35,022 nucleotides of DNA from positions 1 to 35,022 of the forward strand of contig JACPPF010000062.1 of NCBI GenBank assembly GCA_016191165.1, read 5' to 3'. The first letter of the stretch is position 1. Each line of letters opens with the position of its first letter. Source of the stretch: Planctomycetota bacterium. Lineage in GTDB: Bacteria > Planctomycetota > Planctomycetia > Gemmatales > Gemmataceae. Positions 1 to 35,022 of the stretch are shown here, piece after piece. The translations under genes were made by a program, and so were the position numbers. The notes beneath the pieces were generated by a model. That model saw only the letters and a list, made by a program, of their open reading frames with translations. It was not told where the DNA came from and made no database searches.

Positions 1-151
1 CAGGCCTCAAGATCGCCAATTCCGCGTCACCGTGGCCATCGCCACCGAAGAAACCGCTACCACGCCAAGCACCGTCGTCTGGCCATTTGTAAAATGGCCC
101 AAGCTGGGGGATCGCCAGCTGACAGTCCGGGAACTGCTGCATTTTTCCCAT
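1..151 (-). CDS. Possible partial protein, cut by the window edge
   Basis: An open frame runs from an ATG at 151 to the window edge without a stop (50 codons), with sensible codon use and a Gly-rich stretch FFGGDGHGDAE near the cut end. No family is recognised. The same frame stays open upstream to about 209. A separate ATG at 219, overlapping the stop of the preceding minus-strand gene, reads only MKLAIAF before a TGA, so the true start may lie there if a base is missing. The call is tentative because the fragment is short and there is no clear ribosome-binding site. Confidence 0.3.
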   Translation of the reverse strand, partial: MGKMQQFPDCQLAIPQLGPFYKWPDDGAWRGSGFFGGDGHGDAELAILRP

Positions 152-215
152 GATATTCCAAGTGCCTGGGCAAGGCAATGATAATTTGTCCAGTATCAGA
201 AAGCGATGGCGAGCT

Positions 216-755
216 TCATGTTATCTTCCCCCAGTTGGCTGTCCGCCAATCGTCTGGAATTGGTGTATCAGGAGGAACACCGAGATCATCGAGGATACCA
301 GCGCCGTCATCGTAGTAGTCGTCCTGATCTGATTGCTGGTAGGCATGGATCATGTCCATGTTCAACTGGTGCACTCGCTCTTGCTCTTCGGGCGGCAGTT
401 GGCTCAACTGGCGCTGTGTAAAGCGCCCTGCGTTTCGCCAAACCATCTGCTGGGTAGCCGGGTCCAACGCTTTGAAGGAAGGCATTTGAAGGTAAGAGCG
501 ATTCGTTGCACGACGCATACCGAAAGGATTGCTGGTCTTGGGCGTCCTCACAGGCGTCTTACTCATCTGCGGTGTCGTTTTCGGAGTGGGCGCATTGGTA
601 GCCACCGGTGTTGTCTTGGGAGCCGGGGGCTGGCCCCCTTGCTCGGCCTCCATGAGTTGAAGCCACTCGTAGAAAGTTTTCATGTAGGTATCTATGGCTG
701 TAGCCTGCTTTTTGTTCCGGGGGCGTGGAGGCAGTTGGAAGTAGCCTTGGGCCAT
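216..755 (-). CDS. Hypothetical Pro/Thr-rich protein, probably the displaced C-terminal half of the upstream gene
   Basis: This frame codes for about 179 residues from the first usable ATG at 755. The product has a Pro/Thr/Lys-rich linker (PPAPKTTPVATNAPTPKTTP) and a polar, helix-prone region (FTQRQLSQLPPEEQERVHQL), and ends in an acidic tail with DQDDYYDDG. Its composition is clearly protein-like. There is no good ribosome-binding site in front of 755, and the frame stays open upstream to 1004, overlapping the secreted protein that starts at 1158. The simplest reading is that both are one secreted protein broken by a frameshift between about 700 and 810, where a run of seven A lies at 802-808. 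No family recognised. Confidence 0.5.
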   Translation of the reverse strand: MAQGYFQLPPRPRNKKQATAIDTYMKTFYEWLQLMEAEQGGQPPAPKTTPVATNAPTPKTTPQMSKTPVRTPKTSNPFGMRRATNRSYLQMPSFKALDPATQQMVWRNAGRFTQRQLSQLPPEEQERVHQLNMDMIHAYQQSDQDDYYDDGAGILDDLGVPPDTPIPDDWRTANWGKIT

Positions 756-1158
756 TTGAAATGATTTGCACCAAATGAAATGGATTGGGCCGGTTCGAGT
801 CAAAAAAAGGCAAAGCCACCTGAAAGGCCGTGATCGCCAGGCCTTCGCCGGTATCGATCCAGTCCATCTGCACGCGGGCGCCGAGCGGGGCGGCGCGGAC
901 TGCCGCGAGCACTTTCGGCATCGGCCCTTTGGCCTTCGGATCGTACATGACGCGATAGGTCCGCGCCTTCTCCTCACCCGTGGCGAGAACCTCGACCAGC
1001 ACATTCCGCTTGTTCTTGGTGTCCTTACGCGATTGCAACTCGCCGGTCACGCTCCCGGTGCGGCGTTTTTTCTTGCCCTTTTCCTGCGCCGACTCCGATA
1101 CGCCGCACAGAATTACCAGCGCAAGCGCCATACCGAATACGATGAGCCGTTGATACAT
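559..1158 (-). CDS. Secreted hypothetical protein, N-terminal part of a frame-broken gene
   Basis: The ATG at 1158 opens a classical signal peptide (MYQRLIVFGMALALVILCG, then a polar SESAQ cleavage region) followed by a Lys/Arg-rich start to the mature protein. The next ~90 residues look like a small beta-rich domain (VLVEVLATGEEKARTYRVMYDPK). After about residue 120 the translation turns into low-quality sequence (GGRARGPAPGSQ) and stops at 559, while a convincing coding frame continues in the next frame down to 216. The open frame extends further upstream to 1383, but the signal peptide fixes the start at 1158. Function unknown; export to the periplasm or beyond is inferred from the signal peptide. 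Confidence 0.55.
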   Translation of the reverse strand: MYQRLIVFGMALALVILCGVSESAQEKGKKKRRTGSVTGELQSRKDTKNKRNVLVEVLATGEEKARTYRVMYDPKAKGPMPKVLAAVRAAPLGARVQMDWIDTGEGLAITAFQVALPFFDSNRPNPFHLVQIISNGPRLLPTASTPPEQKAGYSHRYLHENFLRVASTHGGRARGPAPGSQDNTGGYQCAHSENDTADE

Positions 1159-1322
1159 GGTCTTCCGCCTTTCTTTTGGGGCAATGGAGGGGGGACTGGA
1201 AGTCGATCCGGCCGACCTCTCGTGTTGGCTATTGTTCCCGGACCGGGCCGGATTGGCAATAAAAAAGTGGCCAATTCGTTGTCGTGGTTCAAATTCGGCT
1301 ATTCTCAGGTCCCATACAATCC

Positions 1323-1397
1323 GCGAGCCGCCGGGCTTGTCCCGGCGGTGAGCCGCCCCGATCGGGAGGCACCGCCTGGACAAACCCGGCGGCTCGC
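1323..1397. repeat. Palindromic intergenic element (27-bp arms)
   Basis: Arms at 1323-1349 and 1371-1397 are inverted copies differing at 2 of 27 positions, around a 21-base loop. The left arm is identical over 27 bases to the left arm of the element at 4716-4791, so this is a dispersed family. It lies upstream of the secreted protein gene (1158) and downstream of the stop at 1470. The rest of the 1159-1469 gap shows nothing else I can name. Confidence 0.8.
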
Positions 1398-1469
1398 AGG
1401 GATCTTCAGCTGAACCAGGTCGATTCGTCTACTGAAACGGTGCGATGTCGCCTCGAACGGATTGGCGTC

Positions 1470-2372
1470 TCATTTCGGATCGGGGATGCCATGATCCGGC
1501 GCTCCGAGGACGCCGGTGGGCCGAGCGCCGGGCTGGACGCTTGGGGGGAACGAGGGGATTTCCCAGACCACTCGATCGCCCACCAGGGTCCCGGAAGAGG
1601 CGAGGTGGCCGATGTGCGCCTTCTCCTCGAAAACCACCCGTGGCTCCAAAAGCGACAACGTCAGACGTTGACAGTGGCCCTTCCACCCGCCGGCCGCGAA
1701 GGCTACGTTGCCGCGCGCCAAGACCTCCTGGCTGCTCGGGAGTTTCTCCACGTGATCGCACAGGATTCGAAACTCAACCGCCTGTTTCGTGCCGGCATGA
1801 AGCGTCGCCGTCACCAGGGTTTGCTGGCCAACTTTTTCCATGGAGACGACCCAGGGCCCTGGCGAGGGCTTCGGCGTCAAGGGCGAGGTGATCCCGATTT
1901 TGCTGGGGTCAATGGACTTCAAATCGATCGGCAACGGATCCGCGCCCAGCGGCGGCAGCGGGCGAGGCTTCTTGTCGTTTGGAAACAGCGGCGCCAATTC
2001 GGGCTGCCTTTTTTCATTCGCCAAATCGGGCGGTGAATTCTTCTTGTTTTTGTTCTCTTCGCGAAGGTGTTCGAGTAATTTGCGGACCATTTCGTTGGCA
2101 GAACCGGCGCCTGCATCCTCTTTTTTCTCAAATGCGGCGCCATGAATCGGAGGCGGTTTCGGCGCGGGGATTTCGGGAAGTTGGTTGGGCGTGACAGCCG
2201 CGCGCGGCTTTTCGACCGCACCAGGCGGCGGCAGCGGTTTCGATTCGGGCTGCACTTCCGTTTGAACGTCTCCGCCCTGTTCGCGCCTGGGCCAAAAGTA
2301 GTAGTAGGCGCCTGCGTTGAGACCGAGCAACGCGAACACGCAGATCTTGGCGTAGATTTGTTGGTTGCTCAT
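1470..2372 (-). CDS. Membrane-anchored Pro-rich hypothetical protein
   Basis: The 300-residue product starts MSNQQIYAKICVFALLG with one hydrophobic segment at about residues 9-26, followed by WPRREQGG, giving a single N-terminal membrane anchor or uncleaved signal. Residues 35-165 are Pro/Lys/Glu-rich and low in complexity, probably a flexible linker. Residues 170-300 look like a folded beta-rich domain (WVVSMEKVGQQTLVTATLHA, VEFRILCDHVEKL). This anchor-linker-domain plan is common among planctomycete envelope proteins. No domain family recognised. The start is the ATG at 2372. Confidence 0.75.
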   Translation of the reverse strand: MSNQQIYAKICVFALLGLNAGAYYYFWPRREQGGDVQTEVQPESKPLPPPGAVEKPRAAVTPNQLPEIPAPKPPPIHGAAFEKKEDAGAGSANEMVRKLLEHLREENKNKKNSPPDLANEKRQPELAPLFPNDKKPRPLPPLGADPLPIDLKSIDPSKIGITSPLTPKPSPGPWVVSMEKVGQQTLVTATLHAGTKQAVEFRILCDHVEKLPSSQEVLARGNVAFAAGGWKGHCQRLTLSLLEPRVVFEEKAHIGHLASSGTLVGDRVVWEIPSFPPSVQPGARPTGVLGAPDHGIPDPK

Positions 2373-2628
2373 GCTGACGTCCGTTCGTGGCGGGACGCGC
2401 GCGGCACAGAAGCTTGCGGCCGCCGCTGGCGCGTCAAACTAACAAATACCAGAACTCCACCGCCAATGTCACTACCGGTTTTGCAAGCCCCGTTCTTGTT
2501 CGAGTGGTAAAATATTCAAAATGGCTTGATGCCGGTAAGACCGATCTGGCCGACCGCGGCAAAGAAAGTCATTGTGCGTTCTTTAGCGTGAACAATCGTT
2601 GCGGGATTTTTCAAACTTCGCCACGATT

Positions 2629-2659
2629 TTTTCTCTTAGGCTGGAACCGGCGCTATAAT
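2629..2659 (+). promoter_or_regulatory. Putative sigma70-type promoter
   Basis: A perfect TATAAT lies at 2654-2659, with a weak -35-like TTTTCT at 2629-2634 (19-base spacer). It sits in the otherwise gene-free 2373-2745 interval, about 90 bases before the small membrane protein gene. That interval is less GC-rich than its surroundings and holds nothing else I can name. Confidence 0.4.
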
Positions 2660-2745
2660 AGTTCGCACGGGCGGACAGACCCCGGTCGCGAGAGGACGCC
2701 GGGACGGTGACGAGGCAATCACCCTGAGGCAACACGCTATCTCCC

Positions 2746-3087
2746 GTGGTTGGATGCATGATGGGGACAGTCCAGGTCGGCTATCTAGGGGACATCCTGT
2801 TCGCCCAGCGGGCGACCACGGATTGGGACCTCTTCCTGGCCGCCGGGGCGCTGTTCGGTGTGATTGGTCTGGGAATATGGGCGATCGTCAAGGTCAAGCG
2901 CTGGCGCGAGGCCGACAGCGCGGATCATGCCCCGCCGCCGGACTTGCAACTCGAACACTATCAAAAGATGGTGGCCGAGGGGTTGCTCGACCCGGCCGAG
3001 CTCGCTCGCATTCAGGACCAGATCGAAAAGCGCTGCGTCCCACCATCTGCAGGTCCACCAACCACGGATTCCCCTCCCCAGACGTGA
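2746..3087 (+). CDS. Small membrane protein of unknown function
   Basis: The frame encodes 113 residues from a GTG at 2746; in-frame ATGs at 2758 and 2761 are equally likely starts because no strong ribosome-binding site picks one. The product has one membrane segment ([19 protein letters not shown], about residues 30-48), then a charged stretch and a helical segment [20 protein letters not shown], ending in a Pro/Thr-rich tail. The helical part resembles short SHOCT-like or oligomerisation helices found at the ends of small membrane proteins, but I would not assign a family. It precedes clpX by about 300 bases and has its own promoter-like sequence upstream. Confidence 0.6.
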
Positions 3088-3198
3088 TGCCCCGGCTTTC
3101 CGGAACCAATCGTCATGCATTCGACATCCAGGATGTAATAATCCGCAGATTGGACACCGGTCCTGCGCCTTCGTTCCCCACGTCCGCGCCATTTGTTC

Positions 3199-3227
3199 TT
3201 GCTCGGTGGGAGCGCATCACGTAAAAT
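3199..3227 (+). promoter_or_regulatory. Putative clpX promoter
   Basis: TTGCTC (3199-3204) and TAAAAT (3222-3227) are separated by exactly 17 bases. The -10 matches five of six consensus positions. It would give a leader of about 150 bases before the clpX ATG at 3383. The remainder of 3088-3382 shows nothing else. Confidence 0.4.
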
Positions 3228-3382
3228 CGGTATCAGCCAGTACCGAAGCTGAACTTGTGTTTTTGAACGCTTCGCAACGGCCAGCAAATTTGCTCCGCTC
3301 GGTTGCTCCCGTTGAGGAAGGCCGCGTAGTTGACGACCAATCGGACCAACGTGTTTGGTCTAACCTCGGAGAATTGACGTCC

Positions 3383-4678
<1,296 letters not shown>

Positions 4679-4715
4679 GTTCTCCATTTAGGGCTTGGTT
4701 CAAGTGAAGGTCACG

Positions 4716-4791
4716 GCGAGCCGCCGGGCTTGTCCCGGCGGTGAATCAGGCCGAATCGAGATGCACCGCCGGGACAAGCCCGGCGGCTCGC
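4716..4791. repeat. Palindromic intergenic element, second copy of the 1323 family
   Basis: Perfect 27-base inverted arms at 4716-4742 and 4765-4791 flank a 22-base loop. It follows the clpX stop by about 38 bases and could act as a terminator hairpin, although no T-tract follows. Its left arm is identical to 1323-1349. Confidence 0.85.
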
Positions 4792-4836
4792 GGAATGTTT
4801 GTCACCCTAAGATCGATTGAATTGAACCAGGCCCCA

Positions 4837-4899
4837 TTTAGCCGCGGGGCTTGCCCCGCATCATTTTGGCGAAAACGCTGGGCTAGCCCCGCGGCTAAA
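4837..4899. repeat. Palindromic element with TTTAGC/GCTAAA ends
   Basis: Arms at about 4837-4856 and 4880-4899 form an inverted repeat with one mismatch, starting TTTAGCCGCGGGGC and ending GCCCCGCGGCTAAA. It lies directly behind the 4716-4791 element, so the clpX-ompH gap carries two different hairpins in tandem. Confidence 0.8.
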
Positions 4900-4917
4900 C
4901 GATTCGCAATTCTGCTC

Positions 4918-4946
4918 TTGACCTCTCTTTCCTTGTGCGTTACAAG
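4918..4946 (+). promoter_or_regulatory. Putative ompH promoter
   Basis: TTGACC (4918-4923, five of six consensus positions) and TACAAG (4941-4946, four of six) are spaced by exactly 17 bases, with a 5' leader of about 110 bases before the GTG at 5060. Confidence 0.5.
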
Positions 4947-5059
4947 CCCCACCCAAATGGGGACCATCGGGCAAGCATTCTTGCTCGCATGTCGAAGCCA
5001 CGGCACGGATGCGGGACCCGGCCAACGGTTCGACCAAACAGGCACAAGGAGAGATTTCC

Positions 5060-5731
5060 GTGAAGAAAATGATCTTGTTCGCGACCGGTTTCGCCGTCCT
5101 GGCGATGGGGGCCGTCGGCAGTTCTTACCTGTCCGCTCAACAAGGCGGCGGCGCCAAAACGCCCCAGATGCAGGGAACCAAAGTCGCAGTCGTCAACATC
5201 GGCTACGTCTTCAGCAAGTACAAACGCGCCCAGCAGTTCAAGTTGGAACTGGAGCAAACACTGGCCCAGCCAAAGAAAGACGCCAAGGTCCTGATCGACC
5301 AGATGGACGCCTGGCAAAAATACATCCGCGAAAAGGGCCCCTCCCTGCCCAAATCCGAACGTGAATCGATTGAGGAAAAGCTTGTCCAGCACAAACGCAA
5401 ACTCGAAATCATGGACCACGACATTCGCAAACTCCTTGGCCGAAAGTCGGAGCAGAATCTCGAAACGCTGTGGAAAGAGGTCAACGTCTGCATCACGCGC
5501 GTTTCCGAAGCATATGGCTTCCAGATTGTGTTCGGCTATGGCGATCCGTTTGAGAAGGGCCTGATGGACCAGTTCCCGAACATCAATCGCAAGATGCAGG
5601 CGATGGATCAGGGCAGCACGGTTCCCCTCTACGTTCACGGCAGCGTCGATCTGTCCAAGACCGTGGCCGACACGTTGAATCTCTGGCTTGAGCCGCAGAA
5701 GTCGGTGCAGCCCACCAGTGGCAGTAAGTAA
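5060..5731 (+). CDS. OmpH/Skp family periplasmic chaperone-like protein
   Basis: OmpH/Skp proteins are periplasmic chaperones that hold unfolded outer-membrane proteins. I chose the GTG at 5060 because AAGGAGA lies 7 bases upstream (5046-5052) and the product then opens with a signal peptide (VKKMILFATGFAVLAMGAVG). The mature 223-residue precursor shows the family plan: a short beta strand (VAVVNIGYVFSKYKRAQQF), then a long charged coiled-coil hairpin (about residues 65-135) and a C-terminal strand region (EAYGFQIVFGYGDPF). Length and order fit the Skp family, with a longer C-terminus than the usual ~160 residues. The next gene is lpxC, which supports a role in outer-membrane assembly. Confidence 0.8.
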   Translation: MKKMILFATGFAVLAMGAVGSSYLSAQQGGGAKTPQMQGTKVAVVNIGYVFSKYKRAQQFKLELEQTLAQPKKDAKVLIDQMDAWQKYIREKGPSLPKSERESIEEKLVQHKRKLEIMDHDIRKLLGRKSEQNLETLWKEVNVCITRVSEAYGFQIVFGYGDPFEKGLMDQFPNINRKMQAMDQGSTVPLYVHGSVDLSKTVADTLNLWLEPQKSVQPTSGSK

Positions 5732-5774
5732 CCGAATTGCCATACTGCACGTTCTTGAGATTAGCACAATTACC

Positions 5775-5835
5775 ACGAGCCGCGACCGTAAGGGAGCGGG
5801 GACCATCCAACGCTCCCTTCACGGTCGCGGCTCGT
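5775..5835. repeat. Palindromic intergenic element
   Basis: Arms at 5775-5798 and 5811-5835 are inverted copies with a one-base bulge (ACGAGCCGCGACCGT against ACGGTCGCGGCTCGT). It lies between ompH and lpxC and shares the GCCGCGACC core with the elements at 21058-21139 and 23905-23933. Confidence 0.8.
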
Positions 5836-6009
5836 TATTGAGTGTCGTGGCGCGTGCGGTATAACTGGTTCCCAAGCCGAGTTTTGCGAAATGGTTGCCA
5901 AAGTGCGATTGCCCGGCGCAACCCGTTTTTGTTACATTCCAAACCGCTCACTGTCTTACGTCGAATCAACGCCAGGCCGCTGGGCGGTTCACTCAAGGAT
6001 GAGACTGCC

Positions 6010-6894
6010 GTGAAACGAATTCAAGATCGCTGCCAACAAACCATCGCCCGACCGGTCGAACTGCAAGGGATCGGTTATGTGACGGGCAAACTGGTTCACC
6101 TGCGTTTTCGCCCGGCCTCGGCGTGTACCGGGGTCGTTTTCGTGCGCACCGACCTCGGCCCATCCGCTTGCATCGCGGCCTGTGTCGAAAACGTCACCGG
6201 CACGGCGCGGCGCACGACGCTGGGACAGGCCCCCTTGCACGTCGGCCTGGTCGAACACGTCCTGGCCGCGCTGGCGGGATTGCGCATCGACAACTGCTAC
6301 GTGGACCTCGACGCGCCAGAGCCTCCCGGCCTCGACGGTTCGGCCCTGCCCCTGGTCAAGGCCCTTGCCCAGGCCGGGACGCTGATGCAGCCGCAGCGCC
6401 GGCCGATCTGGACCGTGGATCGCACGGTTGTCTATTCGTCGCAGGACGCGACCATTGCTCTGCATCCCCTCGACACGCCCGATTTGCGCGTCAGTTATCT
6501 GCTTGATCATGGAATCGATTCACCGATTCCCTGGCAAATGTGCACGCAAGTGATCACACCAGGCGATTTTTCTTCGCAGATCGCCCCATGCCGGACCTTC
6601 GTGACGGAGCAAGAAGCGCTGAGCCTGCGCAGCCAAGGCCTCGGTTCGCGCAGTACGGTCGCCGACCTGCTTGTCTTTGGCCGACATGGTCCCATTCAGA
6701 ACAAGACACGTTTCGCCAATGAGCCGGCCCGGCACAAAATCCTCGATATCGTCGGCGACCTCGCCCTGCTCGGATGCGACCTGCGCGGCCACGTCGTCGC
6801 CTACCGCTCCGGACATCCGCACAACGTCGAACTCGTCCGCCAGCTTTCTCTGCAAATGCAGAAGGAATCGCCACGGCAGCGCTGTGCGGCGTAG
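6010..6894 (+). CDS. lpxC: UDP-3-O-acyl-N-acetylglucosamine deacetylase LpxC
   Basis: LpxC is the zinc deacetylase that commits UDP-acyl-GlcNAc to lipid A synthesis. The 294-residue product keeps the key residues: E82/H83 in GLVEHVLAALAGLRIDN, H242 and D246 in RHKILDIVGDL (zinc ligands with H83), and H269 in RSGHPHN (catalytic His). The LDGSALP loop is also present. I take the GTG at 6010 as the start because AAGGA lies about 10 bases upstream and the product then begins right before the first conserved strand (QQTIARPVELQGIG); the frame is open further back to 5842. A weak promoter-like pair (TTGCCC at 5909, TTACAT at 5932) precedes it. It sits in an ompH-lpxC-oxidoreductase cluster, which implies an outer membrane with lipid A. 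Confidence 0.93.
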   Translation: MKRIQDRCQQTIARPVELQGIGYVTGKLVHLRFRPASACTGVVFVRTDLGPSACIAACVENVTGTARRTTLGQAPLHVGLVEHVLAALAGLRIDNCYVDLDAPEPPGLDGSALPLVKALAQAGTLMQPQRRPIWTVDRTVVYSSQDATIALHPLDTPDLRVSYLLDHGIDSPIPWQMCTQVITPGDFSSQIAPCRTFVTEQEALSLRSQGLGSRSTVADLLVFGRHGPIQNKTRFANEPARHKILDIVGDLALLGCDLRGHVVAYRSGHPHNVELVRQLSLQMQKESPRQRCAA

Positions 6895-6951
6895 CCTTCG
6901 CGAGGCCTCTCTCCCAATGGGAGTGGGGAGAAGAAATCAAGGAATCACACC

Positions 6952-8031
6952 ATGAAACGACTTCGCGTCGCGGTGATCGGCGTCGGGCATCTTGGCAAGG
7001 AACACGCGCGCATTCTCGCGGGGCTTCCTGACGTGGACCTCGTCGGCGTCGCCGATGCCAATCCGGAGCAAGCCCAGGCAGTCGCCCGCCGGCACGATAC
7101 CCAGGCATTCAACGAATATTGGCCCCTGCTCAACCTCGTCGATGCCGCCAGCATTGTCGTGCCGACGTCGCATCATCTGGCCGTGGCGCGGGAGTTCTTG
7201 CGGCGTGGCATTCACTTACTGGTCGAGAAGCCCCTTGCCTGTACGACCGCGGAGGCCGGCGAACTGGTCGAACTGGCCGCCCGCCACGGCGCGATCTTGC
7301 AAGTCGGCCATATCGAGCGTTTCAACCCGGCCTACGAGGATTTGCGTACACGCTGTTTCGAGCCGAAGATGATCCGCGCGCAACGCATGGGACCATTCAC
7401 CGGCCGGTCGACCGACGTTGGCGTCGTCCTCGATCTGATGATCCACGATATCGACCTCATCCTTGGGTTGGTTCAAGCGTCGGTTCGCTCCGTGGAAGCC
7501 GTCGGCATGAGCTGCTTCGGCGGGCACGAGGATGTCGCGATGGCGCGACTCCTTTTCGTCAACGGGTGCGTCGCCGAAATGACGGCGAGCCGGGCGAGTC
7601 CGACCGCGTCGCGCCTGATGCAAATCTGGGGCCCCGAGGGCCATGCCGAGATCGATTTCGCAACCCGAAAACTGACGCTTGTGCAGCCATCCGCCGCGGT
7701 GCGCCGCAACGGTCTGGACTCCGCCCGGCTCGACCCGGCCTCGCGCAGCCGAATTCGCGAGGAACTGTTCACGCGCCATCTGGAGATGTTGACCATCGAC
7801 GGCAAGGCCCAGGATCAATTGACGTGCGAGTTGGAGGAGTTCGTCACGTGCGTGCGCACGGGCCGATCACCACGCGTCACGGGCCAGGATGGGTTGGCCG
7901 CGATCCATGTCGCCGAGCAAATTCTTGGTTCGTTGCGCGAACACGCCTGGAGCGGTTCCAAGGGGCCGCTCGATCTGCCCCCGCCTGGCGGGTTGCTGTT
8001 CCCGCATCGGGTGGAGCAGGATGTGGCGTGA
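6952..8031 (+). CDS. Gfo/Idh/MocA family NAD(P)-dependent oxidoreductase
   Basis: The N-terminal Rossmann fold carries VIGVGHLGKEHA (residues 8-19), the family EKP motif is at 92-94, and the catalytic-region His lies in MIHDIDL (H165). The length of 359 residues is normal for the family. The stretch QVGHIERFNPAYEDL is the form I associate with oxidoreductases encoded beside lipid A genes, such as GnnA, which oxidises the 3-position of UDP-GlcNAc; lpxC lies 57 bases upstream on the same strand. A role in modifying a UDP-sugar for lipid A or another envelope glycan is an inference. The ATG at 6952 follows AAGGAATCACACC, a usable ribosome-binding site. Confidence 0.85.
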   Translation: MKRLRVAVIGVGHLGKEHARILAGLPDVDLVGVADANPEQAQAVARRHDTQAFNEYWPLLNLVDAASIVVPTSHHLAVAREFLRRGIHLLVEKPLACTTAEAGELVELAARHGAILQVGHIERFNPAYEDLRTRCFEPKMIRAQRMGPFTGRSTDVGVVLDLMIHDIDLILGLVQASVRSVEAVGMSCFGGHEDVAMARLLFVNGCVAEMTASRASPTASRLMQIWGPEGHAEIDFATRKLTLVQPSAAVRRNGLDSARLDPASRSRIREELFTRHLEMLTIDGKAQDQLTCELEEFVTCVRTGRSPRVTGQDGLAAIHVAEQILGSLREHAWSGSKGPLDLPPPGGLLFPHRVEQDVA

Positions 8032-8040
8032 TTGCCTGTA

Positions 8041-8082
8041 TTCGTTTAGCGCCCGCGCGGCGCCACGCGGGCGCTAAACGAA
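8041..8082. repeat. Perfect palindrome between convergent genes, likely bidirectional terminator
   Basis: Perfect 17-base arms at 8041-8057 and 8066-8082 (TTCGTTTAGCGCCCGCG and its complement) around an 8-base loop. It fills the 55-base space between the oxidoreductase stop (8031) and the larB stop (8087), which face each other. The minus-strand side is followed by only a short T run, so termination is an inference. Confidence 0.85.
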
Positions 8083-8086
8083 AACG

Positions 8087-8848
8087 CTAATGTACCCGAG
8101 CCGCCCGGCGGGCGATGAGGGCGGCGACGTATCCGGCCTTGAAGCCGCTGTCGATATTCACCACGACCACGTTGGCCGAGCAGGCGTTGAGCATGGTCAA
8201 GAGCGGCGCGAGCCCGCCGAAGGCTGCCCCGTAGCCGACGCTCGTTGGTACGGCGATCACCGGACAATCAACCAATCCACCCACCACGCTGGGCAAGGCC
8301 CCATCCATTCCCGCGGCGACCACGATGGCGTCGGCCCCCATGAATTCCTGACGATGGCGCAGAAGCCGATGGATGCCCGCGACGCCGACGTCGGCGATCA
8401 GCGCGGCGTTGGTTCCCAGTGCCTCGGCGGTGACCAGCGCCTCGCGCGCGACCGGCAGGTCGCTGGTGCCGGCCGTCAGGATGGTGACTCGGCCAACAGG
8501 CGGCCGCGGTTCGCCAAAGGAGAGCCAAAACGTGCGTGCAACGCGGTCTTGCTGGGCGCCTGGGAAAATCGCCGCGAGGTGTTCGGCCTGCTCGTCGCTG
8601 ACGCGCGTGGCCAGACAATGCTGCCCGGCCTCGTGAAGCTGGCGGACCACGCCTTCGATCCATTCACACGTTTTGCCCTGGCAGAAGATCACTTCGGGAA
8701 ACCCGCACCGCGCATGGCGTTGCAAATCGACGTGGGCATAACCCAGATCGGCCACCACCGGCGCGGTCATCTTCTCCAGGGCCGACGCGACCCCCAGCCT
8801 CCCGGCTTGTACTTGCTCCAACAGTTCGCGCAGATCGACAGGTTCCAA
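8087..8848 (-). CDS. larB: LarB, pyridinium-3,5-biscarboxylic acid mononucleotide synthase
   Basis: LarB carboxylates and hydrolyses nicotinic acid adenine dinucleotide, the first step in making the nickel-pincer nucleotide cofactor of lactate racemase-type enzymes. The 253-residue product has the PurE-like C-terminal domain with AGTSDLPVAREA, the VAAGMDGALPSVVGGL loop and the characteristic PTSVGYGAAFGGLAPLLTML and NIDSGFKAGYVAA ends. The length is typical. No larC, larE or larA is adjacent, so it stands alone here. It faces the Gfo/Idh/MocA gene across a palindrome and is divergent from the secreted protein gene at 9030. Confidence 0.92.
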   Translation of the reverse strand: MEPVDLRELLEQVQAGRLGVASALEKMTAPVVADLGYAHVDLQRHARCGFPEVIFCQGKTCEWIEGVVRQLHEAGQHCLATRVSDEQAEHLAAIFPGAQQDRVARTFWLSFGEPRPPVGRVTILTAGTSDLPVAREALVTAEALGTNAALIADVGVAGIHRLLRHRQEFMGADAIVVAAGMDGALPSVVGGLVDCPVIAVPTSVGYGAAFGGLAPLLTMLNACSANVVVVNIDSGFKAGYVAALIARRAARVH

Positions 8849-9029
8849 GACGTTCTCCCGTTTGCAGGCGCGCTCGCCCCAGGCGACCGGCTAAACTTGA
8901 GTTTTTTTGTGAAATCCATGAATCTTTTCAAGTTCCCTCTCCGCCTGACCGATTCAATCATCATAACCGATTTTCTTCGGATCAGCGCGCGCCGTTCAGG
9001 CGATCCGATTTCGGTGAAGGAGGTCAGGC

Positions 9030-10730
9030 ATGAGTACCGGCATTCTTACCCTGGCATGCATCGGCCTGATGGTGGGACAGGGGCAGGACAACGTCACCTA
9101 CACCAATCGCCGCAATCACGAGATCCCGCTCAACTTTCAGGAATCGGCCCGGGCCGGTATTCGCGACGTGTTGCTTTACGCTTCCACCGATCGCGGCGCG
9201 AGCTGGAAACAGGTCGGCGCCGTCCCCGCGAACCGGAGCGGATTCCAGTATTACGCGCCCTCCGATGGAATCTATTGGTTTCAGGTCGCCATCATCAACC
9301 AACAGGGCAAGCAGAACCCCGATGAAAAAACGGTCATGCGGCGAACGCCCGACCTGATGATGGTCATCGACACGGTCAAGCCCATCGTCAGGTCGTTCCA
9401 CGCGCAGCGCGTCGGCGATGAAATCTATGTGACCTGGGACTCCCAGGACGAAAATCCCGACCTCGGACGCGATGGCGTGCGACTGGAATCTCAGGTCAAG
9501 GACTCGGCAAACTGGACTCCGGTGCCGATTCAATCCACGCTGAAGGGCAATGCCACCTTTCGCCCAGCAACAAGCCAGCCGCTCACGTTGCGATTGACGC
9601 TGCGCGACCGCGCGGGCAACGAATCGTTTGGTATCGCCGAGGTGACAGGAACCTTGGCCGTCGCAGGCTTCCAGGCGCCCAAGGGCCCGGAGGTCAAGCC
9701 GCCCGGGAAAGATCCGGTCTCGCTGCCGAAAGACATTTCCCTGCCCTTCGCTCCGACGACCGACGCCAAGGGGCCGATCCTGCCCCCTCCGCCGATGGGG
9801 CCGATCGCCATGCCCGACCCGGTATTTCCAAAGAAGGTGGACACGCTCGTGCCGCCGCCGGCCGTGAAGGAAAATCCGCAGGAAAAAGTGGTGGCCGACT
9901 CGCGTACGCCGCCTGAGCCGATCCAGCCCAAGGCGATCGCGCCTCCCTCCGGTGGGCTTCCCCGTCCGGGGGGTTTTGGCGATGACGGCGTGAAACCGAT
10001 CGCGCATGCCACGCCGGCGCGCAAACCATTGCCCGCGGTTCGCTATGTCAAGAATCGCCAGGTGCTGTTGCAATACCGCCTCAACCGTGTCGGGCCGTCA
10101 GGCATCGGCGGGATTGAACTTTGGCTCACGAAGAACGACGGCGATCTCTGGGAGCGTTACGCTCAAGATGAAGAAGCGTCGAGCGCGCCGCAGCAGGGAC
10201 CGCAGGAGCGAACCTTCGATCTGCGCGATCGCGAGACCGACGCCCCGTTTCCGGACGGAATATATGGCATGTCGCTGGTGGTCAAGAATCGCGCCGGCCT
10301 GGGTAAAAAGCCTCGCCCCGGCGATGTGCCGGAAATCCGAATCGAGCTGGACACCACCCCGCCTGTCGCGACGCTCTATCAGCCGATGCTCGATCCGCAA
10401 CATCCGGATCAACTCTTGATCAAGTGGACCGCCCAGGACAAGAACCTGACGGCGACGCCGATCAATCTTGAATACGCGGAAAAGCGCGAGGGCCCGTGGT
10501 CGCCGATCAAGCTCGACCTCGAGAACACCGGCCGCTTCGCCAACAAGCAGGTGACGGGAGATTACTCATGGAAGGTGCCTGCCAATACGCCGGTGCGGGT
10601 ATTTCTACGCTTGCGCGTCCTCGACAAGGCCGGCAACGAAGGGCAAGCCGTCACCGCGGAGCCGCAGTATGTCGATCTGATTGAACCGGAAGGCGCCCTG
10701 ATCGGCGTGCAGCCGGCGCCAAAACGTTAA
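9030..10730 (+). CDS. Large secreted protein with Ig-like/FN3-like segments
   Basis: A strong ribosome-binding site AAGGAGGT (9017-9024) fixes the ATG at 9030. The 566-residue product opens with a short hydrophobic signal (MSTGILTLACIGLMVGQGQ), then shows repeated beta-sandwich-like units. Each holds a DTVKPIV or DTTPPVA start, a WDSQDENPDLG or WTAQDKNLTATP middle and an LRDRAGNES or VLDKAGNEG end, the pattern of bacterial Ig-like domains. The units are split by a Pro-rich linker at about residues 215-335. Likely an extracellular or periplasmic structural or binding protein; the ligand is unknown. Confidence 0.85.
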   Translation: MSTGILTLACIGLMVGQGQDNVTYTNRRNHEIPLNFQESARAGIRDVLLYASTDRGASWKQVGAVPANRSGFQYYAPSDGIYWFQVAIINQQGKQNPDEKTVMRRTPDLMMVIDTVKPIVRSFHAQRVGDEIYVTWDSQDENPDLGRDGVRLESQVKDSANWTPVPIQSTLKGNATFRPATSQPLTLRLTLRDRAGNESFGIAEVTGTLAVAGFQAPKGPEVKPPGKDPVSLPKDISLPFAPTTDAKGPILPPPPMGPIAMPDPVFPKKVDTLVPPPAVKENPQEKVVADSRTPPEPIQPKAIAPPSGGLPRPGGFGDDGVKPIAHATPARKPLPAVRYVKNRQVLLQYRLNRVGPSGIGGIELWLTKNDGDLWERYAQDEEASSAPQQGPQERTFDLRDRETDAPFPDGIYGMSLVVKNRAGLGKKPRPGDVPEIRIELDTTPPVATLYQPMLDPQHPDQLLIKWTAQDKNLTATPINLEYAEKREGPWSPIKLDLENTGRFANKQVTGDYSWKVPANTPVRVFLRLRVLDKAGNEGQAVTAEPQYVDLIEPEGALIGVQPAPKR

Positions 10731-10744
10731 CCTCTTCTCTCTTT

Positions 10745-10796
10745 CCCAGGCTCTGCCTGGGAACGCAAGTTCCGCGAGGCTCTGCCTCGCACTTGC
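10745..10796. repeat. Tandem hairpins with the GGCTCTGCC loop
   Basis: A hairpin CCCAGGCTCTGCCTGGG (10745-10761) is followed by a second with the same loop, GCGAGGCTCTGCCTCGC (10774-10790), itself nested inside GCAAGT/ACTTGC (10765-10770 and 10791-10796). It lies between the secreted protein stop and the pgi stop, two convergent genes. Confidence 0.7.
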
Positions 10797-10876
10797 CGCA
10801 GGCGAATATGGGAACAGGCGGCGCCTGGGATCGGCGAACCATATGTGCGTTGCCAAGCTGAGTTAGAGAACGAGTT

Positions 10877-12343
10877 TCACTGGGCCGCCTTCTTCAAAAT
10901 CTCTTTCATGTTCCGCTTGTACCCTTCGACGCCGGGCTGGCCATAGGGATTGATGCCCATCAGGCGCCCCTCGACGACCGTTGCCAGCATCAGCATCTGC
11001 ATCAACTGACCCATCGTGTGTTCGGTGACGGCCGGCATGAGGATGTCCGCTGTCGGACGGGCCGCGTCGTAGTAGGCGCGATTGGTTCCCGCCAACGCCG
11101 CGTCCATGATGTCCGGTAACCCCTTGCGATTGTACTGGTTCAGCTCATCCTCGTTCCGGTCCGCCATGCCCACCATGATCGGCGGATTGACGCACGCCTT
11201 CACGACGAGGTTGTTGATGACTTTGTCGCGCATGCCCTCCTGATGCTGCTGGCCACGCGAGTGCAGGTCGCGCGTTTGCACCGTGGTCATCGGTGTCGGG
11301 CCGTGCCCCTGCTTGCCCAGGCTTTCCGCGAGGAGTTGATCGTACCACAGCCCCAGCGCTTCCAGTTTTCTCGACCAGATCGACATCACCCGGATCGGCT
11401 TCTGGCATTGCGTGTTCATCAAATAATTGACAGCCGCGTACTGCAAGACGGGATTGTTCTCAAAACGCTCTTCGAGAAATCGCCGCGTCATGGCCGCGGC
11501 CCCGAGCAGGAGGGCGCGAACGTCCAGGCCCATCGCCGCCGCCGGGAACAAGCCAACGGGCGTGAACACCGAATAGCGTCCGCCGACGTCGTCAGGAATG
11601 GGTAGCATGTTCTCGTCGGCGATGCCTTCCGCCTTGCAGAGCGAGCGCAGGGAGCCGGCGTCCCCGGTGATTGGTACGACGAGGTCTTTCAACTGCGGAG
11701 CGTGCAGGCCGTAATACTCCGCCATCTCACGGCGAATGGCGCGGAACGCCGCGGCGGTCTCCAGCGTGCCGCCCGACTTGCTGATGACGGTGACGCCCCA
11801 GCATTCCTCGCGGCGATCCGGCTCGACGCAGGTGATCGACAGCATCTCGAAAAGCTCGTGCAAGGCGTCGTTATCGACGTTGTTGCCCTCGAAGTAAATG
11901 CACGGCGTGCCGGAGCGATCCTTCGCTGGCAGGTCATTGTGATAGCTGCTCTTGAGCGATTCAAAGAGTGCGCGCGCCCCCATGTACGAGCCGCCGATGC
12001 CGAGAACCACGAGCCGATCCACACGCTCGCGCATCCGCTCCGCCAATTTCAGAACGCGGCCGAGAGTGCTCGCGTCGCCTTGTTTCTTATGCTGATCGAG
12101 AAGTTTTTGCGGCAAGTCGATGAAGCCCGCATCGAGCGGTTGCATCTCCTGCGGGACCTGTTTCAATTCCCGTTCCGTTGCCACCTGGCTGCGGACTTGC
12201 AGGACGCGCGGCGTAAGATCGCGCAACTTCGCCGGCGCGAGGAAATGTTGCTGGCGCAACTCGGCGCCGGGAGTCCATTCCTCGAGCATCGGTGTCAGCA
12301 AATGTTGGTAGTTGTAAGCGATGGCCTCGTCAGGTAGCTGCAT
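10877..12343 (-). CDS. pgi: Glucose-6-phosphate isomerase
   Basis: The enzyme interconverts glucose 6-phosphate and fructose 6-phosphate in the cytoplasm. The 488-residue product carries the SIS-fold phosphate loop VVLGIGGSYMGARAL, the sugar-phosphate signature VTVISKSGGTLETAAAF, GGRYSVFTPVGLFPAA, the QTRDLHSRGQQHQEG segment with the catalytic His, and the C-terminal QPGVEGYKRNM with the catalytic Lys. The ATG at 12343 starts the product just before the first recognisable residues; the open frame extends back to a TTG at 12409. It is divergent from apgM, so the two glycolytic genes share a ~130-base promoter region. Confidence 0.94.
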   Translation of the reverse strand: MQLPDEAIAYNYQHLLTPMLEEWTPGAELRQQHFLAPAKLRDLTPRVLQVRSQVATERELKQVPQEMQPLDAGFIDLPQKLLDQHKKQGDASTLGRVLKLAERMRERVDRLVVLGIGGSYMGARALFESLKSSYHNDLPAKDRSGTPCIYFEGNNVDNDALHELFEMLSITCVEPDRREECWGVTVISKSGGTLETAAAFRAIRREMAEYYGLHAPQLKDLVVPITGDAGSLRSLCKAEGIADENMLPIPDDVGGRYSVFTPVGLFPAAAMGLDVRALLLGAAAMTRRFLEERFENNPVLQYAAVNYLMNTQCQKPIRVMSIWSRKLEALGLWYDQLLAESLGKQGHGPTPMTTVQTRDLHSRGQQHQEGMRDKVINNLVVKACVNPPIMVGMADRNEDELNQYNRKGLPDIMDAALAGTNRAYYDAARPTADILMPAVTEHTMGQLMQMLMLATVVEGRLMGINPYGQPGVEGYKRNMKEILKKAAQ

Positions 12344-12400
12344 GGTTTGCCCCGGATTTCCACCCCTGGCCTCCTCCTCGCATGGCAAAATGCGAGCGCG

Positions 12401-12416
12401 AAGCCGCAAGCGGCTT
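12401..12416. repeat. Short palindrome in the pgi-apgM divergent region
   Basis: AAGCCGCAAGCGGCTT forms a six-base-pair stem with a four-base loop and is followed on the plus strand by TTCTT. The same GCCGCAAGCGGCTT core occurs in the element at 19316-19342. It lies between the two divergent glycolytic genes; it may be a hairpin in the apgM leader or a repeat remnant. The rest of the gap (12417-12450) is AT-rich and probably contains promoters for one or both genes. Confidence 0.5.
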
Positions 12417-12472
12417 TTCTTGTATCATGTTATCATACTGTACTATTTTCCCTCGTGACGGTAATTCCAGCC

Positions 12473-13678
12473 ATGAATCTGCACCAGCTCATGCGCGATT
12501 TGCGTGAAGAAAACGGCAGTAAAATCGTCCTGCTCGTTGCCGATGGCCTGGGCGGGTTGCCCCTGACCTTGAGCGGCAAAACGGAACTCGAAACCGCCCG
12601 CACACCCAATCTCGACGCCATGGCGCGCGAAGGCGTCTCCGGGCTCACCATCCCCGTTCTCCCAGGCATCACCCCGGGCAGCGGGCCAGGCCACCTCGGA
12701 CTGTTCGGCTACGATCCCCTCGAATTTCAGATCGGCCGCGGCATCCTCGAAGCCCTCGGCATCAATTTCCAGGTCGGCCCACGCGATGTCGCAACCCGCG
12801 GCAACTTTTGCACCGTCGATGGCAAGGGCCTCATCACCGACCGCCGCGCCGGACGCCCGGCCACCCAACGCTGCGTCGAAATGTGCAAGAAGCTTTCGAC
12901 GATCAAGGTCCCCGGCGTCGAGGTCTTCGTCGAACCCGTGCGCGAACATCGCTTCGTCGTCGTCTTCCGCGGCGACAACCTCGGCGATGCCGTCAACGAC
13001 ACCGACCCGCAGGCCATCGGCGTCGCCCCGTTGCACGCCGTCGGCGAGGATGCCGAGGCCCAGAACACCGCCAGGGCCGTCAACCACTTCACGACCGAGG
13101 CCGCCCGGGTTCTCAAGCAGGATGCACCGACCAACATGGTCACCCTGCGCGGTTTCGCCCGGCATCCGAAGATCGCATCGATGCAGGAAATCTACGGCCT
13201 GCGCGCCGCGTGTATTGCCGTCTATCCGATGTACAAGGGCTTGGCCCGCCTCGTCGGCATGGATGTGCTCGAAGGCCCCACGACCCTGGCCGAGCAGGTG
13301 GACACGCTCAAAAAAATTTGGAATGATTACGACTTCTTCTTCCTGCACTACAAGTACACCGACAGCACCGGCGAGGACGGCGACTTCGCCGCCAAGGTCG
13401 AGAAGATCGAATTGCTCGACCTGGAAGTGCCCCGCATCCGGGCTCAGAATCCCGATGTGCTAATCGTCACTGGCGATCATTCAACCCCCAGCAAGATGCG
13501 TAGCCACAGCTGGCACCCGGTCCCGACGCTGCTCTGGGCGAGAATGGTCCGCCCCGACGGCGTCGTCGATTTCGGCGAATCATCCTGCCGCCGCGGCGGG
13601 TTGGGCCAGTTCAAGGCCAAGTACCTGATGAGCCTGGCCATGGCCCACGCCGGCCGGCTGGGGAAGTACGGGGCGTAA
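12473..13678 (+). CDS. apgM: 2,3-bisphosphoglycerate-independent phosphoglycerate mutase, archaeal type
   Basis: The enzyme interconverts 3- and 2-phosphoglycerate in glycolysis, using two metal ions and a phosphoserine. The 401-residue product shows the metal-binding start VLLVADGLGG, the phosphoserine region LPGITPGSGPGHLGLFGYDP, the acidic segment HYKYTDSTGEDGDF, and the C-terminal metal site GDHSTPSKMRSHSWHPVP. This is the short ApgM branch of the alkaline phosphatase superfamily, not the ~510-residue GpmI. The ATG at 12473 begins the conserved domain; the frame is open further back to 12347 but that lead overlaps the divergent promoter region. Its neighbour pgi is divergent. Confidence 0.93.
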   Translation: MNLHQLMRDLREENGSKIVLLVADGLGGLPLTLSGKTELETARTPNLDAMAREGVSGLTIPVLPGITPGSGPGHLGLFGYDPLEFQIGRGILEALGINFQVGPRDVATRGNFCTVDGKGLITDRRAGRPATQRCVEMCKKLSTIKVPGVEVFVEPVREHRFVVVFRGDNLGDAVNDTDPQAIGVAPLHAVGEDAEAQNTARAVNHFTTEAARVLKQDAPTNMVTLRGFARHPKIASMQEIYGLRAACIAVYPMYKGLARLVGMDVLEGPTTLAEQVDTLKKIWNDYDFFFLHYKYTDSTGEDGDFAAKVEKIELLDLEVPRIRAQNPDVLIVTGDHSTPSKMRSHSWHPVPTLLWARMVRPDGVVDFGESSCRRGGLGQFKAKYLMSLAMAHAGRLGKYGA

Positions 13679-13735
13679 GAGGGATCGCCCCAAGCCCACA
13701 GGTGAGCGAAGCGAACCCGCGGGATCGGGGGACAA

Positions 13736-13764
13736 TTGCCTGGATTCCGGGTATCGGTTATCAT
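13736..13764 (+). promoter_or_regulatory. Putative promoter of the toxin-antitoxin pair
   Basis: TTGCCT (13736-13741) and TATCAT (13759-13764) are spaced by 17 bases and match four and five consensus positions. The antitoxin ATG follows about 45 bases later. The stretch before it (13690-13722) holds a loose palindrome around GAGCGAAGCGAA. Confidence 0.45.
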
Positions 13765-13809
13765 CATAATTGACGCTCGACGCCAGCCAAACTTTTCTGG
13801 AGCCATGAA

Positions 13810-14116
13810 ATGAACGCTCTGCCGCAAATTGTCGCGGGCACGCTTCAGTCGGACGGTGCGCTTGGAGCAAACGCTCGCCATGCCGTCAGGTCCGGTGTTG
13901 GTCACGGTGCAACCAGCGTCGGCCCCTACTGGTTCCACCATGCTGGAAACACTTGATCGAATCCATATCGATCAAGCGAAACGTGATGGCACGCCGATGT
14001 CCGAAGCCGCGATGGCCGACGAGATTGCGCAAATGCGCACCGAGGACGAGCAAGCGAATGAGCGCTGGCGACAGATTTGGGCGCAGACGGAGACCGCGGA
14101 CACGGAAAAAGACTGA
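13810..14116 (+). pseudogene. VapB-like antitoxin gene with a frameshift
   Basis: A 48-codon frame from the ATG at 13810 (GGAG about 10 bases upstream) reads MNALPQIVAGTLQSDGAL and then degenerates. The next frame picks up with LEQTLAMPSGPVLVTVQP and runs to a TGA at 14114-14116, with a helical acidic C-terminus (EIAQMRTEDEQANERWRQIW). Joined near 13860-13870 the two pieces give the usual plan of planctomycete antitoxin-like proteins that precede PIN toxins: a short beta N-terminus (GTLQ.DG.L), a PPGPVxVTVQP-like segment and a helical tail. The break may be a real mutation or a base error in the assembly. The stop overlaps the toxin ATG by one base. Confidence 0.6.
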
Positions 14117-14517
14117 TGCTCGTCTACCTCGACAGCGTGATCTGCATTTACGCCGTCGAAGGCGCGCCGTCGTTTCAGGCGCGGGCCCGCGCCCGGTTGG
14201 CCAAGGCGGTCGCTGCGAAGGGTATTCCGGTGATTAGCGACCTGACCTGGCTGGAATGCCGATTCAAACCGATCCGACTGCGCGACGCGGTCGGGCTGGC
14301 CGAGATGGAAGCCTTCTTGAACAGTTCCGATGTCCTCCGCGCACCCATCACCACCACGGTTTTTGAGCGAGCATGCCAGATTCGCGCCCGGCACAATTTT
14401 CGCCTGGCCGACGCCTTGCACCTTGCGGCAGCCATCGAGCCGGGTTGCGACCTCTTCCTGACCAACGATCATCGCCTCGGCAAGTTTCCAGACATTGCGG
14501 TGGAAGTGTTGGGATGA
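14116..14517 (+). CDS. PIN-domain ribonuclease toxin, VapC type
   Basis: PIN-domain toxins cleave RNA with a Mg2+-binding acidic cluster. The 133-residue product has the four expected acids: D6 in YLDSV, E47 in WLEC, D99 in RLADALHLAAA and D118 in LTND. Length and order are normal for VapC. The ATG at 14116 shares its A with the stop of the upstream antitoxin frame (TGATG), so translation is coupled. The open frame extends a little further upstream, but the coupled ATG is the better start. The toxin looks intact while the antitoxin appears broken, so it may be inactive, repressed, or the antitoxin break may be an artefact. Confidence 0.85.
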   Translation: MLVYLDSVICIYAVEGAPSFQARARARLAKAVAAKGIPVISDLTWLECRFKPIRLRDAVGLAEMEAFLNSSDVLRAPITTTVFERACQIRARHNFRLADALHLAAAIEPGCDLFLTNDHRLGKFPDIAVEVLG

Positions 14518-14706
14518 AGTGAGAAGTCCCCTCCGAATCGCAAACACCCAAACAGCAATACGTTACAACGATTTTTTCGAGGACTTCTCACGGGGCGTGG
14601 GGGGTATTACGGGCGGCGTAAACGAAACTCGCTGGGTCAGGTTTGGCGAAATGGACAACTGGGGTTGGTATACCGTACGCTCTTTGATTTGATACGAACC
14701 GAAAGC

Positions 14707-14790
14707 CGTAGGGTGCGTCAAGCGCAGCGCGGACGCACCCGCGTCACGCGAAGGCACGGTGCGTCCGCGTTGCGCTTGACGCACCCTACG
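14707..14790. repeat. Palindromic element with 33-bp arms
   Basis: Arms at 14707-14739 and 14758-14790 are inverted copies with a single mismatch and begin CGTAGGGTGCGTC. This GTAGGGTGCGT...ACGCACCCTAC type of palindrome is scattered in many bacterial genomes. It lies in the 14518-14945 gap, where I see no gene. Confidence 0.85.
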
Positions 14791-14821
14791 AACCGCAATG
14801 GCGTTACCGGGCATTTTGTGT

Positions 14822-14841
14822 CCCCACGCTCGCGCGTGGGG
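14822..14841. repeat. Short hairpin shared with 24851-24870
   Basis: CCCCACGCTCGCGCGTGGGG can fold on itself and is followed by CTGGT. The same sequence with one base change (CGCTTGCGCG), again followed by CTGGT, is found at 24851-24874. This is a dispersed element, here upstream of the thiamine-diphosphate enzyme gene. Confidence 0.7.
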
Positions 14842-14945
14842 CTGGTCTCGACTGTAGTTCCCCCCCCCAATTTGCCGATATTGAATTCATGCGCAAGGTG
14901 AGGCAGGCTTTCCATCCTGTCCCACGGCAACAAGGCAGGGACGCC

Positions 14946-16802
14946 ATGACCATTTCACGACGCAATCTGCTCAAGGCTGCCAGTATTGGGAGCGCCGTTC
15001 TTGCGGCGACGCCGGCGACTGATGCGCAACGGCGGGCCCGTCTGCAAGCGCCGCGCGGGTGGGTCAGCGGGCAGATGTCCGGGGCCGATGCGCTGGTCGA
15101 GACGCTGCTCGCGGAAGGGACCGATTGCGTCTTTGGCATACCCGGGGCCCAGGAAAACGAGATCTGGGATTCGCTCAAAACGAAGCGATTGCCGTACCTT
15201 CTCACAACCCACGAATTCTCCGCGGCGACGATGGCGGACGGGTACGCGCGCTCGACGGGCAAGCCCGGCGTGATGTGCATTGTGCCGGGGCCGGGGTTGA
15301 CCAATGCGTTGACCGGTCTGGGCGAGGCGTTGCTGGATAGCGTGCCGATCGTTTGCATTGTGGGTGACGTGTCCAACGCGCGCAACGCGCGGGGCTTTCA
15401 GGTGCATTGCCTCAATCATGTCGCGCTCTTGCAACCGGTGACGAAGCGCGTCATCACGGCCACGAGCGTGGGCGACATTGCGGATTCGGTGCGTCAGGCG
15501 TTTCAACTGGCGCGGGCGGGCGAGCCGGGGCCGGTCGCGGTGGTCATTCCGTATAACCTGTTGCTCGAAGCGGGGCGTTTCAACTCCGGGCCGCTGGCGG
15601 CGCTGGCGGTGCCGCTCGATCTGGACGCCTGTCGGCGGGCCTTGCAACTGCTGTGCGATCGTCGGCTGCGTGTCGGCATTTACGCCGGCATGGGGTGCAT
15701 GGATCATGCGCCTTCCATCGTTCGGCTCGCCGAGCTTTTGCAAGCGCCGGTGGCGACGAGCATGTCGGGCAAGGGGGTGATCTCCGAGACGCATCCGCTC
15801 TCCGTCGGCTGGGGCTATGGGCCGCAGGGGACGCGCACCGCGCAGGATCTTTTTCGCAATCACGTCGATGTCGTTTTGGCACTGGGAGTGAAGTTCAGCG
15901 AAGTCTCGACCGGCTTTTACTCGCTGCCGGCGCATCGGCATCTGATTCACGTGGACATCAACCAGGCCAGCCTGGGGCGCGTGATGCGCAACTCGCTGGG
16001 CGTCCACGCCGACGTGGGCGCGTTCCTGCATCAGGCGTTCGAACAAGCCGATTCCCTGCGGCGGGCGGACAATCGGCGTTTGCGTGAAATCATTCAGGCG
16101 CGAAGACGGGCGGAGGCGCGCATCAATCAGGAAGTGTACGCCCGCGACTGTGTGGACCCGATGCGCTTCGTGCAATGCTTGCGCCGGCTGACGAGTGCCG
16201 ATGCGCTGACGTTCGTCGATGTAACGCTGTCGCAATACCTTGCCACCGAGTGCTTCACGACCACGCAGCCGCGCACCTTCTTCAACCCGACCGACAACCA
16301 GGCGATGGGCTGGTCGATCCCCGCGGCCCTGGGCGCGCAGAAGGTCCATGCCAATCGGCAAACGCTGACCATCACGGGTGACGGCTGCTTCTTGATGTCC
16401 TGCACCGAAATTTCGACGGCGGCGCGGGAACGGCTGCCGGTGAAGTTTTTCGTGCTGGACGATCAGGCGTATCGCTACATGCAGGAACTACAGAATTGCA
16501 CCTATCTACGGACGACGGCGACGATCCTGGCCCGGCTCGACTATCGCTCGCTGGCGATGGGCTATGGCGTGGCGTATCAAGAAATCCGCACGCACGATGA
16601 GCTGGAGCCACGCATTCGCACGGTGCTGGAACACAACGGCCCGGTGCTGACGCGCGTGGTGACGGACTATCGCCGCCGGCCGGTGCGCTGGATCAACGCG
16701 GCGCGGGCGCGGTTTATCCAAGAGTTGACGCCGGAGCAGCGCCGCCGGTTTTTGGCTCGTGCCGCTTCCCGTGCGCTGGATCGCAGGCCGCAGAATGATT
16801 GA
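14946..16802 (+). CDS. Tat-exported thiamine-diphosphate-dependent enzyme (acetolactate-synthase-like)
   Basis: The 618-residue product has the three-domain plan of the thiamine-diphosphate enzyme family that includes acetolactate synthase and oxalyl-CoA decarboxylase: an N-terminal PYR domain with the cofactor-activating Glu (E90 in THEFSAATMADGYAR), a central domain (about 230-360) and a C-terminal PP domain with GDG at 478-480. The ATG at 14946 opens a twin-arginine signal, MTISRRNLLKAASIGSAVLA, followed by a likely cleavage site, so export in folded form is predicted. After GDG, the position usually NN reads DD (505-506, in VLDDQAYRYM), so Mg2+ binding may differ. Substrate unknown. Biosynthetic acetolactate synthase is unlikely because of the export signal and the absence of a small-subunit gene. 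Confidence 0.85.
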   Translation: MTISRRNLLKAASIGSAVLAATPATDAQRRARLQAPRGWVSGQMSGADALVETLLAEGTDCVFGIPGAQENEIWDSLKTKRLPYLLTTHEFSAATMADGYARSTGKPGVMCIVPGPGLTNALTGLGEALLDSVPIVCIVGDVSNARNARGFQVHCLNHVALLQPVTKRVITATSVGDIADSVRQAFQLARAGEPGPVAVVIPYNLLLEAGRFNSGPLAALAVPLDLDACRRALQLLCDRRLRVGIYAGMGCMDHAPSIVRLAELLQAPVATSMSGKGVISETHPLSVGWGYGPQGTRTAQDLFRNHVDVVLALGVKFSEVSTGFYSLPAHRHLIHVDINQASLGRVMRNSLGVHADVGAFLHQAFEQADSLRRADNRRLREIIQARRRAEARINQEVYARDCVDPMRFVQCLRRLTSADALTFVDVTLSQYLATECFTTTQPRTFFNPTDNQAMGWSIPAALGAQKVHANRQTLTITGDGCFLMSCTEISTAARERLPVKFFVLDDQAYRYMQELQNCTYLRTTATILARLDYRSLAMGYGVAYQEIRTHDELEPRIRTVLEHNGPVLTRVVTDYRRRPVRWINAARARFIQELTPEQRRRFLARAASRALDRRPQND

Positions 16803-16879
16803 TGGTCGCACGGGCCTTGCTGGTGTCCTGGTCGGTTGATTCGTTGACGGCAATCATTTCCCCGCGTCCGATCGAAATC

Positions 16880-16908
16880 TTGCGACGTGCTTGGCGTTGC
16901 TGTATATT
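16880..16908 (+). promoter_or_regulatory. Putative promoter of the Uma2 gene
   Basis: TTGCGA (16880-16885) and TATATT (16903-16908) are separated by 17 bases and match four and five consensus positions; the start codon follows about 40 bases later. Confidence 0.5.
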
Positions 16909-16947
16909 GCACGAAAGACAACCAACGCCGCAAGGGACGATCCGCAC

Positions 16948-17559
16948 ATGATTCTGACCAAAGCCAAGGCGACGATTGGCCCGCGCCATCATGGACACAA
17001 GATGACCCTCAAGGCGTTCGAGTTTGCCAAGGTCGAGGACGGCTGGCTGGCCGAACTGGCGCGGGGGTACATTGTCGTGTCTGAAATCGCCAATTTCCCT
17101 CACATGCGCCAGGTCAACCTGGTGCGTCGGCACCTGGATCATTTCTTCGTGGAGAATCCGGACCGAATTTACGAAATCTGTGGCACGATGGAATGTAAGG
17201 TTTTCATTTCCGACTGGGACAGCGAACGGCATCCCGATATCGCGGTTTACCTGGCGCCCCCGCGAAATCGACGGGGGCGCTCGATGTGGCGGACCTGGTT
17301 TCCCGAACTGATCATTGAGGTCGTCTCGGAAGGCTCGCATGAGCGTGATTACACACAAAAGCGCGACGAATATTGGAACGTGGGTATCAAGGAGTACTGG
17401 ATAGTGGATGCCAAAATGGGCCAGGTGTTGATCCTTAAGCGTGGCAAAACGGATTGGATCGAAAAGACGCTCGGCCCGGACGGCGTGTGCGAGACCAAAC
17501 TGTTGCCGGGGTTCAAGTTGTCCTGTGCGGCGATTTTCGCGGCGGCCACGGAGGTTTGA
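16948..17559 (+). CDS. Uma2 family protein (DUF820, PD-(D/E)XK nuclease fold)
   Basis: Uma2 proteins are a large family with a restriction-endonuclease-like fold, greatly expanded in cyanobacteria and planctomycetes; their targets are not established. The 203-residue product shows the fold's active-site pattern: D97 in HPDIAVYLAP, E124 in ELIIEVVSEGS and K138 in YTQKRDEYWNVGIKEYWIVD. The ATG at 16948 is preceded by AAGGGACG and gives the usual length. It has its own promoter-like pair upstream, and the next gene begins 41 bases after its stop. Confidence 0.88.
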   Translation: MILTKAKATIGPRHHGHKMTLKAFEFAKVEDGWLAELARGYIVVSEIANFPHMRQVNLVRRHLDHFFVENPDRIYEICGTMECKVFISDWDSERHPDIAVYLAPPRNRRGRSMWRTWFPELIIEVVSEGSHERDYTQKRDEYWNVGIKEYWIVDAKMGQVLILKRGKTDWIEKTLGPDGVCETKLLPGFKLSCAAIFAAATEV

Positions 17560-17600
17560 ACGCGTCCTGGTTTTTGCTCATTTGAAAAAGCGAATCGATC

Positions 17601-18758
17601 ATGAAGAAGGCGCATCTGACTCGCCGTGGTTTCCTTGGTCGCAGCGTGGTTGCCGCGGGTGCAACAGCCGTCGGGTCAGCAGCGGCGGCTCAACGGGCAG
17701 GTGGGCGCGCGACACGGTGCATCGTCCTGTTCCTGACAGGCGGCCCCAGCCAGCTCGAGACGTTCGACCCCAAGCCGGCTGCCGCGAGCGAGATTCGCGG
17801 GCCATTCGCTTCCATTCCGACCAGCGTGACGGGGATTCGTATCAGCGAGCATTTGCCTCGACTGGCGGCCCTTGCGCACCGCTTCACGATCATCCGCACG
17901 GTTCATCACGATGGCCCGCCGGTTCACGAGGCGGGCATGCAGCTTTTGCAGACGGGCCGACTGAGTCTGCCTGGCGTCGAGTTTCCGCATTTTGGCGCCG
18001 TGCTCGCTAGCTTCTCTCTGGCGTCCGGCCCCTCTCCCGGAGGGAGAGCGGAGACGTCCGTCGCACCGTTCGTCGTGTTGCCTGGCCCTCTTGGCGATAC
18101 CGGCATCAACGTCAGCCGCGGGCAAGGCGCGGGGGTTCTGGGTTCGCGGTATGAGCCCGCCCATCCAGGGCCCTTCGCTGGCGCTCAGGCTCTGACGTTC
18201 GTTGAGCGCGAGCGTTATGGCAAGACGCCGTTCGGCGATGCTTGTGCCCGCGCGGTGCGCCTCGTGGAGGGCGGCACGCGCTGCGTTGTCGTCAACATGT
18301 TCGAGACCGTTTTCGATCGCGTAACCTGGGATTGCCACGCCGACCGGAATTCGCTGCGCAGCACGCTGGACGACTATCGCCGGACGCTGTGCCCGATGTT
18401 GGACCGAGGAGCTGGTCGGTTGCTTGAGGAACTGCACCAGCGCGGCCTGCTCGACGAAACGTTGGTCCTGATCATGGGCGAGTTTGGCCGCACGCCACGC
18501 CTGAACGCGAACGGCGGCCGCGACCACTGGCCGGGCTGCTGGTCGATCCTGATGGCTGGCGGCGGCGTGCGCGGCGGGCGGGTGATCGGCGCGTCGGATC
18601 GTCATGCGGCCGAACCGGTGAGTCGGCCTGTAACTTGCGCTGAGGTCGTGGCATCGGTGTATAATGCCATTGGGGTGCCGCTCGCCACGCGACTGCAGGC
18701 GCCGGATCGTCGCACCTGGCCACTCGTCGAAGCGGCGCCCCTTCCTGAGTTGCATTGA
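17601..18758 (+). CDS. DUF1501 domain protein with twin-arginine signal
   Basis: DUF1501 proteins are alkaline-phosphatase/sulfatase-like exported proteins, very common in planctomycetes, of uncertain role. The 385-residue product opens with a Tat signal ([20 protein letters not shown]), then [16 protein letters not shown], which is the family start, and continues through [18 protein letters not shown] and [20 protein letters not shown], the family's most conserved block. It is at the short end for the family. A small palindrome-coded insert ([12 protein letters not shown], around 18025-18060) is unlike its surroundings. The exported MsrB gene follows at once. Confidence 0.9.
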
Positions 18759-18784
18759 CACGCGCCAAAATCGCAAGGTGGAAC

Positions 18785-19279
18785 ATGCGTTACTGGATGG
18801 CTGGATTGGCCGCCTGTGCCGTGGGAGGGGTATTCTGGTTTCTTCAAGCCCAGGCGAATCCGTCCTCACGAGTCAGCAAGTACGAGGGAGAATGCGTCAT
18901 GAAGTCCGATGAAGAATGGAAAAAGGTTCTCACGCCTGAACAGTACAACGTCACGCAAAAAAAAGGCACCGAGCGCGCCTTCACCGGCGAATACTGGAAC
19001 AACCACGACGACGGCGTCTTCACTTGCGTCTGCTGCGGGCATCCGCTTTTTGACTCGACGACAAAATTCGACTCCGGCACCGGCTGGCCCAGCTTCTGGC
19101 AGCCAATGAATGACGAGAGCGTTGCTCTGGAAGAGGACAACGGTTGGTTCATGCGCCGCACCGAAGTCGTGTGCAGCAAATGCGACGCGCACCTGGGGCA
19201 CGTCTTCAACGACGGGCCGCGCCCGACGGGCCAACGCTATTGCATCAACTCGGCGGCGCTGAAATTGCAGAAGCGCTAA
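18785..19279 (+). CDS. msrB: Peptide-methionine (R)-S-oxide reductase MsrB, exported form
   Basis: MsrB reduces the R-isomer of methionine sulfoxide in oxidised proteins. Residues ~40-164 form the complete domain: zinc ligands C81/C84 and C130/C133, WPSF at 101-104, and the catalytic Cys C153 in [11 protein letters not shown]. The ATG at 18785 is supported by AAGGTGG five bases upstream and adds a hydrophobic N-terminus ([20 protein letters not shown]) that would export or anchor the enzyme. A cytosolic form could start at the in-frame ATG near 18899. It follows DUF1501 by 26 bases and is likely co-transcribed. Its stop codon lies inside a palindromic element. Confidence 0.93.
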
Positions 19280-19342
19280 GCCGCTTGCGGCTTAGCGTTC
19301 CCTTGGCGCCTCCCGAACGCAAAGCCGCAAGCGGCTTAGCGT
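19274..19342. repeat. Twin palindromic element that contains two stop codons
   Basis: Two related self-complementary units, 19274-19297 (CGCTAAGCCGCTTGCGGC, then TTAGCG) and about 19316-19342 (AAGCCGCAAGCGGCTTAGCG), face each other. The TAA of msrB (19277-19279) lies in the first and the TAA of the convergent flavin oxidoreductase gene (19336-19338 on the minus strand) lies in the second. Both genes end with an Arg codon CGC followed by TAA supplied by the element. It probably also terminates transcription from both sides. Confidence 0.85.
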
Positions 19343-20727
19343 TTCGCCTCCTCCCAGATCGGTCCATATACCTCCTTGTCAAATGGAGGACACCCCGTCG
19401 CGTACTGGCCCATTTCGTTGTGCTTGGACCTCATCAACGCGGTACAGTAACTGAACGTGCGGCAAATGCGTTTGCGGTCGAGCTTGCCGTGCTCGGCAAG
19501 TTGCCGAACGAAATCGGGCTGCGCCAGCGTCGCCCGGCCTATTCCGACGAAAGTGCAACGCCCGTCGCGCACATTGGCGGCGCCTGCGGGAATCATAAAC
19601 TCTTGCAGGTAACTGTAGCCGCTGCCCACGATCGGCAGGTCGGGAAAGGCCTGTTGAATCTGGGCCGTCAAACGAAAATGGCGGGCCACGCCAATCAAGG
19701 GATGTTCCGGCGTCTCGTAGCCATCCGGCGGCGGATACTCGAACGGGCGGATCACGTGTGGCGTCGCATACGGGCTACCCATCGACACGTTCACCAGCGC
19801 CACGCCCAGGTTCGCCATCTCACGAATCCACGCGATCGGCTCGGTCAAATCAGGCTCGCCTGGATCATTCGGGTTCGTACCCCATGCGCAGGTCAACGGC
19901 AACTCATGCGGGCACGGCTCGCCGAGATTGCTATCGGTGTTTTTTCGGTAGGGAATACCATCGTAGACATTCATGCGCGTCGCGATCATCAGACCCGGGA
20001 CTTCCGCGCGGATGCCCGCGATGATCTCGCGCGCCAGCCGGGTGCGATTCTCCAGCGGTCCGCCGTAGGGGCCCGGGCGCGTGGTCGCCGCCAGCAATTC
20101 GCTGAGCAGATAGCGATGGCATTGCTTGACATCGACGAATTGATACCCGATCTGGTGAGCCGTCTTGGCTGCTCGAACGTAATGATCCACGAGCCGCTTC
20201 AGGTAATCGTCGTCCACCAGCGGCGCCGTCAGGTCGATGGCCATGCGAGGGGCGAGGATCGGATCGTGCACCGCGATGAGCGGCTTGCGATGACTGTATC
20301 GGCCCGAATGCGTCAACTGAAGGCCGATGAGGAGATCGGCATCGTCGCCGATGGCGTCGCGATGCGCCTGCCGGCAGACGCGGAGCATCTTTTCCAAACC
20401 GGGAGCGGTTGCCTGGTTGATGAGAAGCTGGCGCGGATTGGCTCGTCCCTCCTCGGTGACGGCCGCCGCCTCGCCCCAGATCAACTTCGCCCCGCCGGCG
20501 CCGAATCGTTCATAGCGGCGCAGCGCGAGATCGCCCGGCGCACCATCGAGCGTGCCGTCGCAGCCCTCCATCGGCTGTACGCAGAAAGCATTGCCGACGC
20601 GGAACGGTCCGAATTGCACCGCTTGAAACAGCGGCGAGAGATCGTCCGCGAAGCGCAGTTCGAGCCCCAGGCCAGCGCTCGCGGCCGCAATGTCGCTCAC
20701 CGTTCGGAATTTGAAATAATGCGCCAA
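19336..20727 (-). CDS. NADH:flavin oxidoreductase, old yellow enzyme family
   Basis: The 463-residue product has an old-yellow-enzyme TIM barrel that binds FMN: VGNAFCVQPMEGCDG at the N-terminal strand, GGAKLIWGEAAAVTEEGRANPRQL, LQLTHSGRYS, the QFVDVKQCHRYLLSEL region followed by YGGPLENRTRLAREI (family signature), and a C-terminal FMN-phosphate region (FVGIGRATLAQPDFV). The C-terminus holds Cys residues (CRTFSYCTAL and TGCPPF) at positions unlike the CxxCxxxC iron-sulfur motif of 2,4-dienoyl-CoA reductase, so a cluster is not predicted. The start is a TTG at 20727, chosen because CAGGAGTG lies at the right distance upstream. A terminator-like hairpin precedes it on the same strand. Confidence 0.88.
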   Translation of the reverse strand: MAHYFKFRTVSDIAAASAGLGLELRFADDLSPLFQAVQFGPFRVGNAFCVQPMEGCDGTLDGAPGDLALRRYERFGAGGAKLIWGEAAAVTEEGRANPRQLLINQATAPGLEKMLRVCRQAHRDAIGDDADLLIGLQLTHSGRYSHRKPLIAVHDPILAPRMAIDLTAPLVDDDYLKRLVDHYVRAAKTAHQIGYQFVDVKQCHRYLLSELLAATTRPGPYGGPLENRTRLAREIIAGIRAEVPGLMIATRMNVYDGIPYRKNTDSNLGEPCPHELPLTCAWGTNPNDPGEPDLTEPIAWIREMANLGVALVNVSMGSPYATPHVIRPFEYPPPDGYETPEHPLIGVARHFRLTAQIQQAFPDLPIVGSGYSYLQEFMIPAGAANVRDGRCTFVGIGRATLAQPDFVRQLAEHGKLDRKRICRTFSYCTALMRSKHNEMGQYATGCPPFDKEVYGPIWEEAKR

Positions 20728-20768
20728 TCTGCGTCACTCCTGGTCGAATCGGCTCTCGTTCGTGCATG

Positions 20769-20791
20769 AAAAAAGGGAGCGTGCGCTCCCT
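20769..20791 (-). terminator. Rho-independent terminator or leader attenuator
   Basis: On the minus strand AGGGAGCG and CGCTCCCT form an eight-base-pair GC-rich stem with a tiny loop, followed directly by six T (the A run at 20769-20774). It ends about 40 bases before the TTG start of the flavin oxidoreductase gene, so it either ends transcripts arriving from the XRE operon to the right or attenuates the oxidoreductase leader. Confidence 0.7.
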
Positions 20792-20827
20792 CGATTCCAA
20801 TGCAAATATACGCAACAAGCGGTGGCA

Positions 20828-21016
20828 ATGCCAATTCAATCACCCCAGGAAATCAGTGCCATCCGGGTCGAACGAACGCCTCTGGCGGCGACGAATTCGA
20901 GTACGCCGAACTCCATTGCATCGAGCGCCCGGATTGTCACGGACCGCAAGGGACTCCAGCAAGTCGATCTGGCGGTGTCGAGCGAGGCTATTTCCGTTCC
21001 GCGGACGCCAAATTAA
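20828..21016 (+). CDS. Possible small hypothetical protein
   Basis: A 62-codon frame from an ATG at 20828 with GGTGG just upstream; the product is Ser/Thr/Ala-rich with no recognisable domain (it ends in EAISVPRTPN). It is the only plausible coding in the 20792-21057 interval and may be spurious. I list it because codon use is mildly coding-like. Confidence 0.2.
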   Translation: MPIQSPQEISAIRVERTPLAATNSSTPNSIASSARIVTDRKGLQQVDLAVSSEAISVPRTPN

Positions 21017-21057
21017 TTTGGTCGGAATATACTCTGCGCGTTGAGAAATGGCACTTT

Positions 21058-21139
21058 CGTTTAGCGGCGACCCGAAGGGGAGCGCGGGCGCGCCGGTGCG
21101 TTATCTTGCTCGCGCTCCCCTTCGGGTCGCGGCTAAACG
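21058..21139. repeat. Palindromic element with 29-bp arms and CGTTTAGC ends
   Basis: Arms at 21058-21086 and 21111-21139 differ at one of 29 positions. They begin CGTTTAGC and contain GCGACCCGAAGG. It lies about 50 bases past the stop of the XRE gene and may terminate that operon. A single arm of the same element is at 23905-23933, so the ATPase-XRE region is bracketed by the two. Confidence 0.85.
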
Positions 21140-21190
21140 TGTCAAACCCTCCCGCAAGTGGTATCACACCTTTTCAATCCTCGCTGCCGC

Positions 21191-21553
21191 TCAGCCCGCC
21201 TGCTTCCGTTTGTGTGGCGGGCCGCCCGGGCGCTTCTTGTTTTTCGTTCCATCTGCCCGAACGCAGAAGTCAACCCTCAACTGTCGTTCCAACGCGTTGG
21301 CAATTCGTTTCAGCATGTTCAAAGAATGGCCGCCATAATCGGCATCTTCGATGCGGGAAATGACCGATTGCTGGGTGCCAACCATGTCGGCAAGTTGTTT
21401 CTGAGTTAGCTTGGCCCGGGTGCGAAGATCGTAAACCTGCTGGGCGATGTCAGCATTGACGGATTCTTCTTCGAGAGCCTTCGCCAGGTCCGGATTCGCC
21501 GCGAGTTTGCCCCGAATCACATCGCCAAAACTTCGCGTGGTTTTTTTCGCCAT
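21191..21553 (-). CDS. XRE-family helix-turn-helix regulator, antitoxin-like
   Basis: The 120-residue product starts MAKKTTRSFGDVIRGKLAAN at 21553, has a helical lead-in (ALEEESVNADIAQQVYDLR) and a clear XRE-type helix-turn-helix at about residues 38-70 (LTQKQLADMVGTQQSVISRIED), and ends in a basic tail (KNKKRPGGPPHKRKQ). This layout is typical of HigA-type antitoxins and other autoregulating XRE proteins. The frame is open upstream to 21715, but the ATG at 21553 follows the stop of a 50-codon gene after one base, so that is the coupled start. It ends a minus-strand set of three genes behind a large ATPase. Confidence 0.85.
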   Translation of the reverse strand: MAKKTTRSFGDVIRGKLAANPDLAKALEEESVNADIAQQVYDLRTRAKLTQKQLADMVGTQQSVISRIEDADYGGHSLNMLKRIANALERQLRVDFCVRADGTKNKKRPGGPPHKRKQAG

Positions 21554-21554
21554 T

Positions 21555-21707
21555 TCACAACTCCCACTCGGCGGTAAAACGTGCGAGGTCCTGGTCAACG
21601 AGTTTTTTTGCTTCAATCGCGAAGTCGATTTCAGCGTCTGGGACCGCGCCCGCCAAGGGGAGTCTCTTGGACGAATCCCGGAACACATGCAGCTTCGTCT
21701 GTGGCAT
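21555..21707 (-). CDS. Small 50-residue protein, partner of the XRE regulator
   Basis: The frame ATG at 21707 to TGA at 21555-21557 encodes 50 residues, starting MPQTKLHVFRDSSKRLPLAG and ending in an acidic amphipathic helix (LVDQDLARFTAEWEL). A GGGTGAGAG sequence lies just upstream, and its stop and the ATG of the XRE gene are separated by one base (TGAAATG), so the two are translationally coupled. It is too short for a RelE or HigB toxin and I recognise no family. The position, just before an antitoxin-like XRE gene, suggests a toxin, an adaptor or a remnant of one. Confidence 0.6.
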   Translation of the reverse strand: MPQTKLHVFRDSSKRLPLAGAVPDAEIDFAIEAKKLVDQDLARFTAEWEL

Positions 21708-21746
21708 TCTCTCACCCTAACCTATCCAGCAACTTCACGCAATGCA

Positions 21747-21762
21747 ATCGCAAAATTGCGAT
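21747..21762. promoter_or_regulatory. Candidate operator palindrome
   Basis: ATCGCAA and TTGCGAT are perfect inverted arms around a two-base centre. The site lies in the 61-base space between the ATPase stop and the 50-residue gene, about 40 bases upstream of its ATG, where an autoregulating XRE protein would be expected to bind. Binding by the XRE protein is an inference. Confidence 0.45.
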
Positions 21763-21768
21763 ACCGAC

Positions 21769-23877
21769 TCACGAACTCACCGGCATGCACACCTGCTCCA
21801 GCAGCTTTTCGCAATTCTCCTGAATCACCTCCGCGAGGTTCGGCAAGGCGTGGCCGGGCGGCAGCGATTCGCTCAAGGTGGCCAGCCAGCGCGGGAAGGC
21901 GTACAGGATCGTGAAGTGGTCCAGGTGCAGCGGTTCCAGGCGTGCGTGCGTGCCCTTGCGTTCGGATTCCTGCCAGATTGTCTTGCTCTTGCCTGTCAGG
22001 GCGACGTCGTCGTCGGGCCTGAGCAGAATCAGGTGGTCGATGACGGCTGGCGTCATGTCGAGGGAGGCGAGCTTGGTTTCGAGGTCGCGCGGTTTGCCGG
22101 GGCCGCGGCCGAGGAACAGGCCGATGCCGACTTTCCACGGTTGACCGTCCTTGCAGACCCAGTGGGCGATCGACATCGCCCCGTAGGTTGGATGTTCGCT
22201 GAAGGTGAACTCCGGCACCACGTGTTGAAGCCGCCAGGGGCCGACCTTGACGCCATGCTCGTGACAGATTTGCAGGAGCGAGCCGAGGCCGGCCTGCAAC
22301 TCGCGCGTCGCACCGGTCAGCGAGCCGTCTGGCGCCAGCCTGGCCGTGGCCTCGCTCAAGGCTTGTGTCCACATGCCCTGAAGATCGAAAGCATCCGCGC
22401 TCGCGCGGGGCAGGGCAGGCTGAACGGGGATTTCGACGACGACCATCGACTTCACCGATGCCGGCATTTCGCTTGATGGCACGTGCGTGGTGGTCACTGC
22501 CGGCGTCTCCACGTCGAACGCGGCTTTTTGCGCCTCGCCAAATACCAGATGATCGAATAGCTGGCGGAATTGCTGAAGCATGTCGCGCAAGGTTGGTTCG
22601 GTGCGCGCGACTTGTTGAACCTGCTCTTCGGTGAAAGGGAAGACGGGCGAATCGCCGCGTTCGATGACGTTTTCCAGAACGTGGGCCATGCGCGCCTGGA
22701 CCACGCGGCGCACCAACTCGGGCACCGGCGCTTCGAGCCGCAGAGCCTTGATGGTGCCGTGGCCTGGGACGTGAACCGGGTTGTTCAGGCGATCCTGAAT
22801 GTAGCCGTCGAGCGAGGGCACAAAGCGGTTCCACAGGCCGCGCTCGGCGAAGACGAGAAAGCAGATGCCATCAAGCTGGTGCATCGCATGAACCAGGCCG
22901 GCGAAGAACGCCTCGGCAACGCGATGCCCATCGTCGGTGCGGCGCGCGAGAAGAAGGTCTTCAAGCTGATCGAACGCGATCACGACGGGAATGGTCAGGC
23001 TCTGGAGCATTTCCATCAGCACACGGAACAGGGCGATCACCAGGTCCTGCCGGCCCGGTTTCACTTGATAGTCGATTTCCGCGAAGCCATAGGTGACGAA
23101 GTTGGCGAGTTCGCTTTCATCGCCCAGGAGAGCGGCGCGAACCAGGCCGTGGAAGATGTGGCGGCGCATCATGCCGGCGGTGTTGTGGGTCTCGGTGCGG
23201 TCCAAAAATCGCCAGACCAGGTCGCAGGTCTTCTCGGCGTCGAGTTGCACCTGGGCGCACAAACGTTTGAGCGGGGTCGGGTTGACCGGTCGCGCCAGTT
23301 GCTCGGTGAGCCAGTGCAGCCGTTCCTGATTTTGCGAGCCGCCCAGGCCGAGCTTGCGAAACCACCCGCCCAGGCCGGCGGCGGGGAACATGGCCATCTG
23401 CTCATCACTCGACATCGCTTCCATGGCGCGCAACAGCGTGCGGCGGCCGACCTCCTCGCTGAGCGATTCGAGCGGGCGATGGCCCATCTGCTTGCCGCCG
23501 CCCAGGAGGGTGTCAATGAACTGGAACAGGAGGTACTCAAGGAAATCGGTGTCCTTCTGGAACGTTCCCGGCGTGATCAGCAGCTGGCCGGCGCCCTGTT
23601 GACCGTGCTTGATCGAATGCAACAGGTGCGTCTTGCCCGCCCCCTTGTTGCCCAGGATGGGGATCAGTTCCGAGTGCAAGGTCGGCTGCGCGCGGAAGAG
23701 ATTGACAACGCCAAGGAGTTGTTCGCGCTCCAGGGCGAAAAGTTCGGGGACGTGATAGCGGGCGCAAATCTCGTCATCTGGATTGCGGGCGAAGAAGTTG
23801 CGAAAGGGGTTACCCGCCTGGCGCAAGTTTTCGAGCGTGCCGCTGGCAAGGGTGGGTTCGCAGGTCGTGACAGTCAT
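21769..23877 (-). CDS. Large P-loop ATPase (ORC/STAND-like) with an unrecognised C-terminal domain
   Basis: The 702-residue product has Walker A GNKGAGKT at 76-83, Walker B within IPVVIAFDQLEDLL (about 296-309) and a helical winged-helix-like region after it (TLRDMLQQFRQLFDHLVF, about 429-446), in line with archaeal ORC/Cdc6-like or STAND NTPases. Residues ~455-500 are a linker. Residues ~500-700 form a separate domain (WKVGIGLFLGRGPGKP, AVIDHLILLRPDDD, LEPLHLDHFTILYAFPRWL) that I cannot name; alternating strands and helices could suit a nuclease-like or sensor fold. It is followed on the same strand by the 50-residue gene and the XRE gene. ATPase plus unknown effector-like domain plus XRE regulator is a layout seen in defence systems, but no known system is matched. 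Confidence 0.75.
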   Translation of the reverse strand: MTVTTCEPTLASGTLENLRQAGNPFRNFFARNPDDEICARYHVPELFALEREQLLGVVNLFRAQPTLHSELIPILGNKGAGKTHLLHSIKHGQQGAGQLLITPGTFQKDTDFLEYLLFQFIDTLLGGGKQMGHRPLESLSEEVGRRTLLRAMEAMSSDEQMAMFPAAGLGGWFRKLGLGGSQNQERLHWLTEQLARPVNPTPLKRLCAQVQLDAEKTCDLVWRFLDRTETHNTAGMMRRHIFHGLVRAALLGDESELANFVTYGFAEIDYQVKPGRQDLVIALFRVLMEMLQSLTIPVVIAFDQLEDLLLARRTDDGHRVAEAFFAGLVHAMHQLDGICFLVFAERGLWNRFVPSLDGYIQDRLNNPVHVPGHGTIKALRLEAPVPELVRRVVQARMAHVLENVIERGDSPVFPFTEEQVQQVARTEPTLRDMLQQFRQLFDHLVFGEAQKAAFDVETPAVTTTHVPSSEMPASVKSMVVVEIPVQPALPRASADAFDLQGMWTQALSEATARLAPDGSLTGATRELQAGLGSLLQICHEHGVKVGPWRLQHVVPEFTFSEHPTYGAMSIAHWVCKDGQPWKVGIGLFLGRGPGKPRDLETKLASLDMTPAVIDHLILLRPDDDVALTGKSKTIWQESERKGTHARLEPLHLDHFTILYAFPRWLATLSESLPPGHALPNLAEVIQENCEKLLEQVCMPVSS

Positions 23878-23904
23878 GGTCGGCCCTCCGTGGTCAACTT
23901 TCCC

Positions 23905-23933
23905 CGTTTAGCCGCGACCCGAAGGCGAGCGCG
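23905..23933. repeat. Single arm of the 21058 palindromic element
   Basis: This 29-base stretch starting CGTTTAGCCGCGACCC matches the arms of the element at 21058-21139 with one or two differences, but no inverted partner follows nearby. It lies just upstream of the ATPase start on the plus-strand side. Confidence 0.75.
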
Positions 23934-24008
23934 GCCGTTTGGTTCTATGGGAAACGGCTCGACCAATTATCCATTTTCGCGAAATTCGTGCAAGATCAGG
24001 AAATCACG

Positions 24009-24037
24009 TTGCGAAGGTTCGCCAAGTTTCTTATCAT
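24009..24037 (+). promoter_or_regulatory. Putative promoter of the secreted protein gene
   Basis: TTGCGA (24009-24014) and TATCAT (24032-24037) are spaced by 17 bases and match four and five consensus positions, about 40 bases before the ATG at 24078. The same -35 hexamer occurs in the Uma2 promoter. Confidence 0.5.
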
Positions 24038-24077
24038 CGCGGTGAGCGAATGAATCGATAAACAAGGAGTGACTTCC

Positions 24078-24782
24078 ATGATTCGAATACTCTGCTTCAC
24101 GGTTTTGCCCGTCGTCGCCTGGCTATTCCTTGCCAATGGGAGCGCCCAGGCGCAACCGAAGAAGCCCTACGAAAAACACGATGCATCCGCTCTGAATTTG
24201 TCATTGCGCCACGTCATCGACGTCGGGGCCAAGATGTTCAACGACCACGGCGACCACGCGGGTTGCTATCGCCTGTACCAGGGTTCCTTGCTGGCGGTGA
24301 AGCCGTTCCTGTCGGAGGAATTCAAGAAGAAGATCGACGCGGGCATCGCCAAGGCCGAAACGTTGCCGTTTTATTCCGACCGGGCCTTTGAACTGCGGCG
24401 CGTCCTCGATGAAATCCGCAAATCGACCAAGGCCGATGGGACCGGAAATGAAAAGCAGGGAACGAAGGATGGCGCGACGGGCAAATCGGGGCAGGTCGCG
24501 GGAACTCTGCTGTTTCAGGACAAGGCCGTCACGGGAGGATATTTCGTCACGCTGATCGGCGCGGCGGGGAAAAAATACAGCAGCGCGATCAACAAGGACG
24601 GCTCCTTCCAGTTCAAGACGCCAATTCCTGAAGGCGAGTATCGCATCGCCATCGAGCCGATCCCGGGCGAAGCGGTCAAGGGGGTGGCCCTGCCCACGCG
24701 CTTCGGTTCGGAAACGACCTCTGGACTATCAATTCGTGTCGAGCCGGGCCAGCAGCAGGTGACTTTGAATCTCGTCCAGTGA
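24078..24782 (+). CDS. Secreted protein with a carboxypeptidase-regulatory-like domain
   Basis: AAGGAG at 24062-24067 supports a start at the ATG at 24078 (a GTG lies 9 bases earlier in frame). The 234-residue product has a signal peptide (IRILCFTVLPVVAWLFLANG, then SAQAQ), a helical domain to about residue 115 (LSLRHVIDVGAKMFNDHGDH), a Gly/Lys linker, and a C-terminal beta domain (GTLLFQDKAVTGGYFVTLIG, then INKDGSFQFKTPIPEGEYRI) of the carboxypeptidase-regulatory/transthyretin-like kind often seen in planctomycete secreted proteins. Role unknown, probably extracellular or periplasmic. Confidence 0.8.
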   Translation: MIRILCFTVLPVVAWLFLANGSAQAQPKKPYEKHDASALNLSLRHVIDVGAKMFNDHGDHAGCYRLYQGSLLAVKPFLSEEFKKKIDAGIAKAETLPFYSDRAFELRRVLDEIRKSTKADGTGNEKQGTKDGATGKSGQVAGTLLFQDKAVTGGYFVTLIGAAGKKYSSAINKDGSFQFKTPIPEGEYRIAIEPIPGEAVKGVALPTRFGSETTSGLSIRVEPGQQQVTLNLVQ

Positions 24783-24802
24783 TGAGCCCACTTGACCACT
24801 TG

Positions 24803-24874
24803 ACCAGCCCCCAGCGCAAGCTGGGGGGTTTTCAGGGCCCTCCCCAAACCCCCACGCTTGCGCGTGGGGCTGGT
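24803..24874. repeat. Palindromic element with ACCAGCCCC ends
   Basis: Arms at 24803-24830 and 24847-24874 are imperfect inverted copies; each arm is itself a hairpin (CCCCCAGCGCAAGCTGGGGG and CCCCACGCTTGCGCGTGGGG). The right half matches 14822-14846. It lies between the secreted protein stop and the convergent LOG-family stop. Confidence 0.75.
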
Positions 24875-24913
24875 ATCGCTTAACTTGACGAACGGTATCT
24901 GGGCCAAACGGGG

Positions 24914-25453
24914 TCAGGTGCCGAACAATCGATCGAGCATGGGCTCCACCTCCTGTTCCACGATCAACAGTTCGCGGGTTCTTGGCTTCACGAAATCGTC
25001 CACTATTGCGCGTTCGATCCACGCCAGAAGCGGATCGAAAAAGCCAGCGGTGTTGAGCAACCCGATGGGTTTGTCGTGAAATCGGAGTTGCCTCCAGGTA
25101 AGGATCTCAAACAACTCATCGAGTGTCCCAAACCCGCCGGGCAAGGCGAGAAAGGCATCGGCGCGGGTGGCCATCAGCGCTTTGCGCTCGTGCATGGTCT
25201 CCACGATGCACAACTCCGTCAATTTGTCGTGAGCCAGTTCACGCTCCACCAGCGATTTGGGAATGACACCTATCGTCTCGCCGCCGCCATCGCGAACGGC
25301 GTCCGCGAGCACGCCCATCAGGCCGACGTGCCCGGCGCCGAAAACCAAACCGATGCCGCGTCGTGACAGCGCCTTGCCCAACACGCGTGCCTGCTCCGCG
25401 AAGACGGTAGGGATGCCGGTGCGCGAGCCGCAGAAGACACTCAATCGTTTCAT
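24914..25453 (-). CDS. LOG family protein (TIGR00730), Rossmann-fold nucleotide phosphoribohydrolase-like
   Basis: LOG-family enzymes cleave nucleoside 5'-monophosphates to base and ribose 5-phosphate; in plants and some bacteria the product is a cytokinin. The 179-residue product keeps the signature: SVFCGSRTG at the N-terminus, FGAGHVGLMG, VIPKSLVERELAH, MHERKALM and PGGFGTLDELFEILTW. The ATG at 25453 (AAAGGAAAACCCCG upstream) gives the usual length. Its true substrate in this organism is unknown. It is convergent with the secreted protein gene and divergent from the small membrane protein at 25525. Confidence 0.92.
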   Translation of the reverse strand: MKRLSVFCGSRTGIPTVFAEQARVLGKALSRRGIGLVFGAGHVGLMGVLADAVRDGGGETIGVIPKSLVERELAHDKLTELCIVETMHERKALMATRADAFLALPGGFGTLDELFEILTWRQLRFHDKPIGLLNTAGFFDPLLAWIERAIVDDFVKPRTRELLIVEQEVEPMLDRLFGT

Positions 25454-25524
25454 CGGGGTTTTCCTTTGCAAGCGGGCGAACTCCGGTTAGACTGAATGAT
25501 ACTGGCACAGGGGTAGAGTGCACC

Positions 25525-25977
25525 ATGGATATCAATGACCTAATCAAGGACCATTCCGGTGAACTGGTCATGCTCGCCATCGGCTGCGTGCTGATGGGGA
25601 CGCTGCTGATCGCGTTGCCGCAGCTCTTGCGGGCCAATCTACGCAAACACGAACTGGCCCATGCCGAGCGCATGAAGTCCCTGGAAAACGGCCTACCATT
25701 GCCGGCCGAGGATAATCGCGGCCGCATGGCGGGGCGGATCGCCTTGCTGGTCCCGATGGCGTCGATTATCTCGGCGGCGACGGTCACGAGTTTTCTGAGC
25801 GTGTACAAGACGGAAAACCTGTTCGCGGTGTCGCTGGCGATCTGGATCGTGGCCGGGGCGGTCAGCCTGGCAGCCATCACCGGTGGAGTGGCGCTGATCA
25901 GCAGGCTCGATCCGATCCTGGATGAGGAAAAGAACGAAGACCAGGAAGACCCGGCCGAGTCGTCGTACATGAAGTGA
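25525..25977 (+). CDS. Small multi-pass membrane protein of unknown function
   Basis: The 150-residue product has three hydrophobic segments, at about residues 14-36 (LVMLAIGCVLMGTLLIALPQL), 71-92 (ALLVPMASIISAATVTSFL) and 100-125 (AVSLAIWIVAGAVSLAAITG), with a charged loop containing HAERMKSLENGLPLP and an acidic tail (DEEKNEDQEDPAESS). The HAERMKSLENGLPLP loop recalls short prokaryotic membrane proteins annotated only as DUFs. No function can be given. It is convergent with mgtE, 15 bases away. Confidence 0.75.
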   Translation: MDINDLIKDHSGELVMLAIGCVLMGTLLIALPQLLRANLRKHELAHAERMKSLENGLPLPAEDNRGRMAGRIALLVPMASIISAATVTSFLSVYKTENLFAVSLAIWIVAGAVSLAAITGGVALISRLDPILDEEKNEDQEDPAESSYMK

Positions 25978-25992
25978 GGCGGCGCCTCCCGG

Positions 25993-27606
25993 TCAGGACA
26001 ACAGCCAAACTTTCGCGATCGTGAAGTAGATGATGATCCCGGTCACGTCAACGAACGTCGCCACGAACGGGCTCGATGCGATGCCCGGATCCACGCCGAG
26101 GCGTCTAAAGATCAACGGCAACATGGAACCGACCAGCGTTCCCCACAAGCAAATGACGGCAACCGCCTGGGCAATCACCAGTGCCAGGCGCCAGCGGCTG
26201 ATCGCATCGCTGCGGATCTGCGACTCGGCGGGGAAATGGTAGGCCTTTTCGCCACCAGGGTTCTCGGCGATATTCACCTTTTCCCCGCGCGGGAGAATCA
26301 CTTGGAGATCGGAGCCCACAATCGATTGATCGACGCAGCCCTTAGAAAAGAAAAGCCTCTGCTCTTTGCCGTCGGCGTCGTCCTCGACTTTCACTTCTTT
26401 CCCCGGCGGCGCCTTGATGGTGAAAGCATGCTCGCGTTTGGTCACGTTGCCACGAACATCCTCCGGCGTGAAGGCCGTGCGCAAAAATGCGATGCCTCCC
26501 AGGGACAGGCCAAGCAGCAGGCCCATGATCATTTCATGTTTGAGGACCTTGAACCAGTCGCGGAGCGAGACCTGGCCCAGCGCCATGGCGCGCGTGATCA
26601 GGGTCGCGGCCTGGGAACCCGAGTTGCCGCCCGTTGATATGCACAACGGCACAAATAGCGCGAGCACAATCACCCGGCTGATCGCGTCGGCAAAATGCGA
26701 CAGGGCGGTGAAGGTAAACAACTCGGCAACGAAAAGGCACGCCAGCCAGACCGCGCGTTTTCGCCATACGGTGATCAAATTGGCGGTCAGATAATTTTCC
26801 GCCATCGGCCCGACGGCGCCCATGCGATGCACGTCCTCGGTTGCCTCTTGAACAACCACGTCCATCACGTCGTCGTGCGTGATGATGCCGACCATTTGGT
26901 TTTGATCATCGACGACGGGAATCGCGATCAAGTCGAACTGCGCCATGGTCTCGGCGACCTTTTCGGGATCCTCATCCGCGCGCACGGAAACCACCCGGCT
27001 TTCCATGAGATCGCGAACCAGAGCGTGACGCGGCGCCAGGATCAAATCGCGCAGCGACAGGACGCCGATCAGGCGGCGCTGTTCGTCCAGGATAAAAAGG
27101 TAGTAGATGAGCTCACTTTCCGGCGCCTGGAGCCGCAGGCGATCGAGCGCCTCGGACGCGGTCAAACCGGGCGGGAGCCAGGCGTAATCGGTCGTCATCA
27201 AGCCGCCGGCCGTGTTTTCTTGCTGCCGTACCAGCGTGGCAATATCGCGGCGGTCGGCTTCATCGACGAGGCGCAGCAGCGCCTCCGCGACGCGCGGCAT
27301 CAAGCGGCGAAGGAGATCGACGCGGTCGTCGTGCGACATGAGTTCGATCAGCCTGGCCATGTGCTCGCGGCCCGTGCCCTCCACCATCTGCACTTGCCGA
27401 TCGATCGGAAAATACTCGAAGATTGCCGCCTGGTTCTTGGTGCTGGTGTGCTTGAGAAAGCGCCAGGCCTGATCGACCGGAAAGTCGGCGTCGAGTGCCT
27501 CCGCGACCGTTGCCGGGTGCAACGTCTCGCAGAAATCCTTCATGCCTTCTTCATTGTTTTCCTGGAGAAGATACCGCGCTTCGGGCGTGAACAAAGGATG
27601 AGCCAT
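25993..27606 (-). CDS. mgtE: Magnesium transporter MgtE with an enlarged extracytoplasmic loop
   Basis: MgtE is a dimeric Mg2+ channel gated by cytoplasmic Mg2+ binding. The product has the N domain (HPATVAEALDADF), a CBS pair (about 140-265, GGLMTTDYAWLPPGLTASEA and IPVVDDQNQMVGIITHDDVM) and the C-terminal membrane domain with ISTGGNSGSQAATLITRAM and the ion-pore segment SPFVATFVDVTGIIIYF. At 537 residues it is ~90 longer than most MgtE. The extra length is a polar insert at about residues 380-465 (IKAPPGKEVKVEDDADGKEQ in part) between two membrane helices. The ATG at 27606 is chosen because the conserved N domain follows; the frame is open to 27666. Confidence 0.92.
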   Translation of the reverse strand: MAHPLFTPEARYLLQENNEEGMKDFCETLHPATVAEALDADFPVDQAWRFLKHTSTKNQAAIFEYFPIDRQVQMVEGTGREHMARLIELMSHDDRVDLLRRLMPRVAEALLRLVDEADRRDIATLVRQQENTAGGLMTTDYAWLPPGLTASEALDRLRLQAPESELIYYLFILDEQRRLIGVLSLRDLILAPRHALVRDLMESRVVSVRADEDPEKVAETMAQFDLIAIPVVDDQNQMVGIITHDDVMDVVVQEATEDVHRMGAVGPMAENYLTANLITVWRKRAVWLACLFVAELFTFTALSHFADAISRVIVLALFVPLCISTGGNSGSQAATLITRAMALGQVSLRDWFKVLKHEMIMGLLLGLSLGGIAFLRTAFTPEDVRGNVTKREHAFTIKAPPGKEVKVEDDADGKEQRLFFSKGCVDQSIVGSDLQVILPRGEKVNIAENPGGEKAYHFPAESQIRSDAISRWRLALVIAQAVAVICLWGTLVGSMLPLIFRRLGVDPGIASSPFVATFVDVTGIIIYFTIAKVWLLS

Positions 27607-27676
27607 GAGGGGTTTCCCGTCCGGGTTTGAATTCAAGCCGCTTGCAGCGCAGGTCTCAGGCGGCATGCACTGCGCG

Positions 27677-28540
27677 CTAGGCGGGGGACACGTCCACCAG
27701 AATATTGTCGATCAACCGGGTCGCGCCGAAAAAAACCGCCAGGGCGATCAAGACCTTGCCACTCAATACGTCAATCGGCTCCAGCCGCTCAAAATCGACG
27801 ATCGCCGCGTAATCGAGTCGAGCCCCGGGCGTCTCCCAGATGCGAGCGCGCGCCAGTTGCACCAGCGGCTCGGTCAGGCGGTCTCCTGCCGCGATGCGCT
27901 CCTGGATCATTCTCAAGCATTGAAAAAGCACCGGGGCCTGCTGGCGCTGCTCGGTCGAGAGATACACATTACGGGAACTAAGCGCTAATCCGTCGGCCTC
28001 GCGAACGATGGGGCACAATACCATCTCCACCGACAAGTGAAGGTCGCGCACCATCTGGATCAGGATCCGCGCCTGCTGGGCATCCTTTTGACCAAAATAG
28101 GCCACATCAGGTTGAACGATATTGAACAGCTTCAGAACGACGGTGGCAACGCCGCGAAAATGCCCGGGCCGCGTGGCTCCGCACAGGACGTTCTGTAGGC
28201 CGGTGACCTCCACAAAGGTTTTGAAGAACGGAGGGTAGACGACTTCCGCCGTTGGGTTGAAGATCAGGTCGACCGCTTCCGCGGTGCAGGCCGCGAGGTC
28301 CTTTTCAAACGGCCGCGGGTAGCGAGCCAGGTCCTCGTGCGGTCCGAACTGCGTTGGATTCACGAAGATCGAGACGACGACGAAGCCGCACTCGGCCCGA
28401 GCGCGGCGGATGAGGCTGAGGTGCCCCGCGTGCAGGGCGCCCATCGTGGGAACGAACCCAACGCGCTGGCCCCTGGCACGGGCGGCGGCGACGGCGCTGC
28501 GCGTCGCGTCGAGGGTGGTAGTGAGGAGCGGCGTCACCAT
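27677..28540 (-). CDS. panC: Pantothenate synthetase PanC
   Basis: PanC joins pantoate and beta-alanine using ATP to make pantothenate. The 287-residue product has the full set of motifs: PTMGALHAGHLSLIRRA, VSIFVNPTQFGPHEDL with YPR, the GHFRGVATVVLKLFNIV segment, YFGQKDAQQ and SSRNVYLS (ATP site). Length is normal. The ATG at 28540 lies six bases behind the stop of the CYTH gene, so the two form an operon. panB and panD are not adjacent. Confidence 0.95.
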   Translation of the reverse strand: MVTPLLTTTLDATRSAVAAARARGQRVGFVPTMGALHAGHLSLIRRARAECGFVVVSIFVNPTQFGPHEDLARYPRPFEKDLAACTAEAVDLIFNPTAEVVYPPFFKTFVEVTGLQNVLCGATRPGHFRGVATVVLKLFNIVQPDVAYFGQKDAQQARILIQMVRDLHLSVEMVLCPIVREADGLALSSRNVYLSTEQRQQAPVLFQCLRMIQERIAAGDRLTEPLVQLARARIWETPGARLDYAAIVDFERLEPIDVLSGKVLIALAVFFGATRLIDNILVDVSPA

Positions 28541-28546
28541 GGCGTT

Positions 28547-29101
28547 TCAACCGTTTTGCTGCGCCAAGACCATTTCCAGATAGGAGCGCGGTTCGCTCGC
28601 GCCAAGGCCCAGGTGGCGGGCCGTGTCAAGCAGCAGGGCTTCTGCCTTGTCGCGCTGCGCCGGTTCGGTCACGATTTCGATCTCGACGAAACGGCCCAGC
28701 GCTTCCACTTCGTCGCAACAGAGCTGGAGGGTGAAGCCGTCGCGCTGGAAATCGAAACTTGCTCGCCGCTTCGTCACCACCGCGGTGGGCCGATATCCGA
28801 GGTGTTGCACGAGCTGGCAAAATTGCTTGGCCACGTCGGCGCCGGACGCCAGAGGAATCTCGACCTCGACGCGCGTCTTCGCCGCCCCGCCTTGCTTGGG
28901 GCCCTTGTACGTGATGCGATTGTCCGCGCCGATCCGACGCAGGCGAAAGGCTTCATCCGTCGTGCCAAAATCGCGATCCGGGGCGTTGAAGTAATGATCG
29001 GCCTCTTCGATGGCCAGCAGCCGGCGGGCATTCCATGCCTTGATTTTTTCCTGAATCGGCTCGAAGGCCTCAACGGCGAACTTCAGTTCGATTTCCAGCA
29101 T
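28547..29101 (-). CDS. CYTH-domain protein (class IV adenylate cyclase / triphosphatase-like)
   Basis: CYTH enzymes act on triphosphates or make cAMP inside a beta tunnel. The 184-residue product begins with the defining ExExK motif (MLEIELKF, E3/E5/K7) and shows the further acidic/basic strands expected (FRLRRIGADNRITYKGPK, TRVEVEIPL, RRASFDFQRDGFTLQLCCDEV and RFVEIEIV). CyaB-type class IV adenylate cyclases have this length and pattern; thiamine triphosphatase or inorganic triphosphatase activity is equally possible. The ATG at 29101 places ExExK right at the start; the frame is open to 29122. It is the first gene of a two-gene unit with panC. Confidence 0.88.
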   Translation of the reverse strand: MLEIELKFAVEAFEPIQEKIKAWNARRLLAIEEADHYFNAPDRDFGTTDEAFRLRRIGADNRITYKGPKQGGAAKTRVEVEIPLASGADVAKQFCQLVQHLGYRPTAVVTKRRASFDFQRDGFTLQLCCDEVEALGRFVEIEIVTEPAQRDKAEALLLDTARHLGLGASEPRSYLEMVLAQQNG

Positions 29102-29213
29102 GGTCGCTTCCAAAAAAAGCAAACGCGAAACGCCGCCGCATCGCTCCGTTCATTGTATGAGTGATGCAAACAGGTTTCGCGTTTGGAAATCGCAGCCTTG
29201 TTTTTGCGAGGCG

Positions 29214-29978
29214 TCAGATCAGACTTTCCAGCAAGAACTTGAGTTTGCGCACCTCGGTCTCCATCGCGAACGGCGCCTCCGCGACATCGTGCAAGCACAC
29301 GGTCAGCAAGCGATCGTAGCGATGGCGCAGCAGTTGCGAGATGATTCGGCCATATTCGATTTCGCCCTGACCGACGCGGACCTGGAATTTGCCTGGCGCC
29401 TTGCCGGTGTCGCGCAGTTGGACGTGGCGGACGTAGGGAAAGACCTCGTCATACGAACCACCCTGATGGGGACCGTTGACGTAGTGGCTCGGGTCAAGCG
29501 TCAAACCCAGGCCCGGAACGCGCTCGCACAGTTCGCGGGCGACGCTTGGAATCTCGGTGAGCGTGCCGATACGCGTCGGCACGGACAGGATCAAGCCCTC
29601 GCTCTCGACCATTTGAACCAGCGGACGCAGCCGTTTCGCCTCGGCGTCGAGGCCCACCCCCGTGGGGGCGGCTGGAATGGTCAGCAACGGAACCGTGGCG
29701 TGGCGTGCGAGCCGGCAGATCGCCTTGAGCTGCGCCAGGAACGCATCATCGGCAAGCGCGCCCAATTCGACGCTGAACGCCGCCGGTGACAACATCGGGC
29801 CGATGCGAATGCGCAGCCCGGCCGCGGCGATGTCCTGCGCCACCTCCGACGGCTTGAGATGCGCGCCCTCCTCGGAGATTGCCACATCCACCTTGCTGAA
29901 TTCAAGCTCCGCCATCAAACGCAACGCTTTTTCCAGCGGCAAACGCGCGAAACAAAGCGTGGAACATGCGATGTACAT
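29214..29978 (-). CDS. Sugar phosphate isomerase/epimerase-like TIM barrel protein
   Basis: The 254-residue product matches the AP-endonuclease-2-like TIM barrel family: it opens YIACSTLCFARLPLEKALRL and continues through ISEEGAHLKPSEV, LLTIPAAPTG, LGLTLDPSHYV and YVRHVQLRDTG, giving metal-binding acids and His in the order seen in xylose-isomerase-like proteins. AGGAGG lies just upstream of the ATG at 29978. The substrate cannot be told from sequence; family members include sugar epimerases and inosose dehydratases. The frame is open to 30098, but the RBS-backed start is better. Confidence 0.82.
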   Translation of the reverse strand: MYIACSTLCFARLPLEKALRLMAELEFSKVDVAISEEGAHLKPSEVAQDIAAAGLRIRIGPMLSPAAFSVELGALADDAFLAQLKAICRLARHATVPLLTIPAAPTGVGLDAEAKRLRPLVQMVESEGLILSVPTRIGTLTEIPSVARELCERVPGLGLTLDPSHYVNGPHQGGSYDEVFPYVRHVQLRDTGKAPGKFQVRVGQGEIEYGRIISQLLRHRYDRLLTVCLHDVAEAPFAMETEVRKLKFLLESLI

Positions 29979-30200
29979 GACGCCTCCTGACGCAAAAGAA
30001 TTTCCAGGTCGCCCGGCCAATCCCCCGACGGACCGGGTGGACCTTCCCCGAAGCAAACTTCCCGCGCAGTCTCCCTTGAGACCGATGCACGCGGACACGT
30101 TTCGCCTTCCGATGAATTAGGGTGAGGGACAATAACGCGAACCAAGATTTGAGCAAGAGCAGTTTTTGGTTTTTTCTACGATGGGCATCATTAACCCTTT

Positions 30201-30262
30201 TTCCGAGCCTGAGCGCCAGCGAAGGGCCATTTGTCATGCTTCGCTGGCGCTAAGGCTCGGAA
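30201..30262. repeat. Palindromic element with TTCCGAGCC ends
   Basis: Arms at 30201-30224 and 30239-30262 are inverted copies with one mismatch (TTCCGAGCCTGAGCGCCAGC and complement). It lies in the 29979-30344 gap, in which I see no gene. Confidence 0.8.
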
Positions 30263-30344
30263 CGTAGATTTCTCTTGCCAGCTGGCCAACAATCGGTTAT
30301 CTGCCGCCCCATTCCCGGTGAGATGCGTTTTTCGGAGGTAGGCC

Positions 30345-30680
30345 ATGTCCTCAGCGACATCGACGTTGCCGGCCCATTGGTCGGCAATTCTGGATGAGAT
30401 GCACTTGCGCCTCGATCACGCGATCGCGTCGGCCAGCGAACGGGTCGAGAACACGGCGAGCGTCGATCATCAGCCATTCGCCAGGCAGACCCACCTCGAA
30501 ATCGAGAAATGGTGTGATCGCCTGGCGCGGCTCAGAACCTACCTCGAATCCGCGGAGCAAATCGTGCAGAGCGTGGACGAAACGCTGGAATCGGAAGAAC
30601 GAGCCATTCGAGAAAACCTCAGCGTCGCCAGCACGCTGCGGCAAAAATTGGCGACCGTGGGCGGCGGCGCGATAGGATAG
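30345..30680 (+). CDS. Small coiled-coil protein of unknown function
   Basis: CGGAGGTAGGCC precedes the ATG at 30345, a good ribosome-binding site. The 111-residue product is almost all helix, with heptad-like stretches from about residue 50 to 105 (LARLRTYLESAEQIVQSVDE, LESEERAIRENLSVASTLRQ) and no membrane segment. It may be a cytoplasmic coiled coil or a structural partner. It is followed by ispD 42 bases later on the same strand. No family recognised. Confidence 0.7.
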   Translation: MSSATSTLPAHWSAILDEMHLRLDHAIASASERVENTASVDHQPFARQTHLEIEKWCDRLARLRTYLESAEQIVQSVDETLESEERAIRENLSVASTLRQKLATVGGGAIG

Positions 30681-30722
30681 CGGGGTGGGCCACCGCAAAC
30701 GGTGATTTGAGGGAGTCCCGTC

Positions 30723-31481
30723 ATGTCCGCCTTCGCAGTTATCTTTCCGGCCGCCGGGCAGTCGTCCCGCTTTCACGGCAAGGAGAAGAAGCCGTTCACG
30801 AACCTGGACGGCCGCGCGGTCTGGCTTCGCTCGGTTGAGCAATTCATCAATCGCGCGGACGTCGCGCAATGCATCATCGTGGTCTCGCCCGAGGATCAGG
30901 AAATGTTCCGCCGGCGTTTCGGCGCCAACCTGGCATTCATGGACATCCAGATTGCCAACGGCGGTCGCGAGCGTTTTGAATCGGTCGCCAATGCCCTGGC
31001 GCTTTTGAAGCCGGAGGTTGAATTCGTGGCGGTGCATGACGCGGTCCGGCCGTGTGTCACGGAATCGCTGATTGCCGGCGTCTTCGGGCAGGCGGAAAAG
31101 ACCGGGGCGGCCATGCTGGCGGTTCCGGTCACGGATACGTTGAAGCAGGTTGAGCCCAACAAGCAGGTGAAGGCAACGATGCCGCGTCGAGGCCTTTGGC
31201 TCGCCCAGACGCCGCAGGTGTTCCGCCGCGATTGGCTCGAAGCCGCGTACGCCGAGCGTGCCAAGTTGGGCAAGGACATCACCGACGACGCTCAGCTGAT
31301 TGAGGCTGCGGGTCATGCCGTCCACGTCGTCGAGGGCGCGACGACCAATATCAAGATCACAACGAAACAAGATATCATCCTGGCCGAGGCGATCTTGAAG
31401 GCATTGCCGAAGCCGAAACCCAGCGGGCCGGCTCATCCGTTCGCCGAAGAAGAAATGTGGGGCGGGCGCGGCTTGAAGTAG
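30723..31481 (+). CDS. ispD: 2-C-methyl-D-erythritol 4-phosphate cytidylyltransferase IspD
   Basis: IspD adds CMP to methylerythritol 4-phosphate in the MEP isoprenoid pathway. The 252-residue product has the nucleotidyltransferase start VIFPAAGQSSRFHGKEKKPF, the NGGRERFESVANALA segment, AVHDAVRPCV, WLAQTPQVFRRDWL, DDAQLIEAAGHAV and NIKITTKQDI, all at the expected order and spacing. The C-terminal ~30 residues (PKPKPSGPAHPFAEEEMWGG) are a tail longer than normal. The stop codon TAG (31479-31481) is the first triplet of a heptamer repeat run. Confidence 0.94.
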   Translation: MSAFAVIFPAAGQSSRFHGKEKKPFTNLDGRAVWLRSVEQFINRADVAQCIIVVSPEDQEMFRRRFGANLAFMDIQIANGGRERFESVANALALLKPEVEFVAVHDAVRPCVTESLIAGVFGQAEKTGAAMLAVPVTDTLKQVEPNKQVKATMPRRGLWLAQTPQVFRRDWLEAAYAERAKLGKDITDDAQLIEAAGHAVHVVEGATTNIKITTKQDIILAEAILKALPKPKPSGPAHPFAEEEMWGGRGLK

Positions 31482-31506
31482 TGGATAGTGGTTAGTGGAT
31501 AGTGAT
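31479..31506. repeat. TAGTGGA heptamer run that includes the ispD stop codon
   Basis: Four heptamers, TAGTGGA, TAGTGGT, TAGTGGA and TAGTGAT, follow each other without a gap from 31479. The first begins with the ispD stop TAG. Confidence 0.8.
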
Positions 31507-31633
31507 TTGTGCATCGCGATGAAGCACAGGATTTACTGGATCGCATTTCAGAATTGACGACGATCCCGCTCGATCCATTCACCCCGCACGAACCACGATC
31601 CCCTATCACAAATCGCCAAAGGTCAAGGTCCCC

Positions 31634-31710
31634 AACCCCTAACCCCTAACCCCTAACCCCTAACCCCTAACCCCTAACCCCTAACCCCTAACCCCTAACC
31701 CCTAACCCCT
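31634..31710. repeat. Eleven tandem AACCCCT heptamers
   Basis: Eleven perfect copies of AACCCCT (77 bases) end five bases before the ATG of the ABC-2/CPBP gene. On the other strand the unit is AGGGGTT, a G-rich sequence able in principle to form a G-quadruplex. It occupies the whole ribosome-binding region of the next gene. Between this run and the 31479 run, positions 31507-31633 show nothing else I can name. Confidence 0.95.
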
Positions 31711-31715
31711 AATTC

Positions 31716-33956
31716 ATGCGCTGGTTCATCATACGCACGATCTGGCTCCGAGAGATGCGCGATCAGTTGCGGGACCGGCGCACGCTGTTCATGATTCTCG
31801 GATTGCCGCTGGTCCTCTATCCCTTGCTGGGGATGGTGGTCTTGCGGTTTGCCGTGGGGTTCGCGGAGGTTCCGAGTGTTGTCGGCGTCGTCACCAGTTC
31901 GGAAGGGAAAGATTTTCCGCCGCGCCAGCCGGCCGGGGCAGGGCGCAGTGTCGCACCGCCGTTGGCGTGGCTGTCGGCGGCGCCGGGGCAGGGCGCGCCG
32001 GCGGTGATCGGCGCCATGGTTTTCTGGCAAACCAGCGAGCGTCAGCTCGACTATCCACTCCTGGTGCAGGATGGGCAGGTCAATGCCGTCAATGCCGGGA
32101 AGACCAAGTCCACGATTCGATTCGTTTTTCTGAAGCCTGGTGACATGATTTGGCTGGAGCAGCGCCATGGCGACTTGATTCTGGAAGCGTCGCCTGATTT
32201 CTTTGCCGAGCTGGAGCGAGGCGAGGATGGTCGCCGGGCCGGCGCTCTGCTGAAAGTCCGTGGCCGCGATGACGATCGCTCCCGCCTGGCGCTTCGGCGT
32301 TTGACGCCGTTGCTGAATCAATGGGAGGAGGATATTCGGAAGGTTCGCCTGGCACGCCGGGGTATGACCGAGAAATTTTTGAGCCCTTTCAAGGTCGAAT
32401 TGCCCAAGGAACTGACGGATGGCGGCGGCAGGCAGTCGGCGATTGATCTGGTGGTGCGCGTCTTTCCGTTCCTGCTCGTGCTGTGGTCGCTGGCCGGCGC
32501 GCTTTATCCGGCCGTCGATCTCTGTGCCGGGGAGAAAGAGCGCGGCACCATGGAGACGCTGCTCATCACGCCGGCCGGTCGCGAGGAAATCGTCCTGGGC
32601 AAATTTCTGACGATCTGGTTCTTCAGTGCGGGCACGGCGCTTCTCAACCTGCTGAGCATGGGGATCACCACCGCGCTGTTCGCTTCGTACTTGCCGCAGG
32701 TTGGATTCTCGTTTTTTGCGCTGTTTTGGTGCGTGGTGTTGTCGCTGCCTCAGTCGGCGTTTTTTAGCGCCTTGAGTTTGGCGATTGGCGCCTACGCGCG
32801 CAGTTCCAAGGAAGGGCAGTATTACCTGATGCCGCTCTTCGTGGTGACCATGCCCTTGATCTTCCTGACGCTTGCGCCGGGCGTGGAGTTGAATGCTTTC
32901 TACAGCATGGTGCCGGTGACCGGGGTTGCGCTTTTGATGCAAAGGTTGATGACCGCGCCGACGCTGGGTGAGATTCCGTGGGCTTACTTCGTTCCTGTAC
33001 TGGCGCCGATCGCCCTTTACAGCTGGCTGGCACTGCGCTGGGCGATCGAGCAATTTAACCGCGAGGAGGTTCTTTTTCGCGAGGCGGAGCGCCTCGACTT
33101 GGTCCTGTGGATCAAGAGTCTTTTGCGCGAAAAAGAACCGCTGCCCACGACCGGGCAGGCGTTCTTTTGCTTGATGCTCGTCATCGGCCTGCGCTGGCTC
33201 TCCCTGGGCATCGGAAATAACTGGAATCTCGAGGTGCGGACTGTCGTAAGCCAGCTGGCCTTCGTGGCGGCCCCGGCGCTTTTCATGGCGATTTTGTTGA
33301 ATACCAGGCCAACCCACGCCCTTTACCTGCGCTGGCCCGGCGGGAAGGAAACGGCGCTCGCGGCCATCCTCGCCGTCCTTTTGCTGCCGCCCGTGACCGG
33401 CCTGACGCAGGCGGTTGCGGTTTGGTTTCCGCAGCTCATGGAGGGCACCCACCCCCTGATTGCCATTTTGCGCGCCGTTCACCGAGGTGCGGATCTCGAT
33501 ACCGGCGAACTCGGGGTCTATTGGCTGGCGTTCGCTCTCGTGCCAGCGTTATGCGAGGAGGTCGTCTTCCGTGGCCTGGTGCTGCGCGGGCTGCACGCGC
33601 GGTTTCGTCCTCGCAACGCCGTGCTGCTCAGCAGTTTTTTCTTCGCGATCTTCCACATGAACGTCTTCTTGTTTCTACCCGCGTTCGTGCTTGGTGTGGT
33701 ACTTGGTCTGGTGACGGTGCGCAGCCGCAGTCTGGTGCCAGCCATATTCCTCCATTTGTTGCACAACACCATGCTGATTGGGCTGATCCCGCTTAGCCGA
33801 TATTCCGACGGGTGGATTCCCACGCTGCTTCTCAACGCCTGGCCGTGGCTGGTTGGGATTTGTCTGGTGGCTGCCGCGGCTCTGGTGTGGTGGCTCTACC
33901 GCAAGCCGTACGTGGACCTGGCGCGTGCGCAGGCGCGCGAGCCGGCGCAAGAATAG
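31716..33956 (+). CDS. ABC-2 type (NatB-like) permease fused to a CPBP intramembrane metalloprotease
   Basis: The 746-residue product is two proteins in one. Residues 1 to ~450 are an ABC-2 permease of the NatB sodium-export type: MRWFIIRTIWLREMRDQL, one helix (FMILGLPLVLYPLLGMVVL), a long extracytoplasmic domain, then five to six helices starting at FPFLLVLWSLAGALYPAVDL with the ABC-contact segment GEKERGTMETLLITP. Residues ~480-730 are a CPBP (Abi/CAAX-protease-like) domain with EEVVFR (614-619), FAIFH (H647) and HLLHN (680-684), the metal-binding motifs. No ATP-binding partner gene is adjacent. The ATG at 31716 fits the family N-terminus, although the RBS region is a heptamer repeat. Confidence 0.92.
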   Translation: MRWFIIRTIWLREMRDQLRDRRTLFMILGLPLVLYPLLGMVVLRFAVGFAEVPSVVGVVTSSEGKDFPPRQPAGAGRSVAPPLAWLSAAPGQGAPAVIGAMVFWQTSERQLDYPLLVQDGQVNAVNAGKTKSTIRFVFLKPGDMIWLEQRHGDLILEASPDFFAELERGEDGRRAGALLKVRGRDDDRSRLALRRLTPLLNQWEEDIRKVRLARRGMTEKFLSPFKVELPKELTDGGGRQSAIDLVVRVFPFLLVLWSLAGALYPAVDLCAGEKERGTMETLLITPAGREEIVLGKFLTIWFFSAGTALLNLLSMGITTALFASYLPQVGFSFFALFWCVVLSLPQSAFFSALSLAIGAYARSSKEGQYYLMPLFVVTMPLIFLTLAPGVELNAFYSMVPVTGVALLMQRLMTAPTLGEIPWAYFVPVLAPIALYSWLALRWAIEQFNREEVLFREAERLDLVLWIKSLLREKEPLPTTGQAFFCLMLVIGLRWLSLGIGNNWNLEVRTVVSQLAFVAAPALFMAILLNTRPTHALYLRWPGGKETALAAILAVLLLPPVTGLTQAVAVWFPQLMEGTHPLIAILRAVHRGADLDTGELGVYWLAFALVPALCEEVVFRGLVLRGLHARFRPRNAVLLSSFFFAIFHMNVFLFLPAFVLGVVLGLVTVRSRSLVPAIFLHLLHNTMLIGLIPLSRYSDGWIPTLLLNAWPWLVGICLVAAAALVWWLYRKPYVDLARAQAREPAQE

Positions 33957-33971
33957 GGGGAAAATCAAGCC

Positions 33972-34829
33972 ATGCCGGAACTCTGCCTGATCACAACCTG
34001 CATGGGGCGATTGGCGCACTTGCAGAAAACGCTCCCCACCGCGGTTGCCCTGCCCGATTGCACCTGCGTTGTCGTGGATTATTCGTGCCCCGAACGGTCG
34101 GGCGATTGGGTGGAACAGACCTATCCGCAGGTCAAGGTCGTGCGGGTGCCGGGGCGAACGCGATTTAACCCGGCGCGCGCCCGCAACGCCGGCGCCAACC
34201 ATGCCGAGGCGCCGTGGTTGTGTTTTTTTGATGCCGATGGTTTGCTCAGCCCGCATTTTGCCGAGCGGATGCTTCCCGTCTTGCGTTCGTCGCATTTTTA
34301 TGCCATGGACGCGCCAGGCAATTCGCCGAACGTCGCCGGGACGGTGATCTGCCCGCGCAGTGATTTCCTGCGTATAGGCGGCTACGACGAGGTCTTCGAG
34401 GGCTGGGGCGGGGAGGATCGCGATTTTTACGCCCGACTTCGCTTTCACCGCCTTCAGCGCGACGTCATTCCGGCCGAGCTTGTGACGTCCATTCCTCACG
34501 ACGACGACCAGCGCGTGCAGCATTTCGACACCAAAACGCCGCAGGTAAGCCAAACGGTCAACCTTCTTTATCGGACGGCCAAGTTGGACTTGATGCGGCT
34601 CATGGAGCGGGAACTCGAACGAAGTGAACGCGACCAATTGTACGCCGAGGTCAAACAGGTAATGGAGGTTTGGTTTCGCGATCGTCGAGCGACCGAATGG
34701 CGGGTGAAATACTTTCAGCGGCCAACGCCCCTGGGGTCAAGCCTTTCGTCCACGTTGGTGTACAAGCTGGATGCCATGAATGTGTCCCCGCCTGGGCAAC
34801 CCGCGGGCAAGCAACCGCCGATTTCGTGA
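33972..34829 (+). CDS. Family 2 glycosyltransferase with a galactosyltransferase-like C-terminal motif
   Basis: The 285-residue product starts with an inverting GT-A fold (LCLITTCMGRLAHLQKTLPT), has the ARNAGANHAEAPWLCFFDAD stretch with the DxD (D87-D89) that binds the nucleotide-sugar metal, and the block GGYDEVFEGWGGEDRDFYAR (136-155), the conserved acceptor/metal motif of the galactosyltransferase C-terminal family. No membrane segment is seen, so it is probably cytoplasmic, acting on lipid-linked or protein-linked glycans. It follows the ABC-2/CPBP gene by 15 bases and is likely in the same transcript. Donor and acceptor are unknown. Confidence 0.9.
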   Translation: MPELCLITTCMGRLAHLQKTLPTAVALPDCTCVVVDYSCPERSGDWVEQTYPQVKVVRVPGRTRFNPARARNAGANHAEAPWLCFFDADGLLSPHFAERMLPVLRSSHFYAMDAPGNSPNVAGTVICPRSDFLRIGGYDEVFEGWGGEDRDFYARLRFHRLQRDVIPAELVTSIPHDDDQRVQHFDTKTPQVSQTVNLLYRTAKLDLMRLMERELERSERDQLYAEVKQVMEVWFRDRRATEWRVKYFQRPTPLGSSLSSTLVYKLDAMNVSPPGQPAGKQPPIS

Positions 34830-34863
34830 GTAAGGCGTTGGTCCCGGCGCTGCTTCCAGACCT

Positions 34864-35022
34864 TTAGCCACGGAAGGCGCCACCGAAACCGCCGCCGCGG
34901 AACTGACCACCGAATCCGCCGCCGCCGAATTGCCCGCCGAAACCGCCGCCGCCGAATTGCCCGCCGAATCCGCCGCCGCCGAACTGCCCGCCGAATCCGC
35001 CGCCGCCGAACTGCCCGCCGAA
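34864..35022 (-). CDS. Partial Gly/Phe-rich repeat protein, C-terminus
   Basis: The minus-strand frame runs from the window edge to a TAA at 34864-34866. Its last ~52 residues are nearly all Gly and Phe with Gln, in a nine-residue repeat FGGQFGGGG that recurs in perfect or near-perfect form, ending FGGAFRG. The DNA repeat is 27 bases long. The N-terminal part lies outside the window, so function is unknown; such tails are common on secreted or RNA-binding low-complexity proteins. The neighbouring glycosyltransferase is convergent, with about 34 bases between the stops. Confidence 0.7.
   Translation of the reverse strand, partial: FGGQFGGGGFGGQFGGGGFGGQFGGGGFGGQFGGGGFGGQFRGGGFGGAFRG

Follow-up and report, generated by a model that had tools for sequence, protein, structure and literature searches.

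An AACCCCT array ahead of an ABC-2 permease/CPBP protease gene and its relation to the intergenic heptamer repeats of a Gemmataceae lineage

Reports of intergenic heptamer repeats are scattered over Xanthomonas, cyanobacteria and sulfur bacteria, and the presence of these repeats has been attributed to G-quadruplexes or to the binding of proteins. In Xanthomonas and Nostoc, G-rich heptamers of the consensus GGGNATC or GGGGA(C/T)T form non-coding arrays of up to 26 copies, frequently as inverted pairs (70 cases, with 186 repeats in Xcc) (Rehm et al. 2015; PMC4692102). The C-rich strand of these repeats is the coding strand where they lie less than 50 bp before an ORF, while directly downstream of a stop codon it is the G-rich strand that is coding. 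Their length and sequence vary between related species, and they are linked to genes of general metabolism, on which ground phase variation was rejected by the authors (PMC4692102). A further system comprises the TAACTGA direct repeats of Beggiatoaceae, Cyanobacteria and Bacteroidetes, which stand a few nucleotides ahead of start codons lacking a Shine-Dalgarno (SD) sequence, before ribosomal protein genes and other essential genes (MacGregor 2015; PMC4679880).

Here we describe a heptamer array in a stretch of 35,022 nt (the window) from the genome of an uncultured member of the Gemmataceae (Planctomycetota; GCA_016191165.1, contig JACPPF010000062.1), hereafter the source genome (G000); the congeners with which it was compared are other species. 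On the best reading of the data, the window array is one of the intergenic heptamer repeats of the kind already described in Xanthomonas, cyanobacteria and giant sulfur bacteria. Different here is the presence of many unrelated words with one architecture, which replace each other at orthologous junctions.

The ispD-CPBP spacer

The gene following the array encodes a fusion of an ABC-2 permease and a CPBP intramembrane protease (NCBIfam NF041647, ABC_perm_CPBP; Bitscore: 498.8, over the family cut-off). The following features are found in this part of the window:

30723–31481, + strand: ispD, the upstream gene (PF01128; 213.7 bits)
31479–31504, + strand: array of the units TAGTGGA, TAGTGGT and TAGTGGA followed by TAGTG, starting on the ispD stop codon TAG, in the 5′-arm position
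31482–31715, + strand: ispD-CPBP spacer, 234 nt
31590–31609, + strand: degenerate complementary stretch GAACCACGATCCCCTATCAC, the predicted RNA pairing partner of the TAGTGG array (z −2.0, a modest value)
31634–31710, + strand: perfect direct array (AACCCCT)x11, in the 3′-arm position beside the ATG
31716–33956, + strand: ABC-2 permease/CPBP (Rce1-like) intramembrane protease fusion gene (NF041647)
33972–34829, + strand: family 2 glycosyltransferase gene, the next gene in the same direction, after a 15-nt spacer

The initial annotation described eleven AACCCCT units before the ABC-2/CPBP gene, forming a 77-base perfect run that ends five bases from the ATG, and the sequence agrees on both counts. 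The exact run contains 0 mismatches, its last full unit ends at 31710 and is followed by the five bases AATTC, and the ATG is located at 31716–31718. TRF places the array at 31630–31712 (11.9 copies; 98% matches; score: 159), and its distance to the ATG is 3 nt if the partial unit is counted. The C-rich leader and G-rich opposite strand of that annotation were likewise borne out, with the minus (template) strand being of the TTAGGGG type and carrying GGGG eleven times. A second heptamer array, TAGTGGATAGTGGTTAGTGGATAGTG (31479–31504), was absent from the annotation; it is located at the other end of the spacer, and its first three bases constitute the ispD stop codon. When read as its complement, the unit of this TAGTGG array is one base apart from the AACCCCT unit (CCACTAA versus CCCCTAA).

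In the predicted RNA fold of the spacer (z about −2), the TAGTGG array pairs with the stretch at 31590–31609, which is probably the remnant of an older 3′ arm, and the AACCCCT array is left unpaired. Pairing of the AACCCCT array with the TAGTGG arm would be possible with one mismatch per unit, but is not the minimum-energy fold. The leader before the CPBP ATG comprises 79 nt, contains no G, is more than half C and is unpaired in the minimum-energy fold. No promoter was found in the ispD-CPBP spacer, while the intrinsic terminator search of the spacer returned a single minus-strand candidate, no more than expected by chance, and the Rfam search gave sub-threshold chance matches only. At the end of the window (34883–35022), a 27-bp imperfect tandem repeat of five copies is present in low-complexity coding sequence, within a minus-strand open frame that runs past the window edge.

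Judged by alignment, the annotated CPBP start codon at 31716, rather than one further downstream, is correct, since orthologues align from residue 1. A start further upstream is not possible, because the array supplies TAA in all three frames ahead of the ATG. An SD core is missing between the array and this start, in line with the initial annotation. The array does not, however, account for the missing ribosome-binding site, as had been supposed: the ispD-CPBP junctions of congeners and of another genus show no evident SD whether or not they carry an array, and only 40% of the genes in the source genome have an SD core (12% when shuffled).

Heptamer arrays in the source genome and its relatives

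A search of the 7.2-Mb source genome for three exact AACCCCT units gave 13 occurrences at four loci, while the reversed control pattern gave 0, and the window array is therefore not a chance sequence. AACCCCT arrays of 3–6 units precede rplQ (after rpoA), a cytochrome b gene, valS and an RND pump gene, while AACCCCT-type arrays are also present between tRNA genes. At the CPBP gene and at these four protein genes, the C-rich strand is the coding strand (less than 50 bp upstream of the ORF), and the arrays at the five genes stop 3–13 nt short of the start codon. In one tRNA-tRNA spacer (L103:14447–14517; G000:C110), (TTAGGGG)n is joined directly to (CTATCCA)n, so that both words of the window spacer stand side by side with no start codon present.

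AACCCCT arrays with at most one mismatch were not found in the congeners G001, G003 and G005, and exact AACCCCT triples are present in 6/392 sampled genomes of the phylum. The word is thus neither universal nor unique in the phylum, and is not conserved at the CPBP gene. Some matches in genomes G017 and G194 form parts of longer dispersed repeats and were excluded. In G017, AACCCCTCACCCCTAACCCCT is found at 18 places (e.g. L050, L051) within a longer dispersed palindromic element (CTCCCCCTGTACTCAGGGGGAGAGGGG...), which constitutes a separate repeat family.

A survey of spacers covered 726 kb of the source genome and 594 kb of four congeners (~1.3 Mb over five genomes). The leading tandem period was seven, with arrays (score of at least 9) in 23 spacers, against ten spacers for period 9 and one to four each for periods 5, 6, 8 and 10–12. 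The raw counts of period-7 arrays were 18 in the 726 kb of the source genome and 17 in the 594 kb of the congeners, while 0 were found in 400 kb of G014, which belongs to another Gemmataceae genus. Bulk lag correlation over all spacers showed no excess at 7, indicating that heptamer repeats occupy a minority of spacers. The words are diverse, including TAGTGGT, TCCGTAG, CCACTCA, ATTGCAG, GGAATGA, TGAGTGC, GTCATTA and AATTGCA, and GGG or CCC is found in only 4/23 array-bearing spacers. Several Gemmataceae genera carry TAGTGG and ATTGCAG at numerous loci, and many other genera lack these words. Long heptamer arrays also precede the CPBP orthologue in other planctomycete genomes, with AACTGAC-like (L202) and GAGTTGA-like (L192) words, and the AACTGA words of L202 resemble the Beggiatoaceae TAACTGA repeat.

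At gene junctions, heptamer repeats begin on the stop codon or directly behind it, or stop just short of the start codon, by a few nucleotides, or do both. By the gene calls of a simple script, the start positions of which are approximate, 21 of the 27 arrays in co-directional spacers have an end no more than 15 nt from a stop or start codon, against a null mean of 13.6 (p about 0.002). Heptamer arrays are also found in three divergent spacers, and this, together with their presence between tRNA genes, rules out a purely translational or post-stop role as the general one. Y1_Tnp genes are present in all seven genomes, and a link with Y1/RAYT transposases was considered and rejected, as heptamer arrays flank only two of the 30 Y1_Tnp loci scanned.

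The repeats are, furthermore, often the two complementary arms of one hairpin. An inverted partner (score of at least 11) is present in 14/23 array-bearing spacers, against cross-spacer means of 4.3–7.3, and most TAGTGG loci are inverted pairs. Paired arrays often form a stem extending from the upstream stop codon to 4–10 nt before the next ATG. In the valS hairpin of the source genome, the TTAGGGG arm runs from the stop codon and the AACCCCT arm ends 6 nt before the ATG (predicted fold: −64.9 kcal/mol; z −5.9), while at rpoA-rplQ of the congeners G006 and G002 the predicted stem includes the UAG as its first bases and closes 5–7 nt short of the AUG. Strong end-to-end complementarity is observed in 30/255 co-directional, 15/54 convergent and 0/63 divergent spacers of the source genome (shuffled pairings: 0–1), so that the heptamer hairpins represent one class among several spacer hairpins.

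Several other elements were observed in these spacers. An inverted pair of about 10 TAGTGGT units and about 17 CCACTAT units at L258:1494–1751 (G000:C145, near 28950) is longer than the window array. Octamer CACGAAAA arms (L225, upstream of valS in G006) and nonamer CCACAGAGG-like arms (L231) form hairpins that fill spacers as the heptamer ones do, and nine is the second commonest spacer repeat period. Other dispersed palindromes of the source genome (e.g. L084, L067, L099 and L083), of the AGCCCC...GAGCGCAGCGA, GTTTAGC and TTCCCAGGCTCTGCCTGGGAA types, are found in co-directional and convergent spacers, and none in divergent spacers.

Heptamer words are interchangeable and differ among congeners at the same junction. 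Whether AACCCCT occupies the same place in relatives had been raised with the initial annotation, and it does not: other heptamers or hairpins are found at the ispD-CPBP junction of the congeners. While the source genome carries TAGTGGT and AACCCCT, G002 has a TCCGTGG pair, G004 an ATTGCAG pair and G001 a single CCACTCA array, and G003 and G005 contain non-heptamer hairpins. The length of this spacer is 234 nt in the source genome, 48–131 nt in the congeners and 1 nt in G010, which belongs to another, related genus. The rpoA-rplQ junction harbors AACCCCT in the source genome, TCCGTAG in G006, TGGTCAG in G002, another hairpin in G004 and none in G003 and G005. At the valS junction, AACCCCT in the source genome corresponds to the octamer CACGAAAA hairpin in G006. 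A congener heptamer array was found at 5/16 orthologous junctions where the source genome has one, a small sample chosen because of the array in the source genome, compared to 19/492 for the co-directional background (p about 2.6e-4).

Origin and possible roles of the window array

We consider it fairly probable (roughly 0.6) that the window array is one member of a dispersed intergenic heptamer-repeat family of this Gemmataceae lineage, namely a recently expanded and diverged 3′ arm that originated through DNA processes and does not function as a switch. The ispD-CPBP spacer would formerly have held a TAGTGG...CCACTA hairpin extending from stop to start, the 3′-arm word of which may have shifted by one base from CCACTAA to CCCCTAA. 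Replication slippage could subsequently have expanded the changed word to eleven identical copies, giving rise to the C-rich, unstructured leader right before the CPBP ATG. This history is suggested by the similarity of the units, not by an ancestral sequence. It is consistent with the placement of the two arrays, AACCCCT occupying the position that the 3′ arm has at other junctions and TAGTGGT, at the stop codon, that of the 5′ arm, while the absence of a perfect inverted partner of the window array counts against its being the arm of a hairpin. More generally, the repeats would spread and stay complementary mainly by DNA processes, such as slippage and template switching or conversion between arms, with selection confining them to sites where no gene is broken. 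Where transcribed, the elements may act as intercistronic RNA structures, with roles in spacing, mRNA stability or processing, or the separate translation of two cistrons. The effect at the CPBP gene, on its translation or on readthrough, is probably modest and constitutive rather than that of a switch.

A phase-variable switch had been suggested for this locus, whereby slippage would alter the number of AACCCCT units and thereby the expression of the ABC/CPBP gene. The slippage component of this suggestion remains plausible, as eleven perfect units located 3 nt from the ATG (partial unit counted) are prone to it and AACCCCT arrays of other lengths (3–6 units) are found elsewhere in the genome. 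The array is, however, neither within nor in frame with the coding region, and the same arrays stand before rplQ, the cytochrome b gene, valS and the RND pump gene and between tRNA genes. The genes concerned (rplQ, valS, cytochrome b and tRNAs) are not surface or host-interaction genes, and the location of AACCCCT before housekeeping genes argues against a gene-specific switch, which we consider very improbable; phase variation was also rejected for the same repeat class by Rehm et al. (PMC4692102). A neutral or selfish satellite, generated by slippage and dispersal and tolerated between genes without a function, carries appreciably more weight, although we regard it as doubtful. The rapid turnover without a conserved word, the lack of such repeats in many of the other Gemmataceae genera and the perfect copies of the window array are all in keeping with such a satellite, while the clustering at stops and starts exceeds random spacer placement and the same junctions are recurrently occupied, both of which could nevertheless arise from insertion bias.

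As the RNA fold leaves the array unpaired, the structure control proposed in the initial annotation would mean a DNA G-quadruplex on the template strand. Such folding of the TTAGGGG strand, as a G-quadruplex/i-motif, may slow RNA polymerase or shape the DNA ahead of the gene, an idea put forward for the GGGNATC repeats. With eleven GGGG tracts on the template strand, where at least four G-tracts are needed, and with placement and strand bias equal to those of the Xanthomonas and Nostoc repeats (PMC4692102), a G-quadruplex could possibly act at the window locus. It does not define the family, since only 4/23 heptamer-array spacers of the genus contain GGG or CCC and the others share the same placement, and as an explanation of the array it is unlikely. 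Similarly unlikely is a role for the stop-to-start stems themselves, in which heptamer-armed hairpins would fold out the whole spacer and bring the stop codon and downstream AUG side by side, permitting sequence-independent ribosome hand-over (termination-reinitiation) or the insulation of cistrons; template switching would keep the arms complementary while the word drifts, and the window array would be a drifted, expanded arm. Loading of Rho on the leader appears improbable. The 79-nt G-free, C-rich RNA resembles a rut site (about 80 nt, C-rich and G-poor) in length, composition and lack of predicted structure, and two of the three Rho-like genes in the source genome (G000:C47:20598, C135:218590 and C92:59072) are over the family cut-off, such that Rho could end transcription entering a poorly translated CPBP gene. 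The array ends at the start codon, however, where ribosomes would block Rho, and shorter AACCCCT arrays are located inside essential operons such as rpoA-rplQ. Furthermore, this repeat class occurs in Nostoc, and cyanobacteria are not known to have Rho. A translation signal is equally improbable, namely that the CCCCUAA leader represents a site for the ribosome or an RNA-binding protein in place of the SD sequence, as suggested for the Beggiatoaceae TAACTGA repeats, for which binding of S1, Csp or Csr was proposed by MacGregor (PMC4679880). The arrays do end 3–13 nt before the ATG at five genes, but unrelated words in the same position in congeners argue against a common binding motif, and the junction is without an evident SD even where the array is absent.

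Comparison with described repeat systems

In a genus with many unrelated heptamers that have the same period, stop-to-start placement and inverted pairing and that take each other's place at a given junction, the word sequence can be separated from the architecture. The questions of why the unit is seven, and of whether the hairpin or the word is selected, become testable through the comparison of orthologous spacers. The window locus also serves as a warning that such arrays should not be taken for phase-variation switches.

The REP/BIME elements associated with RAYT are likewise dispersed intergenic hairpins, but the arms described here are tandem arrays with no fixed palindrome, and the arrays are seldom near Y1_Tnp genes. 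The STRR heptamers of heterocystous cyanobacteria (Calothrix; cited in PMC4692102) are, by their description, similarly tandem heptanucleotides dispersed in the genome. Closer likeness is found to the TAACTGA repeats, which share with the window array the heptamer direct repeat, the stop codons in forward frames and the missing SD, with the end of the array being 3–5 nt from the ATG here. They consist, however, of a single word, TAACTGA, whereas the window word is AACCCCT, and they are almost all direct (one indirect repeat has been reported), so that hairpin arms are not the rule there. The repeats of Rehm et al. share the 7-nt tandem unit, with the eleven copies of the window array falling within their range of 2–26, as well as the rules of strand and position and the inverted pairs. 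The window unit TTAGGGG/AACCCCT departs from the consensus GGGNATC or GGGGA(C/T)T, and the host is a member of the Planctomycetota. Moreover, while one word family per genome is found in that system, many unrelated words, mostly without GGG, are found here within one genus, and orthologous junctions carry different words.
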